DNA from: Caulobacter sp. BP25
Lineage (GTDB): Bacteria > Pseudomonadota > Alphaproteobacteria > Caulobacterales > Caulobacteraceae
DNA: 64,000 nt
Direction: 5' to 3'
Assembly (NCBI RefSeq): GCF_002737755.1
Contig: NZ_PEGH01000017.1
Coordinates: 558,001-622,000, forward strand
Of the stretch, positions 1 through 64,000 are shown piece by piece. The notes beneath the pieces are model-generated. The model ran no database searches. It was not told the DNA's origin and saw nothing but the letters and a program-made list of their open reading frames with translations. Position 1 is the first letter of the stretch. Every line of letters starts with the position of its first letter. The translations under genes were made by a program, and so were the position numbers.

Positions 1-200
1 TCGCGCACGACGTCCGCGCCCACTTCGGCGACAAGGTCTATGACGCGGTGATCCCGCGTAACGTCCGCGTCTCGGAGGCGCCGTCGTTTGGCAAGCCGGT
101 GCTGCTGTATGACCTGAAGTGCGCGGGTAGCCAGGCCTATCTGAAGCTGGCCCGCGAGGTGATCAGCCGCGAACGCGACCGTCAGGCCAAGGCCGCCTAA
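1..200 (+). CDS. parA: Chromosome partitioning ATPase ParA (C-terminal fragment)
   Basis: Only the last 66 codons lie in the window; the reading frame is open from base 3 and ends in TAA at 198-200. The visible tail (VIPRNVRVSEAPSFGKPV followed by LYDLKCAGSQAYLKLAREV) is the conserved C-terminal part of ParA/Soj Walker-type ATPases. ParA forms a gradient on the nucleoid that drives ParB-parS segregation in Caulobacter. It sits just upstream of parB in the same direction, as in the usual parAB operon. The Walker A region is outside the window and cannot be checked. Confidence 0.93.
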   Translation, partial: AHDVRAHFGDKVYDAVIPRNVRVSEAPSFGKPVLLYDLKCAGSQAYLKLAREVISRERDRQAKAA

Positions 201-283
201 GACCCTTTGAACTAGACCTACAGAACTAGAACCGAAGCTTGACTGAGATAGTGATGGAGTCCGCCGTGGTGGGAGAGCCGGGT

Positions 284-1168
284 ATGGCCGAGGGTCGTCG
301 GGGACTGGGACGCGGTCTGTCCGCCTTGTTGGGCGAGGTCGAGACCGCGCCAGCCCAAGCGCCGGGCGATCCGGCTCCGGGATCGCGGGAAGCGCCGATC
401 GAGCTGCTGAAACGCAACCCCGACCAGCCGCGCCGCACCTTCCGTGAGGAGGATCTTGAGGACCTGTCCAACTCGATCCGTGAGAATGGCGTCCTGCAAC
501 CGATCCTGGTCCGCCCAGCGCCTGGCGCGCCCGGTGAATTCCAGATCGTTGCTGGCGAGCGTCGCTGGCGCGCGGCTCAGCGGGCCGGCCTGCGCAGCGT
601 ACCGATCATGGTGCGAGAGCTGGACGACCTGGCGGTACTGGAAATCGGCATCATCGAAAACGTCCAGCGCGCCGACCTGAACATCCTCGAAGAAGCGCTT
701 TCTTACAAAGTGCTTATGGAGAAGTTTGAACGCACCCAGGACGCCATTGCCCAGACGATCGGCAAGAGCCGCAGCCATGTGGCCAATACCCTGCGCCTTC
801 TGGCCCTACCGGAGGAGGTCCAGTCATACTTGGTCACTGGCGAGCTTTCGGCCGGTCACGCCCGCGCCATCGCCGCCGCCGCCGACCCGGTGGCGCTGGC
901 CAAGCAGATCATCGACGGCGGCCTGTCGGTCCGCGAGACTGAGGCCCTGGCCCGCAAGACCCCAACCACCCCTTCGGCCAAGAACAAAGGCGGCCGTCCG
1001 CCCAAGGTGAAGGACACCGACACCCAGGCGCTGGAAGCTGACCTGTCGTCGGTGCTGGGCCTGGACGTCACCATCGACCATCGCGGCGGCGCCGGGTCGC
1101 TGACCATCAGCTACGCGACGCTCGAGCAGCTCGACGATCTGTGCAATCGGCTGACGCGCGGGGTCTGA
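284..1168 (+). CDS. parB: Chromosome partitioning protein ParB
   Basis: ParB binds parS sites, spreads as a CTP-dependent sliding clamp and loads the origin region onto the segregation machinery. The 294-residue protein opens with a basic MAEGRRGLGRGL stretch, typical of the ParA-contacting N-terminus. It then has the CTP-binding GERRWR motif (about 91-96), the ENVQRADLN box (about 125-133), a helix-turn-helix around 155-175 (IAQTIGKSRSHVAN) and a C-terminal dimerisation segment. The frame is open upstream to TTG at 239, but I chose ATG 284 because GGGAGAG lies just before it and family proteins begin this way. It follows parA by 83 bases and is closed by a hairpin terminator at 1263. Confidence 0.96.
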   Translation: MAEGRRGLGRGLSALLGEVETAPAQAPGDPAPGSREAPIELLKRNPDQPRRTFREEDLEDLSNSIRENGVLQPILVRPAPGAPGEFQIVAGERRWRAAQRAGLRSVPIMVRELDDLAVLEIGIIENVQRADLNILEEALSYKVLMEKFERTQDAIAQTIGKSRSHVANTLRLLALPEEVQSYLVTGELSAGHARAIAAAADPVALAKQIIDGGLSVRETEALARKTPTTPSAKNKGGRPPKVKDTDTQALEADLSSVLGLDVTIDHRGGAGSLTISYATLEQLDDLCNRLTRGV

Positions 1169-1262
1169 TCTCCGATCCGTTCAGGCGCACCTAAATGCGT
1201 GCGGATGAGCGGATTTTCGGCCCCGAAAGGCTCTTCTAAAATCGCCTCTGTGGCGCGCCAAG

Positions 1263-1297
1263 CGGCGCCTTTCCGTATCCGGGGAGGCGCCGTTTTT
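1263..1297 (+). terminator. Rho-independent terminator after parB
   Basis: CGGCGCCT at 1263-1270 pairs perfectly with AGGCGCCG at 1285-1292 across a 14-nt loop and is followed by TTTTT at 1293-1297. It lies 95 bases past the parB stop and is oriented to end parAB transcription before it reaches the convergent holA gene. Confidence 0.8.
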
Positions 1298-1448
1298 GTG
1301 AGGCGAGGGCGGTTTGTGCGGATTTATGCCGCAAGCGTTTGTGGCGTAAGGCTTTCTTGGAAAGCGTCCACAGCGGCGCAAAGCGGGTGTTTTGGGCGGT
1401 TTTGGCGGGCTCCTGCGCTCTCCCGCGCGATCACACACAAATCGCCCT

Positions 1449-1576
1449 CCTGGGCCTTGCGCCCAGGACCCAGCCGTCCGATCGCAAGGCGTGGAAGGAG
1501 GGGCACCGCCATCGCGTGTGCGCGATCAATCGGGTCCGAGTTCGCTGAACGATGGGTCCTGGGCACAAGGCCCAGG
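1449..1576. repeat. Inverted repeat, each arm itself a hairpin
   Basis: The arm at 1449-1472 is the reverse complement of 1553-1576 with one mismatch in 24. Each arm also folds alone, as CCTGGGC-5 nt-GCCCAGG. The 80 bases between the arms show no coding potential. It resembles a small extragenic palindromic element and may have inserted as a unit. No second copy was noticed in the window. Confidence 0.6.
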
Positions 1577-1611
1577 AAGGCGAACTTAGTTTGTACGCGA
1601 TGGAAGAAAGG

Positions 1612-2664
1612 CTACAGCCCCAACCGCCGCGCCCGTCCCGCGATCGCCAGCGCCAAGCGCTCGGCGATCAACTGATCGGGCGAGCCAGAGGTCTTGCAGG
1701 CGCGGTCGGCATTGAGGACATCGCCCTGGACCTCCAGGATGGCGTCCAGGTTCCAGGCGCGGGCCTGGCGAAGGAACTCGCGCTCCTGCTTCCAGAAGAC
1801 GCCGGAGGCCTTGGCGGCGGCCTGCAGGTCGACGCCGTTCTTGTGCAGGGTCAGAACGCGCCGTAGGCGGCCTAGATAGTAGCTGATGGCCCGGACGGCG
1901 GCGGGACCGCCTTCGCCCTCGGCGGCGGCGCGGCGCAGGGCCGCCTGGGCCGCCCCGACCTTGCCGCCGAAGGCGTCGGCGGCGGCGTCGCTGAGCGAGG
2001 CCTCGGGCTCTACCCCCAAGAAGTCGGTCAGGTCGGCGGCGGTGGCGTTGATGCCGCTGCCGGGGCCGATGAACAGCGCCAAGCGCTCGATCTCGGCGCG
2101 AGCGACGCCGCGCTCCTTGGGCAGGCGCGAGACGAAGAGGTCCAGGGCCTCGCTGTTCAGGCTGACCTTGTCATTGGCCAGGGTGTCGCGCGTCAGGCGG
2201 GCCAGATCGCCGGCCTCGTCTTCGTAGCAGGGGATGACGGCGCAGCCGCTGGCCTTCTCGCCGACCTTACGCAGCTGGGAGTCTCGACCCAGAGCCCCGG
2301 CCTCAATCAGGAAGAATGCGTCGGGATTGAGATGGCCTTCGACGTGGCGGGTGACAGCTTCGGCGGCAGCCTTGTCGGGGCCGGCTTTTTCGCCGTTCAG
2401 GCGCAGGCGCACCAGGCGCCGGCCGCCCATCAGCGACATCGCCGAGAGCTCGTCTTCCAGCTTGGCCGGATCGGCCTCGACGTCGCTCTCGGTCAGTTGG
2501 GCGGTGTCGAAAGGGTCGTCGGGCCGCTCGACCACGCGCTTGGCCAGGGCGTTGGCGCGGTCGCGCACGACGCCCCGGTCCTTGCCGTAGATGACCACGG
2601 CCCGGATGTCCGGGGTCGGCTCCTTCAGGAAGCGTTCGACGTCCGGACGCTTGGAGAGGATCAT
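1612..2664 (-). CDS. holA: DNA polymerase III delta subunit HolA
   Basis: The delta subunit of the clamp loader opens the sliding clamp during replication. The 350-residue product starts MILSKRPDVERFLKEP and has the family signature VVIYGKDRGVVRDRA near residue 24, where delta carries a degenerate AAA+ P-loop. The C-terminal helical clamp-loader collar is recognisable (AISYYLGRLRRVL, then SGVFWKQEREFLRQA). Length is normal. It is the last gene of a leuS-lptE-holA run on the minus strand, 60 bases after lptE. That gap contains one of the C-family hairpins (2692-2715), which might weaken read-through. Confidence 0.9.
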   Translation of the reverse strand: MILSKRPDVERFLKEPTPDIRAVVIYGKDRGVVRDRANALAKRVVERPDDPFDTAQLTESDVEADPAKLEDELSAMSLMGGRRLVRLRLNGEKAGPDKAAAEAVTRHVEGHLNPDAFFLIEAGALGRDSQLRKVGEKASGCAVIPCYEDEAGDLARLTRDTLANDKVSLNSEALDLFVSRLPKERGVARAEIERLALFIGPGSGINATAADLTDFLGVEPEASLSDAAADAFGGKVGAAQAALRRAAAEGEGGPAAVRAISYYLGRLRRVLTLHKNGVDLQAAAKASGVFWKQEREFLRQARAWNLDAILEVQGDVLNADRACKTSGSPDQLIAERLALAIAGRARRLGL

Positions 2665-2691
2665 CTCTTTGCCCTTGGAGCGTGGCGGGCG

Positions 2692-2715
2692 CCGAAACCG
2701 CTTACACTTTCGGCT
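2692..2715 (-). repeat. C-family hairpin repeat between lptE and holA
   Basis: On the minus strand this reads CCGAAAGTGTAAGCGGTTTC and continues to a stem of CCGAAA/TTTCGG. It is an exact 24-base reverse complement of 5860-5883, so the two copies flank lptE-leuS in opposite orientation. The loop AAGTGTAAGCGG resembles those of the copies near 7236 and 57079. Confidence 0.75.
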
Positions 2716-2724
2716 GCCACGCTC

Positions 2725-3222
2725 TTAGACCTTCTTCTTGCCCGCCAGCCAGGTGGCGAGGTCCAGCTGGATCTTGCGGGCCGCTTCGGTCGCCGCACGC
2801 TCTTGGCCGTCCTGCTGGGCCGCGATGGCGGCGTAGGGCTGATCGGCCGAGTCGTAGGTCACCGAGACCTCGGTCACGCCCTTGTGGACCTCCGAGCCTG
2901 TCTTGGCGTCCAGCAGACGCCAGGTGACGCTCATCTTCAGCTCGTAGCGGTTGGCGACGTTATCGAGGCGGACGCCGCGGGCGAAGCGCGTCTCGTTGAC
3001 CCCGAAGGCCAGCTTGTACCTGGCCGGCGTCCCCTGGCGATGAGCCAGGGCGTCGTCTAGCTGTTCGCGCAGCAGATAACCGCCACGGCCCTCGGCGGCG
3101 ACGGTCTCAATGCTTGAGAGGCCACTGTCCACGCCCGGACGGGCGTAGAGAGGCGTGAAACCGCAGGCCGAGACGCCGAGGGTCGAGAGCGCCAGGGCGC
3201 CGATCAGCAGGAAGCGTTTCAT
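2725..3222 (-). CDS. lptE: LPS assembly lipoprotein LptE
   Basis: LptE is the outer-membrane lipoprotein that plugs the LptD barrel and helps deliver lipopolysaccharide to the cell surface. The 165-residue product has a lipoprotein signal peptide (MKRFLLIGALALSTLGVSAC, lipobox LGVSAC, predicted lipidated Cys20). The mature start GFTPLYA is the hallmark of alphaproteobacterial LptE. The rest shows the family pattern of short beta strands and ends in a lysine-rich tail (AGKKKV). It starts five bases after the leuS stop, so the two are surely cotranscribed. Confidence 0.88.
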   Translation of the reverse strand: MKRFLLIGALALSTLGVSACGFTPLYARPGVDSGLSSIETVAAEGRGGYLLREQLDDALAHRQGTPARYKLAFGVNETRFARGVRLDNVANRYELKMSVTWRLLDAKTGSEVHKGVTEVSVTYDSADQPYAAIAAQQDGQERAATEAARKIQLDLATWLAGKKKV

Positions 3223-3227
3223 CGGTC

Positions 3228-5813
3228 TCAGTTGGCCACGATGTTGACGATGCGGTCCTTCACCACGATCACCTTGCGGACCGTGACGCCCTCAAGGTGG
3301 GCCATGATGTTGGGATCCGCCAGCGCGATTTTGGTCACCTCGTCGTCCGGGGCGCCGGCCTTGACCTTCACCTCGCCGCGACGCTTGCCGTTGATCTGGA
3401 TCGGCAGGACGCGTTCGTCGTCCGCCGCCAGGGCTGGATCAGCCTTGGGCCAACGCGCGTTCACCACCATGCCCTCGCCGCCGATCTTGGCCCAGGCCTC
3501 TTCGGCCAGGTGCGGGGTGAACGGGGCGACCAGGCGCGCCAGGATATGCAGGGCCTCGGCGCGGGCGGCCAGGACGGCGTTGGACGCCCCCTCCGCCGGA
3601 GCGGCCTTCAGGGCATTCAGGAACTCGTACAGGCGCGCCACGCCGCTGTTGAAGCGGAAGCCCTCGATGCTGTCGGTGACGAAGCCGATCAGCTTGTGGG
3701 CCGCCTTGCGCAGGCTGAGAGCCGCTTCATCGCTGTCGTCGTGGGCGAAGTCGCCTGCCGGCTGGCTGTCGAACTCGTTCCAAAGGCGGTGCGTGAAGCG
3801 CCAGCTGCCTTCGACGCCAGAGTTGGTCCACTGCACGTCGCGCTCGGGCGGGCTGTCGGACATCACGAACAGGCGCGCGCTGTCGACGCCGTAGGCCTCG
3901 AAGATGTCCTCGGGGGCGACGACGTTCTTCTTGGACTTCGACATCTTTTCGATGTCGCCGATGACGATCGGCGCGCCGGTCTTGGCGTGCGTGGCCGAGC
4001 GGCTGTTACCCTCGACCTTGATCACCACGTCCGAGGGCTCGACCCATTCGCCGGCCTCGTTCTTGTAGGCCTCGTGGGTGACCATGCCCTGGGTGAACAG
4101 GCCCGCGAACGGCTCCTCGACTGAGACCAAGCCCTCGTCCTTCAGGGCGCGGGTGATAAAGCGGGCGTACAGCAGGTGCAGAATGGCGTGCTCGACGCCG
4201 CCGATATACTGGTCGACCGGCAGCCAGTAGTCGGCCGCCGCCTTGCCGACCGGCTCGGCTGCCTTGGTGTCGGCGAAGCGGGCGAAGTACCAGCTGCTGT
4301 CGATGAACGTATCCAGCGTGTCGGTCTCGCGCTCGGCCTTGCCGCCGCACGACGGGCAGGTCGTGTGACGCCAGGTCGGGTGACGCAGCAGCGGGTTGCC
4401 GGGCTTGTCGAAGGTGACGTCGTCGGGCAGGGCGACCGGCAGTTGGTCTTCCGGCACCGGCACGACGCCGCAGGCCTCGCAGTGGATCACCGGGATCGGG
4501 CAGCCCCAATAGCGCTGGCGCGAGACGCCCCAGTCGCGCAGGCGATAGACGGTCGCGCCCTGGCCCTGGTTGGCGGCCTCGATGCGGGCGATGGCCTCGG
4601 CCTTGGCGGCCTCGACGTCCAGCCCGTCCAGGAACTTGGAATTGAAGATCTTGCCGGGGCCGACATAGGCCTCCTTGGCGACCGTGAAGGTCGCCGGGTC
4701 CTCGCCATTGGGCAGCACCACCGGCAGCACCGGCAGGTCGTACTTGCGGGCGAAGTCCAGGTCGCGCTGGTCGTGGGCCGGGCAGGCGAAGATCGCGCCG
4801 GTGCCGTAGTCCATCAGGATGAAGTTGGCGATCCAGACGGGCAGGGTGATCGACGGATCCAGCGGGTGCTTGACCCGCAGGCCGGTGTCGTAGCCCAGCT
4901 TCTCGGCGCTCTCGATCTCGGCTTCCGAGGTGCCGCCCTTGCGGCAGTCGGCGATGAACTGCTGGATCTGCGGGTTCTCGACCGCCAGCTGCTCGGCCAG
5001 CGGGTGCTCGGGCGCGATGCCGACGAAGCTGGCGCCGAACAGGGTGTCGGGACGGGTCGTGTAGACTTCCAGGCCCTCGGCCAGGCCATCGGGCGCTTCG
5101 CCGTCGAACTTGAACTTGAAGCGCAGGCCCTTGGAGCGGCCGATCCAGTTCTCCTGCATCAGGCGAACCTTGTCGGGCCAGCGGTCCAGCGTCTTCAGGC
5201 CGTCGATCAGGGCGTCGGCGTAGTCCGTAATCCGCAGGAACCACTGGGTCAGCTTGCGCTTCTCGACGATCGCGCCCGAGCGCCAGCCCTTGCCGTCGAT
5301 GACCTGCTCGTTGGCCAGCACGGTCATGTCGACCGGATCCCAGTTGACCGAGGCTTCCTTGCGATAGACCAGGCCGCGCTTCAGCAGACGCAGGAACCAG
5401 GCCTGTTGCTTGCCGTAATATTCCGGGTCGCAGGTGGCGAACTCGCGCGACCAGTCGATCGAGATGCCCAGCGCCTTCAACTGCTCGCGCATGGCGGCGA
5501 TATTGTCGTAGGTCCAGCCCTTGGGGTGGACGCCGCGCTCCATGGCCGCGTTCTCGGCGGGCATGCCAAACGCGTCCCACCCCATCGGGTGCAGGACGTT
5601 GAAGCCCTGGGCGCGCTTGTAGCGGGCCACCACGTCGCCCATGGCGTAGTTGCGCACGTGGCCCATGTGGATGCGCCCCGACGGATACGGGAACATCTCG
5701 AGCACGTAGTATTTCGGACGGCCGTCGTTGATCTCGCCAGTCTTGAAGACGTCGGCCTTGGCCCAGGCTTCACGCCATTTGGGCTCGGTGTCTTTGGGAT
5801 TGTAGCGGGCCAT
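3228..5813 (-). CDS. leuS: Leucyl-tRNA synthetase
   Basis: LeuS charges tRNA-Leu. The 861-residue protein is full length for the bacterial enzyme. The class I HIGH signature appears as HMGH at about 49-52 within [14 protein letters not shown]. An editing (CP1) domain follows with a threonine-rich TTRPDTLFG site. The KMSKS signature is KMSKSKKN near residue 620, and an anticodon-binding domain ends the protein. A four-cysteine zinc module (CEAC ... CPSC) is visible near 440-490. It heads the leuS-lptE-holA operon. Confidence 0.97.
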
Positions 5814-5859
5814 CGGAAACCAGGTCTTTAGATGCGGAAAAGCGCGCTGGGCGCGAGAT

Positions 5860-5883
5860 AGCCGAAAGTGTAAGCGGTTTCGG
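5860..5883 (+). repeat. C-family hairpin repeat upstream of leuS
   Basis: The sequence GCCGAAAGTGTAAGCGGTTT plus CGG folds into a GCCGAAA/TTTCGGC stem with a 10-nt loop. It is the exact reverse complement of 2692-2715 on the far side of lptE-leuS. It lies 46 bases upstream of the leuS start, where it could affect initiation of that operon. Confidence 0.75.
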
Positions 5884-5940
5884 CGGTTATCGTGCGCCCA
5901 ACTATTGGAATCGGAGCCTGCTAAGGCAGGCTCCGCGCGC

Positions 5941-5969
5941 GGCCGCGTGAAGAGTAAGCGGTTTCGCGG
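5941..5969 (+). repeat. Divergent C-family hairpin
   Basis: This copy keeps the loop segment AGTAAGCGGTTT but has a different stem, GCCGCG paired with CGCGGC. It lies 57 bases from the copy at 5860-5883. The stem change is matched on both sides, which is why I treat it as the same family rather than chance. Confidence 0.5.
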
Positions 5970-5996
5970 CCGGAGCGCGCAGGAATATAGGAAGTC

Positions 5997-6025
5997 GGGG
6001 CCTTCTCCGCTCGGAAGAAGGCCCC
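5997..6025 (-). terminator. Perfect 10-bp hairpin after the DUF3576 gene
   Basis: GGGGCCTTCT at 5997-6006 pairs perfectly with AGAAGGCCCC at 6016-6025 over a 9-nt loop. It sits just past the stop of the minus-strand lipoprotein gene (6034). There is no U-tract on that strand, so it may be a transcript-stabilising 3' hairpin rather than a true intrinsic terminator. Confidence 0.45.
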
Positions 6026-6033
6026 GCCGGGCC

Positions 6034-6549
6034 TTAGCCCTTGATGTTCGACAGGCGAAGCTGACGCGCGCGGGTCAGGATCGCGTTTTCCATGTCGGTC
6101 GCGGTCTGGTCGGAGACGGGCGCGTCGACCCAGGCGTTGTTCACGTCCTTGGTCTGCTTGAACACCGTGACGTTCAGGCCATCGGCCCGCAGGCGGGTGT
6201 CCAAGATGTAGACCGTGGCCTTGAAGCGCTCGGCCGGGGCCTCCGGGTTCACATACCAGTCGGTGATGATCACGCCGCCGTAAGGATCGGCCGAGGCCAG
6301 AGGCATGAAGGCCAGGGTGTCGAGGCTGGCGCGCCACAGATAGCCGTTCACGCCGATCGAGCCTTCGGTCGCCGGGGCCTTGCCGCCACCGCCGCCAAAG
6401 CGCTTGAACGGGTTCAGACCCGGCTCATCGCTTTGCGTCGAGAACGTCTTCGGGGGCTTGTTGCTGCTGCAGGCCGATACGCCCAGCATGGATAGAGCCA
6501 GGACGCCCGCGGCGACGCCGCGCATCAAAGACCCACGCTCAAACGCCAT
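6034..6549 (-). CDS. DUF3576 domain lipoprotein
   Basis: This 171-residue protein has an N-terminal signal peptide with lipobox LGVSAC (lipidated Cys27) and a glycine-rich linker. The domain that follows ([20 protein letters not shown], later GGVIITDWY) matches the DUF3576 family of alphaproteobacterial outer-membrane-associated lipoproteins. Its biochemical role is unknown. The frame runs further upstream, but I chose ATG 6549 because GGAGCGAGG precedes it and it places the signal peptide at the N-terminus. In my recollection of Caulobacter gene order it lies between leuS and ntrZ, as here. Confidence 0.85.
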
Positions 6550-6722
6550 AGTACCTCGCTCCAATGTCTCGCCGACGCGACTTGCGCTGCCTGGCGCGCC
6601 CCCGCGGCCGGGAGCCGGTCTATAGCATGGCCGCGCTGCCTCAAAACAGGAATCGCGTGACCTCACCGCCACACGAGTCGATTGAATCGTACAATACGGT
6701 CTGAAGTGCGACCAAAGGCCGG

Positions 6723-6790
6723 TTGACCGCGTTTCGGCCAAGCCTTTAATCGAAATGCAAACTGCCTGCCCTATATAGATAGGCAGGGAC
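6723..6790 (+). promoter_or_regulatory. Candidate ntrZ promoter and leader hairpin
   Basis: TTGACC (6723-6728) and TTAATC (6746-6751) are 17 bases apart and resemble sigma-70 elements. Just downstream, CCTGCC and GGCAGG flank a TATATAGATA core, giving a 9-bp stem with one bulged C (about 6767-6789). The hairpin falls in the predicted 5' leader, about 27 bases before the ntrZ start. Its role, as operator or as mRNA stabiliser, is inference. Confidence 0.4.
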
Positions 6791-6815
6791 AACTGAGTAC
6801 AGGCTGCGAGTAGCG

Positions 6816-7226
6816 ATGGTCGCGAAGCGTTTCTTCCTGGCGGGGACTGCCGCGCTGATCCTGACGGGATCGGCGTCGATGGCGTTCGCCCAGGCCAAGC
6901 CGCACGCGGTCGCTCCGGATTTCAGCGTCAAGAACGACTTCACCAGCGCCGCCGCCGGCGTCCAATATCCGCAGGATGACAAGCGCACCCTGCGTTGGGA
7001 CGCCAAGAAGGGCCGCTGGGGCCTGAAGCTGGACCTCGACCAGCCCTCCAGCCGCGAAATGGAAATGCAGGACGTCCAGGCCGGCGCCTATTTCAAGGTG
7101 ACCCCCTCGATCCGCGTCGGCGGCGCGGTCAGCCTGGGCCAGTCCAACCCGGCCTTGGCCGCCCGCAAGGCCCAGCAGCCCGAAGCCGCCCCGCGCGTCC
7201 GGCTGGAAACCGCTTTCAAGTTCTAG
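6816..7226 (+). CDS. ntrZ: NtrZ-like periplasmic regulator
   Basis: This 136-residue exported protein has a signal peptide (MVAKRFFLAGTAALILTGSA..., cleavage after AFA near residue 25). A small domain follows, rich in strand-forming segments (WDAKKGRWGLKLDLDQP, GAYFKVTPSIRVGGAVSLGQ), ending in LETAFKF. It matches my memory of Caulobacter NtrZ, a periplasmic protein that restrains the NtrY sensor kinase. The location between the DUF3576 gene and a TenI-like gene also agrees. The identification rests on sequence recollection and context, not on a catalytic motif. A simple outer-membrane-type small protein remains possible. Confidence 0.72.
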   Translation: MVAKRFFLAGTAALILTGSASMAFAQAKPHAVAPDFSVKNDFTSAAAGVQYPQDDKRTLRWDAKKGRWGLKLDLDQPSSREMEMQDVQAGAYFKVTPSIRVGGAVSLGQSNPALAARKAQQPEAAPRVRLETAFKF

Positions 7227-7293
7227 AGCGCGTTAGGTTTAAGTGTGAGCGGCTAAACCGCTCGAATGCGCTCCAAGTTCTAGAGCGCGTTAG
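7217..7293. repeat. 20-bp direct repeat around a C-family hairpin
   Basis: CAAGTTCTAGAGCGCGTTAG occurs at 7217-7236 and again at 7274-7293. Between the copies, GGTTTA...TAAACC encloses the loop AGTGTGAGCGGC, and an outer GAGCGC/GCGCTC pair extends the structure. The first copy includes the end of ntrZ and the second covers the end of the convergent TenI-like gene, so the duplication supplies the 3' ends of both genes. It probably acts as a bidirectional 3' hairpin. Confidence 0.65.
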
Positions 7294-7925
7294 CCCGCCA
7301 GGGCCTCGACCGCCGCGATCCCGACAATACCGCTTCCCGCGAGTTGAACGACCGTGTCCGCGCGCACGCCGCCCAGCGCATAGACGGGCAGGGCCGTCGC
7401 CGAGACGAGCGTCTTCAAGCCCTCGACGCCCAGCGGCTGGCCGGCCGAAGGGCTGTTGCTGGGAAAGACCGGCGAGACGATCACGGCGTCGGCGCCCGCC
7501 TTTCCCGCCGCCTGGACCGCAGCCAAGTCATGCGCGGCGACGGTGATCAGATAGCGGCCGTGTTCGGCCCGCAGTTTCGGAATCTCGCCGGCCAGCCGCT
7601 CGGGCATGTGCAGGCCGTCCGCGCCAATCCCTTCGGCGAGACCCGGATGGGCGCCGGCCAGCAGGACAAGGCCCCGTGCATCGGCGATGGCCCTCAGGCG
7701 CCGGCCCTGTTCGACCGCATTCTCTGCGCTGAAGGCCCGGAACACGATCCCCGCTCCGCGCTGCAGGCGCTCGGCCACCGCCTCGGGCGAGGCCACCCGG
7801 CTGGGATCGGTGAAGAACAACAGGTTTGGCAGCACGCGGCCGCGCACGGTCCTTGGCGGAAAGGCCGCCGCCGTCCTAGACAGGATCTCCAACTCGCTGT
7901 CGCCCCCCAAGGCCGCTCCCTCCAT
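7290..7925 (-). CDS. TenI-like thiamine phosphate synthase family protein
   Basis: The 211-residue product is a TIM-barrel of the ThiE/TenI family. Visible signatures are LLFFTDPSR near the N-terminus, GADGLHMPE, GADAVIVSPVFPS and ALGGVRADTV with a final GIAAVEAL. True ThiE usually has HLGQ where this protein has HMPE, so a TenI-type thiazole tautomerase or other paralogue is as likely as a synthase. The ATG at 7925 shares two bases with the yggS ATG on the other strand. GTG codons at 7847 or 7835, just before the LPNLLFF strand, are credible alternative starts. Confidence 0.75.
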   Translation of the reverse strand: MEGAALGGDSELEILSRTAAAFPPRTVRGRVLPNLLFFTDPSRVASPEAVAERLQRGAGIVFRAFSAENAVEQGRRLRAIADARGLVLLAGAHPGLAEGIGADGLHMPERLAGEIPKLRAEHGRYLITVAAHDLAAVQAAGKAGADAVIVSPVFPSNSPSAGQPLGVEGLKTLVSATALPVYALGGVRADTVVQLAGSGIVGIAAVEALAG

Positions 7926-8610
7926 GTCCCAAGCCCTCGCCGACATCCAAAGCCGCATCGCCGCCGCGCAGGCCCGCGCCGGGCGCGCGCCCGGCTCGGT
8001 CACGCTGGTGGCGGTCTCCAAGACCCAACCCTGGGAGCATATCGCGCCCGTGCTGGACGCGGGACAGAAAGTGTTCGGCGAAAACCGCGTCCAGGAGGCG
8101 ATGGAGCGCTGGGGCAGCCGTCGCGAAGGGCTGGAGTTGCGCCTGATCGGCCCGCTGCAGACCAACAAGGCCCGCGAGGCGGTGGCCTTCTTCGACGTTA
8201 TCGAGACGGTCGATCGCGAAAAGTTGGCCCGCGTGCTGGCCGAGGAAATCCAGCGGGCCGGCAAAGCCCCGCGCCTCTATGTCCAGGTCAATACCGGGGA
8301 GGAGCCGCAGAAGGCCGGGATCGCGCCCGGCGAGGCCGACGCCTTCCTCGCAGCCTGTCGCCGGACCTACGGGCTGACGGTGGAGGGGCTGATGTGCATC
8401 CCGCCGTTCGACGTCGATCCGGCCCCTCACTTCGCGAGGTTGCGCGCGATCGCCGAGCGGAATGGCGTCGAAAAGCTCTCGATGGGCATGAGCGACGACT
8501 TCGAGATCGCCATCGCCGAGGGCGCGACCTCGGTGCGGGTGGGGTCAGCGCTGTTTGGGACGCGGGGCGCGCCGGACCGGGAAATTTCTCCTCCCGAAAA
8601 GACCAAATGA
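7924..8610 (+). CDS. YggS family pyridoxal-phosphate homeostasis protein
   Basis: YggS/PROSC proteins bind PLP and buffer vitamin B6 levels. They have no proven catalytic activity. The 228-residue protein carries the PLP-lysine signature LVAVSKTQP (Lys33), then FGENRVQEA, LIGPLQTNKAR and YVQVNTGEEPQKAGI. It ends in the phosphate-binding MSDDFEIAIAEGATSVRVGSALFG. Length is typical. It is transcribed divergently from the TenI-like gene with essentially no space between the start codons, so its promoter must lie inside that gene. Confidence 0.9.
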   Translation: MSQALADIQSRIAAAQARAGRAPGSVTLVAVSKTQPWEHIAPVLDAGQKVFGENRVQEAMERWGSRREGLELRLIGPLQTNKAREAVAFFDVIETVDREKLARVLAEEIQRAGKAPRLYVQVNTGEEPQKAGIAPGEADAFLAACRRTYGLTVEGLMCIPPFDVDPAPHFARLRAIAERNGVEKLSMGMSDDFEIAIAEGATSVRVGSALFGTRGAPDREISPPEKTK

Positions 8611-8646
8611 CGCTAGTCTTCCGCGTCGCCGCAGGAAGATTTCGTG

Positions 8647-8958
8647 ATGAACGCCTTTCCCCAGGGGACTGTCCACGAAGCCGCCGCGGATCTCCAGGCG
8701 GCGGTGCAGTCGGATCCCGACGTCCTTGGTCTTTGGGAAAACCTGACGCCGCTTGGGCGAAACGAGTTCATTTGCTGGGTCGATGACGCCAAGCAAGCCG
8801 CAACGCGCCAACGCCGCATCCAGCGAACCCTGGAGGAACTGCTGGAGGGTAAGAAGCGGCCCTGCTGCTGGGCGGGCTGCATCCATCGCACCGACAAGGC
8901 GCCGGGGCCTTGGCAGCAGGCGGTCCTGATCGACGGGAAGGGCAAGAGCGGTCGATAG
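8647..8958 (+). CDS. YdeI/OmpD-associated family protein
   Basis: This 103-residue protein resembles the C-terminal OmdA-type domain of YdeI proteins. The characteristic motif is LGRNEFICWVDDAKQAATRQRRI, a short helix-rich segment, here followed by a tail with CCWAGCIHR. The function of the family is not established; some members are linked to resistance to membrane-active stress. ATG 8647 is preceded by AGGAAG at proper spacing, and GTG 8644 is a near-equivalent start. It is 36 bases downstream of yggS and may be cotranscribed. Confidence 0.75.
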   Translation: MNAFPQGTVHEAAADLQAAVQSDPDVLGLWENLTPLGRNEFICWVDDAKQAATRQRRIQRTLEELLEGKKRPCCWAGCIHRTDKAPGPWQQAVLIDGKGKSGR

Positions 8959-9000
8959 GTCGGGTCTAGGGTCCGTACTCAATCAGCTGAAATCATTTTC

Positions 9001-9120
9001 TCTCGTCATCCCGGCCGGAAGACCGCGTAGCGGGCTGTAGCGCCGGGACCCAGGGGCCAGTGCAGTGCGGCGGCCCCTGGGTCCTAAGACAGCCTCTGCG
9101 AGGCTTCCGGGATGACGAGA
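9001..9120. repeat. A-family palindromic element (copy 1)
   Basis: The 120-bp unit is bounded by perfect 14-bp inverted ends, TCTCGTCATCCCGG and its complement. An inner 13-bp perfect pair lies at 9046-9058 and 9072-9084. It fills the gap between the YdeI-like gene and the L,D-transpeptidase gene, whose 3' ends face each other. Related copies are at 10453, 44776 and 53941. Confidence 0.8.
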
Positions 9121-9173
9121 GCTTTAGTCTTTGAATATTGGGGGCTTTTCGCCTCTGCAATTGAGTCCAGACC

Positions 9174-9680
9174 CTAGCCCACGATCTCCACCGCATCGCC
9201 CGACTTGGCCACCGCCAGCACCGCCTCCAGGTCCGCCCGCGCCAGAGCCACGCAGCCCTCGGTGCCCGGATAGCCTTCGCGCGCCAGGTGCATGAAGATC
9301 GCCGAGCCCATCCCCGGAACCGGCGGGTCGTCGTTGTGGCCCAGGATCACCACCAGGTCGTAGACGGCGTCGTCGCGCCACATGCGCTCGGCGCTGGCCG
9401 GATAGGGCAGGGTGACGGGGCGGTTGTAGTTCGGATCGCCTGGCGCATCGCACCAGCCGTCCTCGCGCCGCGTGGCGCGAACGGGCAGGGCGGTTGTCGG
9501 GCCTTGCGTATAGATGTCTGGCCGATACCAGACCTCGCGCATGCGCCAGACGCCCAGCGGGCTCTTGCCGTCACCCTCGCGCTTATCGGCGGCCCCGATC
9601 GCGCCGGCCTTGCCGATCGCGCAACGTAGGGTCTGCCCGTCCAGCTCGAAACGACCATCGGCGTGGGCGCGGAATAGCAT
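9174..9680 (-). CDS. L,D-transpeptidase (YkuD) family protein
   Basis: YkuD-domain enzymes make 3-3 peptidoglycan cross-links or attach proteins to the wall. The 168-residue product is one catalytic domain with GHNDDPPVPGMGSAIFMH and GTEGCVALARADLEAVL, giving a His131/Cys143 active-site pair. I see no signal peptide or transmembrane segment. Either export uses another route or the true substrate is cytoplasmic. It is divergent from cenR, with 74 bases between starts. Confidence 0.85.
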   Translation of the reverse strand: MLFRAHADGRFELDGQTLRCAIGKAGAIGAADKREGDGKSPLGVWRMREVWYRPDIYTQGPTTALPVRATRREDGWCDAPGDPNYNRPVTLPYPASAERMWRDDAVYDLVVILGHNDDPPVPGMGSAIFMHLAREGYPGTEGCVALARADLEAVLAVAKSGDAVEIVG

Positions 9681-9754
9681 GAAGCGGTGACTCCGAGACT
9701 TAAGCGGTGGGCCGGGGTTGTCCCGGAGGCCCGCAGCGGTGCATGTTTCCCCTT

Positions 9755-10441
9755 ATGGCGCAACGCAAGACCCTTTTGCTGATCGACGACGACGACGACC
9801 TGCGTGGCGCCCTTGCCGAGCAGCTGGCCCTGCACGAGGAGTTCGCGGTCAACGAGGCCGCCAGCGCCGGCGAGGGCGTGCGGATGGCGCGCGAGATCAA
9901 GCCCGACCTGATCCTGCTGGATGTTGATCTGCCCGACATGGACGGCCGCGAGGCCTGCCGCCTGATGCGCAAGAACGGCGTCACCGCGCCGGTAATCATG
10001 CTGACGGCCGCGGCCAGCGACAGCGACACGATCCTGGGCCTGGAGTCCGGCGCCAACGACTATGTGACCAAGCCCTTCCGCTTCGGCGTGCTGCTGGCCC
10101 GCATCCGCGCCCAGCTGCGCAGCTACGAGGCCTCGGAAGACGCGCTGTTCCGCATCGGTCCGTACGAATTCCGCCCCTCGGCCAAGCTGCTGGTCGACGA
10201 GAAGCAGAAGAAGGTGCGGCTGACCGAGAAGGAAACCAACATCCTGAAGTACCTCTATCGCGCCGGCTCCAAGCCGGTGTCGCGCGAGGAGCTGCTGACC
10301 GAGGTCTGGGGCTACAACGCCGGGGTCACGACCCACACGCTGGAGACCCACGTCTACCGCCTGCGCCAGAAGATCGAGCCCGATCCGGCCGTGGCGCGCA
10401 TCCTGATCACCGAGATGGGCGGGTATCGGCTGCAGCCTTAG
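9755..10441 (+). CDS. cenR: OmpR-family response regulator, CenR-like
   Basis: The 228-residue protein has a receiver domain with the acidic pocket IDDDDD, phosphoacceptor Asp56 in LILLDVDLPDMDG, Thr84 and Lys106 (YVTKPF). A C-terminal winged helix follows (LTEKETNILKYLY, then TTHTLETHVYRLRQKIE). It matches my recollection of Caulobacter CenR, the essential envelope regulator paired with the kinase CenK, which is encoded elsewhere. No kinase gene is adjacent here, as expected for CenR. An upstream in-frame start at 9707 lacks support; ATG 9755 gives the normal N-terminus. Confidence 0.85.
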   Translation: MAQRKTLLLIDDDDDLRGALAEQLALHEEFAVNEAASAGEGVRMAREIKPDLILLDVDLPDMDGREACRLMRKNGVTAPVIMLTAAASDSDTILGLESGANDYVTKPFRFGVLLARIRAQLRSYEASEDALFRIGPYEFRPSAKLLVDEKQKKVRLTEKETNILKYLYRAGSKPVSREELLTEVWGYNAGVTTHTLETHVYRLRQKIEPDPAVARILITEMGGYRLQP

Positions 10442-10452
10442 GCGGCGAACGC

Positions 10453-10564
10453 TGTCATCCCCGGCGAACCCGGGCGAACGTCGGGGGAAGACCCGGGACC
10501 ACGGCAAGCTCGGTGTTTCTGGCGGTCCCGGCTCGGCGCGCTTCGCGCTTGGCCGTGATGACAA
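10453..10564. repeat. A-family palindromic element (copy 2)
   Basis: It begins TGTCATCC and ends GATGACA, with inner GGGACC and GGTCCC arms and a GGCAAGCTCGG segment also present in copy 4. It lies between the convergent cenR and secB genes, next to the secB terminator. Sequence agreement with copy 1 is strong only at the ends. Confidence 0.7.
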
Positions 10565-10575
10565 TCGAAACGGCC

Positions 10576-10608
10576 AAAGAAAAAGGGCCCGACCTTTCGG
10601 CCGAGCCC
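10576..10608 (-). terminator. Rho-independent terminator of secB
   Basis: Read on the minus strand, GGGCTCGGCC pairs with GGTCGGGCCC (two G-U pairs) around a GAAA tetraloop and is followed by TTTTT. It starts 27 bases past the secB stop codon. Confidence 0.85.
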
Positions 10609-10634
10609 CTCTCAATGACATGCGGGCCAAACGC

Positions 10635-11138
10635 TTAGGCGTTGCCGACCACGCCGCCGGCTTCGGCCTGGGCCTTGCGCGCGGCGTAGACGCCGGCGAA
10701 GTCGATCGGGTCGATCAGGAACGGCGGGAAGCCGCCCTCGGCCGTCACGTCCGAGATCAGGCGACGGGCGTAGGGGAACAGGAAGCGCGGGCACTCGATC
10801 AGCAGCACCGGCTCAAGGTCTTCCTCGGACACGCCAGCGATGTGGAACAGGCCCCCATAGACCACTTCGACGTGGAACACGGCTTGCTCATCGCGCAGGG
10901 CGCGGGCCGAGAGCTTCAGGTCCACTTCGAACAGGCCGTCGGGACGACCGCGGGCGTTCATCTCGACGCCCATGTCGATGGCGGGCTGGGCCGCGCCGGC
11001 GCGCAGGCTGTCGGGGGCCAGCGGGTTCTCGAACGAGAAGTCGCGGACGAACTGGGCCAGGATGCGCACGCCCGTTTGGCCGGCGGCGTCTTCCGAAGTC
11101 CCCTCGGGGGCGCCATTGGGGGCGGAGGTGTCGGTCAT
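10635..11138 (-). CDS. secB: Protein-export chaperone SecB
   Basis: SecB keeps preproteins unfolded and passes them to SecA. The 167-residue protein has a low-complexity N-terminal tail and then the SecB core: [45 protein letters not shown] and [33 protein letters not shown]. The last is the near-invariant SecB motif. Length is normal for alphaproteobacteria. It stands alone, divergent from timA, with its own terminator. The 226-base gap to timA includes a CTGGCG-CAA-CGCCAG hairpin and a CCTATATAGG palindrome at 11249-11258 that could be a -10 element. Confidence 0.96.
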
Positions 11139-11364
11139 TAGGACAAAATCCGTGATCGGCGTCTAAAACGCCTAGAGTAAGGTGGGCGCTGCTACCATGA
11201 GGGCCCGTCTGGCGCAACGCCAGGCGCCTGACGAGAGAGCTTGTCTCGCCTATATAGGAAGGACACAGGCGTTCGCCTGGGGTCGGAGCGGTTGTTCCGA
11301 CGCCAAGAGGCGGCCGCCGATCCTTTAAATCCCCTGGGCCCAAAGCCCGTCGCCGGACCCTGAA

Positions 11365-11961
11365 GTGCTCCAGATCCTGTTCCTCGCCGCGGTCGCCGCC
11401 ATCGTCCTCTACCAGCTCTACGCCACCCTGGGGCGCCGGGTCGGGCGTCAGCCGGAGGATACGCCCATCAAGGCCAGCCCCGCCGGCCCCGCGCCCGTCG
11501 TGACCGACGCCCACCCGGCGCTGCGTTCCGATGGGCTCGCCGCACTGAAGGCCCGCCAGCCGGACTTCGATCCCGCCAAGTTCATGATGGGCGCCCGCGC
11601 CGCCTATGAGCAGATCGTCACGGCCTATGCCGAGGGCGACCGCGAGACGCTCAAGCCCCTTTTGGCGCCCGAGGTGATGGCCAATTTCGAGCAAGCCATG
11701 GCCGCTCGTGAGGCCGCTGGGCGCTCCGAGAAGCTCGAGTTCATGGCGCCGCCGCGCCTTGACCTGGAAAGCATCGACCTGGTCGGCGACACCGCCAAGG
11801 CGGTGGTGCGGATTCTGGCCGAGGTGCGCACCCGCACCAAGGACGAGCGCGGCGAGGGGGTCGACGACCGCCGCACCGCCGAGCTCTGGACCTTCGAGCG
11901 GGAGGTCAAGAGCACCGATCCGAACTGGCATCTCTCGTTCGTCGCCGCCGCCGAGGCCTGA
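11365..11961 (+). CDS. timA: Tim44/TimA family protein
   Basis: This 198-residue protein has one N-terminal membrane-anchor helix (LQILFLAAVAAIVLYQLY), a charged linker and a C-terminal Tim44-like domain (FMMGARAAYEQIVTAYAEGDRETLKPLLAPEVMANF). Tim44 is the mitochondrial import-motor adaptor. The bacterial homologue TimA, studied in Caulobacter, is an inner-membrane protein of unclear job. The start is GTG. Its stop overlaps the mltA start by one base, so membrane and wall functions are coupled in one operon. Confidence 0.85.
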   Translation: MLQILFLAAVAAIVLYQLYATLGRRVGRQPEDTPIKASPAGPAPVVTDAHPALRSDGLAALKARQPDFDPAKFMMGARAAYEQIVTAYAEGDRETLKPLLAPEVMANFEQAMAAREAAGRSEKLEFMAPPRLDLESIDLVGDTAKAVVRILAEVRTRTKDERGEGVDDRRTAELWTFEREVKSTDPNWHLSFVAAAEA

Positions 11962-13163
11962 TGCGAGCCGTCCGGAACGCCTCGACCGCCATCGGCCCCT
12001 TGGCCCTGGCGACGCTGCTGCTGAGCGCGTGCGCCAGCGTGGTCTCGCCGCCGCCTCCCATCGCTTTGCCCGCCGCGCCACCGCCCCCGCCGGCTCAGGC
12101 GGCGCCTCAATCTCAGCCGCCGGTGACGCAGCCGTCGCCGGCCTCGGCGATCGCGTTCGCGGACCTGCCCGGCTGGGCGCAGGAAGACCATTTGGCGGCG
12201 CTGAAGGCCTTTCAAGCCGGTTGCGGCGTTTCGAAGGACGCTGCCTTGGCGCGGGTCTGCGACCAGGCCCGCGCGATGAGCGCCACGGACGCCGCCTCGG
12301 CCCGCGCCTTCTTCGAGGCCAATTTCCAAGCCCAGCCCGTCGGCGCCAAGGAAGGGGGGGATGATGGTCTTCTGACCGCCTATTTCGCGCCCGAGTATCA
12401 GGCGCGGACGTCGCGCAACGCCGAGTTCTCGGCCCCCGTGCGCCGTCTGCCGGACGATCTGGTCGTGCTGGATCTTGGCCCCTTCGAGCCGGCCATGGTC
12501 GGCAAGAAGATCACCGGCCATGTCGAGGGCAAGACCTTCGTCCCCTATCCGGATCGCGCCGAGATCGAGGCGGTTCCGACCGACAAGCCCCTCGCCTGGA
12601 TGCGGCCCGAGGAGCTGTTCTTCCTACAGATCCAGGGCTCTGGCGTGCTGGTCCTCCCGGAGGGCCGCCGGGTGAAGGCGGTGTTCGCCGGGACGAACGG
12701 AAAGCCCTTCGTCGGTATCGCCGCGCCCATGCGCGACAAGGGCTTGCTGCCCGACAACAACACCTCTGGCGACGCCATCCGGACCTGGCTGGCCGAGCAT
12801 CGCGGGCCCGAGGCCGACGCGATCATGCGGCTGAACCCGCGCTATGTGTTCTTCAAGACAACCCCGGACGATGGCAAGGAGCCCATGGGCTCGGCGGGGG
12901 TGTCCCTGCCGCCCGGCCGCGCCATCGCCGTCGACCCCGGCCGCCACGCCTATGGCGCGCTCTATTGGCTGGACGCCAGCGCTCCGGCCCTGGCCGGCGC
13001 CTTCCCGGTCTATCGCCGCCTGGCGGTGGCGCTGGACACCGGCGGCGCGATCAAGGGCGAGGTGCGCGCCGACCTCTACATGGGCACGGGCGCCGACGCG
13101 GGCGCCGAGGCCGGCCGCGTGCGCCACGTCTTGCGCCTCTACCGCCTCGTTCCGAAGCCGTAA
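11961..13163 (+). CDS. mltA: Membrane-bound lytic murein transglycosylase A
   Basis: MltA cleaves the glycan between MurNAc and GlcNAc, releasing anhydro-muropeptides. The 400-residue product has a lipoprotein signal (lipobox LLSAC, Cys24) and a proline/alanine/glutamine-rich linker. The MltA double-psi barrel follows, with TAYFAPEYQAR, FLQIQGSGVL and the catalytic-region pattern LDTGGAIKGEVRADLYMGTGADAG. The start overlaps the timA stop as TGATG. A GTG-initiated Smr gene follows after one base, completing a tight three-gene unit. Confidence 0.93.
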   Translation: MRAVRNASTAIGPLALATLLLSACASVVSPPPPIALPAAPPPPPAQAAPQSQPPVTQPSPASAIAFADLPGWAQEDHLAALKAFQAGCGVSKDAALARVCDQARAMSATDAASARAFFEANFQAQPVGAKEGGDDGLLTAYFAPEYQARTSRNAEFSAPVRRLPDDLVVLDLGPFEPAMVGKKITGHVEGKTFVPYPDRAEIEAVPTDKPLAWMRPEELFFLQIQGSGVLVLPEGRRVKAVFAGTNGKPFVGIAAPMRDKGLLPDNNTSGDAIRTWLAEHRGPEADAIMRLNPRYVFFKTTPDDGKEPMGSAGVSLPPGRAIAVDPGRHAYGALYWLDASAPALAGAFPVYRRLAVALDTGGAIKGEVRADLYMGTGADAGAEAGRVRHVLRLYRLVPKP

Positions 13164-13164
13164 G

Positions 13165-13734
13165 GTGAGCAAGAAGCCGCCGCCCGGTGCTGAGGATGAT
13201 AAGCGCCTATGGCGTCTGGTCGTCTCGACGGTGACCCCGCGCGGGGCGGCCAAGCCGGAGAAGATGCGCAGCAAGGCGCGGATCCGGCCTTCTCTGAAGG
13301 CCGACACCGCCCTGCCGGCCGAGCCGCCGACGCGCCTGGCCTCGATCGCGCCGCTGCGGCTGCATCCCGAAGACCTGAAACCGGTCGCGCAGAAGCCGCT
13401 GAAGAACCCGGCCGGCCATATCGAGCCGAACCGCAAGCTGCGGATCGTCAAGGAGCGCGACCCGATCGGCGCGCGGCTGGACATGCACGGCCTGGACCAG
13501 GACCAGGCTCGCGCGACGCTGGAAGCCTTCATCCGCCGCTCGTTCAGCCAGGGTCACCGGGCGGTGCTGGTGATCACCGGCAAGGGCAAGATCGGGCAGG
13601 GGGTCTTGAGGTCTCGCACGCCCGAATGGCTGACCGACCCGTCCCTGCGCGAGATGGTCGCCGGCGTCTCCACCGCCGACCGCCGCCACGGCGGCGAGGG
13701 GGCGCTGTACGTGGCGCTGAAGCGGCGGGTGTGA
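13165..13734 (+). CDS. Smr/MutS2-type domain protein
   Basis: The 189-residue protein has a basic, disordered first half and a C-terminal Smr domain: RLDMHGLDQDQARATLEAFI, then HRAVLVITGKGKIGQGVLRSRTPEWL. Small Smr proteins are nucleases or nucleic-acid binders. Here the DxHG and TGxG motifs are both intact (LDMHG, ITGKG). GTG 13165 begins one base after the mltA stop. Its connection to cell-wall turnover is only positional. Confidence 0.85.
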   Translation: MSKKPPPGAEDDKRLWRLVVSTVTPRGAAKPEKMRSKARIRPSLKADTALPAEPPTRLASIAPLRLHPEDLKPVAQKPLKNPAGHIEPNRKLRIVKERDPIGARLDMHGLDQDQARATLEAFIRRSFSQGHRAVLVITGKGKIGQGVLRSRTPEWLTDPSLREMVAGVSTADRRHGGEGALYVALKRRV

Positions 13735-13768
13735 GGCGTCCTAAAGCGGCGAAATGGCCGCCGGCGCA

Positions 13769-13875
13769 GGCCCCCACCTGACCGCTTCGCGGTCGTCCGC
13801 CCCCGGAGGGGGCAGAAGGGGAGCGCCTTCTTCCCCCTCCGGGGGAGGAGCGCCGAAGGCGCGGAGGGGGCAAGT
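13769..13875. repeat. B-family intergenic repeat (copy 1)
   Basis: The unit reads GCCCCCACCTGACCGCTTCG...GGAGGGGGCAAGT. Its first hairpin has stem CCGC/GCGG, and the second half has GCGCCGAAGGCGC. It separates the convergent smr and hisE genes. Other copies are at 18978, 21314, 27041, 27688 and 42904, with a variant at 42210. Confidence 0.8.
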
Positions 13876-13885
13876 GTCCCCTAAA

Positions 13886-14227
13886 CTAGCCCTCCCGCGA
13901 CGCCTTCTCGGCGATGCCCGAAGTTCCCTCGCGGGCTTCCAGCTTCTCGGCCACGGCGTCCAGCGAGACGCCCGAGGCGGCCATCAGGGCCAGCCAGTGG
14001 TAGAGCAGGTCGGCGCTTTCGGCGGCCAAGGCTTCAGGCCCCCCCTCTTGAGACTTGAGGGCCACGGCGGCGATCACCGTCTCGATGGCTTCCTCGCCAA
14101 GCTTCTTGGCGGCGAGGGCCGGGTCGTTCAGCAGCTTGGCGGTGTAGGACACCGACGGATCGCCGCCCTTGCGGGCCTCGATCGTGGCGGCCAGGCGTTG
14201 CAGGACGTCGGTCAGGCGCTGGCTCAT
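13886..14227 (-). CDS. hisE: Phosphoribosyl-ATP pyrophosphatase
   Basis: HisE performs the second step of histidine synthesis, releasing pyrophosphate from PR-ATP. The 113-residue protein has the MazG-like helical core with [25 protein letters not shown] and [17 protein letters not shown], the metal-binding EExxE/D pattern of this family. It is the last gene of the minus-strand run hisB-hisH-hisA-hisF-hisE, and its ATG overlaps the hisF stop by four bases. Confidence 0.93.
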
Positions 14228-15006
14228 GCGGCCCCCTTCAGAGCGTCGAGGCGCACCGGGATGCCGGCGTCGGCCATGGCCTGCTTGGCCTCTCCGATCG
14301 AGATCTCGCCGAAGTGGAAGATCGAGGCGGCCAGCACGGCGGCGGCGTGGCCGTCGCGGGCGGCTTCGACCAGGTGCGCAGGGCTACCCGCGCCGCCCGA
14401 GGCGATCACCGGCACGTTGACCGCGCCCGTCACGGCTTTGAGCAGCGGGATGTCGTAGCCGATCTTGGCGCCGTCGCGGTCCATTGAGGTCAGCAGGATC
14501 TCGCCCGCGCCGCGCTCGACCACCTTGGCGGCCCATTCGACCACGTCGATCCCGGTGTCCTTGCGGCCGCCATAGGTCCAGACGTTCCAGCCCGAGCCGT
14601 CCTCGCGCGCCTTGGCGTCGATGGCCACGACCACGCACTGGCTGCCGAAAGCATCAGCTCCAGCGGCGATCAGGTCGGGGTTCTCCACGGCGGCGGTGTT
14701 GGTCGAGACCTTGTCGGCGCCGGCCAGCAGCAGGCGGCGCATGTCCGAGACTTGCCTCACGCCCCCGCCCACCGAGACCGGCATGAAGCAGACCTCGGCG
14801 GTGCGCGAAATGACGTCCAGGATCAGGCCCCGGCCTTCGCTGGAGGCGGTGATGTCCAGGAACATCAGCTCGTCGGCGCCGGCGGCGTCATAGGCGCGCG
14901 CTTGCTCCACCGGATCGCCGGCGTCGCGCAGGGAGACGAAATTGACCCCCTTGACCACCCGCCCGTCCTTCACGTCGAGGCAGGGAATGATCCGGGTCTT
15001 CAGCAT
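14224..15006 (-). CDS. hisF: Imidazole glycerol phosphate synthase, cyclase subunit HisF
   Basis: HisF joins ammonia from HisH to PRFAR to form IGP and AICAR. The 260-residue TIM barrel starts [20 protein letters not shown] with the catalytic Asp in [15 protein letters not shown]. It has the second catalytic Asp in [16 protein letters not shown] and phosphate-binding VIASGGAG. Its start shares one base with the hisA stop. AICAR made here feeds purH, which lies 26 kb away in the same window. Confidence 0.97.
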
Positions 15007-15731
15007 CAGGCGGCCGCCGCGATCAGGGCTTCGGAGGGCCGGATCGTGCCGGCATAGAGCGAGCGGCCCAGGATGGCGCCGGCGATCTCGACGCCCTTGC
15101 GGGCCTTCAAGCGCTCGATGTCGGCCACGGCCGCCACGCCGCCCGAGGCGATGACAGGGATCGAGACGGCGTCGGCCAGCTCGCCCACGCCCTCGACATT
15201 GACGCCCGTCAGGGCGCCGTCACGGCTGATGTCGGTGATGATCAGGGCCGCCACGCCGGCGTCCTCGAAGCGACGCGACAGGTCGATCGCCGACAGGTCC
15301 GACAGGCCGGTCCAGCCGTCGACGGCGACCTTGCCGTCACGGACGTCGACGGCCACGGCGATCTGCTCGGGCCACAGGCGGGCGGCCTTGCGCACCAGGT
15401 CCGGGTCGTGAACGGCCACGGTGCCCAGGATCACGCGGGACACGCCCGCCTCGATCCAGGCCTCGACGCCTTCCAGCGTGCGGATGCCGCCGCCCAGTTG
15501 CACCGGGATCGAGATCGACTCCAGGATCGTCTCGACGGCGGCGGTGTTGACCGACTTGCCCTCGATGGCGCCGTTCAGGTCAACGACGTGCAGCCACGAG
15601 AAGCCGTCCTTGACGAAGCGCTGGGCCTGGTCGGCGGGCGAGGTGTTGAAGACCGTGGCCTTCTCCATGTCGCCGTGCAGCAGGCGCACGCACTGGCCGT
15701 CCTTCAGGTCGATGGCGGGATAGAGGATCAT
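15006..15731 (-). CDS. hisA: ProFAR isomerase HisA
   Basis: HisA isomerises ProFAR to PRFAR. The 241-residue barrel has [21 protein letters not shown] at the start, [16 protein letters not shown] in the middle and [15 protein letters not shown] late, with the two catalytic Asp residues in AIDLKDG and TDISRDG. I set the start at 15731, where ATG overlaps the hisH TGA as ATGA; an ATG three codons upstream at 15740 is possible. The frame stays open well into hisH, but only this segment has HisA features. Confidence 0.95.
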
Positions 15732-16369
15732 GGGCGCCATTCCAGGAAGTTGGCGAGCAGGGCGAGCCCTGAGGCTTGTGACTTTTCGGGGTGAAATTGT
15801 ACGCCCGCGACGTTGTCCTTGGCCACCGCGGCCGTGAACGGTCCGCCGTGGTCGGTTGTCGCAACGACATCTTCCGGGTTGGAAGGGGTCAGGGCGAACG
15901 AATTGGCGTAGTACATGTGGGCGCCGTCCTCGATGCCCTTGAACAGGGCATGAGCGCGCGTGAAGGCGATCGCGTTCCAGCCCATGTGCGGGATGGTCAG
16001 CGAGGGATCGCTCGGCTTGAGCCTCGTAACCTGGCCCTGGATCCAGTCCAGGCCCGGCGTGACGCCGAACTCCAGGCCCTCGGTGGCCAGGAGCTGGTGG
16101 CCGACGCAGATGCCCATGAACGGGACGCCCCGGCCGTGGACAGCTTGGTTCATCGCCTCGTAGACGCCGGTCGCGTCCAGGCCCGCGCGGCACGAGGCGA
16201 AGGCCCCGACGCCGGGCAGGAAGACGCGATCGGCCTTGGCGACAAGGTCGGGATCGGCGGTGACGACGATGTCGGCGTCGAGCGCGCGGCGGCGGGCCGC
16301 CTCGCGCAGGGCCTTTTCGGCCGAACGCAGGTTGCCCGACCCGTAATCGATCAGGGCGACGGTCTGCAT
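15728..16369 (-). CDS. hisH: Imidazole glycerol phosphate synthase, glutaminase subunit HisH
   Basis: HisH is the class I glutamine amidotransferase that supplies ammonia to HisF. The 213-residue protein has [13 protein letters not shown], the nucleophile elbow [13 protein letters not shown] with its catalytic Cys, and the His/Glu pair in [13 protein letters not shown]. Length is normal. It begins nine bases downstream of hisB and overlaps hisA at its end. Confidence 0.96.
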
Positions 16370-16378
16370 GGAATGTCC

Positions 16379-16969
16379 TTACAGCACGCCCTTGGTGGAC
16401 GGAGCCTGGCCGCCGGTCTTCGGGTCGATCTCGACCGCCTGACGCAGCGCCCGGGCCAGGGCCTTGAAGCCGCTTTCGGCGACGTGGTGGGTGTTGTCGC
16501 CGTACAGGGTCTCAAGATGCACGCACGCCCCGCAGTTCATGGCGAACGCGTGGTGGAACTCTTTGAAGAGCTCGGTGTCCATCTCGCCGACCTTGGGCCG
16601 CTTGAAGTCGACCTTCCAGATCAGATACGGCCGGTTGGACAGGTCGATGGCGCAGCGCGTCAGGGTCTCGTCCATCGGGATATAGGACGAGCCGAAGCGG
16701 CGGATGCCCTTGAAGCCGTCCAGCGCCTTGTTCACCGCCAGGCCCAGCACGATGCCGGTGTCCTCGACGGTGTGGTGCATGTCGATGTGCAGGTCGCCCT
16801 TGGTCTCGACCTTCAGGTCGAAGCCGCCGTGGCGCGCGAAGCTCTCCAGCATATGGTCGTAGAAACCAATGCCGGTGGAGATCGTCGAGACGCCGGTCCC
16901 GTCGAGATCGATCCAGACCCGGATCTGGGTCTCTTTCGTCTCGCGGACCACTTCAGCGGTGCGGGCCAT
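16379..16969 (-). CDS. hisB: Imidazoleglycerol-phosphate dehydratase HisB
   Basis: This is the monofunctional dehydratase form (196 residues), without the phosphatase domain found in enterobacterial HisB. Both metal-binding motifs are present: [16 protein letters not shown] with [15 protein letters not shown], and the second-repeat pair [16 protein letters not shown] with [16 protein letters not shown]. It follows the PfkB kinase gene by seven bases and opens the his genes proper. Confidence 0.96.
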
Positions 16970-16976
16970 CTTAGCT

Positions 16977-17966
16977 CTAAAGTCCGTTCTTTGCGGCCAG
17001 CTCGCGCAGGGATACCTGCGGACGCGGACCGTAGTGGTCGATCACCTCGGCGGCCGCCAGGCTGCCCAGCTGGCCACAGATAGGCAGCGGGCGGCCCTGG
17101 GAAAGGCCAAAGAGGAAACCCGCCGCGTATTGGTCGCCCGCGCCGGTCGTGTCCACGACTTTTTCGACCGGATAGGCCGAGACTTCGTGAATGAGCGCGC
17201 CTGAGGCGACGACCGAACCCTTTTCGCTGCGGGTGACCGCGGCGATCTCGCAACGGGCGGCCAAAGCCTTGACGGCCTCATCGAAGTCGGTGGTCTCGAA
17301 CAGCGAGCAGACCTCGCTCTCGTTAGCGAAGACGATGTCGCACTGGGTTTCGATGAAACCCAGCAGCGCCGAGCGGTGGCGATCGACCATGAAGCTGTCG
17401 CTCAGCGTCATCGAGATCTTGCGACCCGCGCCGTGGCAAAGGGCGGCGGCCTTGGCGAAGGCGCGGCGGGCTTCGGGCGGATCGAACAGATAGCCTTCCA
17501 GGTAAGAGTACTGGGCGGCCTCGATGATCTCGGGATCAACATCGGCCGGGTTCAGCTCGACGCAGGCGCCCAGATAGGTCGACATGGTGCGCTGGGCGTC
17601 GGCGGTGACGTTGATCAGGCTTTGAGCGGTCGCCGGACCGTCAGCCAGCGGCGGGGTCGTGAACACGCAGCCGATGGCGTTCATGTCATGGCGGAAGACG
17701 CGGCCCAGCTGGTCGTCTGCGACCTTGCCGATGAAGGCGGCCTTGCCGCCGAAGCTGGCGACGCCGGCCACGGTATTGGCCGCGCTGCCGCCCGAGGCCT
17801 CGATCGCCGAGGCCATCACGTCGTACAGGCTGGCCGCCCGCGCCGGGTCGATCAGGGCCATCGAGCCCTTCACCAGCCCTTCGCGCGCGAGAAAGGCGTC
17901 GTCGCACTGAGCGATGACGTCGACGATGGCGTTGCCAATGGCGGCGACGTCGTAGAGCGCTGTCAT
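16977..17966 (-). CDS. PfkB family kinase, probable adenosine kinase
   Basis: The 329-residue ribokinase-fold protein has the N-terminal GNAIVDVIA strand and GGSAANTVAGVASFGGKAAFIGKVADDQLG. The C-terminal PfkB signature is VVDTTGAGDQYAAGFLFGLSQG, with the catalytic base Asp in GAGD. Proteins of this type are annotated as adenosine kinase, which converts adenosine to AMP. A ribokinase or inosine kinase cannot be excluded. It precedes hisB by seven bases and heads the histidine run, a plausible link because the pathway begins from ATP and PRPP. I chose ATG 17966 over the 14-codon longer frame. Confidence 0.88.
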   Translation of the reverse strand: MTALYDVAAIGNAIVDVIAQCDDAFLAREGLVKGSMALIDPARAASLYDVMASAIEASGGSAANTVAGVASFGGKAAFIGKVADDQLGRVFRHDMNAIGCVFTTPPLADGPATAQSLINVTADAQRTMSTYLGACVELNPADVDPEIIEAAQYSYLEGYLFDPPEARRAFAKAAALCHGAGRKISMTLSDSFMVDRHRSALLGFIETQCDIVFANESEVCSLFETTDFDEAVKALAARCEIAAVTRSEKGSVVASGALIHEVSAYPVEKVVDTTGAGDQYAAGFLFGLSQGRPLPICGQLGSLAAAEVIDHYGPRPQVSLRELAAKNGL

Positions 17967-18111
17967 GGGGCGAAGCAAACCTTTGAAAGAACAGGGCCGA
18001 GGGCCCAAGCAGCACGGCGATTAAAGGAAGTGGCGCGTCAAGGCAACGCAAGCTCTTGCCCGAGACCCTGCGACACTCTAACGCGATCCCCGAGTTTAGG
18101 TGAGCAAACCG

Positions 18112-18969
18112 ATGGTCGATGTCCTGATCCTGGTTCCCGCCCGAGACGAGCCGCGGTTCGCTGCGACCTGGACGCCGCTGTTCGAGCGCCTGGCCGCGCC
18201 GCTGCGGGCTCATGGACTTCTCGTTGGCGCCCAGCCCTGGACCGATCCGATCGAACGCGGCCGCGCGCGCCTGGTCATGCCGTCCCTGGCCTGGGGCTAT
18301 CACCATCGCCAGGCCGAGTGGTTCGCCCTGCTGGACCGGCTGGAGGCGGACGGGACGCGCGTGGCCAATCCGGCCTCTGTGATGCGCTGGAACGCGACCA
18401 AGACCTATCTGGTCGAGCTGGCCGGCAAGGGCGCGCCCGTCGTGCCGACCCACGCCCACGACCGCCTGACGATGGAGGCAGTCGAGGCCGCCCTCGACGC
18501 GTTCGGGGTCGAGGAGGTGGTGGTCAAGCCGCAGGTCTCGGCCGGCTCGCAGGACACCATCCGGGTCAAGCGCCATGGCTCGCTGGACGGCGGCCCCAAG
18601 GGCCCGGCCCTGATCCAGCCCTTCCTGCCGGCGGTGGGCGAGGAGGGCGAACTGTCGCTGTTCTATTTCGACGGCCATTTCAGCCACGCCGTGGCCAAGG
18701 TCGCGGTCGAGGGCGACTTCCGCGTCCAGCCGCAGTTCGGCGGCAAGGTCAGCGAGATCGCGCCCGAGCCGGAGGCCCTGCACGCGGCCGAAATGGTGCT
18801 GAACGCCGCGCCGGGAAACCTGACCTACGCCCGCGTGGATTTGATCCGGGGCCTGGACCACACGCCGCAGCTGATGGAGCTGGAGGTCATCGAGCCGGAT
18901 CTCTTCCTCGAACACGCCCACGACAAGGGCGCGGCGTTTGCCGCAGCGGTGATGCGGGCGATCGGCTAG
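18112..18969 (+). CDS. ATP-grasp superfamily protein
   Basis: The 285-residue protein looks like an ATP-grasp enzyme of the glutathione-synthetase/RimK type. It has a Rossmann-like N-terminal half, then VEEVVVKPQVSAGSQDTIRVK (the ATP-binding lysine strand and glycine-rich loop), ALIQPFLPAVGEEGELSLFYF, and the metal-binding end YARVDLIRGLDHTPQLMELEVIEPDLFL. The substrate is unknown. ATG 18112 has AGGTGAG upstream at good spacing, so I prefer it to GTG 18100. It is divergent from the PfkB kinase and stands alone before a repeat. Confidence 0.8.
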   Translation: MVDVLILVPARDEPRFAATWTPLFERLAAPLRAHGLLVGAQPWTDPIERGRARLVMPSLAWGYHHRQAEWFALLDRLEADGTRVANPASVMRWNATKTYLVELAGKGAPVVPTHAHDRLTMEAVEAALDAFGVEEVVVKPQVSAGSQDTIRVKRHGSLDGGPKGPALIQPFLPAVGEEGELSLFYFDGHFSHAVAKVAVEGDFRVQPQFGGKVSEIAPEPEALHAAEMVLNAAPGNLTYARVDLIRGLDHTPQLMELEVIEPDLFLEHAHDKGAAFAAAVMRAIG

Positions 18970-18977
18970 CTCAGCAC

Positions 18978-19091
18978 GCCCCCACCTGACTTCGCTTCGC
19001 GAAGTCGTCCGCCCCCATAGGGGGCAGAAGGTCCGCACTCTCCTTCTTCCCCCTATGGGGGAGGAGCGCCGCAGGCGCGGAGGGGGCAAGT
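18978..19091. repeat. B-family intergenic repeat (copy 2)
   Basis: The scaffold matches copy 1, but the first hairpin stem is CTTCGC/GCGAAG instead of CCGC/GCGG. The end of the repeat reaches the nth stop codon. It separates the convergent ATP-grasp and nth genes. Confidence 0.8.
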
Positions 19092-19810
19092 CACGCCCCC
19101 AAAAACAGCTCCCGCGACGGGCACAGATCGCTGATCTTGCACACCTCGCATTTCGGTTTCCGCGCCACGCACACATACCGCCCGTGCAGGATCAGCCAGT
19201 GGTGCGCCCGCGTCTGGTAGGGAACCGGTACGATCCGCATCAGGTCCTGCTCGACCGCGTCGGGGGTTTTGCCGGCCGACAGCTTCAGGCGGTGCGAGAC
19301 GCGGAAGACGTGGGTGTCGACGGCGATGGCGGGTTCGATGTCCAGCTCGTTCAGCACCACGCTGGCGGTTTTGCGGCCAACGCCCGGCAGGCTTTCGAGC
19401 GCCTCGCGGTTCAGGGGAACCTGGCCGCCATACTGGCTGACCAGGATATTGGCCGTTGCGATGACGTTCTTGGCCTTGGTGCGGAAGAGTCCGATCGAGG
19501 CGATGTATTTGATCAGCCCCTCTTCCCCCAGCTCCAGCATCTTCGCGGCGTTGTCGGCGACCTGGAACAGGGGGCCGGTGGCCTTGTTGACCTGAACGTC
19601 GGTGGCCTGGGCCGACAGGGCCACGGCGGTGACCAGCTCATAGGGGTTGGAATAGTTGAGCTCGGTCTTGGGCCGCAGCTCCAGGCTCTCGAAGCGGTCG
19701 AATAGCACCGCGACCCGTTCGCGCTCGGCGGGAGAGATGCGCTTGGCCGCTTTCTTCTTCGCGGGCTTGGACTTGACGCCGGAAGACTGGGCTGGAGCGG
19801 GTTTGGCCAT
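19091..19810 (-). CDS. nth: Endonuclease III
   Basis: Nth removes oxidised pyrimidines and nicks abasic sites in base excision repair. The 239-residue protein has a lysine-rich N-terminal tail and the helix-hairpin-helix LPGVGRKTASVVL with its catalytic Lys. The catalytic Asp is in AIAVDTHVFRV, and the [4Fe-4S] cluster cysteines have the pattern C-x6-C-x2-C-x5-C (CVARKPKCEVCKISDLC). Start ATG 19810 is preferred to a codon four residues upstream at 19822. The DUF2244 gene starts divergently 66 bases away. Confidence 0.95.
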   Translation of the reverse strand: MAKPAPAQSSGVKSKPAKKKAAKRISPAERERVAVLFDRFESLELRPKTELNYSNPYELVTAVALSAQATDVQVNKATGPLFQVADNAAKMLELGEEGLIKYIASIGLFRTKAKNVIATANILVSQYGGQVPLNREALESLPGVGRKTASVVLNELDIEPAIAVDTHVFRVSHRLKLSAGKTPDAVEQDLMRIVPVPYQTRAHHWLILHGRYVCVARKPKCEVCKISDLCPSRELFLGA

Positions 19811-19876
19811 GGCGCGGACCATGCCGTGATGCGCCCCTCTCGCCAAGCGGGCCGGCCGCGCCTAAATTCTCCGCCC

Positions 19877-20353
19877 ATGGCCTCGCCGCTCTACATGGAC
19901 CGGGTGATCGCGCCGCACCGTTCGCTGACGCCCCACGGCGCGGCGGTGCTGATGGCCGTCGTTATGGCCTTCAACGTGCTGGTCGCCATCTTCCTGCTGA
20001 TCGTCCGCGCGCCGCCGGTGCTGCCGTTCCTGGGCCTGGACGTCCTGGCCCTGTGGCTGGCCTTGCGCGCTAGCGACCGGGCGGCCAAGCGCGTCGAGCG
20101 CGTCCAGGTCACCGCCGAGGCCGTGACCGTCAGCCGCGAGGACGAGAAGGGCGCCCGCACCGTCTGGACCTCGCCGACCGCCTTCACCCGCGTGAACGTC
20201 GATTTGCCCGGCGAGCACGACGCCCGCGTGCGGCTGATGATCCATCGCAAGCGCCTGACCTTGGCGCGGTCGCTCAGCCCCGAGGCGCGAATCCAGTTCG
20301 CCAATGCGCTGCAGGACGCCATTCGCGCCGCCCGCGCCGAGCGCTGGTCGTGA
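19877..20353 (+). CDS. DUF2244 family membrane protein
   Basis: The 158-residue protein has two adjacent transmembrane helices (AAVLMAVVMAFNVLVAIFLLIV and VLPFLGLDVLALWLALRAS). A soluble C-terminal domain follows with ERVQVTAEAVTVSR and a WTSPTAFTRVNVDL segment, which matches DUF2244. The family's function is unknown, although it is often near nth or cytochrome oxidase genes in alphaproteobacteria. Its stop overlaps the following gene as GTGA, so the two are translationally coupled. Confidence 0.85.
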   Translation: MASPLYMDRVIAPHRSLTPHGAAVLMAVVMAFNVLVAIFLLIVRAPPVLPFLGLDVLALWLALRASDRAAKRVERVQVTAEAVTVSREDEKGARTVWTSPTAFTRVNVDLPGEHDARVRLMIHRKRLTLARSLSPEARIQFANALQDAIRAARAERWS

Positions 20354-21312
20354 GCGGCGAAACGGCCGCAAGAACCGGGCGGACGGCGTTATCCGACGGG
20401 GCTAGCGTGTCGGACATGGCATACGACGCATCACCCCTCTCGACCGGTCTTTCCGAAGCGGCCAGCCAAGAGCTGGCCCGCCTGGCCGAACGCTCGGTCG
20501 ACTACCACCGCATGGCCAAGGCGCTGGACTGGCTGGCCGAGCGGTGGTCCGATCATCCCTCGTTGGACGAGGCGGCGGGGGCCGTGGGCCTGTCGCCGTT
20601 CCACTTCCAGCGCATCTTCACCCGCTGGGCCGGGGTCAGTCCCAAGACCTTCGTCTCGGCCATCGCCCACGCCGAGGCGCGGCGGTCGCTGGAGGCCGGC
20701 GGCACCGTGCTGGACGCGGCCTTCGACGCGGGGCTCTCAGGACCTTCGCGCCTGCACGACCTGTTCATCGCCCAGGAGGCGGCGACGCCGGGCGAGGTGC
20801 GGCGGCGCGGGCAGGGGATGCGCCTGGCCTGGGGCTGGGCCCCGACGCCGTTCGGCAAAGGCCTGTTTGTGATGGCCGAGCGGGGCTTGGCGGGTCTGGC
20901 CTTCTCGGACGGCGACGATGAGATGAGCTTCGCCGACATGCACCGCCGGTTCCCGGCCGCCGACTGGACGCGGGATGATGCGGCCGCGCAAGCCATGGCC
21001 CTGCGCGCTTTCACGGGCGGGGAGGGGCCGTTGCCGGTGGTGCTGATCGGCTCGCCGTTCCACATCCAGGTCTGGAAGGCCCTGCTGACCATCCCGGCCG
21101 GCGCGACCGCCACCTACGGCCAGGTCGCCGCCTGGGCCGGCAAGCCCCGCGCCTTTCAGGCCACCGGCGGCGCCATCGGCGCCAACCCGATCTCGCTGCT
21201 GATCCCCTGCCACCGCGCCATCGCCAAGAGCGGCAAGCTCACGGGGTATCACTGGGGCCTGGCCCGCAAGGCGGCGATCTTGGGGATGGAGGCGGTCGCG
21301 GCGGCGGGGTGA
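20350..21312 (+). CDS. Ada-like HTH / methylated-DNA cysteine methyltransferase
   Basis: The 320-residue protein fuses an AraC-type helix-turn-helix (about 45-150: MAKALDWLAERWSDHPSLDEAAGAVGLSPFHFQRIF) to an O6-methylguanine-DNA methyltransferase domain. The acceptor site is intact (LIPCHRAIAKSGKLTGYHWG) and so is the DNA-binding strand GQVAAWAGKPRAFQATGGAIGANP. The N-terminal zinc-cysteine domain of classical Ada is absent, so phosphotriester sensing is not expected. It starts at GTG 20350, overlapping DUF2244; ATG 20416 is an alternative. A repair link with nearby nth is likely. Confidence 0.88.
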   Translation: MSGETAARTGRTALSDGASVSDMAYDASPLSTGLSEAASQELARLAERSVDYHRMAKALDWLAERWSDHPSLDEAAGAVGLSPFHFQRIFTRWAGVSPKTFVSAIAHAEARRSLEAGGTVLDAAFDAGLSGPSRLHDLFIAQEAATPGEVRRRGQGMRLAWGWAPTPFGKGLFVMAERGLAGLAFSDGDDEMSFADMHRRFPAADWTRDDAAAQAMALRAFTGGEGPLPVVLIGSPFHIQVWKALLTIPAGATATYGQVAAWAGKPRAFQATGGAIGANPISLLIPCHRAIAKSGKLTGYHWGLARKAAILGMEAVAAAG

Positions 21313-21313
21313 T

Positions 21314-21426
21314 ACTTGCCCCCTCCGCGCCTGCGGCGCTCCTCCCCCGGAGGGGGAAGAAGACGCGCGATCCTTCTGCCCCCTTTCGGGGGCGGACGAC
21401 TTCGCGGAGCGAAGTCAGGTGGGGGC
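21314..21426. repeat. B-family intergenic repeat (copy 3, inverted)
   Basis: It runs opposite to copies 1 and 2: ACTTGCCCCCTCCGCGCCTG at the left, AAGTCAGGTGGGGGC at the right. Its stem on the minus strand is CTTCGC/GCGAAG with a TCC loop. It sits between the convergent Ada-like gene and hslU. Confidence 0.8.
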
Positions 21427-21434
21427 CTGCTGCG

Positions 21435-22727
21435 TTACAAGATAAAGCGACTGAGATCCGCGTTCGCGGCCAGCGCGCCGACCCGCTCCTGCACATAGGC
21501 TGCGTCCACCGTTACGGTCTCGCCGCCGCGATCGGCCGCCGTGAAGCTGATCTCCTCGACCACCTTTTCCAGGATGGTCTGCAGCCTTCGCGCCCCGATG
21601 TTCTCGACCGAGGCGTTCACGGCCACGGCCGCGTCGGCCAGGGCGTCGATCGCTTCGTCGGTGAAAACGAGGGTGACCTCTTCGGTCGCCATCAGCGCCT
21701 GGTGCTGGCGGATCAGGTTGGCTTCCGGCTCGGTGAGAATCCGGCGCAGGTCGTCGCGCGTCAGGCCCTTCAGCTCCACCCGGATCGGCAGGCGGCCCTG
21801 CAGTTCGGGCAGCAGGTCCGAGGGCTTTGCAACATGGAAGGCGCCCGAGGCGATGAACAGGATGTGGTCGGTCTTCACCGGCCCGTACTTGGTCGAGACC
21901 GTCGTGCCCTCGATCAGCGGCAAGAGATCGCGCTGCACGCCTTCACGAGAGACGTCCGCGCCCGAGCGCTGGGACGAGCTGGCGACCTTGTCGATTTCGT
22001 CCAGGAAGACGATGCCGTGGTTCTCGGCCAGCTCCAGGGCTTCCTGGGTGAGGGCCTCCTGGTCCAGCAGCTTGTCGCTTTCCTCGGCGATCAGCGGGGC
22101 CCAGGCGCCGGCCACGGTCGTCTTGTGGGTCTTTTGACGACCGCCGCCGAACGACTTCATCATGTCCGACAGGTTGAAGACCGCTGCGCCCGGCTGGCCG
22201 GGGATCTCGAAGGTCTGGCCGCCGGTGTCGGCCAGTTGCAGCTCGACCTCCTTGTCGTCCAGCTCGCCGGCCCGGATCTTCTTGCGGAAGGCCTCGCGGG
22301 CGGCGGTCGAGCCGGGACCGGTCAGGGCATCGAGGATCCGCTCCTCGGCCGCGCCCTCGGCCTTGGCCTTCACGGCGGCGCGGCGCTTGTCGCGGACCAT
22401 GGCCAGGGCGCTTTCCACCAGGTCGCGGACGATCTGGTCGACGTCGCGGCCGACATAGCCGACCTCGGTGAACTTGGTGGCCTCGACCTTCAGGAACGGA
22501 GCCTGGGCCAGCTTGGCCAGGCGCCGAGCGATCTCGGTCTTGCCCACGCCCGTGGGGCCGATCAGCAGGATGTTCTTTGGCGTCAGCTCGTCGCGGATGT
22601 CGGCCGGCGCGCGGCGACGCCGCCAGCGGTTGCGCAGGGCGACGGCCACGGCCTTCTTGGCGTCCTGGTGACCGACGATGAAGCGGTCCAGCTCGGAGAC
22701 GATCTCGCGGGGGGAAAACTCAGTCAT
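21435..22727 (-). CDS. hslU: HslU ATPase subunit of the HslUV protease
   Basis: HslU unfolds substrates and threads them into HslV. The 430-residue AAA+ protein has [21 protein letters not shown] near the N-terminus, Walker [15 protein letters not shown] and Walker [12 protein letters not shown]. The pore-loop-type [14 protein letters not shown] is present, and the C-terminal tail ends in [10 protein letters not shown], which docks into HslV. The I-domain is shorter than the middle of the E. coli protein but continuous. hslV precedes it with a one-base overlap. Confidence 0.97.
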
Positions 22728-23293
22728 TACAGGCTTTCGACGGTCAGGTTGCCGTTCGTGTAGACGCAGATCTCGGCCGCGATCCCCATCGCCTTGCGGG
22801 CGATGTCCTCGGCGGTGAGATCAAGGTCGATCAGGGCCTTGCCGGCCGCCAGGGCGTAGTTGCCGCCCGAGCCGATGGCCGCCACGGCCCCGCCGCCGGC
22901 GCTCTCGCCGGGCTCCAGCACGTCGCCGACGCCGGTGACGGTGTAGATGGCGGTGTTGTCGGCCACCAGCAGCATGGCTTCGAGGCGACGCAGGTAACGG
23001 TCGGTCCGCCAGTCCTTGGCCAGGTCCACGCAGGCGCGGGCCAGCTGGTCGGGATACTGTTCCAGCTTAGCTTCGAGCCGCTCAATGAGCGTGAAGGCGT
23101 CGGCCGTGGCGCCGGCGAAGCCCGCGACGACCTTGCCGCCGGCCAGGCGCCGCACCTTGCGGGCGTTGCCCTTGACGACGGTTGGGCCCATTGACACCTG
23201 TCCGTCGCCGGCGATCACGGTCTGGCCGTTCTTGCGCACCGCCAGGATCGTCGTGCCGTGCCAGTCTGGGAAAGTCGAGTTGTTGCCTTGCAT
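22727..23293 (-). CDS. hslV: HslV peptidase subunit of the HslUV protease
   Basis: HslV is the proteasome-like threonine peptidase. The 188-residue product contains [25 protein letters not shown]. By homology the mature enzyme begins at the first Thr of TTILAV, which means removal of about 13 N-terminal residues rather than only Met. It also has [18 protein letters not shown] and [14 protein letters not shown]. The frame stays open upstream, but ATG 23293 gives a sensible length. It is first in hslV-hslU and divergent from the ThiF/MoeB-like gene. Confidence 0.95.
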
Positions 23294-23334
23294 GGCTTCG
23301 CATGTGGCGAGCCGAAGGCGGAGGGTCAAGCGCG

Positions 23335-24075
23335 GTGAGTTTTTCGGAAGCCGAGGTCGAACGCTACGCCCGCCATCTGGTGCTGCGCGAGGTGGGCGGT
23401 CCGGGCCAGCAGAAGCTGAAGGCCGCAAGGGTGCTGATGGTCGGCGCCGGCGGCCTGGGCGCGCCCGCGGCGCTCTATCTGGCCGCCGCTGGCGTGGGGA
23501 CGATCGGCCTGGTCGACCCCGACGTGGTGTCGCTGTCGAACCTGCAGCGCCAAGTGCTTTACGCCGGGTCCGACGTCGGCCGGCCCAAGGTCGAGGCAGC
23601 GCGGGAGCATCTGGCCGCCCTCAATCCGCATGTCTCGATCGAGCCCCACCCGGTCTGGCTGAACGCCGAGAACGCCGGCGACATCGTTTCTCGCTACGAC
23701 CTCGTCCTGGACGGCACCGACGATTTCGCCACCCGCTTCGCCGTCAGCGACGCCTGCCTGGCGCACGGCAAGCCGCTGGTCAGCGGGGCGCTTGGCCGCT
23801 GGACCGGCCAGGTGGGGGTGTTCCACGGAAAGCCCTGCTACCGCTGCCTGGTGCCCGAGGTCCCGCCGGACGCCGAGACCTGCGCCCTGGTCGGAGTGGT
23901 CGGGGCCCTGGCCGGGGTGATCGGGTCGATGATGGCGCTGGAGGCGGTCAAGCTGATCACCGGCGCCGGCGAGCCGCTGTCGGGCAAGCTGCTGATCTAC
24001 GACGCCCTGGCGGCCGAGACGCGGACAGTCAGGATCGGCGCCGATCCAACCTGCCCGGCCTGCGGCCAAGTCTGA
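23335..24075 (+). CDS. ThiF/MoeB/HesA family adenylyltransferase
   Basis: E1-like enzymes of this type adenylate the C-terminus of a small sulfur carrier (MoaD or ThiS). The 246-residue product begins [35 protein letters not shown] with the nucleotide loop GAGGLG, then [26 protein letters not shown] and a four-cysteine zinc site (CYRC plus CPAC). The family's thioester-cysteine region is [16 protein letters not shown]. Start is GTG 23335. With no moaD, thiS or rhodanese domain next to it, the partner pathway cannot be set. Confidence 0.88.
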
Positions 24076-24163
24076 CCGCGCGGCGCCGCGTCCGGGCTGC
24101 TACGGAAGCGACGGCCCGCCGGCCATCGGCTAAGGCCTGCCCGCGTACTGCTGGAGTAGACCC

Positions 24164-25675
24164 ATGAGCCGGATCGCCCTTCCGAGCCTGCAAGCCAAGG
24201 TGATGTCGGCCGAGGCCGCCGCCGCCCTGATCGACCCCGCCAGCACGGTGGGCATGAGCGGCTTCACTGGCTCGGGCTATCCCAAGGCCGTGCCGCTGGC
24301 CCTGGCCAAGCGGATCGAGGCCGCGCACGCGGCGGGCGACCCGTTCCGCCTGCGCGTCTGGACCGGCGCCTCGACGGGCCCCGAGCTGGACGGCGCCCTG
24401 GCCAAGGCCGACGGCATCGAGTTTCGCCTGCCCTACAACTCCGACCCCATCGCCCGCGACAAGATCAATCGCGGCGAGATGGACTATTTCGACATGCACC
24501 TGTCCCAAGTCGCGCCAATGGCCTGGCAGGGGTTCCTGGGCCCGCTGGATACCGCCATCATCGAGGTCAGCGGCATCCGCGCCGACGGCTCGCTGATCCC
24601 CTCGTCCTCGGTCGGCAACAACAAGACCTGGATCGACCGGGCCTCGAAGGTGATCCTCGAGGTCAATCGCTGGCAGAACCCGGCGCTGGAGGGGATGCAC
24701 GACATCTATTACGGCACGGCCCTGCCGCCGAACCGCGTGCCGATCCCCCTGACCCGCCCCGACCAGCGCATCGGCGAGCCCTATTTCCGCTGCGACCCGT
24801 CCAAGGTGGTGGCGGTGGTCGAGACCGACTCCCCCGACCGCAACCTGCCGTTCGACGCGCCGGGCGAGGACCACAAGGCCATCGCCGGCCATCTCTTGGA
24901 ATTCTTCCGTCACGAGGTCGCCAAGGGACGCCTGCCCTCGTCCTTGCTGCCGCTGCAATCAGGGGTGGGCAACATCGCCAACGCGGTAATGTCGGGCCTG
25001 GTCGACGGGCCTTTCGACCGGATGACCGCCTATACCGAGGTGCTGCAGGACGGGATGCTGGCGCTGATGGAGGCCGGCAAGCTCTTGACCGCCTCGGCCA
25101 CCGCCTTCTCGTTGAGCCCCGAGGCCGCCCACACCCTGAACGCCGACATGCATCGGTTCCGCGAGCGCCTGGTGCTGCGCCCGCAGGAGATCAGCAACCA
25201 CCCCGAAGTGATCCGTCGCCTGGGCTGCATCGCCATGAACGGCATGATCGAGGCCGACATCCACGGGGCGGTGAACTCGACCCACCTGATGGGCTCGCGC
25301 ATCCAGAACGGCATCGGCGGCAGCGGCGACTTCGCCCGCAACGCCTATGTCTCGATCTTCATGGCCCCCTCGACGGCCAAGGGCGGCAAGATCTCGACGA
25401 TCGTGCCCAAGACCCCGCACGTCGACCACATCAATCAGGACGTCCAGATCCTGGTCACCGAGCAGGGCCTGGCCGACCTTCGCGGCCTGTCGCCCCGCCA
25501 GCGGGCCGAGCTCATCATCGAAAACTGCTCGCACCCGGACTATCGCCCGGCCCTGAAGGACTATCTGGCCCGCGCCCGCCGCGACTCCTACGGCCAGCAG
25601 TCGCCGACCCTGCTGATGGAGGCCTTCGCCTGGCACCAGCGGTTCATCGAGACCGGCGACATGAGGCCGAAATGA
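24164..25675 (+). CDS. Acetyl-CoA hydrolase / acetate:succinate CoA-transferase
   Basis: The 503-residue protein belongs to the class I CoA-transferases that move CoA between succinyl-CoA or acetyl-CoA and small acids. It has MSGFTGSGYPKAVPLALAKRI, the oxyanion-type VSGIRADGSLIPSSSVGNNKTW, and an active-site Glu likely in AYTEVLQDGMLALMEAG (near 290). The C-terminal signature is PHVDHINQDVQILVTEQGLADLRGLSPRQRAELII. The start follows a TGGAG-type site. Its ATGA overlap with the haemoglobin gene shows translational coupling. Confidence 0.92.
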   Translation: MSRIALPSLQAKVMSAEAAAALIDPASTVGMSGFTGSGYPKAVPLALAKRIEAAHAAGDPFRLRVWTGASTGPELDGALAKADGIEFRLPYNSDPIARDKINRGEMDYFDMHLSQVAPMAWQGFLGPLDTAIIEVSGIRADGSLIPSSSVGNNKTWIDRASKVILEVNRWQNPALEGMHDIYYGTALPPNRVPIPLTRPDQRIGEPYFRCDPSKVVAVVETDSPDRNLPFDAPGEDHKAIAGHLLEFFRHEVAKGRLPSSLLPLQSGVGNIANAVMSGLVDGPFDRMTAYTEVLQDGMLALMEAGKLLTASATAFSLSPEAAHTLNADMHRFRERLVLRPQEISNHPEVIRRLGCIAMNGMIEADIHGAVNSTHLMGSRIQNGIGGSGDFARNAYVSIFMAPSTAKGGKISTIVPKTPHVDHINQDVQILVTEQGLADLRGLSPRQRAELIIENCSHPDYRPALKDYLARARRDSYGQQSPTLLMEAFAWHQRFIETGDMRPK

Positions 25676-26073
25676 GCGCTGAGGCCGAAGCTCAAGCCGC
25701 CGAGACCGCGTTCGACCAGATCGGCGGCGCGACCCGCGTCCAGGCGGTGGTCGAGGCCTTCTACGACCTGATGGACACCGACCCGGCCTATGCCCGCTTG
25801 CGGGCCATCCATGCGCCGGACCTCACCCCCATGCGCGCCTCGCTGGCGGGCTTTCTCACCGGCTGGCTGGGCGGGCCAAGAGACTGGTTCGCCGCGCGGC
25901 CGGGCGTTTGCATGATGTCGCTGCACCGGTCGATGCCGATCGACGCCGAGCTGGCGCGGCAGTGGACCGACGCCATGGGTCGGGCGCTGGATCAGGCGGG
26001 CGTGGAGGCGGAGATGGCGCAGGCGCTGCGCGAGGTGTTCGGGCGGATGTCGGGGAATATGACGACGCGGTGA
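25672..26073 (+). CDS. Group II truncated haemoglobin
   Basis: The 133-residue protein fits group II truncated globins. It has AFDQIGGATRVQAVVEAFYDLMDTDP, the proximal-histidine segment CMMSLHRSMPI and QWTDAMGRALDQAG with the group II tryptophan. These bind haem and react with oxygen or NO. The C-terminal end is short. It overlaps the CoA-transferase stop by four bases, so acid metabolism and redox sensing appear linked in one transcript. Confidence 0.88.
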   Translation: MSAEAEAQAAETAFDQIGGATRVQAVVEAFYDLMDTDPAYARLRAIHAPDLTPMRASLAGFLTGWLGGPRDWFAARPGVCMMSLHRSMPIDAELARQWTDAMGRALDQAGVEAEMAQALREVFGRMSGNMTTR

Positions 26074-26126
26074 GGGGGGCGGTGGAAGTCAGTGCCCCAC
26101 CCGAAGCTAGAAGAGATAAGCGGCAC

Positions 26127-26696
26127 CTAGGGTTCGCATTGCAATAGGTGTCGGATGGATGGGTACCAAGGACTGTCCCAGTTGCCATGAGGCGCCACGG
26201 CGTAGGCGACGTGGGCAATCAATCTGGACGTTCTAGCAGCCTTTTCCCGCAGGTTTCGCAGCTCAGTGCTATCTCGCTTTTTCTGATCTCGCGTCCTGCT
26301 AGCGACCACTTTCGACGGCGTTCCAAGGTCTGGGCCTGCTGTTTGCCCTCGAAACGTCACCCACTTCCCAAGCCAGAGCATCGACTCTCGGTAGTCTGCG
26401 TGAATGAAATCGTTTCTTTGTCGTTGAACCGCCTTAAGCTCTTGCACCGCGAGCGATAACGCGCGGGGATATTCTGGGTGTGGGCACCGACCCTTCATAC
26501 ACCCGGCCCAGGTGTCGATGGCGTCCTGTCCTCTCATTATTGAGTTCGCGGTCGGCCGATCGACATTCAGCACGCCGGTCAGCGATCTCGCCAGCTCGTC
26601 ATCAATCTGTCCGATTATGACCACCACCTCACCCAGTAGCGCCATTTCTTCGGCCATCAGCGGAATGTGATACGCAGCTTGCTCAGGTGTTTTCAT
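26127..26696 (-). CDS. Unknown orphan protein with HEPN-like RX4H motif
   Basis: I do not recognise a named family. The 189-residue product is predicted almost all-helical and contains VQRQRNDFIHADYRESM, where R-N-D-F-I-H gives the R-N-x3-H spacing of HEPN ribonuclease motifs. The C-terminal part is basic (RTRDQKKRD, NLREKAARTSRLI). No antitoxin-like gene is adjacent. Its codon usage looks less GC-rich than its neighbours, suggesting recent acquisition. ATG 26696 is chosen because GGTGGGG precedes it; a GTG lies three codons upstream. It faces the truncated haemoglobin gene, with an unusual repeat island on the other side. Confidence 0.6.
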   Translation of the reverse strand: MKTPEQAAYHIPLMAEEMALLGEVVVIIGQIDDELARSLTGVLNVDRPTANSIMRGQDAIDTWAGCMKGRCPHPEYPRALSLAVQELKAVQRQRNDFIHADYRESMLWLGKWVTFRGQTAGPDLGTPSKVVASRTRDQKKRDSTELRNLREKAARTSRLIAHVAYAVAPHGNWDSPWYPSIRHLLQCEP

Positions 26697-26854
26697 GTGC
26701 CCCACCGAATGTCGGCGGCATTGTAACGCTACAACCGCCTAGACGTCCTCGTTGCCTAGCCGATTGGGCTGATCTGGGAGGGGCGGTCGCTGGGAAGCGC
26801 GCCTCGTGAAATCCCGCTAAGCGTAGCCACGCGACCTCCCGAGGTCGGTGCGAA

Positions 26855-26999
26855 CCTTACATCTCTTGGAGGCTGCAGCGTGCAGGGCTGTCCGGGTTGG
26901 TCAAGGACCGCCCTCTGGCCGGCCGCCACGCGGCGGCGCTGCGCGCCGTCCTTGAGCAACCCGGTCAGCCCTGCGATCGTCTCGCCGTGAGATGTAAGG
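26855..26999. repeat. 145-bp imperfect inverted repeat
   Basis: The left arm (26855-26908) and right arm (26948-26999) are reverse complements in three blocks: CCTTACATCTC, GCAGGGCTG and CCGGGTTG followed by TCAAGGAC. The 39-bp loop is itself GC-rich. It lies about 160 bases from the start of the HEPN-like gene and just before a composite repeat. It shows no open frame with recognisable content; a MITE-like remnant or structured RNA is possible. Confidence 0.75.
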
Positions 27000-27040
27000 A
27001 TGGCTCCCGTCTTGGGGGACGGGTTTCACAGCGCTAATCG

Positions 27041-27815
27041 GCCGACGCCGCAGGCCCCCACCTGACCACGCTCCGCGTGGTCGTCCGCCCCCAAAGGGGG
27101 GCAGAAGGAAACGCGCCCCTTCTTCCCCCTCCGGGGAGGAGCGCCGCAGGCGCGGAGGGGGCAAGTACGAGCGTTCGCGGCGCTCTATGATCCGCGTATC
27201 CGGAATCGAACCGAACGATTTCAACCGCTTCCCACTTTTACGCGCCGCTGGATCATCCGCGTTGAAACCGCCCTTATGCTCTAACCACCTCGTCGCGAGG
27301 AAAGGGCGCATGGCCAGCGACCATCGTGGCGGCGGGGGGCGATCGAGCGGGGACAGGTTCGAGGGGGATACTCGGACGGTCCGGGGCTGAGCTTGCTGGG
27401 CTCACCCGCCCGCCGTCGGCGTGGTTGGAGGCAAAAGGGCGTGTTTGGCTGAAAGCCCGTCCTCTCCGACCGTTGGGACTCTCGGAAACGGGAGGCCCAG
27501 GTCCCGGTAAGGCCTGAACAGGGCCACCCGACGGGACGCTGGCGGATAACGATCGCGCGGAGCGTTCGGGCTTCGTCGAAACGGTATTTATCAAATTCTT
27601 CCGGACGGATGTCCGGCGCTCCGCATCCCTTTCCATCCCTTCAGCGAGCGATCGCGTGAAGCGGCGGAGGTGTGCGTGGGATTTGCCTTCTTCCCCCTCT
27701 GGGGGAGGAGCGCGCCAGCGCGGAGGGGGCGAGTAGGGAAAAGGGCCCGCCGACGCCGCAGGCCCCCACCTGACCACGCTCCGCGTGGTCGTCCGCCCCG
27801 GAGGGGGCGGAAGGA
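27041..27815 (+). repeat. Composite intergenic repeat, copy 1 (B-D-spacer-E-B)
   Basis: Parts in order: B-family copy (27041-27167); D unit 27197-27271; a spacer of about 366 bp without a convincing gene; E unit 27638-27662 (CCTTCAGCGAGCGATCGCGT plus GAAGC); and a rearranged B copy (27688-27815) with its halves swapped. A 51-bp stretch of the first half of B is identical at 27041-27091 and 27749-27799. The same order occurs inverted at 42210-43007. Similarity continues into the spacer next to D (GGCGGCGGGG, GAGCGGGG) and next to E (CTGGCGGA, CGAAACG). Confidence 0.7.
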
Positions 27816-27826
27816 TCCCTCCACCC

Positions 27827-28720
27827 TCAGAACGCCGCGCTGAGGAGGGTCCCATCGGGCAGCAGGGCGGCGCGCTTGAGGCCGCTGGAGGCGAACGGCA
27901 TGGCGATGTTTCCGAAAGCATCCACCGCGATCAGGCCCCCGTGGCCACCCAGATCGGCGACCTCCTGGATGGCGGCTTTCGCGGCGGTCTCCAGCGCCTG
28001 GCCGCCAAAGCGGACGCGGTGGGCGATCTGGGCGGCGACGGCGGCGCGGATGAAGTATTCGCCCTGGCCGGTGCAGGAGACGGCGGCGTGGCCGTCGGCA
28101 TAGGTGCCCGCCCCGATCACCGGCGAGTCGCCGACCCGGCCGGGCCGCTTGCCGAACACGCCCGCCGTCGAGGTGGCGGCGGCTAGGCGCCCCTCGGCGT
28201 CGCGGACCACGCAGCCGACCGTGCCGGTGGGCAGGGTCGCTTGGGCGAGCGAATCTGGCGGATGGTTGTCCTCGAACGCCCCGGCGCGGGTGAACCAGGC
28301 CTCGGGGTCCTCGACGGGTTCGAGGCCCTGGTCGCGCGCGAAGTCGATCGCGCCCTGGCCGGCCAGCATCACGTGAGGCGTGGCCTGCATCACCGCGCGA
28401 GCGGCCAGGATCGGGCTCTTGAAGCCTTGCAGTGCGGCGACCGACCCGGCCAGGCGCGTGGCCCCATCCATCAGGCTGGCGTCCAGCTCGTATTCGCCGT
28501 CGGCGTTGGGCGAGGCGCCGCGCCCTGCGATGTAGAGGCCGCTGGCCTCCAGGGCGACGACGGTCTCGACGGCGACGTCCAGGGCGCTAGCGCCGGCGGC
28601 CAGGCGGTCGCGGGCGGCCTCGACCAGACCGCGCATATGGGCGATCTCGACGGCGTAGTCGTGGCCCCGTTTGGCGCCGGCGCCGCCGTGCAGGGCGAGA
28701 CTAAAACACTTGTTTGACAT
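27827..28720 (-). CDS. Isoaspartyl peptidase / plant-type L-asparaginase
   Basis: This Ntn-hydrolase cleaves isoaspartyl dipeptides and asparagine after self-splitting into two chains. The 297-residue precursor begins [16 protein letters not shown]. The autoprocessing site is [24 protein letters not shown], making Thr167 the new N-terminal nucleophile. The substrate loop [16 protein letters not shown] and the end [14 protein letters not shown] are intact. It is convergent with no gene and shares a short divergent gap with the quinone oxidoreductase gene. Confidence 0.92.
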
Positions 28721-28791
28721 TCTGCTTCCTTGGCGGCGCGTCCCGCGCTAGCGTCCGGCTAGATTTAAAGACAATCGCAGGGAGAGGCGAG

Positions 28792-29790
28792 ATGAAGGCG
28801 GTGCTCAGCAAGGCGGTCGGCGGCCCCGAGACCCTGGTGCTGGAGGACCTGCCCGACCCCGTCGCCGGTCCCGGTCAGGTGCTGATCGACGTCAAGGCCT
28901 GCGGCGTCAACTACCCCGACGTGCTGATCATCGAGGACAAGTACCAGTTCAAGCCGCCCCGCCCGTTCTCGCCCGGCGGCGAGGTCTCGGGCGTGATCGC
29001 CGCCGTGGGCGAGGGCGTCAGCCGCTTTAAGGTCGGCGACCGGGTGCTGGCCTCGACCGGCTGGGGCGGCTACGCCGAGAAGCTGGCGCTGGAAGAGGCC
29101 CGCTGCACCCACATCCCCGACAACATGCCGTTCGACGAGGCCGCCGCCTTCGTCCTGACCTACGGCACCTCCTACTACGCCCTGAAGGATCGCGGCCACA
29201 TCAAGCCCGGCGAGACCCTGCTGGTGCTGGGCGCGGCGGGCGGCGTCGGCTTGGCGGCGGTGGAGCTGGCCAAGGCGATGGGCGCCAAGGTCGTGGCCGC
29301 GGCCTCCAGCCAGGAGAAGGTCGATCTGGCCATCAAGCACGGCGCCGACAGCGGCGTCGTCTACCCCAAGGGCCCCTTCGACAAGGACGGCCAGAAGGCC
29401 CTGGCCGAGCTCTTCAAGGGCGCCTGCGGCGCGAACGGCTGGGACGTGGCCTATGACGCGGTCGGCGGAGACTATTCGGAGGCCGCGATCCGGGCGGCGG
29501 GCTGGGAGGGGCGCTTCCTGGTGATCGGCTTCCCGTCGGGCATCCCCAAGGTGCCGCTGAACCTCACCCTGCTGAAATCCTGCGACATCGTCGGGGTGTT
29601 CTGGGGCGCGGCCGTGGCCCGCGATCCCAAGGGTCACGCGGCGAACCTGAAGGCCCTGATGGACCTCTACGCGGCGGGCAAGATTCGGCCTTACGTGTCC
29701 GAGCGCTTCCCCCTGGCGCGGGCCGGCGAGGCCATCGCGCACCTGGCCAGCCGCAAGGCGATGGGCAAGGTGGTGATAACGGTAGATTAA
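28792..29790 (+). CDS. NADPH:quinone oxidoreductase family protein (zinc-free MDR)
   Basis: The 332-residue protein is a medium-chain dehydrogenase without the zinc ligands of alcohol dehydrogenases. It has MKAVLSKAVGGPETLVLEDLPDP, GVNYPDVLIIEDKYQ, the Rossmann loop LVLGAAGGVGLAAVELAKAMGAKVVAAASS, and GWDVAYDAVGGDYSEAAIRA. It probably reduces quinones or enoyl compounds with NADPH. ATG 28792 follows GGGAGAGGCGAG, a strong ribosome-binding site. It lies close to the SDR gene after a 381-base spacer. Confidence 0.9.
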   Translation: MKAVLSKAVGGPETLVLEDLPDPVAGPGQVLIDVKACGVNYPDVLIIEDKYQFKPPRPFSPGGEVSGVIAAVGEGVSRFKVGDRVLASTGWGGYAEKLALEEARCTHIPDNMPFDEAAAFVLTYGTSYYALKDRGHIKPGETLLVLGAAGGVGLAAVELAKAMGAKVVAAASSQEKVDLAIKHGADSGVVYPKGPFDKDGQKALAELFKGACGANGWDVAYDAVGGDYSEAAIRAAGWEGRFLVIGFPSGIPKVPLNLTLLKSCDIVGVFWGAAVARDPKGHAANLKALMDLYAAGKIRPYVSERFPLARAGEAIAHLASRKAMGKVVITVD

Positions 29791-30171
29791 CCCTGTTTCG
29801 TCGGGCTTGGTTAAGGTTCGCTAATCGTCCTTCTTAGCGAAGCAGACAGGTTGCTCGGCGATTGTGCCCCCGGTTCGGTCGCCACCGAAGACGCTCACCC
29901 CACCGAGCGAAAGCGGCGGATGGCCGGGCCGCTCACGCCCCGACGCGGACTCTCCGTGTCGTGGCCGCCTCAGGGGGCGCAAGGTGACGCTGGGCAAGCG
30001 CGGCGACGGACAGGGGCCTTTTGGCGCCGGCGCCGCGCTTGCCGAGTTGCGGCCCAACCCAAGAGAAGCCCGCCTTTCGGGTATCGCGCTCTAGCCAAGA
30101 CGCGCCGCCTTCGCGAAGATGATCACTGATCACCGATCCGCGAGAGGTCGGGCGGCGCGGAGGGAAGAACC
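29791..30171. other. Gene-free spacer before the SDR gene
   Basis: The 381 bases contain no open frame with protein features. At 29791-29830 there are two TTAA-type boxes (GATTAACCC near the left edge, GGTTAAGGTTCGCTAAT next), reminiscent of CtrA half-sites but with poor spacing, so I do not call an operator. CTTTTGGCGCCGGCGCCGCG near 30020 forms a GC palindrome. No further structure is evident. Confidence 0.5.
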
Positions 30172-31062
30172 ATGGTCGGACGTCTGGACGGCAAGATCGC
30201 CGTCGTCACCGGGGGCTGCTCGGGTATTGGGCTCGGGACCGTCGAACTGTTCGCGGCGGAGGGGGCGCTGGTCGTCGCCGCCGACCTGCAGGACGAGAAG
30301 GGGGCGATGCTGGAAAAGCGCTTCCAGGGCCGCGTCCGCTACATCCGCTGCGACGTGACCGCCGAGGCCGACGTCGCTGCGGCCCTCGCCCTGGCCGAAA
30401 GCGCCTTCGGCGGCCTCGACATCCTCTTCAACAACGCCGGCCACGGCGGCACGCCCGCCGGCGTCGAGGACATGAGCGTCGAAGGCTGGGACAAGACCTT
30501 CGCCCTGCTGGTGCGCGGTCCGGCGATCGGTATGAAGCACGCCGTGCCGCTGATGGCCAAGCGCGGGGGTGGCTCGATTATCAACACCGCCTCGATCGCC
30601 GGCCTGCAGGCGGGCTTTGGCCCGCTGGCCTATTCGACGGGCAAGGCGGCGGTGATCCATCTGAGCCGCTGCGCCGCGGCCGAGCTGGCCTCCAAGAAGA
30701 TCCGCGTCAACGCCATCTGCCCCGGCCTGATCGCCACCTCGATCTTCGGCGCCTCGATGGGCCTGCCGCGCGAAGTCGCCGACCAGATGGCCGCCCAGAT
30801 CGCCCAGGTCGGTCCGAAGATCCAGCCGATCCCGAAGTCGGGCCTGCCCGAGGATATCGCTAAGGCCGCTCTCTACCTCGCCAGCGACGACTCCGAATTC
30901 GTCACCGGCACACACATCGTGGTCGACGGCGGCATCACCGTGGGGCCCCGCAGCGCCTGGGACGTCAACACACCCTCGCCGATCCTGGCGGCTATGGGCA
31001 TCACGCCCGAGCAGGCCGAGCAGATGCGAGCGAGCCTCGTCGCGTCTGGCGGGGTCGGGTGA
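30172..31062 (+). CDS. Short-chain dehydrogenase/reductase
   Basis: A classical SDR of 296 residues. The cofactor loop is TGGCSGIGLG (about 13-22), followed by NNAGHGG, Ser141 in INTASIAG, and Tyr154/Lys158 in AYSTGKAAVIH; AADLQDEK suggests NAD preference. The C-terminal part ends with GGITVGPRSAWDVNTPSPILAAMG, longer than usual. The substrate is not known. SD AGGGAAGAACC precedes the start. The stop overlaps the GTG of the DMT transporter, an export-plus-enzyme pair. Confidence 0.9.
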   Translation: MVGRLDGKIAVVTGGCSGIGLGTVELFAAEGALVVAADLQDEKGAMLEKRFQGRVRYIRCDVTAEADVAAALALAESAFGGLDILFNNAGHGGTPAGVEDMSVEGWDKTFALLVRGPAIGMKHAVPLMAKRGGGSIINTASIAGLQAGFGPLAYSTGKAAVIHLSRCAAAELASKKIRVNAICPGLIATSIFGASMGLPREVADQMAAQIAQVGPKIQPIPKSGLPEDIAKAALYLASDDSEFVTGTHIVVDGGITVGPRSAWDVNTPSPILAAMGITPEQAEQMRASLVASGGVG

Positions 31063-31967
31063 GCCTCACCCCCAACCTGCGCGGCGCGCTGTGGATGCTG
31101 GCCTCGGCCATCGGCTTCACGGCGATGACGACGCTGGTCAAGTTCCTGGGCGACGACTACCCGGCGGCCTTGCAGACCTTCTACCGCCAGCTGGCGGGCG
31201 TGATCCTGCTATTGCCGCTGATCGCCCGTGATTGGAGCGGCGCCTTCCGCACGACGCGGCCGGGGATCCTGATCTTCCGATCCAGCGCTGGGGTTCTGGC
31301 GATGATCATGGGCTTTTACGCCTACCAGAAGCTGCCCCTGGCCGACGCCAACGCCCTGTCCTTCACCCGGACGCTTTGGCTGGTCCCGCTGGCGGCCTTC
31401 GTGCTGCGCGAGCCGATCGGACCGTGGCGGATCGGCGCGGCCCTGGTCGGCTTCGTCGGCGTGCTGATCATGCTGCGACCCGGCGCGGGCGGCCCCAATG
31501 GAATGGATTGGGGGGCTTGGATCGGCTGGCCGCAGACCTGCGCTCTGGTCTCGGCCTTGCTGTTCGCCCTGACCATCACCGGCATGAAGGTCATGACCCG
31601 CGACCACCGCCCCTTCGTTCTGCTGGTCTACGCCGCCGTGCTGGGGCTGATCTTCGCCATCCCTCCGGCGCTTTTCGTCTGGCGCTGGCCGACCTGGCCA
31701 GACCTTGGCCTGCTGGCCGCGATGGGCGTGCTCGGCACCCTGACTCAAGGCGCCTACATCAAGGGCATGGAGGCGGGCGAGGCCGCCGTCATGGCGCCGA
31801 TCGACTACACGCGGCTGGTGTTCGCGGCGGGGGCGGGTCTGCTGCTGTTTCACGAGATTCCGAAGCCCGAGACGCTGGCTGGAGCCGCGATCGTGGTAGC
31901 GTCGACCCTGTTCATCTCCTGGCGCGAGCACCTGCTGGCCCAACGCGCCAAGGCTCAGCTAAGTTAG
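31059..31967 (+). CDS. DMT (EamA) family transporter
   Basis: The 302-residue integral membrane protein has about ten hydrophobic segments arranged as two EamA repeats, each ending in the family pattern (PLADANALSFTRTLWLVPLAAFVLREPIG and AVMAPIDYTRLVFAAGAGLLLFHEIPKPETLAGAAIVV). Such proteins export metabolites, nucleosides or amino acids. Start GTG 31059 overlaps the SDR stop by four bases. Confidence 0.9.
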   Translation: MSLTPNLRGALWMLASAIGFTAMTTLVKFLGDDYPAALQTFYRQLAGVILLLPLIARDWSGAFRTTRPGILIFRSSAGVLAMIMGFYAYQKLPLADANALSFTRTLWLVPLAAFVLREPIGPWRIGAALVGFVGVLIMLRPGAGGPNGMDWGAWIGWPQTCALVSALLFALTITGMKVMTRDHRPFVLLVYAAVLGLIFAIPPALFVWRWPTWPDLGLLAAMGVLGTLTQGAYIKGMEAGEAAVMAPIDYTRLVFAAGAGLLLFHEIPKPETLAGAAIVVASTLFISWREHLLAQRAKAQLS

Positions 31968-32167
31968 CGAAGACGAAAAGGCTGGCGGATTGAAACTTCG
32001 ATCGCGACGGCGCGTATGAGGACTGTCCGGCGGCCCGCGCGCCAGGGTATGCCCACCTGACGCCGCTTCGCGGTCAAGCCGCGCGACGTCCCGCCGTGAA
32101 GCGCCGACAAGCCTTGCGCGCGATCGACCGCGCCGGGCAATGTCGCCGCGCCCAGGAGTTGAAGATC

Positions 32168-33265
32168 ATGCCCGCCCCCGCCTTGCCTTCCGTCACGACC
32201 CGAAACGCCGTGGTGTTCCTGGCCGTGATCGCCGGCGGAGCGGCGCTCTACTGGATGCAGGACATCCTGACACCGCTGGCGCTGGCGGTGTTCCTGGCCG
32301 TGATGGTCGACAGCTTCGCCCGCGTGCTGAGAGGCCGCGTTCCTGGATTCCCGTCGCGCGCCGCTCTGCCGGCCGCTCTCATCATCTCGATCCTGCTGTT
32401 CGGAGTCTCGTTCTGGGTTGTGATCGACAACGGTCGAGGTTTCTTCGATCAGCTCAAGGATTACGCCCCGCGCCTGAACGAGATCATCGCCAAGCTCGCC
32501 CACGCCGTGGGCATCCATGTCGCCCCCACCATCGGCGGGCTGATCAACGAGCTAAACCCGCAGCGCTACATCGGCCAGGCGGCGCAGTCGTTCGGCAACT
32601 TCGCCTCCAGCGCCCTGCTTGTGCTCATCTATCTGGGCTTCATCATCGCCTCGCGTCGCGGCTTCGCGCGCAAGATCGTGTCGCTCTTCCCCCAGCACGC
32701 CGAGCGCGAAGAGAACATGAAGCTCTTCCAGCGCATCCGCGACGGGGTCGAGCAGTACCTGTGGATTCAGACCGTCACAGGCCTGATCATCGCCGTCGCC
32801 GCCTGGGTCGTGATGGTGCTGGTGAGGCTGGACAACGCCTTCTTCTGGGCCTTCCTGATCTTCCTGGCCGCCTACATCCCGATCCTAGGCGGCGCGATCG
32901 GCTGTTTCCTACCGCCGCTGTTCGCCCTGGTGCAGTTTCCGGAAAGCCTATGGCCGGCGATCATCCTGTTCTGCGCCCTGCAGGGCATCTTCTTCGTGGT
33001 CGGCAATGTGATCCTGCCCAGGATGCAAGGCGACAGCCTGAACATGGATCCGACGGTCGTGCTGCTGTCACTCGCGGTCTGGGGCGCGCTCTGGGGCGTG
33101 CCCGGCATGTTCCTCTCAACGCCCCTGACCGTCGCGGTGATGCTGATCCTGGCTCAGTTCGAAGGATCACGCTGGATCGCCATTCTGCTGTCCGAGGATG
33201 GCGACCCCCAAGGGGAACGCCTGGTGGCGGCGGAGCCTTCGAAGACGCGTTCTCGAAAGAAATGA
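32168..33265 (+). CDS. AI-2E/PerM family transporter
   Basis: The 365-residue protein has the family layout of about eight membrane helices with a soluble segment after the third. Examples are NAVVFLAVIAGGAALYWMQDILTPLALAVFLAVMVDSFARVLRG, and FFWAFLIFLAAYIPILGGAIGCFLPPLFAL near the end with the conserved IPILG. The substrate is unclear despite the family name. ATG 32168 with AGGAG upstream is better than the longer frame beginning at 32096. It is separated from the DMT gene by 200 bases. Confidence 0.88.
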   Translation: MPAPALPSVTTRNAVVFLAVIAGGAALYWMQDILTPLALAVFLAVMVDSFARVLRGRVPGFPSRAALPAALIISILLFGVSFWVVIDNGRGFFDQLKDYAPRLNEIIAKLAHAVGIHVAPTIGGLINELNPQRYIGQAAQSFGNFASSALLVLIYLGFIIASRRGFARKIVSLFPQHAEREENMKLFQRIRDGVEQYLWIQTVTGLIIAVAAWVVMVLVRLDNAFFWAFLIFLAAYIPILGGAIGCFLPPLFALVQFPESLWPAIILFCALQGIFFVVGNVILPRMQGDSLNMDPTVVLLSLAVWGALWGVPGMFLSTPLTVAVMLILAQFEGSRWIAILLSEDGDPQGERLVAAEPSKTRSRKK

Positions 33266-33623
33266 GCAAACCCCTTCAAGTCACGCGCTAGGCGCCTATC
33301 TAAGACTAGTCCGGTCTCCCCCACCCGGACCCCGCCGATCGCGGCCGGCAAGGCCGCCGCCATCGAAGCGGAAAATGCCCGCCTCCCCCACGCGGGCCTG
33401 CGCCGTCGGCTTCCCCCAGCCGGCGGCGCTTCCGTATTCCCGCCGCCCTCGCAGCCTTGCCGTTAACGACAAGCTTTCGCCCTCGCGCTAGGCTTTAAAG
33501 CCCTGTCGCCGGCCCGAAAGCAGGACAGGCGGACGAGACCGAAAGGTGGCTTATTCTCCGCATGTGCGTTGAGTTTTTACCTTTCTTCGCTAGGTAAGTC
33601 GGAAAAATTTTTGAGGAAGCGGC
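33266..33623. promoter_or_regulatory. gdhZ upstream region with two dyads
   Basis: In these 358 gene-free bases, TTACCT (33577-33582) and AGGTAA (33592-33597) form a perfect 6-bp dyad, 26 bases before the gdhZ start and close to the GAGGAAG ribosome-binding site. Another pair, CCTGTC (33502-33507) and GACAGG (33524-33529), lies further upstream. Either could be an operator or leader hairpin. I see no clear sigma-70 boxes. Confidence 0.35.
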
Positions 33624-36600
33624 ATGAGCGGCGTAAAGATTGACCCAAACCATAGCCTTGCCGCTGCCTACGCCAAGACACGCGGAAAGAGCGTCCAGGA
33701 GCTCTCCCTGGAAGAGCGCGACTATCTGGCGCAGGTCGATGCTGACTGGGCCGTGGAAGACGCGCCAGTCCTCTCGGCCGCCGCCGCCGCCGCCTCGCTT
33801 GTCGAATTCTGGGACTTCGCGGTCGGCGTGATCGGCGAGCAACCCGCCGTGCGCCTCCGGTCGGCCATCGAGGGCGCGGCCGGTCGCGATCTGCTTGAGA
33901 TCGTCCAGCTCGACCGGCCCTTCCTGGTCGACAGCGTCATGGGCGAGATTACCGAAAGCGGTTTCCGCGTCCGGGCCATGTTCCACCCCGTGGTCGAAAT
34001 TGACGGCGTCGCCCGCTCGCTGATCCAGGTCCATCTGGACCCCGTGGGCGAGGACCGCGCGGAACTCCTGCTTGAGCAGGTCCGCGATACCCTGTTCGAC
34101 GTCCGCCGCGCCGTCGGTGACTTCAAGGCGATGCGCGAGCTGATGCACCGGGCGATCGGCGAGCTGTCCGCCACCCACGGCGTCACCAGCGAAGAGGGCC
34201 GCCAGGAGGAACTCGCCTTCCTGCGTTGGCTAGAGGACGACAACTTCGTTTTCCTGGGCGCGCGGGTCTACGAGTACCCTCGCTCGCCAGACGGCGGCTA
34301 TGCCGCCGAAGAGCCCCTCTACGAGGCAGAGGCGGGCCTTGGAGTCTTGAAGGATTCCACGAGGGCGGTGCTGCGCCGGACCCACGAACCCGCGATCCTG
34401 TCCGCGCAATTGCGCCGGCAACTCGAGACGGGCACGCCCGTCGTGGTCGCGAAGTCCAACCTGCGCTCGCGCGTCCATCGGCGCGGCTTCATGGATTATG
34501 TCGGCGTGCGCCGCTATGGCGCCGACGGCAAGCCCTCGGGCGAGGTCCGCTTCGTTGGCCTGTTCACCGCCGAAGCCTATGAGACGCCGGCCAGCGAAGT
34601 TCCGCTGATCCGCCACCGCGTGGCGAGGATCATGCGCCGGGCGGCCAAGGCGCCCGGCAGCCACAACGAAAAGCGCCTGCGCAATATCCTCGAGACCTGG
34701 CCGCGCGACGAGCTGTTCCAGACCAGCGAAGATAACCTGTTGTCGATGGCGCTGGGCGTCCTGCACCTGATCGACCGGCCGCGCGTGCGGCTGTTCACCC
34801 GCATGGACCCGTTCGACCGCTTCGCCTCGGTGCTGGTCTACATCCCGCGCGAGCGCTTCGACACCGAGGTCTGCGAGCGGGCCGGCGCGATCCTGGCCGA
34901 CGCCTATGACGGCAAGGTCCTCGAATACTATCCGGAAATCTCGGACGCCCCTCTGGCCCGCGCTCAGTTCATCATCGAAGTCACGCCGGGCGACCATCCC
35001 GAGCCTGAGCTGGCATGGGTGGAAGCGCGCATCGCCGACACGGCGCTGACCTGGGAAGACCGTTTCGAGGCGGTGGTCCGCGCCGGCGGCGCCCCGACCG
35101 GCGGCGTTCGCGCCTTGCTGGCCAAGTACGGCCGCGCCTTCCCGCCAGGCTATCGCGATCAGTACGACGCCCAGGAGGCCCTGGCCGACATCGACGCCAT
35201 CGAGACCCTGTCGCCCGACACGCCACCGCGCGTGCGCGCCTTCCGGCGGGCCGAGGACGATGCCCGCACCTTCCGCTTTAAGCTCTATTTGCGCGGCGCC
35301 GCCGCGCCGCTCGCCGAGGTGCTTCCGATCCTGGAGCGCATGGGCCTGAAAGCCCTGATCGAGGACGGCTTCCGCCTCAGCGTCTATGAAGCCGATGGTC
35401 CGCGCTCGGTTTGGGTCCACGAATTCGTGCTGGATGATCCGGCCGGCGAGCACATCGTGTTCGACGAAATCCGGCGGGTCTTCGAAGAGGCCTTCATCGC
35501 GATCTGGACAGGCCTGGCCGAGAACGACGGCTTCAACCGGATCGTGCTGGAGCTGGCGATCGGCTGGCGCGAAGCGGCGCTGATCCGGGCCCTGGCGCGC
35601 TATCGTCAGCAGTCGGGCCTTGACCCCAGCCAACAGGTGCAGGAAGCCGCGCTGCGCGACCATCCCGCCGTCACCCGCCTGATCCTCGACCTCTTCCGCG
35701 TCAAATTCGACCCGGCGATCGCCAGCGACCTGAAGGCGCGTACAACCCAGGCCAAGGCCGTCGAGGCCAAGATTGTCGAGGCGTTGCAGGCGGTCGAAAG
35801 CCTCGACGCTGACCGGGTGCTGCGCCGCCTGGCGGCCCTGGTCGGTGCGATCCAGCGGACGAACTTCTACCAGCCGGCGGCCGACGGCGCGCCCAAGCCC
35901 TACATCAGCTTCAAGATCGCCTCGCGCGAACTGGAAGACCTGCCCGCGCCAAAGCCCTATCGCGAGATCTACGTCTCGGCGCCGCACGTCGAGGGCGTCC
36001 ACCTGCGGTTCGGCCCCGTGGCGCGCGGCGGCCTGCGCTGGTCGGACCGTCGCGACGACTTCCGCACCGAGGTGCTTGGCCTGGTGAAGGCCCAGCAGGT
36101 CAAGAACGCCGTGATCGTGCCGGTCGGCTCGAAAGGCGGCTTCTATCCCAAGCAGCTGCCGCGCGGCGGCGATCGCGACGCGATCCAGACCGAGGCCATC
36201 CGCGCCTACAAGACCTTCCTCTCGGGCCTCCTGGATCTCACCGACAACATCAGCGCCGACAACGAGGTCGTTCCGCCCCGCTCGGTGATCGTTCATGACG
36301 GCCAGGACCCCTATCTGGTCGTGGCCGCCGACAAGGGCACGGCGACCTTCTCCGACATCGCCAACGGCGTGGCCGAGGACTACGGCTTCTGGCTGGGCGA
36401 CGCCTTCGCCTCGGGCGGCTCGGTCGGCTATGATCACAAGGTCATGGGCATCACCGCCCGCGGCGCCTGGGAAGCGGTCAAGCGCCACTTCCGCGAGCTG
36501 GGCAAGGACATCCAGACCGAAACCTTCACCGTCGTGGGCGTCGGCGACATGTCTGGCGACGTGTTCGGCAACGGCATGCTGCTGTCCAAGCAGACCAAGC

Positions 36601-38444
36601 TGCTGGCCGCCTTCGACCACCGCCACATCTTCCTGGACCCCAATCCGGATCCGGCGGCCTCGTGGGCCGAACGCGACCGAATGTTCAAGTTGCCGCGCTC
36701 GTCCTGGGAAGACTACGACACGTCGAAAATCTCGCAGGGCGGCGGCGTGTTCGCCCGCAGCCTGAAGAGCATCCTGCTGTCGCCAGAGATCCGCGCCATG
36801 CTGGACATCAAGGCCGAAGCCGTCTCGCCGGCCGAGTTGATGACCGCGATCCTGAAGGCGCGGGCCGAGCTGCTCTATCTCGGCGGCATCGGCACCTATG
36901 TGAAGGCCAAGGGCGAGAGCAACGCTGACGCCGGCGACAAGGCCAATGACGCGATCCGCATCAACGGCGCGGACCTGCGGGTCAAGGTGGTCGGCGAAGG
37001 CGCGAACCTGGGCCTGACCCAGGCCGGCCGGATCGAGTTCGCCCAAGCGGGCGGCCACGTGAACACCGACGCCATCGACAACTCCGCCGGGGTCGACAGT
37101 TCCGACCACGAGGTCAACATCAAGATCCTGACCGGCATCCTGGAGCGCGGCGGCGAGCTGACGCGCCCTGACCGCAATACGCTGCTGGCCTCGATGACCA
37201 ACGACGTGGCCCACCACGTCCTGGAGCACAACTACGACCAGACCCTGGCCCTGACCCTGTTGGAAAGCGACGCGGTCACCGAGGTCGACTCCCAGATACG
37301 GTACATGGTCGATCTTGAGCAGCGCGGACGCCTGGACCGCCGCGTCGAGGGCCTGCCGACCAATACGGCTCTGTTGGAGCGTAAGGCCGCCAGCAAGGGC
37401 ATGACCCGTCCGGAACTCGCGGTGCTGCTGGCCTATGGCAAGCTGGACCTCTTTGACGAAATCGTCGCTTCCCAGGCGCCGGACGATCCCTGGTTCGAAA
37501 CCACGCTGAAGGGCTACTTCCCCAAGGCGCTCGGCCGATATGCCGACGCGATGCAGAAGCACCGCCTGAAGCGCGAAATCATCGCCACGGTGGTCGGCAA
37601 CCAGATGGTCAACATGTGCGGCCCGACCTTCGCCAGCCGCCTGAAGGCTGCGGCGGGCTCGGACATCTCGGCCGTGGTCGTAGGCTTCACGGCCGCCCGG
37701 GAGATCCTGGGGATCGACGCTCTGTGGGCCCAGGTCGGTGCGCTCGACAACAAGGCCTCGGCCGACGGTCAGACGGCGCTCTACAAGGCCCTGGCCTACG
37801 CCCTGCGCAGCCTGAGCTTCTGGCTGGCCCGGCGCGCCTTCCGCGACAAGTCCACCGTCAAGGCGCTGGTCGAGGCCTACGGGCCGTCGGTGGCGAAGCT
37901 GCGCGGCCAGACACCTATCATCCTGTCGCCTTTCGAACAGAAAGCGGTAGGCAAGCGCGCCAAGGCCTATATCGCCGACGGCGCGCCGGAGGCCTTGGCC
38001 CAGGCCGTCGCCGCCCTGCAGCCGCTGACCACCGCCGCCGACCTCGTCGACCTGGCCAACGCCTCCAGCTGGAGCGTCGAGAAGGTCGCTCGGCTGTACC
38101 ACCAGGTCGGCGCGGCGTTCGGCTTCGACCGCCTGCGGTCGGCGGCTGGCGCCTTCGTCGGCGGCGACAGCTTCGAGCGTCTGGCGGTCCGTCGCCTGAT
38201 CGAGGACATGCTCGGAGAGCAGGCCGGGATCACCCAGTCAGTCCTGAAGTTCGCCGCCAACGCGCAAGCCGGCGAGGACGAGGCCGGCGCCAAGGCGGCG
38301 ATCAGCTCGTGGGCCGCCCTGCGGGGCGACCTGCCCCGGACGGTCAAGCGCACGATCGAGGAGATCGAGCAGGCCGGGGGCGGTTGGACCTTCGCCAAGC
38401 TGACCATCGCCAACGCCGCCTTGCGCGAACTGTCGGCCGCCTAG
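33624..38444 (+). CDS. gdhZ: NAD-specific glutamate dehydrogenase, large (GDH-180) type
   Basis: The 1606-residue enzyme converts glutamate to 2-oxoglutarate with NAD and is much longer than hexameric GDHs. N-terminal ACT/regulatory parts come first ([18 protein letters not shown]). The dehydrogenase core is recognised by [47 protein letters not shown] (about 795-840) and [32 protein letters not shown]. A helical C-terminal domain ends the protein. The Caulobacter orthologue, GdhZ, is reported to interact with FtsZ and to couple division to metabolism. Orthology here is inferred from similarity and length only. Confidence 0.92.
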   Translation: [1606 protein letters not shown]

Positions 38445-38510
38445 CCCAGCGGTTGCGCTCCCCGCCGCCGCGAGGCAGGTTCGCGGCGCGGGGGCTTCGC
38501 GGGGACGAGC

Positions 38511-39701
38511 ATGGACAAGGACCGGATCGTTCTGCTGGACGCCCTGCGCGGCCTTGGGGTGCTGGGTATCCTGCTGTGCAACGCGCCGGACTTCGCTGTC
38601 GCGCCTGAGATCGCCGAGTCCGCCAGCCATTGGCCCCACGGAACCGGAGCGGCCACGCTGTCGGTCTGGGTGGTGACCCAGTGGCTGTTCCAGCGGAAGT
38701 TCGTGACCCTGTTCGCCATGCTGTTCGGCGTCTCGATCTTCCTGGTCGGCGGCGAACGTTCGGACAAGGATCGGGGCGCGACCCTTCGTCGACGCCTTTT
38801 CTGGATGGTCGCCTTCGGCCTGCTGCACGGCTTCGCCATCTGGTACGGAGACGTGCTGCTGAGCTACGCCCTGGCGGGTTTCGCGATCCTGTTGGTGCGA
38901 TCCTGGTCGGCGCGGAAGCTGATCCGGACCGGCTTGACGATCTGGATCGTCTTCAGCCTGCTGGCCTTGGTTGGCTTGAGCTTCGCCGCCTTCCTGCCGC
39001 AAGCCGCCGCGCAAGAGACGCTGGAGACCGCCACGATGCTGGCCAAGGCCAAGGCGGCAGAGGCGCAGTATGGCGGCAGCTTTGTTCAGTCGCTGGTCCA
39101 GAATGCGAAGGACCGCTTGGCCCTCCTGCCTGGCGAGCCGATCATCTTCGCGATGACCTCGGCGCTGATGATGATGGGCCTGGGCGCCTTCAAAGCCGGG
39201 GTGCTGACCGGCGAGGCCTCAGACAAGGTTTATCGGCGTCTGCTGGTCTGGGGCCTGCTTGCCTCGGCCGTGGTCGGCGGCCTTTTCATCGCCGAGGCGG
39301 TGACGGGCTTGCCGAAGAGCCTGGGTCTGATCTCCGTCGGCGTTCAGTGGATGCTGGCTCCGCCGACGACGCTCGCCTATGTCGCCTTGATGGTGTTCGC
39401 CGCCCGCTCGAAGGCCTGGTCGGCGATCCCGAAGGTTCTGGCGCCCGTAGGCCAGATGGCCTTCACGAACTATCTGGCCCAGTCGGTGATCATGACCGCG
39501 ATCTTCTATGGCGGCCGAGGGCTGGGCTTGCATGGCCAGGTCGATCGGCCGGGCCTGGCGGCGATCACGGTCGGGATCTGGATCGCCCAGATCCTGTGGT
39601 CGCGCTGGTGGCTGGATCGCTTCGAGATGGGCCCGCTGGAGTGGGTATGGCGGCGCCTCTATCGCGGTCCCTCCCCGCTGCGACGCCCCGTCGCCGCCTA
39701 G
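38511..39701 (+). CDS. DUF418 family membrane protein
   Basis: The 396-residue protein has an N-terminal segment typical of the family (RIVLLDALRGLGVLGILLCNAPDF), then about eight to ten hydrophobic helices, RRRLFWMVAFGLLHGFAIWYGDVLLSYAL and a C-terminal GPLEWVWRRLYRG. DUF418 proteins are of unknown function and may be acyltransferase-like or transporters. It starts 66 bases after gdhZ and its stop overlaps the end of the convergent hydrolase gene by four bases. Confidence 0.88.
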   Translation: MDKDRIVLLDALRGLGVLGILLCNAPDFAVAPEIAESASHWPHGTGAATLSVWVVTQWLFQRKFVTLFAMLFGVSIFLVGGERSDKDRGATLRRRLFWMVAFGLLHGFAIWYGDVLLSYALAGFAILLVRSWSARKLIRTGLTIWIVFSLLALVGLSFAAFLPQAAAQETLETATMLAKAKAAEAQYGGSFVQSLVQNAKDRLALLPGEPIIFAMTSALMMMGLGAFKAGVLTGEASDKVYRRLLVWGLLASAVVGGLFIAEAVTGLPKSLGLISVGVQWMLAPPTTLAYVALMVFAARSKAWSAIPKVLAPVGQMAFTNYLAQSVIMTAIFYGGRGLGLHGQVDRPGLAAITVGIWIAQILWSRWWLDRFEMGPLEWVWRRLYRGPSPLRRPVAA

Positions 39702-40450
39702 GCGCAGCGCTTCAAGGCCTCCGTAAAATAGGTCTGAACCTGCGCGAACAGGTCCGGGCGGTATCGCGCCCGAGGATCATTGGCCTTGTCGTCGTCGAAG
39801 GCGTGGGTGGCGTCAGGCAGGAACATCTGGTCGACGGCGAGACCGTCGCGCGCCAGGCGGTCCAAGGCCAGTTTCGGCGCCCTCCAGCCGACCACCTGAT
39901 CCTTGCCCGCCAGCACCGACCAGACCGGCGGCGGCGCCTGGCCCCAGCCATGCCGCGTCGTCAGGGCCGGATAGCCGGCATACGGATAAACCAGCAGCGC
40001 GCCCTTCACCGCCGCGCGCAGCCGCGCCGGATCGGCGTCGCCCACGCGGGTGATCGCCGCCGCCCGCTCGCCCAGCGCATAGGCGTCCATGATGGTCCAG
40101 CCGCCATGGCTCCACCCCGCCAGGAAGAGCCTCTCGGCGTCAGCCCAGGCCTGCGCCTCAAGCCAGGCCAGCATGGCGAAGACATCGCCCGCCCGCTGCG
40201 AACCGCGCACCCGAAGGCCTGTGCAGACCGTCAGCTTAGCGTCCAGGCTGGAGACCCCGCGCGGCAGGAACGAGTCGACCACTACGGCCGCCCAGCCCGC
40301 CGCCACCGCGACCTGGGCGTAGGCTTCGAGGAACGGCGTCTTGCCGCCGCAGCCGTGCAGGATCAGCGCCACCGGGAAGGGGCCTGGCCCCTCCGGCTTG
40401 AACACCCGCGAGTGGCGGGCGACCTGCTCGCCCCAGGCGGCGCTGTTCAT
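39698..40450 (-). CDS. Dienelactone hydrolase family protein
   Basis: The 250-residue alpha/beta hydrolase has the oxyanion-hole HGCGGKTPF and nucleophile elbow GWSHGGW. Its acid and base are likely in LAGKDQVVGW and PDATHAFDDD. There is no signal peptide, so it is cytoplasmic. The substrate is unknown; the family ranges from dienelactone hydrolases to esterases. It is downstream of purH on the same strand after an 18-base gap, so it probably belongs to that transcript. Confidence 0.85.
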   Translation of the reverse strand: MNSAAWGEQVARHSRVFKPEGPGPFPVALILHGCGGKTPFLEAYAQVAVAAGWAAVVVDSFLPRGVSSLDAKLTVCTGLRVRGSQRAGDVFAMLAWLEAQAWADAERLFLAGWSHGGWTIMDAYALGERAAAITRVGDADPARLRAAVKGALLVYPYAGYPALTTRHGWGQAPPPVWSVLAGKDQVVGWRAPKLALDRLARDGLAVDQMFLPDATHAFDDDKANDPRARYRPDLFAQVQTYFTEALKRCA

Positions 40451-40468
40451 GGCGTTACCTCATGAGCC

Positions 40469-42058
40469 CTAGTGCCTGAACACCCGCACGCCGGTGAAGG
40501 CCATGGCCAGGCCCAGCCTGTCGGCCGCCTCGATCACCTCGGCGTCGCGCATCGAGCCGCCCGGCTGGATGATCGCCGTCGCGCCCGCTTCCGCCGCCTG
40601 GATCAGGCCGTCGGCGAACGGGAAAAAGGCCTCCGAGGCGCAGGCGCAGCCCTTCAGGTCCAGGCCGAAGTCGGCCGCCCGAAGGGCCGCGATCCGGGCC
40701 GAGTCCTTGCGGTTCATCTGGCCGGCGCCGACGCCCAGGGTCTGGCCGGCGCGGGCGTAGACGATGGCGTTTGACTTGACGTGCTTGCCCACCGTGAAGG
40801 CGAACAGCATGTCGCGCACTTCCTCGTCGGTCGGCTGGCGCTTGGTGACGACCTTCAGGTCCGAGGCCTTGATGCGGGCATCGTCGCGCGACTGCACCAG
40901 GAAGCCGCCGGCCACGCTCTTAAACGCATCCCCCGTCGAGAGCGGATCCGGTAAGGAGCCGGTCACCAGCAGGCGCAGGTTCTTCTTGGCGGCGAAGACG
41001 GCGACGGCGTCCTCGTCGGCCTCGGGGGCGATCACCACCTCGGTGAAGATCTCGACCATGGCCTCGGCTGCCTCGCGGGTCAGGCGCGAGTTCACCGCCA
41101 CGATACCGCCAAAGGCCGAGTTCGGGTCGCAGGCCAGGGCCCGCTCATAAGCCTCGCGCTGAGTCGAACCCACGGCCACGCCGCAGGGATTGGCGTGCTT
41201 GATGATCGCCACCGCCGGCGCCTCCGCCGGGTCGAACTCGGCGATCAGCTCGAAGGCCGCGTCGGTGTCGTTGATGTTGTTGTAGCTGAGCTCCTTGCCC
41301 TGCAGCTGGGTGGCCGTGGCCACGCCCGGACGCGGGTTTGGGAAAGTGTAGAAAGCCGCCTTCTGGTGCGGGTTCTCGCCATAGCGCATGGTTTGGCGCA
41401 AGGTCCCGGCGATCGACTTGCGGGCCGGGAAGTCCTGGCCCAGAGCTCCCGCGAACCAGGCCGAGATCGCCGCGTCATAGGCCGCCGTGCGGGCGTAGGC
41501 GCGGGCCGCCAGGGTCTGGCGCAAAGCCAGCGTCGTTCCGCCGGCCTTCAGGGCTTCCAGCACCTCGGCGAGGTCCGAAGGATCGGTGCAGACGGCGACA
41601 TAGCCGTGGTTCTTGGCCGCCGAACGGATCATGGCCGGGCCGCCGATGTCGATGTTCTCGACGCATTCGGCGTAGCTGCCGCCCTTCGCGACGGTCGCCT
41701 CGAAGGGGTAGAGGTTCACGTACAGGATATCGATGCCGCCGATGCCGTGGTCGGCCATGGCTTGCGCATGCTCGGGCGCATCCCGAACGCCCAGAAGCCC
41801 GCCATGCACCACCGGGTGCAGGGTCTTGACCCGACCGTCCATCATCTCGGGGAAGCCCGTCAGGTCCGAGACATCCTTCACGGGGATCCCGGCCGCGGCG
41901 ATCGCGGCCTTGGTGCCGCCGGTCGAGACCAGCTCGACTCCGGCTTCATGCAGGGTCTTGGCGGCGTCGATGAGGCCGGTCTTGTCGGAGACCGACAGCA
42001 GGGCGCGCTTGGGCGAAACGAGATCAGGGGCGGACGGATAGTCGGGGGCGGCGGGCAC
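40469..42058 (-). CDS. purH: Bifunctional AICAR transformylase / IMP cyclohydrolase
   Basis: PurH performs the last two steps of IMP synthesis. The 529-residue protein has the cyclohydrolase domain ([37 protein letters not shown], then [20 protein letters not shown]). The transformylase domain follows ([43 protein letters not shown]). I set the start at GTG 42058 because GGAG precedes it and full length matches the family. The frame is open upstream but lacks PurH features. Expression is controlled by the ZTP riboswitch upstream. Confidence 0.95.
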
Positions 42059-42060
42059 GG

Positions 42061-42160
42061 CGGGCTCCAGGTTTCGTGATCGGAAAGGGAGCCCAGGCGC
42101 GCGGCTTATGCGTATCGAGCTCCCCGGTGGTCTCCCACCTTCAACGCCAGTCACTCGAAC
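42061..42160 (-). promoter_or_regulatory. ZTP riboswitch (pfl motif) upstream of purH
   Basis: On the minus strand the order is TCGAG, GTGACTGGCG, then GGTGG-GAGA-CCACC hairpin, then GGGGAGCTCGA (its CTCGA closes P1 with TCGAG), and after a short linker GCCGCGCGCCTGGGC. This is the pfl/ZTP aptamer order, including the conserved GGGAGC and the CGCCTGGGC pseudoknot strand. Downstream, GGGCTCC (42088-42094) is complementary to GGAGCCC (42062-42068), which contains the purH ribosome-binding site. That supports translational control: binding of ZTP or ZMP would tie up the GGGC strand and free the site. Confidence 0.88.
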
Positions 42161-42209
42161 GGGGCGGAAAATACGGGGGCTGGCGGGGGAGTCAATGCGG
42201 GCGTCCAGT

Positions 42210-43007
42210 TCCTCCCCCGTGACACGGGGGAGGTGTCGGCGGAGCCGACGGAGGGGGCGAGCTGGAGGTCGGCCGAGTTGGCCCCCTCCGGCCCTCTGGG
42301 CCGCCTCCCCCGCATCGCGGAGGGGGGGGGGAACTGACCGAAGCAGACACGGCGTCTCGGCTTCACGCGATCGCTCGCTGAAGGCGCAAGGGGAGGCGAC
42401 GGAGCGGCCGGGCGAACCCGGAGACCGTGAGTGTGTTGTGCGTTTCGGCTCGATCGTCCGCTCCGCCAGGCTGTTCTTGTCCGTGAGGGCGACGGGCGTG
42501 AGCATTATCTGCTCGGGACTTCGCTACCCCCGGACGGGCGCGGACCAACTGGATCGGCTCCTCCGTCTCCAGCCCGACGATCCACGATAGGCGGCTTATA
42601 CGATCACCGCCCTGTCGCTCCGCGTTCGACGTGATCCCGAGCGGCCCGGCCCCTCGTGCGCGCTCCTAAAGAGTAAGCCGCACGACCAGACAAAGCCTCC
42701 CAGGCGCCGAACGCGGCCCCGCTCAACCTAGCCCCGCCGCCGTATTGGGCCGGATCCATACGCCCTCCCCCGCGACGGGGATGGCTATGATTGTGCGCGC
42801 GGTTTCAACGCGGATCACACAGCGGCGTGTAAAAGTGAGAAGTCGTTGAAATCGCTGACTTCGATTCCGGATACGCCGAGCATACAGGCGCCTCTATCCC
42901 CGTACTTGCCCCCTCCGCGCTGGCGCGCTCCTCCCCCGGAGGGGGAAGAAGGCTCGCGTTTCCTTCTGCCCCCACCTGACCCCGCAAAGCGGGGCCAGGT
43001 GGGGGCT
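42210..43007 (-). repeat. Composite intergenic repeat, copy 2 (inverted)
   Basis: Read on the minus strand: B copy (43007-42904) with stem CCCCGC/GCGGGG; D unit 42873-42799; about 414 bp without a convincing gene; E unit 42384-42360, identical over 25 bases to the one at 27638; and a B variant (42335-42210). The first and last parts of the spacer align with copy 1. Open frames crossing it have no recognisable protein domain. Confidence 0.7.
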
Positions 43008-43129
43008 TGGGGCGCTGACAAGTGACCCAAAACGGCGGAAAACAGACACGGAATAGTTCGTGAAATTGTTTTCCACCCCTTATAGGGGTTCGGTTTCCGA
43101 GCCTCGTCCAAACTCTGCCAGGTGTCTTG

Positions 43130-44767
43130 ATGCACGACCGCGCCGGCCTTCGCGCTCTTCCCGAAGATCTTGTCGATCTCGACGCCCTGATCAGCGCCTA
43201 TTTCGAGATCAAGCCGGACGTCTCCAATCCCGCCCAGAAGGTCGTGTTCGGCACCTCGGGCCATCGGGGCTCCAGCCTCGACGGCGCCTTCAACGAGGCC
43301 CACATCCTGGCCGTCACCCAGGCGATCGTCGAATACCGCGCCGCCCAAGGGGTGACCGGGCCGCTGTTCGTCGGTCGCGACACCCACGGCCTGTCCGAGC
43401 CGGCTTGGCGGTCGGTGCTGGAGGTCCTGGCCGGCAACGGGGTCGAAACCCTGGTCGACTCGCGCGACGGCTTCACCCCGACCCCGGCCGTGTCGCACGC
43501 CATCCTGACCTACAATCGCCAAGGCGGCGCGCAAGCGGACGGCCTGCTGCTGACCCCCTCGCACAACCCGCCCCGCGACGGCGGCATCAAGTACAACCCG
43601 CCCTCCGGCGGTCCGGCCGGCTCGGACGCCACCTCGGCCATCGCCGCCCGCGCCAACGCGCTGCTGGCTCAGGGCCTGGCCGGCGTGAAGCGCGTCCCGT
43701 TCGAGACCGCCCGCAAGGCCGTAGGGAGCTATGATTTCCTGGGCCGCTATGTCGACGACCTGCCGGCGGTGATCGACATCGCCGCGATCCGCGCGGCCAA
43801 GGTGCGGATCGGCGCCGATCCGCTGGGCGGCGCGGCCGTCGCCTATTGGGTCGCGATCGCCGAGCGCCACGGCCTGGACCTAACGGTGGTCAATGACGCC
43901 GTCGATCCGCGCTGGGCGTTCATGCCGCTCGACACCGACGGCAAGATCCGGATGGACTGCTCGTCCTCCAGCGCCATGGCTAACCTGATCGGGATCATGA
44001 AGGGCGGCGCGGCTTATGACGTCGCGACCGGTAATGACGCCGACGCCGACCGCCACGGCATCGTCACGCCCGACGGCGGGCTGATGAACCCCAACCACTA
44101 CCTGGCCGCGGCCATCTCGTACCTGTTCAGCCATCGTCCCGGCTGGGGCGCAGACACCGCCGTCGGCAAGACCCTGGTCTCGTCCTCTATGATCGACCGG
44201 GTCGTGGCGGGCCTGGGCCGCCGCCTGCTCGAGGTGCCGGTCGGCTTCAAATATTTCGTGCCGGGCCTCTTGGACGGCTCGGTCGGCTTCGGCGGCGAGG
44301 AGTCGGCCGGCGCGGCCTTCCTGCGCCATGACGGCGGGGTGTGGACCACCGACAAGGACGGCATCCAGCTGGCCTTGCTAGCGGCAGAGATCCAGGCGGT
44401 GACCGGCAAGAGCGCCAGCCAGCTCTACGCCGGCCTGACCGAGCAATATGGCGCCCCGGCCTATGCCCGCGTCGACGCCCCGGCCAGCCGCGAGGAGAAG
44501 GCGCGCCTCGCCAAGCTCAGCCCCTCTGACGTCTCGGCCAAGACCCTGGCCGGCGAGGCGATCACCGACATCCTCACCGCCGCTCCCGGCAATGGCGAGG
44601 CGATCGGCGGCCTGAAGGTCTGCACGAAGAACGCCTGGTTCGCCGCCCGGCCGTCCGGCACCGAGGACGTCTACAAGGTCTATGCGGAGTCGTTCCTGGG
44701 CGCCGATCACCTGAAACAGGTCCAGGCCGAGGCCCGCGAGGTAGTGGCGGGGGCGTTGAAGGGCTGA
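43130..44767 (+). CDS. pgm: Phosphoglucomutase (alpha-D-glucose-1,6)
   Basis: Pgm interconverts glucose 1- and 6-phosphate for polysaccharide and nucleotide-sugar synthesis. The 545-residue protein has [20 protein letters not shown] at the N-terminus. The active serine is in [19 protein letters not shown] near residue 143, and the metal loop is [10 protein letters not shown]. The sugar-binding segment is [12 protein letters not shown], and phosphate binding is in [17 protein letters not shown] use ATG 43130, one codon inside a TTG. AGGTG precedes it. Confidence 0.94.
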
Positions 44768-44775
44768 CCTTGCAA

Positions 44776-44882
44776 ACCGTCATCCCGGCCAAGCGCGTCG
44801 CGCGCCGAGCCGGGACCGCCGCAAGCGCGGCGCTTTCCGAGGTCCCGGATAGCCTCTTGCGAGACTTCCGGGATGACAGTTT
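44776..44882. repeat. A-family palindromic element (copy 3)
   Basis: It is bounded by AAACCGTCATCCCGG and CCGGGATGACAGTTT, with inner GGGACC and GGTCCC. It separates pgm and the lysyl-tRNA synthetase gene, both on the plus strand, so this copy lies between tandem genes rather than convergent ones. Confidence 0.8.
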
Positions 44883-44929
44883 AGGCTCCACCCTAGCCCT
44901 TGGCCGCGTCAGCGCTTATACCGCCCGGC

Positions 44930-46588
44930 ATGTTTGAAGGCCTCTCCCCCCTCGCCCGTGACGCCCGCTCCTGGCCCTTCGAGCAGGCGCGCGCCACGAT
45001 CGCCCGCGTCCTGCGCGTGCGCCTCCCCGACCGCGCCGACCAGGAAGCCGCCAAGGCCCTGATCGACGCCGGCAAGACAGACGAGGCGGTGAAAGCCTAT
45101 CCGGCCCTTTCGCAGGCCGTGATCTTCGAGACCGGCTATGGGCCGTCGGGCCTGCCGCACCTGGGCACCTTCGGCGAGGTGGCGCGCACCACGATGGTGC
45201 GCAGCGCCTTCCGCGCCCTGACCGACGAGGCCATCCCGACCCGCCTGATCGCCTTCAGCGACGACATGGACGGCCTGCGCAAGGTTCCCGAGAACATCGA
45301 GAACAAGCAGCCGCTGATCGAGGACCTGGGCAAGCCGCTGACGGTCGTCCGCGACCCGTTCGGCACCCATGACAGCTTCGGCGCCCACAACAACGCCCGC
45401 CTGCGCGCGTTCCTGGACGGTTTTGGCTTCGAGTACGAGTTCGTCAGCTCGACCGAGTGCTACAAGGGCGGAATGTTCGACGCGACCCTGCTGACCGCCC
45501 TGGAGCGCTTCGACGCGATCCAGAAGGTCATGCTGCCGACGCTGGGCGAGGAGCGCCGCGCGACCTATTCGCCGTTCCTCCCCATCAGCCCGACCACCGG
45601 CCGCGTGCTGCAGGTCCCGACCCTGGAGCGCAATGTCGAGAAGGGCACGATCGTCTTCCAGGACGAGGATGGCCGCAATGTCGAGGTCCCGGTCACCGGC
45701 GGCCACGTGAAGATGCAGTGGAAGCCCGACTGGGCCATGCGCTGGACGGCGCTGGGCGTCGACTACGAGATGTCGGGCAAGGACCTGATCGACTCGGTCA
45801 AGGCCTCGGGCGCGATCTGCAAGGCGCTGGGCGGGACCCCGCCGGAGGGCTTCAACTACGAGCTCTTCCTGGACGAGAACAACCAGAAGATCTCCAAGTC
45901 CAAGGGCAACGGCCTGTCGATGGAGGACTGGCTGCGGTACGGCGCGCCCGAGAGCCTGTCGTACTACATGTTCCAGAGCCCCAAGTCGGCCAAGAAGCTC
46001 TATTTCGACGTCATCCCCAAGGCGAGCGACGAGTACCTGCAGCAGCTGGACGCCTATCCGCGCCAGGAGCCGGCCAAGCAGCTCGACAACCCCGTCTGGC
46101 ACATCCACACGGGCCGTCCGCCGCAGCAGGGCTCGCCGGTGTCGTTCAGCCTGATGCTGAATCTCGTTTCGGCAGCCGACGCCTCGACCAAGGAAATCCT
46201 CTGGGGCTTCCTGTCGCGCTACATCCCGGGCGCCTCGCCGGAAAGCCAGCCGCTGCTGGACCGCCTGGCCGGCTACGCGATCAACTACTACGAGGACTTC
46301 GTGAAGCCCTCGAAGGTGTTCCGCGCGCCCAACGACCAGGAACGCGCCGCCATGCTGGACCTGCTGGCCAAGCTGAAGGCCATGCCGTCCGACACCCAGG
46401 ACGCCGAGCTGATCCAGAACGAAGTGTTCGAGGTGGGCAAGACCCACGGCTTCGACCCGCTGCGCGCCTGGTTCCAGGCCCTCTACGAAGTGCTGCTGGG
46501 CCAGAGCCAGGGCCCCCGCTTCGGCTCCTTCGCGGCCATCTTCGGGATCGACCGCACGGTGGCGCTGATCGAGGAGAAGCTGGGCTAG
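44930..46588 (+). CDS. lysK: Class I lysyl-tRNA synthetase
   Basis: This is the class I form of LysRS, common in archaea and alphaproteobacteria and unrelated to the class II enzyme of most bacteria. The 552-residue product has the HIGH-type motif [12 protein letters not shown] (near 70), the KMSKS-type KISKSKGN and a C-terminal helical anticodon domain. Its length and these motifs make class II excluded. ATG 44930 (MFEGLSP) is chosen over a non-ATG start ten codons upstream. It follows the A-family element. Confidence 0.93.
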
Positions 46589-46726
46589 AGTTTCGGTGCG
46601 GCGAAACCGCCCAGCGACACCTTGCCGGGCAGATGAACCAAGGCTGAATTGCGTATTAAGGGTCTGACCACTTTTGTGAGTCTAAGGTCCGATCTTCAGG
46701 ACCAGAACAGTCTTCAAGGTCAGACC

Positions 46727-46936
46727 ATGGCTTCGTTCACGCTTCGCCCCACCGACCGTCGGGAATTCGATTCTCTGCTCGGCGGCATTGTCCAGCAGTT
46801 CCCCGACGCCCGCGTCGAGGCGGCGCACAACGACACCTGGCAGTCGTATCGCGTCGACGTGTCGTGCGCCGATCCGGCCGCCGGCCCGCTGATCGCCTGG
46901 CTGATCGACACCCACGGCGACTGCCCGCGCACCTAA
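46727..46936 (+). CDS. Small conserved hypothetical protein
   Basis: The 69-residue protein (MASFTLRPTDRREFDSLLGG ... LIAWLIDTHGDCPRT) has no signal peptide or membrane segment and one tryptophan-rich stretch (HNDTWQSYRVDVSC). I do not recognise the family. ATG 46727 follows AAGGTC; the frame extends 26 codons upstream but into non-coding-looking sequence. It is between lysK and the convergent S24-like regulator. Confidence 0.6.
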   Translation: MASFTLRPTDRREFDSLLGGIVQQFPDARVEAAHNDTWQSYRVDVSCADPAAGPLIAWLIDTHGDCPRT

Positions 46937-46951
46937 ATCTTCTGGGGCCGG

Positions 46952-47590
46952 CTACTGGCTGGCCCAGACGATCCGCGCGATCCAGGCGACCTCGTCCCGC
47001 GACAGCAGGCGCTCGCCCTCGCGCCCCAGGGCCAGGAGCTCGATCGTCCTGGCCGTGACCCGGCCCAGCTCCCGCACTAGCACCTCGCCGCCTTGGGTCC
47101 GCGCCACCACGCGGTCGCCCTTGCGCGGCTCGACCGTGGGCGAGACCAGGAGCCGGTCGCCGTCGCGATAGACCGGCGCCAGGGCGTCGCCCGAGATTTC
47201 CAGAGCAAAGAGACCTTCGCCGAGATCCGGCGCGGCGACCTCGTCCCAGCCCGCGCCCGTCGGCATGCCCGCCGCATCGAAGAAGCCCTCCTGCCCGGCC
47301 TGGGCGAGGCCGATCAGCGGGGCGCTCCGCTTGGCGCCCGCCCCCGCCGACTGCTCGGTCAGGGCGGCGAACTCCGAGAAATTGACCCCCGTGGCCTCCA
47401 GAAGCTTGGCGAGGCTCTCGGTCGAGGGCCAGCGCGCGCGGCCGTCGGCGTCCGTCGAGCCGCGCTTGGAGCGGTTGAAGCTGGTCGGGTCCAGGCCCGC
47501 CATCCGGGCCATGGCCGAGGGCGTCATGTCGAAACGCGCGGCCAGAGCGTCGATGGCCCGCCAGATTTCGCCGTGAGAGAGCGTCGCCAT
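46952..47590 (-). CDS. HTH / S24-like transcriptional regulator with lost dyad
   Basis: The 212-residue protein has an N-terminal helix-turn-helix (DMTPSAMARMAGLDPTSFNRSKRG) and a C-terminal LexA/CI-like domain. Cleavage-type A98-G99 (AQAGQEG) is present. The catalytic motif of LexA, GDSM, is GDAL here (Ala136 in place of Ser). The Lys of VKR is replaced in VRE (Arg173). Both residues needed for self-cleavage are thus absent, so RecA-triggered inactivation is unlikely. It probably binds DNA stably or is controlled otherwise. It is divergent from the MerR-type gene. Confidence 0.82.
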   Translation of the reverse strand: MATLSHGEIWRAIDALAARFDMTPSAMARMAGLDPTSFNRSKRGSTDADGRARWPSTESLAKLLEATGVNFSEFAALTEQSAGAGAKRSAPLIGLAQAGQEGFFDAAGMPTGAGWDEVAAPDLGEGLFALEISGDALAPVYRDGDRLLVSPTVEPRKGDRVVARTQGGEVLVRELGRVTARTIELLALGREGERLLSRDEVAWIARIVWASQ

Positions 47591-47675
47591 CAGGCGTCTC
47601 CTTTGACGGTCGTGGCCTTCGCTTGGAAGGTACGCCGCCAGCCCTAGGAAAGTAAACCTATCCCTACGGCACAGG

Positions 47676-47699
47676 TTGACGTTTACGTAAGCGTTGACG
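47676..47699 (+). promoter_or_regulatory. Candidate LiuR-type operator
   Basis: The sequence TTGACGTTTACGTAAGCGTTGACG is 24 bases centred on the palindrome TTACGTAA, 91 bases upstream of the MerR-type gene. LiuR-type sites in alphaproteobacteria are described with the core TTTACGTAAACG. The TTGACG at 47694 could be a -35 element, so binding would overlap the promoter. Autoregulation is inferred. Confidence 0.55.
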
Positions 47700-47789
47700 G
47701 TTCCCCGAGATCGGGTTTAGGGTGATCGCCGATAACAAAAAGCGGCCCGGCCGCGGTAGCCAGGCCCTCTTCATCGGGAGGTTTAAACC

Positions 47790-48269
47790 ATGGCCGACCT
47801 GCGTCGTCCCGAGCGGACATTCACGATCCGCCAGCTCTGCAATGAATTCAAAGCCACGCCGCGCGCCCTGCGTTTCTATGAGGACAAGGGCCTTCTGAAC
47901 CCCGCGCGCGAGGGCCTGAACCGCGTCTATTCCCACAAGGACCGCGTGCGCCTGCAGCTGATCCTGCGCGGCAAGCGCGTGGGCCTGTCGCTATCGGAAA
48001 TCCGCGAGCTGCTGGACCTCTATGATGAGAACGACCAGGGCGCGGCCCAGATGGCCCGCTCGCTGAAGAAGTTCCGCGAACGCGCCACGGCGCTGGAGCA
48101 GCAGCGCGACGACATCGACAGCGCCATCGTCGAGCTGCGCGAGGCCTGCGATCGCCTGGAAAAGCGCCTCGGCGAAATCCGCCCCGACCTGCTGCCCCGC
48201 GCGGCCGACTACGAGCAGGTGCTGCGCGCCCGCCTGGACGGTCACGCCGAGGCCATGCTGGGCAAGTAA
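47790..48269 (+). CDS. MerR family regulator, LiuR-like
   Basis: The 159-residue protein has a MerR N-terminal winged helix (FTIRQLCNEFKATPRALRFYEDKGLLNPAREGLNRVYSHKDRVRL), a long coiled-coil dimerisation helix and a C-terminal tail without metal-binding cysteines. Such non-metal MerR proteins (LiuR type) control branched-chain amino acid or fatty-acid catabolism in alphaproteobacteria. The next genes are two acyl-CoA dehydrogenases. Its own upstream region has a TTTACGTAAG palindrome. Exact effector unknown. Confidence 0.85.
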   Translation: MADLRRPERTFTIRQLCNEFKATPRALRFYEDKGLLNPAREGLNRVYSHKDRVRLQLILRGKRVGLSLSEIRELLDLYDENDQGAAQMARSLKKFRERATALEQQRDDIDSAIVELREACDRLEKRLGEIRPDLLPRAADYEQVLRARLDGHAEAMLGK

Positions 48270-48343
48270 GACCCTGGCGTCGCCAAAGCCCTGAGCCGGC
48301 GACGCCGCACGCTTTTCTCCTCCGTTCCTCCCAGGACCGCTTC

Positions 48344-50137
48344 ATGACCTACCAGCCGCCCGTTCGCGAACACGCCTTCATCCTGCGTGACGTGCTCAAC
48401 ATCGACCAGCACGGCGACCTGCCCGGCTTCTCGGACGCGCCGTTCGACGTCGTCGAGCAGATTCTGGACGCCGCCGCCCAGTTCACCGGCGAGGTCCTGG
48501 CCCCGCTGAACACGGTCGGCGACAAGAACGGCTGCCAGCTGGACCCGGCGACCAACACGGTCACCACCCCGCCCGGCTTCAAGGACGCCTACAAGCAGCT
48601 GTGCGAAGGCGGCTGGACCGCGATCGGCTCGGACCCGGCCTATGGCGGCCAGGGATTGCCCTATGTCGTGAACCTGGCGTTCAGCGAGATGTCGAGCTCG
48701 GCCAATATGGCGTTCTCGATGTATCCGGGCCTGGCCCACGGCGCCTATTCGGCCATCCACTTCGGCGGCACGGACGCGCAGAAAGAGACCTATCTGCCCA
48801 AGATGGTCACCGGCGAGTGGACCGGCACCATGAACCTGACCGAGCCGCACTGCGGCACGGACCTGGGCCTGCTGCGCACCAAGGCGGTCCCGCAAGGCGA
48901 CGGCAGCTACAAGATCACCGGCCAGAAGATCTGGATCTCGGCCGGCGAGCACGACATGGCCGATAACATCGTCCACCTGGTTTTGGCCCGCATCGAGGGC
49001 GCCCCGGCCGGCGTGAAGGGCATCAGCCTGTTCATCGTGCCGAAGTTCTTCCCCAAGGAAGACGGCTCGGTCGGCGAGCGTAACCAGGGCGTCAAGTGCG
49101 TCGGCCTGGAAGAGAAGATGGGCATCCACGGCAACGCCACCTGCGTCATGCAGTACGACGACGCCGTCGGCTACCTGATCGGCGAGGAAAACTCCGGCCT
49201 CAAGATCATGTTCGTGATGATGAACGAGGCCCGGCTGGGCGTTGGCCTGCAGGGCGTGGCCCAGGGCGAGGCCGCCTATCAGGCCGCCGTCGCCTTCGCC
49301 AAGGACCGCCTGCAAGGCCGCTCGCTGACGGGGCCCAAGAACGCCGACGGCCCGGCCGACCCGATCATCGTCCACCCGGACGTGCGCCGCATGCTGATGG
49401 ACAGCAAGGCGGTCCTGGAAGCTGGACGCGCCTTCCTGTTCTGGACCGCCCTGCACGGCGATCTTTCGCACATCCACCCGGACGAGAAGGTCCGCGAGAA
49501 GTCGGGCGACTACATGAGCCTGATGACGCCCGTCCTGAAGGGCTACCTGACCGACAAGGGCTTCCAGATCTGCTCCAACGCGGTGCAGGTCCACGGCGGC
49601 AGCGGCTTCACCGAGCACTTCCCGGTCAGCCAGTTCATGCGCGACTGCCGCATCGCCCTGATCTACGAGGGCACCAACGGCGTTCAGGCCCTGGACCTGG
49701 TCGGCCGCAAGCTGGCGGCCAAGGGCGGCCGCGCGGTCATGACCTTCTTCCAGGAGATCGACCAGTTCATCGGCGAGAACGACGCCGACGAGTCTATCAA
49801 GCCGTTCATCGAGGCCTTGGCCGGGGTGAAGGGCCAACTGCAGGACGGCACGATGTGGCTGATGCAGAACGGCCTGCAGAACCCCGACAACGCCGGCGCG
49901 GCCTCGACCGACTACATGCACCTCTTCGGCCTGGCGGGCCTGGCGTACATGTGGGCGCTGATGGCCAAGGCCGCCCAAACCAAGATCGCCGCCGGCTCGT
50001 CGGACCCGTTCTACGCGACCAAGCTGACGACCGGCCGATATTTCATCGAACGCATCTTGCCTGACGCTGCGTCGCATCTGGCCAAGCTGAAGACCGGTTC
50101 GGCGACCCTGATGGCGCTGCCTGCGGAGGCTTTCTGA
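48344..50137 (+). CDS. Acyl-CoA dehydrogenase, long C-terminal type
   Basis: The 597-residue flavoenzyme oxidises acyl-CoA to enoyl-CoA. It has the FAD region LTEPHCGTDLGLLRTKA, KIWISAGEHDM, and the catalytic-end signature ALIYEGTNGVQALDLVGRKL with Glu of YEGT. The extra C-terminal domain, longer than in short-chain enzymes, matches the FadE-type group with a DUF-type extension. It starts 74 bases after the MerR-type gene. The next dehydrogenase begins two bases after its stop. Confidence 0.92.
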   Translation: MTYQPPVREHAFILRDVLNIDQHGDLPGFSDAPFDVVEQILDAAAQFTGEVLAPLNTVGDKNGCQLDPATNTVTTPPGFKDAYKQLCEGGWTAIGSDPAYGGQGLPYVVNLAFSEMSSSANMAFSMYPGLAHGAYSAIHFGGTDAQKETYLPKMVTGEWTGTMNLTEPHCGTDLGLLRTKAVPQGDGSYKITGQKIWISAGEHDMADNIVHLVLARIEGAPAGVKGISLFIVPKFFPKEDGSVGERNQGVKCVGLEEKMGIHGNATCVMQYDDAVGYLIGEENSGLKIMFVMMNEARLGVGLQGVAQGEAAYQAAVAFAKDRLQGRSLTGPKNADGPADPIIVHPDVRRMLMDSKAVLEAGRAFLFWTALHGDLSHIHPDEKVREKSGDYMSLMTPVLKGYLTDKGFQICSNAVQVHGGSGFTEHFPVSQFMRDCRIALIYEGTNGVQALDLVGRKLAAKGGRAVMTFFQEIDQFIGENDADESIKPFIEALAGVKGQLQDGTMWLMQNGLQNPDNAGAASTDYMHLFGLAGLAYMWALMAKAAQTKIAAGSSDPFYATKLTTGRYFIERILPDAASHLAKLKTGSATLMALPAEAF

Positions 50138-50139
50138 TC

Positions 50140-51303
50140 ATGAGCGTGCTCAACGTGGAAAAACCGGCCTTCATGGCCGAGGAAGACATCGCGATCTTCG
50201 AAGACGCGGTGGGCAAATTCTTCGACGAGCACGCGCCTGAAGAGACCGTCGCGAAATGGCGCAAGAACCACTGCGTCGACCGCGACATGTGGACCAAGGC
50301 GGGAGAGGCCGGCTTGCTCGGCCTCTCCACGCCCGAGCAATACGGCGGCGCCGGCGGCGACTACCGGCACGAGGTCGTGCTGATGGAACAGTTGGGCAAG
50401 AAGGGCGTCGATGGTTTCGGCGCCAGCCTGCACAACGCCATCGTCATGCCGTACATCGTTCACTACGGCACAGAGGAGCAGAAGCAGCGCTGGCTGCCGC
50501 GCATGGTCACTGGCGAGCTGGTCTCGGCCATCGCCATGACCGAGCCGGGCGCGGGCTCGGACCTGCAAGGCATCAAGACCACCGCCAAGAAGGCCGGCAA
50601 CCAGTACGTCATCAACGGCTCCAAGACCTTCATCACCAACGGCCAGACCGCGAATCTGATCTGCGTGGTCGCCAAGACCGACCCGGCCGGCGGCGCGCGC
50701 GGCACCTCCTTGATCTTCGTCGAGACGGACGAGGTCGAGGGCTTCAAGCGCGGCCGCAACCTCGACAAGCTGGGCCAGGAAGCCCAGGATACCTCCGAAC
50801 TGTTCTTCAACGACGTGAAAGTCCCGACCGAGAACCTCTTGGGGACCGACGAGGGCCAGGGCTTCTTCCAGCTGATGAGCCAGCTGCCGCAGGAGCGCCT
50901 GAACATCGCCGTCCAGGGCATGGCGACCATCGAGCGGGCGCTGGAGCTGACCATCGCCTACGTCAAGGACCGCAAGGCGTTCGGCAAGGCGATCATCGAC
51001 TTCCAGAACACCCAGTTCGTCCTGGCCGAGTGCAAGACCGAGGCGACCGTGGCCAAGGTCTTCGTCAACCACTGCATCGCCCAGCACCTGGAGGCCAAGC
51101 TCGACGCGGCCACCGCCTCGATGGCCAAGTACTGGGTCAGCGACCTGGAGAACAAGATCGTCGACCGCTGCCTGCAGCTGTTCGGCGGCTACGGCTTCAT
51201 GAACGAGTACCCGATCGCGCGCATGTACAAGGACAGCCGCATCCAGCGCATCTACGGCGGCACCAACGAGATCATGAAGCTGTTGATCGCGAGGACGCTA
51301 TGA
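50140..51303 (+). CDS. Acyl-CoA dehydrogenase, LCAD/IVD-like
   Basis: The 387-residue acyl-CoA dehydrogenase has AMTEPGAGSDLQGIKTTA, NGSKTFITNG and QERLNIAVQGMATIERALELTIAYVKDRKAFG. The C-terminal signature is RIYGGTNEIMKLLIARTL: YGGT takes the place of YEGT. As in long-chain and isovaleryl enzymes, the catalytic Glu is then expected in the TIERALE helix (Glu265). It follows the long enzyme by two bases, and its stop overlaps the next gene as ATGA. Confidence 0.92.
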   Translation: MSVLNVEKPAFMAEEDIAIFEDAVGKFFDEHAPEETVAKWRKNHCVDRDMWTKAGEAGLLGLSTPEQYGGAGGDYRHEVVLMEQLGKKGVDGFGASLHNAIVMPYIVHYGTEEQKQRWLPRMVTGELVSAIAMTEPGAGSDLQGIKTTAKKAGNQYVINGSKTFITNGQTANLICVVAKTDPAGGARGTSLIFVETDEVEGFKRGRNLDKLGQEAQDTSELFFNDVKVPTENLLGTDEGQGFFQLMSQLPQERLNIAVQGMATIERALELTIAYVKDRKAFGKAIIDFQNTQFVLAECKTEATVAKVFVNHCIAQHLEAKLDAATASMAKYWVSDLENKIVDRCLQLFGGYGFMNEYPIARMYKDSRIQRIYGGTNEIMKLLIARTL

Positions 51304-51695
51304 TCGCCCTGCCTTTGATCGCGCTGCTGGCCGGACCGGCCGCCGCCGCGCCTCCGGCGCCGAAAGGCGCTCAAGACGCCCGCTCGGCCGTGGTCTGCGT
51401 GCGCGCCGTCCAAGGCCCCCGCCCGCTGAACTTCTCGGGCGAGCTGGTCGGCAAGCGGCCCCAGCCTGGCGCGTTCAAGCTGCCGCTGCAGCCGGCGGGC
51501 CAGGACATCTGTCAGACCCTGCTGCGCTCCAAGGTCGCCGAGTGGAAGCTGGAGGTCAGGACCCCGGGCTTCACCGCGTGCGAGCTGCCGCCGCCGGAGT
51601 TCGGCTCGCGCCTCTACTACCGCGCCAAGGTCTCGGCGCGGGGCCTCAAGTGCGAACCGATCGGCAAGTACCCGATCGGCAACTGGAAGCCCTAA
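51300..51695 (+). CDS. Small secreted four-cysteine protein
   Basis: The 131-residue protein has an N-terminal signal-like segment (MIALPLIALLAGPAAAAPPAP) and four well-spaced cysteines (VVCVRA, QDICQT, FTACEL, LKCEPI), consistent with two disulfides in the periplasm. I do not know the family. Its start overlaps the acyl-CoA dehydrogenase stop by four bases, and its C-terminus reads KYPIGNWKP. Its presence in a beta-oxidation operon is unexplained. Confidence 0.7.
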   Translation: MIALPLIALLAGPAAAAPPAPKGAQDARSAVVCVRAVQGPRPLNFSGELVGKRPQPGAFKLPLQPAGQDICQTLLRSKVAEWKLEVRTPGFTACELPPPEFGSRLYYRAKVSARGLKCEPIGKYPIGNWKP

Positions 51696-51706
51696 TGCGC
51701 CTTGCT

Positions 51707-52633
51707 CTAGGCCTTGTTGACGCTGTTGCCCTTGAACCGCGCCCTGCCGCGCGCGTCGAGGTCCTGGCGCGTGGCCTCGAGGCTGAGCGGCCCTTGGAGG
51801 GTCGCGTTGACCGCGTCTATCCCCCGCGCCGCGCCCCCCGGCTTGCGCGCGAGCAGGTAGCGCAGCGAGAGGCGCTCATTGTCGGCCGCGTCGGGCTGAG
51901 TGCCGTGCAGGGTGCACGCGTGCCACATGGCCGCGTAACCCGTCTTTCCCGTCAACAGATGCTGGCGGGTCTGAACCTCGCCGCCGCGTCCGTCGCGATA
52001 AAGCCAGCCGCTCTCGTTCTTGGTCAGGTCGTGCGGGAAAAGGGTCCCGGCCAACTTGTGGCTGTCCTCCAGCAGGAACAGCGGCGCGTCGTGCGCGCCG
52101 ACATCGTGCAGATAGACGTACAGCGTGATGAAGTCGGCCTCCCGGTCCCGGTAGTCGATCAGGTCCTGGTGGAAGTCGATGCCGTAGAAATAGGTGATGT
52201 CGCGGTACGGCGGCCGAACATAGGCCCCCAGATTGTTGACCGGATTGCCGGCGATGCGCGCCTTGAGCCAGTCGGGAACCACGCTGGCGGGCACGCCGCA
52301 GATCAGCTTCTTGACCAGGATTTCGTAGTCATCGCCCAGCAGCGCGCTGACGGCGGCGACGATCCCCGGGTCCTGCTCGACGAAGGCCAGGTCCTTCTCG
52401 AATCCCTCGAGCAGATTGCGACCAGGCACCGGATTGACGCCGATGTACTGAGGGTTGGCGTCGAACTCGGCCTCGGACAGGAAGAGATCGGCGCCGAAGG
52501 TCCGCAGAGCCCGGATCTTGGCGAGAAGGCGGCTGGCGGCCGCCGGGTCCACCCCATCCGGAAACACATGATAACCGCGCGCGATGAAGTCCTCGACCGC
52601 CGGGTGGTTCGTTGCAAGCGCCGCTTCAGCCAT
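51707..52633 (-). CDS. Phytanoyl-CoA dioxygenase (PhyH) family protein
   Basis: The 308-residue protein belongs to the Fe(II)/2-oxoglutarate dioxygenases. Its iron site is the HxD in GIDFHQDLIDYRDREADF with the distal His in AAMWHACTLHGTQPD, and 2-oxoglutarate is probably held by the Arg in ERLSLRYLL. No signal peptide. Substrate unknown. ATG 52633 with GGGAG upstream is preferred over TTG 52648. It faces the secreted protein gene and is divergent from the thiolase gene. Confidence 0.85.
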   Translation of the reverse strand: MAEAALATNHPAVEDFIARGYHVFPDGVDPAAASRLLAKIRALRTFGADLFLSEAEFDANPQYIGVNPVPGRNLLEGFEKDLAFVEQDPGIVAAVSALLGDDYEILVKKLICGVPASVVPDWLKARIAGNPVNNLGAYVRPPYRDITYFYGIDFHQDLIDYRDREADFITLYVYLHDVGAHDAPLFLLEDSHKLAGTLFPHDLTKNESGWLYRDGRGGEVQTRQHLLTGKTGYAAMWHACTLHGTQPDAADNERLSLRYLLARKPGGAARGIDAVNATLQGPLSLEATRQDLDARGRARFKGNSVNKA

Positions 52634-52657
52634 GTTCTGATCTCCCAACCGAGGCGA

Positions 52658-52715
52658 TCAGACTCAACTTTAGTTAAAGAACCATACAGACCCTCAACGT
52701 CTGGTCTTCTCAGGA
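52658..52715 (+). promoter_or_regulatory. Dyads in the thiolase upstream region
   Basis: Between the PhyH and thiolase starts there is CTTTAGTTAAAG, a 12-base near-palindrome around 52670, and then AGACC...GGTCT with a 10-base centre, adjoining the AGGAAGGAG ribosome-binding site. Either might be an operator for the fatty-acid genes. Evidence is limited to symmetry. Confidence 0.3.
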
Positions 52716-52727
52716 AGGAGCCATTCC

Positions 52728-53933
52728 ATGGCTGACGCTTACATCTTCGACGCCGTGCGCACCCCGCGCGGCAAGGGCAAGAAGGACGGGTCTCTGCACG
52801 AGATCACCGCCCTGTCCCTGGCCACCCAGGTCCTGGAAGCCCTGCGCGACCGCAACGGCCTCGACACCAGCAAGGTCGACGACGTCGTCCTGGGCTGCGT
52901 CGCCCCGGTCGGCGAGCAAGGTAGCGACATCGCGCGCACGGCCGTGCTGACCGCCGACTACGCCGAGAGCGTCGCCGGCGTGCAGATCAACCGCTTCTGC
53001 GCCTCGGGCCTGGAAGCTGTGAACATGGCTGCGGCCAAGGTCGCTTCGGGCGAAGCCGGTCTGGCCATCGGCGGTGGCGTCGAGAGCATGAGCCGCGTGC
53101 CGATGGGTAGCGACGGCGGCGCCTGGCCGACCGACCCGTCCTCGGCCTTCAAGACCTACTTCGCCCCGCAAGGCGTCTCGGCCGACCTGATCGCGTCGCT
53201 GTACGGCTTTTCCCGCGACGACGTCGACGCCTACGCCGTCGAGAGCCAGAAGCGCGCTGCGGCCGCCTGGGCCGATGGCCGTTTCAAGAAGTCGGTGATC
53301 GGGGTCAAGGATCAGCTGGGCCTGACCATCCTGGACCATGACGAGACCGTCCGCGGTTCGACCACCATGCAGACTCTGGCGTCGTTGAACCCCTCGTTCA
53401 CGGGCATGGGCGAGATGGCCTTCGACGCCGTCGTCACCCAGCGCTACCCGCAGGTCGAGAAGGTCAACCACGTCCACCACGCCGGCAACAGCTCGGGCAT
53501 CGTCGACGGCGCCGCCGGCGTGCTGATCGGCACCAAGGAAATGGGCGAGGCCCTGGGCCTCAAGGCCCGCGCCCGGATCAAGGGCGCGGCTTCGATTGGT
53601 TCGGAGCCCTCGATCATGCTGACGGGGCCCTCGCTGGTCACCGAAAAGCTGCTCAAGCGCCTGGGCATGGAGGTCAAGGACATCGACCTCTATGAGCTGA
53701 ACGAGGCCTTCGCGGCCGTCGTCCTGCGCATGATGCAGGCGCTGGATATCCCGCACGACAAGATGAACGTGAACGGCGGGGCCATCGCCATGGGCCACCC
53801 GCTGGGCGCCACCGGCGCGATGATCCTGGGCACCATGGTCGACGAGCTGGAGCGCTCGGACAAGGAGACCGCCCTGATCACCCTGTGCGTCGGCGCCGGC
53901 ATGGGCACCGCCACCGTCATCGAACGCGTTTGA
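52728..53933 (+). CDS. Acetyl-CoA acetyltransferase (thiolase)
   Basis: The 401-residue thiolase carries out the thiolytic step of beta-oxidation. Catalytic Cys91 is in [15 protein letters not shown]. The second histidine/glycine block is [18 protein letters not shown], and the second active cysteine is in [15 protein letters not shown]. Length and motifs match FadA-type thiolases. The strong SD AGGAAGGAG precedes ATG 52728. It is followed by an A-family element and then the FadJ-type gene, together forming the trifunctional pair. Confidence 0.94.
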
Positions 53934-53940
53934 TTTAACC

Positions 53941-54037
53941 TGTCATCCCGGACGGCCCGAAGGGCCGATCCGGGACCGCGGCAAGCTCAGAGCTTCCGAC
54001 GGTCCCGGCTCTCCGCTGCGCTACGGCCGGGATGACA
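53941..54037. repeat. A-family palindromic element (copy 4)
   Basis: It runs from TGTCATCCCGG to CCGGGATGACA with inner GGGACC and GGTCCC arms. It stands between the thiolase and FadJ-type genes, which otherwise look like an operon, so it may act on mRNA processing between them. Confidence 0.8.
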
Positions 54038-54060
54038 TCGAATTCTGAGGAAGAATCCCT

Positions 54061-56276
54061 ATGGAAAACTTCAAGATCGAGGTCGATTCCGACGGCGTGG
54101 CCCTGGTCACCTTCGACGTGCCCGGCCGCTCGATGAACACCCTGACCGCTTCGGTGATCAAGGAAATCGGCGAGATCGTCGAACGCATCAAGACGGACGA
54201 GGCCATCAAGGGCGCGGTCATCACCTCGGGCAAGGCCAGCGGCTTCTGCGCCGGCGCGGACCTCGGCGAACTGGGCGGCTCGGGCGGCCCAAATTCGCTT
54301 GGGGGGCTGGCGGCTCGGCGGGCGGTGAAGCCGGCCTGAAGGCGGCGTTCGACGCGGGCTTTGCCCTGAACAAGGCCTTCCGCGGCCTGGAGACCTGCGG
54401 CAAGCCGGTGGCCGCCGCGATCAACGGCCTGGCCATGGGCGGCGGTCTCGAGATCGCTCTGGCCTGCCACTACCGCGTGGTCGGCGACAATCCCAAGACC
54501 CAGCTGGCCTTGCCGGAAGCCAAGGTTGGCCTGCTGCCGGGCGCCGGCGGCACCCAGCGCCTGCCGCGCCTGATGGGCGTGATGGCCGCCGCGCCGTACC
54601 TCTTGGAAGGCAAGTCGATGAAGCCGCAGGAGGCTCTCGCCCTGAAGGTCGTCCACGAAGTGGTCGCCCCGGGCGCGGAAGTCGAGGCGGCCAAGACCTG
54701 GGTGAAGACCAAAGGGGATCCTGTTGCACCTTGGGACAAGAAGGACTTCAAGCTGCCCGGCGGCGGTCCCTACACTCCGACCGGCAGCCAGGTCTTCGTC
54801 ATGGGCAACGCCATGCTGCGCAAACAGACCTATGGCAACTATCCGGCCCAGCTGAACATCCTCAAAGCGGTCTATGAGGGCACGCAGGTGCCGTTCGACG
54901 CGGCCATCCGCATCGAGACCCGCTACTTCCTCAAGACGATGATGTCGCCCCAGGCCAAGGGCATGATCCGCACCCTGTTCCTGTCTCTGCAGGAACTGGG
55001 CAAGGGTTCGGGCCGCCCGGCCAACGTGCCGCCGTCGGAAGCCAAGAAGGTCGCCGTTCTGGGCGCAGGCATGATGGGCGCGGGCATCGCCTATGTCCAA
55101 GCCATGGCCGGCATCGAGACCGTGCTGATCGACCAGTCGCAAGAAGCCGCCGACAAGGGCAAGGCCTATGCCGAGAGCCTGCTGAAGAAGGCCGTCTCGC
55201 GCGGGAAGATGACCCAGGAAAAGGCCGACAAGGTCCTGTCCCTGATCACCCCGACCACCGACTATGATCACGTCAAGGGCAGCGACCTCGTCATCGAGGC
55301 GGTGTTCGAGAACCGCGAGATCAAGGCCGACGTGACCAAGAAGGCCGAGGCCCAGCTGGCCGAGACCGCCATCTTCGGCTCCAACACCTCGACCCTGCCG
55401 ATCACCGGCCTGTCCAAGGCCAGCGTGCGTCCGAAGAACTTCATCGGTATCCACTTCTTCTCGCCGGTCGACAAGATGGGCCTGGTCGAGATCATCATGG
55501 GCGAGGAGACGTCCGACGAGGCCCTGGCCAAGTCGATCGACTATGTCCTGAAGATCAAGAAGACGCCGATCGTCGTGAACGACAGCCGCGGGTTCTACAC
55601 CTCGCGCTGCTTCGGCACCTTCGTGCAGGAAGGCCTCGAGATGCTGGCCGACGGCATCGCCCCGGCCATCATCGACAATGTCGGTCGCGCCACGGGCATG
55701 CCGCGCGGTCCGCTGGAGATGAACGACGACGTCGCTCTGGACCTTGGCTACAAGGTCACCCAGCAGACCAAGAAGGACCTCGGCGACAAGTTCGAGGACC
55801 GTCCGTTCGCCCCGATCATCGAGAAGATGGTGGTCGAGCTGCAGCGCTTTGGCCGCAAGAACGGCAAGGGCTTCTACGACTATCCGGAGAATGGCCCCAA
55901 AACCCTGTGGAAGGGCCTCTCGGACCTCGCCCCGGTGAAGATCGCCGAGGCTGACCAGGCGCTGATCCAGGAAATCCGCACCCGGCTGCTGTATCGCCAG
56001 GCCGTCGAGGCCGCTCGTTGCTTCGAGGAAGGCGTCATCACCGATCCGCGCGAAGCCGATGTCGGCGCGATCCTGGGCTGGGGCTTCGCGCCCTGGACCG
56101 GCGGTCCGATCAGCCTGATCGACGCCGTCGGCGCCAAGGCCTTCGTCGAGACCTGCGACGCTCTGGCCCAGAAGTACGGCAAGCGGTTCTCCCCGCCGGC
56201 CCTGCTGCGTGAAATGGCCGAGAAGGGCGAGACCTTCTATGGCCGCTTCGGCGTCAAGGCGAAGGCTGCGGCGTAA
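54061..56276 (+). CDS. fadJ: 3-hydroxyacyl-CoA dehydrogenase / enoyl-CoA hydratase, frameshifted
   Basis: The gene encodes the two-domain beta-oxidation enzyme: crotonase (SGFCAGADLGEL, AMGGGLEIALACHYRV, PEAKVGLLPGAGGTQRL) then NAD-dependent dehydrogenase (VAVLGAGMMGAGIAYVQAM, IGIHFFSPVDKMGLVEII). Frame 1 runs from ATG 54061 to a stop at 54339, while the conserved protein continues in another frame from about 54303. The break is at GGGGGG (54301-54306); one extra G would restore a 738-residue product. Both parts are well conserved, so a homopolymer sequencing error is the likeliest cause. Real inactivation or programmed slippage remain possible. Confidence 0.85.
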
Positions 56277-56303
56277 GCGCTCGCTTTCAAGGCTGAAACA
56301 CGG

Positions 56304-56332
56304 AAAGGCCGGCGGCGACGTCGGGCCTTTTT
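56304..56332 (+). terminator. Rho-independent terminator after the FadJ-type gene
   Basis: AAAGGCC (56304-56310) pairs with GGCCTTT (56324-56330), and the run of T residues continues to 56332. It closes the thiolase-FadJ unit 27 bases past its stop. Confidence 0.8.
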
Positions 56333-56407
56333 GTTGCCGCTTAGGGCCACGCTTGCGCCGCATGGCGGGCCTATCGACGTCGCCGCGCCGCAGCGCTCGG
56401 AGACACC

Positions 56408-57058
56408 ATGAACACGGCGATCGCCCTTGGAACCTGGCGAGCGTCGTCACGGAGGACGCTGCGGCGCAACCTGTTGGCCCTGGGCGTGGTCGTGGGCGCC
56501 CACGCGCTGGCGCTGATGGCGCTGGTCGCCGGCGCCCACTGGCTGCCCAACCTGATCGAGCCGCCGACCATCGAGGCCCAGTTGATCGAAGCGCCGACCG
56601 CCGCCTCGCCAGCGCCGGCTCGCCGCCCCGTCCCCGCTCAAACGCGCCCAGCGGCCCAGGCGCCGTCTTCGCCCCCAGTCTTGCCCCCGCTCTCGACGCC
56701 TAGGCCCGTCGCAGCGCCAGCTGGCCCGCCCGCCATCGTCGCGCCGCCGGGCTTCACCGCGCGCAAGCTGGTCGAGCAAAGCGAGGAGACCCGCAAGAGC
56801 CTGCGCGACAGCCTTGGCTGCCGGCACGAGAAGGTCACGGCCCTGACCCGCGACGAGAAAGCCGCCTGCGCCGAGGCCGACGGCAAGCGCGCCCTCACCG
56901 CCCCGATGTACGCCGCCATCGACCCCGACAAGAAGGCCGCCTTCGACGGCGATTGCGCCAAGGACGACGACTGGTGCCTCTACCGCGTCGGCAAGGGGCC
57001 CTATCCGGGCATCTTCGCCCTGGGCAAGAAGAAGAAGCGCAAAGGCTGGGACGACTGA
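56408..57058 (+). CDS. TonB-like membrane-anchored hypothetical protein
   Basis: The 216-residue protein has a single N-terminal membrane helix (LLALGVVVGAHALALMALVAG), a proline/alanine-rich periplasmic linker (about 60-115) and a C-terminal domain with four cysteines (SLGCRHEK, KAACAEAD, DGDCAKDDDWCLYR). The layout resembles TonB/energy-transducing proteins but lacks the TonB C-terminal motif. Function unknown. ATG 56408 follows GGAG. It ends before a strong hairpin region. Confidence 0.72.
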   Translation: MNTAIALGTWRASSRRTLRRNLLALGVVVGAHALALMALVAGAHWLPNLIEPPTIEAQLIEAPTAASPAPARRPVPAQTRPAAQAPSSPPVLPPLSTPRPVAAPAGPPAIVAPPGFTARKLVEQSEETRKSLRDSLGCRHEKVTALTRDEKAACAEADGKRALTAPMYAAIDPDKKAAFDGDCAKDDDWCLYRVGKGPYPGIFALGKKKKRKGWDD

Positions 57059-57064
57059 CCCGCT

Positions 57065-57178
57065 AGAGCATTTTCCGATAAGTGTGAAACGGTTATCGGA
57101 TCGAAAAATACTCTAAACTTTTGAATGAGAGCCCTTTTTATCCGATCTGATTGATCCAATCAGATCGGAAAGGGCTCT
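57065..57178. repeat. Pair of strong hairpins (C-family type) between convergent genes
   Basis: The first (57065-57114) reads AGAGCATTTTCCGATAAGTG and ends in CTCT, with stem CCGATAA/TTATCGG and loop GTGTGAAACGG. This corresponds to the C-family loop with a new stem. The second (57128-57178) is AGAGCCCTTT.../AAGGGCTCT with an inner CCGATCTGATTG/CAATCAGATCGG perfect stem. They lie between the TonB-like gene and the hypothetical gene at 57182 and may serve as bidirectional terminators. Confidence 0.75.
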
Positions 57179-57181
57179 AGC

Positions 57182-57496
57182 CTAAGGATAGCGGCGCGGG
57201 GCGCGCTTGCTGAGATCCATGCCGAGCGTCGGTCCAATGCCGTCGGGATGGTCGCCGAAATAGTTGCCGCCGCAGTCCCTAGCGACCTTCTCCAGGCGGC
57301 TGCGGAGCGAGTCGTCCAGCGCCAGGGTCGGCCCGTCCTCGGGATCCTCACCCTCGTCCAGCGGGATCGAGGCGGTGACCATCTGCCGCAGCCGCTCTCC
57401 GAACCGTGCATCGTGGGCGCTGCCGGGCTCTGGCGGGGCGTCGAGGAAAGTCATGACTTCCTCGAGGGCGGTATCGTTGTCGACGCTTGGGGACAT
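57182..57496 (-). CDS. Small hypothetical protein
   Basis: The 104-residue acidic protein (MSPSVDNDTALEEVMTFLDA ... GMDLSKRAPRRYP) lacks a signal peptide and known motif. It has a conserved-looking middle, RLEKVARDCGGNYFGDHPDGIGPTLGMDL. ATG 57496 with AGGAAGGAG upstream is a clear translational start; a longer frame begins at 57559 without one. It is divergent from the lipoprotein gene. Confidence 0.68.
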   Translation of the reverse strand: MSPSVDNDTALEEVMTFLDAPPEPGSAHDARFGERLRQMVTASIPLDEGEDPEDGPTLALDDSLRSRLEKVARDCGGNYFGDHPDGIGPTLGMDLSKRAPRRYP

Positions 57497-57608
57497 GGAA
57501 GCTCCTTCCTGAAGGAGCAAACGAAAGCTTGCCGGTTGAGTTCCGCTGTCGAATTGCAACCTTGACCAAGCTCACCTAAGCCTAGGTTGCAACATGTGGA
57601 GGGGGACT

Positions 57609-58058
57609 ATGCGTATAACTCTTTCGGCTCTTGCCACTCTTGGCGCGGCCAGCCTGCTGACGGCTTGCGACCAGACCGCGCCGGCCGCCACATCCAGCAA
57701 ATCGGCCGATTATGAGATCTCGAAGAACGGGATCGTCAAGGAGACCGAAAAGCGAACCTATGAGTCGCTTGGCGACACGACCTTCCAGCGCAGCCAGACC
57801 TACAAAGTGCGTCGCGTGACCAAGGGAGGAGAAAAGGAATCCCGGCTCCTCTTCTTGAAGGCTGTCCTGAAGGTGGGCGGTAAGGACGTCTCCGAAGGCA
57901 TCGCCACGGTCGTGATCGAAAAGGGAGAAGGTGAGCTCGTCTGTAGCAATCTCTACGACGTGAAGATCGCTAACTACGACACGACACCGGACCCAGCGTG
58001 CACCTACACCACGCTGGGCGATACTCCGTTGAATGCGGCAAACATCGTATTCAAGTGA
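57609..58058 (+). CDS. Hypothetical lipoprotein
   Basis: The 149-residue product has a lipoprotein signal peptide with lipobox LLTAC (Cys20) and a mature part rich in beta-strand residues (YEISKNGIVKETEKRTYESL, DVKIANYDTTPDPACTY) with a late cysteine pair. No family recognised. ATG 57609 follows GGAGGGGGA. Its base composition is lower in GC than the neighbouring genes, which suggests a later acquisition. Confidence 0.7.
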   Translation: MRITLSALATLGAASLLTACDQTAPAATSSKSADYEISKNGIVKETEKRTYESLGDTTFQRSQTYKVRRVTKGGEKESRLLFLKAVLKVGGKDVSEGIATVVIEKGEGELVCSNLYDVKIANYDTTPDPACTYTTLGDTPLNAANIVFK

Positions 58059-58121
58059 TACGAAGCGGAGGGTCGCCAATCGCAATCCCGCAAATGCTGT
58101 TCGGCGAAGAAAGAAAGGAAG

Positions 58122-58197
58122 TGGTGCCGCCTAGGTGACTCGAACACCTGACCTACGCATTACGAATGCGCCGCTCTACCGGCTGAGCTAAGGCGGC
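58122..58197 (-). tRNA. tRNA-Thr (anticodon CGT)
   Basis: On the minus strand the acceptor stem GCCGCCT pairs with AGGCGGC, the D-stem is GCTC/GAGC, the anticodon stem GCGCA/TGCGT holds loop TTCGTAA, and the T-arm is AGGTG TTCGAGT CACCT. The 3' CCA is encoded. The 34-36 anticodon CGT decodes ACG (threonine), a frequent codon in a GC-rich genome. Confidence 0.95.
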
Positions 58198-58237
58198 CCA
58201 CGGACGCTTCGGGGCGATCCCGGAGCGGAGGGAGCGC

Positions 58238-59773
58238 CTATTTAGCGGGGCGCGGGCCGCTTGCCAAGCGCCGTCTTGCACCAGAATTGCGACGCGGCGC
58301 GGGAGCTGGTTCGGGCGGGTCCGGAAGCGGCGGCGCGTCGAACACGCCCGGATCGTCCGGAATGGGCAGCAGCGCGCCGCCCGTCTCGGCCGCGCGGATG
58401 AACGGCGTCGATTCGACATAGGCCGACGGCACTTCCGGCAAGTCGTTCATCGTACGCTCGCGACGCTCGTGGCGCGGATGGATCAGCTGGCCTGTCTCGG
58501 CGTAGCTGACGGCCAGGCGGGCCCAGTCCTCGCGCCGATAGGCGAAGGCCCGTCCCTCGGGATCAAGATCGGACCAGTCGGGTTCGCGGGGCGCCTCGAC
58601 GCCGCGCGCGATCCAGGCCCGGGCTTCGTCGGGCTGACCATTGGCGGCGGCGACGCGGGCCATCAGGCCGGCGAAGCGAGCAGTGGGCGTCTCGTGGTCG
58701 AGCAGGCGGGCGGCGGCGCGGGCGGCGATCGGATCGCCGCCGATCAGGGCGGCCTCGACACGCAGAATCAGGCTCTCGCGCACTTCGGGGCGCATGGCGG
58801 CTAGGGCGGCCAGGCGCTGGGCGCGAGCCTTTGGCGTCTCATTGGTCTTGAGGTCTCGATAGGCGAGCCACAAGGCCGGATGCGGCTGGGCCTTCCAGGC
58901 CGTCTCGATCAGCTGTCCCGCCTTCGCGGCCTTGCCCTCATCGGCCAGCAGGCGCGCGGCCATGATCACGCCGGGCGCGAAGTCGGGCCTGAGCTTCGCC
59001 GACTGGGTGGCGAAGTCGAGCGCCTGGGCCCGGGCCTTCGGATCGGGAGCCTCATCGAGGCTGGCCGCCGAAGCGGCTAGCAGGGCCGCACGGCTGCGTT
59101 CGGCCACGGCGGGCGAGACAATCTTGCGCTCCAAGGCGCCTTGGACCAGCTGAAGGGCCGCAGCCCAGTCGCCGACCTCTAGCCGCGCCTCCAGCAGGGC
59201 GCGCCAGGCCCAGCGGGCGGTGCGGGCCAGGCCATAGGCGGTCTCGGCATGGCGCAGAGCCGTGATCTTGTCGCCATCGGCCTGGGCCGCCAGCATCAGG
59301 CCGCGCAGGCCGGCCAAGCGCATCTCGGGAAAGCCCAGCATGGCGTTGTAGGCGCTGGCGGCCGCGCCGCGATCGCCAGCCGCCTCGGCGGCTTGGGCGG
59401 CGAGCACCCGGACCAGGCCAGGCGCGTCCTCGGCCAGCTCGGCCGACTTCTGGGCCAGGCGCCGGGCCTCGGAGCCGTCACCGGCGGCCACGGCCAGGAA
59501 ACCACGCGTCAAGGCCTCGATCGCCTGTTTGCGCTTGGCCTCGGCCCGGGCGCGGGCGGCGCGGTGGGGGGCCTCGACGATCCAGATCACGCCTCGCCAC
59601 AGCACGGTGAACAGCAGGGCGGAGAATAGGGTCAGCAGGGCGGCGGCGGCGGCCGTCATCTCGATCCGCCAGCCCATCCACTCCAGCGACGCCCGGCCGG
59701 GCTCGCCGGTCAGGGCCAGGACACTGACCGCGACGGCGGCCACCAGGAAGAGGGCGAAGGCGACGCGGGTCAT
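58238..59773 (-). CDS. HemY-like TPR membrane protein
   Basis: This is the HemY N-terminal-domain protein of haem clusters, unrelated to Bacillus protoporphyrinogen oxidase. The 511-residue product has two N-terminal membrane helices (MTRVAFALFLVAAVAVSVLAL and AAAAALLTLFSALLFTVLWRGV). Many tetratricopeptide-like helical repeats follow, for example ALEAR/LEVGDWAAALQLVQGAL, and a proline-rich tail. Its exact part in haem supply is unknown. It overlaps the Mic60-like gene by four bases and is last in hemC-hemD-mic60-like-HemY. Confidence 0.85.
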   Translation of the reverse strand: MTRVAFALFLVAAVAVSVLALTGEPGRASLEWMGWRIEMTAAAAALLTLFSALLFTVLWRGVIWIVEAPHRAARARAEAKRKQAIEALTRGFLAVAAGDGSEARRLAQKSAELAEDAPGLVRVLAAQAAEAAGDRGAAASAYNAMLGFPEMRLAGLRGLMLAAQADGDKITALRHAETAYGLARTARWAWRALLEARLEVGDWAAALQLVQGALERKIVSPAVAERSRAALLAASAASLDEAPDPKARAQALDFATQSAKLRPDFAPGVIMAARLLADEGKAAKAGQLIETAWKAQPHPALWLAYRDLKTNETPKARAQRLAALAAMRPEVRESLILRVEAALIGGDPIAARAAARLLDHETPTARFAGLMARVAAANGQPDEARAWIARGVEAPREPDWSDLDPEGRAFAYRREDWARLAVSYAETGQLIHPRHERRERTMNDLPEVPSAYVESTPFIRAAETGGALLPIPDDPGVFDAPPLPDPPEPAPAPRRNSGARRRLASGPRPAK

Positions 59774-60654
59774 GGGGCCGTCCGCGCGATGCGTGACAGG
59801 GCCGCCAGGGCGTCGGCGCGAACCGAGCCGACGTGGCGGTCGATCTCGATGCGGCGGTTGGCGGCCGCGAACCACGGGGCCAGCACTTCCCGCGACGGGT
59901 CGGGCAGCGCCCCCAGCGCGGCCACCGCGCCCTCGACATCCCCTTCGTCCAGCAGCGTCTGGGTACGGGCCAGGATGGCGTCGGGCGTCGAGCCCTTGAT
60001 CGAACCGACATGGCGGATGGAGACGATGCTCGACAGCGCATAACGGATGCGCGCGAAGAGATCGGCGTCGGCGCCCGGATTGCGCGCGGCGCTGGCGGCG
60101 CGGCCGGCGAGGTTGCCGAACTGAAGGGCGAGCCCGGCGCGGGTCGGCGCGCCCAGGCGGGCCAGGGGTTCGAGAGCCCGCAGGCTGGACGACCCGGGCA
60201 GCAGCCTTTGCAGGCCCGCCAGCTCTTCGGCGAATGGGCGAGAACCGTCGGCCGCATCGGCCAGGGTTGAGACCGCCAGGGCGGCGGCGGCGGCGTCCGC
60301 CACGCTCTGCTGCGTGGTCTCAAGGGCCGCGATCCGGCCGTCCAGGCGCTCGACATCCGCTGCGGGGGCGACGGGGATCGCTTCGTCCGGCTCCGCAGGG
60401 AGGGCCGCCGTCGGCGCCGCGTGATCGACAGCTGGCTTCGGACTCAGGGCGAAGGTGATCGGCGCGGCCGGCGCGGACGCCGGCTTGGCCGGGAACAGCG
60501 ACGGACCGAACCAGGCCACCCCAGCGCCCGAGAGGGCGCAGAGCAGGCAGAGGAACAGCCATACCCAGACGCTGGGCCCCATCACCTTCTTGCGCGCGTA
60601 AAGCGCCGGATCGCTGGGCGCGACGATTTCAGCGGGATCGGGAGCGGCGTTCAT
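59770..60654 (-). CDS. Mic60/mitofilin-like membrane protein
   Basis: The 294-residue protein has one N-terminal transmembrane helix (VWVWLFLCLLCALSGAGVAWF), a proline/alanine-rich segment, a coiled-coil region (VERLDGRIAALETTQQSV) and a C-terminal mitofilin-type domain (LQRLLPGSSSLRALEPLARLGAPTRAGLALQF). Alphaproteobacterial Mic60 homologues, related to the mitochondrial crista-shaping protein, are known next to hemY-type genes. Here it lies between hemD and the HemY-like gene in the same direction. Membrane-bending activity is inferred. Confidence 0.78.
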   Translation of the reverse strand: MNAAPDPAEIVAPSDPALYARKKVMGPSVWVWLFLCLLCALSGAGVAWFGPSLFPAKPASAPAAPITFALSPKPAVDHAAPTAALPAEPDEAIPVAPAADVERLDGRIAALETTQQSVADAAAAALAVSTLADAADGSRPFAEELAGLQRLLPGSSSLRALEPLARLGAPTRAGLALQFGNLAGRAASAARNPGADADLFARIRYALSSIVSIRHVGSIKGSTPDAILARTQTLLDEGDVEGAVAALGALPDPSREVLAPWFAAANRRIEIDRHVGSVRADALAALSRIARTAP

Positions 60655-60697
60655 ACGCCATTCGTGCCCCACGCCGCCGCGCCGCGCAACTTTGAGC

Positions 60698-61384
60698 TTA
60701 AGCCGTCAGGAGGAAGAGCAGCGCGGTTTCGTCAGGGCGCGGCGCGCAGGCCACAGAACTCGAGCCCGCGAGGGGCGAGAGGCCGGCGGCGACGGCCTCG
60801 GACAGGCAGAGCACGCGCAGGGCGCGGGCGGGCCTAAGGCTCAGGATCTGGGACAGGCGGCGCGCGGCGCGCGGCGAGTGGAGGAGGACCGTAAGCGGCT
60901 GGTCCAGCAGGGCCAGAGTGGCGTCCAAGGGCGTTCGCTCGACCGTCTCGTAGACCACCATGCCGCGCGCGGCGACACCGGCCGCGTTCAGCGCCGCGAC
61001 GAGATCGCCCGCCGGCTCCTGGGCGCCCGCCCAAAGGACCAAGCCAGTCTCGGCGATGGTGATCAGGCGCGCGAGATCCTCGACGTCGCCGTCGGCGCTG
61101 GCGACGCTAGCGAACCCCGCCTCGCTCGCCGCCAAGGCCGTCGCGCGACCCACGGTGAAGACAGGCAGGCTCCGCGCGTCGGAAAGCCGTGAAAACATCT
61201 GGACGCCATTGGCGCTGGTGAAAGCCAGGGCCGAAACGCCGGTCAGGTCTATCGACGCCGCGATCGGCACGATCTCCAGCAGCGGATCGACGATCGGCTT
61301 AAAGCCTAGAGCCGACACGCGGGCGGCGGTCGCCTCGGCGCCGGGGCGGGCGCGGGTAATCCAGACCGGCGCGCCCTCGCCCAT
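60698..61384 (-). CDS. hemD: Uroporphyrinogen-III synthase
   Basis: HemD closes hydroxymethylbilane into uroporphyrinogen III. The protein has 228 residues; the family is poorly conserved but shows VWITRARPGAEATAARVSALGF at the N-terminus, LAFTSANGVQMFSRL and LLHSPRAARRLSQIL near the middle and end. The position directly after hemC (three bases) strongly supports the call. It is followed by the Mic60-like gene. Confidence 0.88.
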   Translation of the reverse strand: MGEGAPVWITRARPGAEATAARVSALGFKPIVDPLLEIVPIAASIDLTGVSALAFTSANGVQMFSRLSDARSLPVFTVGRATALAASEAGFASVASADGDVEDLARLITIAETGLVLWAGAQEPAGDLVAALNAAGVAARGMVVYETVERTPLDATLALLDQPLTVLLHSPRAARRLSQILSLRPARALRVLCLSEAVAAGLSPLAGSSSVACAPRPDETALLFLLTA

Positions 61385-61387
61385 GCC

Positions 61388-62389
61388 CTATTCCGGCAGC
61401 AGGATGGCGTCGCCGCCTTCGGCGCGGACCTGACGACCAAGATCCAGGCCCAGCGCCAGGGCTTCACCCGCGTCATCGGCGCCCGACAGGGTGATCTCGC
61501 CTTGGCGGCGGAAGCGCTGCGACCCATTCGGCGTCAGCGCCTCGACGATCATCGACAGCCGAGCGCCGTCAAGCGTGGCGCGAGCGCCGATGGCGGTGCG
61601 GCAAGAGCCCTCCAGGGCCAGCAATGCGCCCCGCTCGGCGGCGACGGCGATCGTCGTCGGGCGGCAGCGGACCGCGTCCAGCCAGGGCGCGCCCACGTCC
61701 TCGGCGCGGGTCTCGATGACGAGGGCGCCTTGGCCAGGCGCGGGCGGACAGGCGTCGGGGTCGATCCAGCTCTTGGTCAGATGGCCAAGGCCCAGGCGGT
61801 TCAGACCCGACTGGGCCAACAGGATGGCGTCGGCCTCGCCTCGCTCCAGCTTGGCCAGGCGCGTGTCGACGTTGCCGCGCAGCATGACGATTTCGAGGTC
61901 GGGCCGCACATGCAGGGCTTGGGCTTGGCGGCGCAAGGACGCGGTGCCCAGGCGCGCGCCCTTGGGCAGGTCCTCCAGCCGCTCGCAGATATGGCTGATG
62001 AAAGCGTCGCGAGGATCTTCCCGCTCGGGCGTCGCCGCCAGGACGAGGCCCGGCGGCAACTCGGCCGGCATATCCTTCAGCGAATGGACGGCGCAGTCGA
62101 TGCGGCCATCCAGCAGGGCTTCTTCGATTTCCTTGGTGAAGAGGCCCTTGCCGCCGATCTCCATCAGGCGGCGGTCCTGGATGCGGTCGCCGCTGGTGAC
62201 GATCGGAATCAGCGGGGCGTAGGCCTCGATCTCGTCCTTGGAAGCGCCGGCCGGCGCGCCAAGCGCCGCAGCGATGCGGGCCTGCATCAGCCCAGATTGC
62301 GCCAGCGAGAGCTTGGAGCCGCGCGCGCCGATGCGGATGGGAGGTTGCCGGGACACGGTCGGAACGTTACCTGCGGAAGCGAAATTCAT
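61388..62389 (-). CDS. hemC: Porphobilinogen deaminase
   Basis: HemC polymerises four porphobilinogens on a dipyrromethane cofactor. The 333-residue product has IRIGARGSKLSLAQSGLMQARI, the cofactor Cys in LEGSCRTAIGA, an arginine-rich substrate cleft (LGTASLRRQAQALHVRPD) and HSLKDMPAELPPG. The N-terminus has about 15 residues ahead of the family start, so an internal start near VSRQPPIRIG is possible. It is divergent from tsaD with 38 bases between starts, which must share promoter DNA. Confidence 0.95.
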   Translation of the reverse strand: MNFASAGNVPTVSRQPPIRIGARGSKLSLAQSGLMQARIAAALGAPAGASKDEIEAYAPLIPIVTSGDRIQDRRLMEIGGKGLFTKEIEEALLDGRIDCAVHSLKDMPAELPPGLVLAATPEREDPRDAFISHICERLEDLPKGARLGTASLRRQAQALHVRPDLEIVMLRGNVDTRLAKLERGEADAILLAQSGLNRLGLGHLTKSWIDPDACPPAPGQGALVIETRAEDVGAPWLDAVRCRPTTIAVAAERGALLALEGSCRTAIGARATLDGARLSMIVEALTPNGSQRFRRQGEITLSGADDAGEALALGLDLGRQVRAEGGDAILLPE

Positions 62390-62427
62390 CCTCGCTGCTA
62401 CAGGAGCGGCGAAAGGCCCGCAACCGA

Positions 62428-63546
62428 ATGACAGTCCCTACGTATTTTGGCCTTAAGCCCCAGGGGCTCACGGTCCTTGGCCTGGAGACCAGCTGCGACG
62501 AGACCGCGGCCTCGGTCGTGCGCCGGGACGAGGACGGGCGCGTCAGCGTGCTGTCGTCGATCATCGGAACCCAGTTCGAGCAGCACGCGCCGTTCGGCGG
62601 CGTGGTGCCCGAGCTGGCCGCACGCGCCCACGTGGAATCGATCGACGCCATCGCCGCCGAGGCCATGCGCGCGGCGGGGCTTGGCTTCGATGAGCTTGAC
62701 GGCGTGGCGGCCACGGCGGGCCCCGGTCTCGTCGGAGGTGTCATGGTCGGCCTGGCGTTCGGCAAGGCCGTCTCGCTGGCGCGCGGCGTGCCGCTGGTGG
62801 CGGTCAATCACCTGGAAGGCCACGCCGTCTCGGCCCGTCTGGGCGCCGAGGTCGCCTATCCCTTCCTGCTGTTGCTGGTGTCCGGCGGTCACTGCCAGTT
62901 GCTGGAAGTCGCTGGCGTCGGCGCGTGCAAGCGGCTGGGCACCACGATCGACGACGCGGCCGGTGAGGCCTTCGACAAGATCGGCAAGAGCCTGGGCCTT
63001 CCCTATCCCGGCGGCCCGGCGCTGGAGAAGCTGGCGGTAGGCGGAAATCCCGACCGCTATCCGCTGCCCCGGGCTCTGCTGGGCCGCAAGGACTGCGACT
63101 TCTCGTTCTCGGGCTTGAAGACGGCGGCCGCACGGATCGCCGAGACCCTGACCACCGACGAGGAACGCCGCGATCTGGCCGCCGGCGTTCAGGCCGCCAT
63201 CGCCCGCCAGCTCTCCGAGCGGGTCGACCGGGCGATGAAGCTCTACAAGGAAAGCCACGGGCCGGAGGGCCTGCGTTTCGTCGTCGCCGGCGGCGTCGCG
63301 GCCAATGGCGCGGTCCGCGCGGCCCTGCTGGCCAACTGCGAGAAGAACGGCTTTTCGTTCGCCGCCCCGCCGCTGGCCTACTGCACCGACAACGCGGCCA
63401 TGATCGCTCTGGCCGGCGCCGAGCGATTGGCCCTCGGAATCTTCGACGACCTCGACGCCGTCGCCCGTCCGCGCTGGCCGCTGGACGAGGCCGCCGCGCT
63501 TGCCAATCCCGCCAACGCTTACGGCCGCAAGGGAGCCAAGGCATGA
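62428..63546 (+). CDS. tsaD: tRNA threonylcarbamoyladenosine biosynthesis protein TsaD
   Basis: TsaD transfers threonylcarbamoyl onto A37 of ANN-decoding tRNAs. The 372-residue ASKHA-fold protein has [28 protein letters not shown] and the metal-binding [27 protein letters not shown] and [14 protein letters not shown] follow. Length is slightly above usual. gpsA starts with a four-base overlap, so they are coupled. Confidence 0.95.
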
Positions 63547-64000
63547 CCTTTCACCACGCGGGCGTGATCGGCGCCGGCGCCTGGGGCACGGCCCTGGCCC
63601 AGGTCTGCGCCCGAGCCGGGCTGCGGGTCACCCTGCAGGCCCGCGAGACCGAGGTCGTGGCCTCGATCAACGAAGGCCACGAGAACGCCCTGTTCCTGCC
63701 TGGTGTCGCGCTGGAGCCGACGATCCATGCCGCGTCGGCCATGGCCGATCTAGCCGCCTGCGATCTGATCCTGGCCGTCGCGCCCGCCCAGCATCTGCGC
63801 TCGGCGCTGGTCGCCCTGGCCCCGCACCTGAAGCCGGACGTCCCGGTCGTGCTGTGCGCCAAGGGCGTCGAGCAAGGCTCGCTGAAGCTGATGACCGAGG
63901 TCGCGATCGAAACGGTTCCCGGCGCGCCGATCGCGGTGCTGTCGGGTCCCAGCTTCGCCGGCGAGGTGGCTCGCGGCCTGCCGACCGCCGTCACCCTGGC
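63543..64000 (+). CDS. gpsA: Glycerol-3-phosphate dehydrogenase (N-terminal part)
   Basis: Only the first 152 codons lie in the window. [17 protein letters not shown] is the NAD(P)-binding motif and [17 protein letters not shown] with [22 protein letters not shown] matches the GpsA family. The enzyme makes sn-glycerol 3-phosphate for phospholipids. ATG 63543 overlaps the tsaD stop as ATGA. Confidence 0.92.

Follow-up and report, generated by a model that had tools for sequence, protein, structure and literature searches.

In the window analyzed here, a 64,000-nucleotide stretch of the Caulobacter sp. BP25 genome, a globin gene is separated from a large imperfect palindrome by a foreign segment of 744 bp (26079..26822; GC 0.58) that is missing in the nearest relative, G150. 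This segment carries a gene on the minus strand (26127..26696) whose 189-residue product contains the hexapeptide RNDFIH. Its open reading frame extends from 26127 to 26705 and would comprise 192 codons from a GTG start, while the ATG at 26696, which yields 189 residues, is the preferred start. An earlier note on this DNA had singled out the gene, described as less GC-rich than its surroundings, together with a 145-bp palindrome beside it. Both are real: the reading frame bears the motif, its GC content (0.57) falls below that of the window (0.68), and the palindrome (26855..26999) folds far better than chance. Upstream of the gene, a dyad, TTGTAGCGTTACAA, at 26720-26733 is a possible operator. 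Elsewhere, a ZMP/ZTP riboswitch lies at 42084-42164 (Rfam RF01750, 61.6 bits), and when 744-bp stretches are compared across the window, only that at about 57400-58200 matches the low GC of the segment with the HEPN-like gene; its end lies close to a tRNA gene (58125-58197), and it is possibly another island.

The HEPN-like protein

HEPN domains carry an R-x4-6-H motif where helix 3 ends, and the arginine of this motif is followed by a polar residue, which may be N, D or H (Anantharaman et al., 2013, PMC3710099). The RNDFIH of the window protein, residues 97-102 in the 192-residue numbering, conforms to this superfamily pattern in both spacing and polar residue. Searches of Pfam, NCBIfam, PADLOC and PDB sequences returned no match to the protein, and 148 other genomes of the family contained no homologue of its gene. 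A class-wide search yielded a single homologue of 27% identity. Its gene, in a Telmatospirillum MAG (L042), is one of two loci recovered by a scan of species genomes, the other being L043, and profile searches uncovered further, more distant relatives; none was found on plasmids, phages or viral contigs. The R, N and H of the motif are kept in homologues L042, L043 and L047-L050. Across eight aligned relatives, with identity down to 15%, only G25, R97, N98 and H102 are invariant, and the R-N-x3-H spacing is thus the conserved core.

An AlphaFold2 model from three sequences (pLDDT 73.8) places helices at residues 18-46, 62-70, 79-97 and 147-170, such that R97 closes the third main helix and H102 sits in the loop beyond. 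Fold searches against the PDB and viral models returned generic helical bundles and no clear HEPN match, the best viral match being the unnamed A0A4Y5TZQ9 (TM 0.53/0.62, E = 2e-3). One distant relative matches HEPN_Cthe2314 below the cut-off (E = 0.026). The earlier reading of the protein as HEPN-like is supported by the invariance of R, N and H in the relatives, which includes the Arg/His pair that the note would have expected to vary if its reading were wrong, and the model places the motif where helix 3 ends; no HMM library recognizes the protein. As a HEPN-like protein, the product has good sequence support; by extension, it would be an RNase.

No MNT antitoxin gene lies beside the gene, and the 744-bp segment holds no second plausible gene. 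Reading of the open reading frames at L042 and L043 likewise revealed no MNT neighbor: the former adjoins a polyprenyl synthetase-like and a protease-like gene, the latter a lysyl-tRNA synthetase-like gene and an IS1595-like transposase. The product, solitary and horizontally acquired, is most likely a HEPN RNase that would cut RNA as a defense against invading phages or plasmids.

Architecture of the hairpin element

The palindrome is the core (26855..26999, plus strand) of a larger element bounded by two side hairpins. Its main arms (26882-26926/26930-26974) and outer arms (CCTTACATCTC/GAGATGTAAGG) assemble into three paired blocks with a folding energy of -101 kcal/mol (z = -8.2), as good as which none of 200 shuffles folded. 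Proceeding inward, an outer stem (26855-26865/26989-26999) is followed by an asymmetric internal loop, a main stem (26884-26908, with partners up to 26972) and an apical part of three small stems. The two sides of the internal loop, 26866..26883 (TTGGAGGCTGCAGCGTGC) and 26973..26988 (GCGATCGTCTCGCCGT), both given on the plus strand, are near-invariant in 36 aligned copies, in contrast to the variable stem that adjoins the left side. Side hairpin H3 (26832..26847, CGACCT-CCCG-AGGTCG) forms the cargo-facing end of the element and is present in most copies, often with a different sequence that nonetheless remains paired; H1 (27006..27023, CCCGTC-TTGGGG-GACGGG) forms the host-facing end. The same plan of common outer stem, conserved internal loop, variable main stem, apex of small stems and side hairpins recurs in 56 copies. 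Length variants occur as well: a 72-bp short form (L089 in G167) is missing the apical part and is host-like in GC on both sides, and long forms of about 180 bp (L008, L010, L013 and L090) harbor an additional module near GTCCCCCGGGACCGGCTTCGCCGGCCCGAGGG within the apex.

Pairing is conserved in the face of sequence change. In the alignment of 36 copies, pairing is intact in 95% of cells, both sides have changed in 18 pairs, and doubly changed cells number 138, as compared to 42 in shuffles. Of 720 main-stem cells, 682 are Watson-Crick and a mere six are G-T. This near absence of G-T pairs disfavors an RNA; a cruciform, a folded single strand of DNA or repeated arm-to-arm copying accounts for the pattern better. 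An RNA gene was accordingly rejected as a candidate, Rfam also returning nothing above the gathering score at the hairpin (the best sub-threshold match was to a miRNA model). No promoter-like match was found near it.

Distribution of the hairpin

By blastn, the genome itself holds about ten copies of the hairpin at full length, along with several partial ones. Of 37 genomes of the genus, 25 have copies; none was found in 24 genomes that represent other families of the same order, and none on plasmid or phage DNA. The hairpin at the window locus is not genus-wide, since G130 and G134 possess the globin gene with no hairpin downstream. A search of the open-access literature found no description of the element. 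Adjacent to it, GC-rich composite intergenic repeats at 27041-27167 and again at 27749-27807 (CCTTCTTCCCCCTCC..., GCCGACGCCGCAGGCCCCC...) are repetitive sequence separate from the hairpin, and also flank other hairpin copies.

One-sided, low-GC cargo

The HEPN-like gene sits on the H3 side of its hairpin, hereafter the left. When 35 copies were taken with 8-kb flanks and low GC was defined as below 0.62 within the 400 bp adjoining the hairpin, the left flank was low in 26 copies and the right in only two, against 5.6% of 808 distant control windows located more than 3.5 kb away; low GC here is a proxy for foreign origin, and the loci are not fully independent, several being orthologous. The left side also has a lower GC content than the right in 46 of 55 copies (Wilcoxon p = 2e-5). 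The low-GC stretches are 0.5-2 kb long and contain mostly one or two open reading frames in either orientation, most of which begin about 5-110 bp from the hairpin. Two orthologous hairpins devoid of H1 (L134 and L147) have their low-GC cargo on the right instead. At L180 in G150, where the orientation is reversed, a KAP-ATPase cargo, a full hairpin, a metalloprotease-like cargo with a HEIAH motif and a right-half hairpin follow one another.

A profile search revealed a second member of the HEPN-like family in the same genome (HMM E = 3e-7; hhalign 94.8%), which begins no more than about 10 bp from the edge of a different copy of the hairpin, its side and orientation matching those in the window. 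This second member, along with the GC pattern, led us to abandon an early reading in which gene and hairpin were unrelated neighbors.

Turnover of cargo at conserved sites

Comparison of orthologous sites separates the history of the hairpin from that of its cargo. Aligned by blastn to L052/L107, the window is homologous over 25900-26078 and again from 26823 onward, at 91-94% identity, with the foreign segment in between. In G150, which is about 93% identical, the globin gene is followed by some 12 bp and then the hairpin, whereas here 744 bp with the HEPN-like gene intervene; the 12 or so bases in G150 differ from the window sequence. An empty hairpin thus occupies the window locus in G150, and another is found at L150. 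Eight orthologous sites were compared between this genome and its sister G150. Both genomes have the hairpin at all eight, and at six the adjoining 190-590 bp on the left are unshared. Farther out, at 2-6 kb on the left, 94-100% is shared in seven of the eight, and a fraction of 0.59 in the remaining pair (L136/L151). At one locus compared across five species (L137, L152, L156, L161 and L163), the hairpin and the host gene to its left are common to all, and the five cargos, 0.8-1.9 kb in length, are unrelated. Since the hairpin is kept where cargo differs or is absent in relatives, it is the older, stable part at the compared sites.

BLAST among 45 cargo proteins detected no mutual relation except for one orthologous trio, and the examined cargos bear no recognizable transposase. 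Scanning 43 cargo proteins against Pfam (E <= 0.01) and PADLOC (E <= 0.001) returned, with most matches not tied to individual proteins, PDC-S20 (5e-81), PD-T7-4 (2e-54), KAP_NTPase (2e-36; QatA/PifA-type), DUF4062 (1e-28), DndB (3e-18; DndB/DpdB), HEPN_AbiU2 (1e-9), two DUF4145, PIN_10, AAA_15/AriA-like (AriA/GajA-like ATPase), DrmA-like, DUF5615 and DUF433. Many of these families are of the defense type, among them PD-T7-4, PDC-S20, KAP/QatA, DndB, AbiU2, DUF4145 and PIN-like. Profile comparison detected no relation of the window family to the AbiU2-like and DUF4145-like cargo. The strong impression from these annotations, formed on the cargo set alone and not a ratio, is that defense genes would be enriched.

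Cargo boundaries and candidate enzymes

Element homology begins at about one point in H3 at several sites. No common far end of the cargo was found at most loci, and no convincing end repeats border the cargo in the window. One candidate boundary was a 26-nt imperfect palindrome, approximately TGTCCGCnnnGGGTSGAAAGCSGACA, for which the background yielded no matches at the higher scores. It occurs to the left of the hairpin at L145, L148, L155, L159, L169, L177 (where three lie in a row) and L179, as well as at L214/L224. As a general boundary it was rejected, for its direct repeats enclose cargo at no more than 8 of the 54 loci, and in the window they are not clearly present. The motif also occurs away from hairpins and near three of the best matches to a 208-residue tyrosine recombinase, and may belong to a separate cassette system that has a site of its own and makes use of the slots as well. 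That recombinase was in turn considered as the mobilizing enzyme and set aside: it has matches in only 12 of 37 genus genomes, with no hairpin in the fetched loci, and so does not explain the slots.

A probable landing site for foreign genes

The hairpin is probably a stable, one-sided landing site for foreign segments of one or two genes, with the HEPN-like gene as one such cargo. A DNA element dispersed in this genus, and kept in position over the divergence of species, would provide the site. It behaves like an attachment site in that its position is stable, single-gene cargo changes on one defined side, and the folded DNA has conserved unpaired bases. Foreign segments would settle between the preceding host gene and H3, and would be replaced by other cargo over time while the hairpin stays. 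Insertion at the hairpin would then be site-specific; the recombining form, given a main stem almost devoid of G-T pairs, may be a folded single strand or a cruciform, and the recombinase would act on the slots in trans. Against a landing site speak the cargo on the opposite side at L134 and L147, the want of a recombinase tied to the slots, the lack of convincing end repeats around the window's cargo and the small share of loci (8 of 54) at which the 26-nt motif borders cargo. More tentatively, and with rather less than even confidence, the hairpin could serve as attachment site, attC-like but unrelated to attC, for a kind of gene capture not described before, in which a trans-acting recombinase inserts and exchanges single foreign defense genes on one side only.

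An unlikely but by no means negligible account does away with such an enzyme. The hairpin would be an ordinary REP- or MITE-like repeat near which DNA enters illegitimately at a replication-stalling palindrome, cargo being swapped by homologous recombination between flanks after transformation or by way of gene transfer agents. Palindromes can indeed provoke breaks, the well-conserved flanks suit such swapping, and no dedicated enzyme was found. Simple breakage, however, predicts no bias in side, yet cargo follows the orientation of the element, 26 left to two right among the 35 copies, and the onset of element homology at about one place in H3 at several sites is likewise at odds with it. Rather improbable is a single mobile unit of hairpin and cargo, in which the hairpin would be one transposon-like end and empty hairpins would have lost their cargo. 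The tight spacing of about 5-110 bp at many loci and the tandem arrangement of cargo, hairpin, cargo and partial hairpin at L180 are what such a unit would produce, but orthologous sites keep their hairpin haplotype with a different cargo in every species, the examined cargos have no recognizable transposase, and most loci offer no common far end. The idea of the earlier note, that the gene and the hairpin, or its RNA, form a toxin–antitoxin-like pair, is very improbable despite their adjacency and the second family member placed likewise, as a comparable hairpin is missing at the nearest homologues (L042 and L043), unrelated genes adjoin most hairpins, the hairpin stands without the gene in G150, and there is no promoter-like match nearby. 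What survives of that idea is that the juxtaposition is meaningful, in that hairpins mark slots for foreign genes; the two are not a dedicated pair.

Should the slots of the landing site hold exchangeable accessory genes, new defense genes could be found simply by reading the H3 side across the genus, and the HEPN-like gene would count among the many candidates, as yet unstudied, gathered there. Such slots would also pose a testable question, namely what inserts single genes at folded DNA without an integron. If the gene-capture version is true, each genome of the genus would have a set of exchangeable defense slots.

Comparison with known systems

Like the Cthe_2314-like, AbiU2 and HepT families, the window protein combines R-x4-H, an asparagine after the arginine and, in its model, a helical build with the motif ending helix 3. 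Unlike them, it has no adjacent MNT or other antitoxin gene, and it has no significant HMM match to any of the three.

The slots most resemble integron cassettes with their attC sites. Both involve single, promiscuous genes, often for defense, next to an imperfect palindrome; its stem stays paired although the sequence varies, its unpaired bases are conserved, and tandem arrangements occur in some cases. A HEPN protein associated with an integron has also been mentioned (PDB 3jrt; PMC3710099). However, the attC boxes R'' (RYYYAAC) and R' (GTTRRRY) are found at the hairpin foot in none of 56 copies on either strand, the element comprises about 145 bp and, in addition, two side hairpins, and the slots are scattered, for the most part singly at a locus, and keep their positions while the cargo changes.

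Among repeats, the CIR elements of Caulobacter and Brucella are likewise dispersed intergenic palindromic repeats of alphaproteobacteria; they measure about 110 bp, consist of two arms and have GANTC as a conserved methylation site (Chen & Shapiro, 2003, via PMC2229807). The hairpin is not a CIR repeat, as just 1 of the 56 cores contains GANTC and the core is about 145 bp; it also comes with cargo, an association not described for CIR in the consulted passages of PMC2229807. The REP, BIME and REPIN repeats and bacterial MITEs are likewise palindromic, non-coding and dispersed, and have short inverted repeats at their termini, but the hairpin differs in its conserved position between species and in the foreign cargo on one defined side. 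Finally, defense hotspots between core genes, for example in Pseudomonas aeruginosa (PMC10250203), are, like the slots, fixed chromosomal sites with changing defense cargo. What sets the hairpin slots apart is that a single genome has many of them, all with one common DNA element and usually with one or two genes each.
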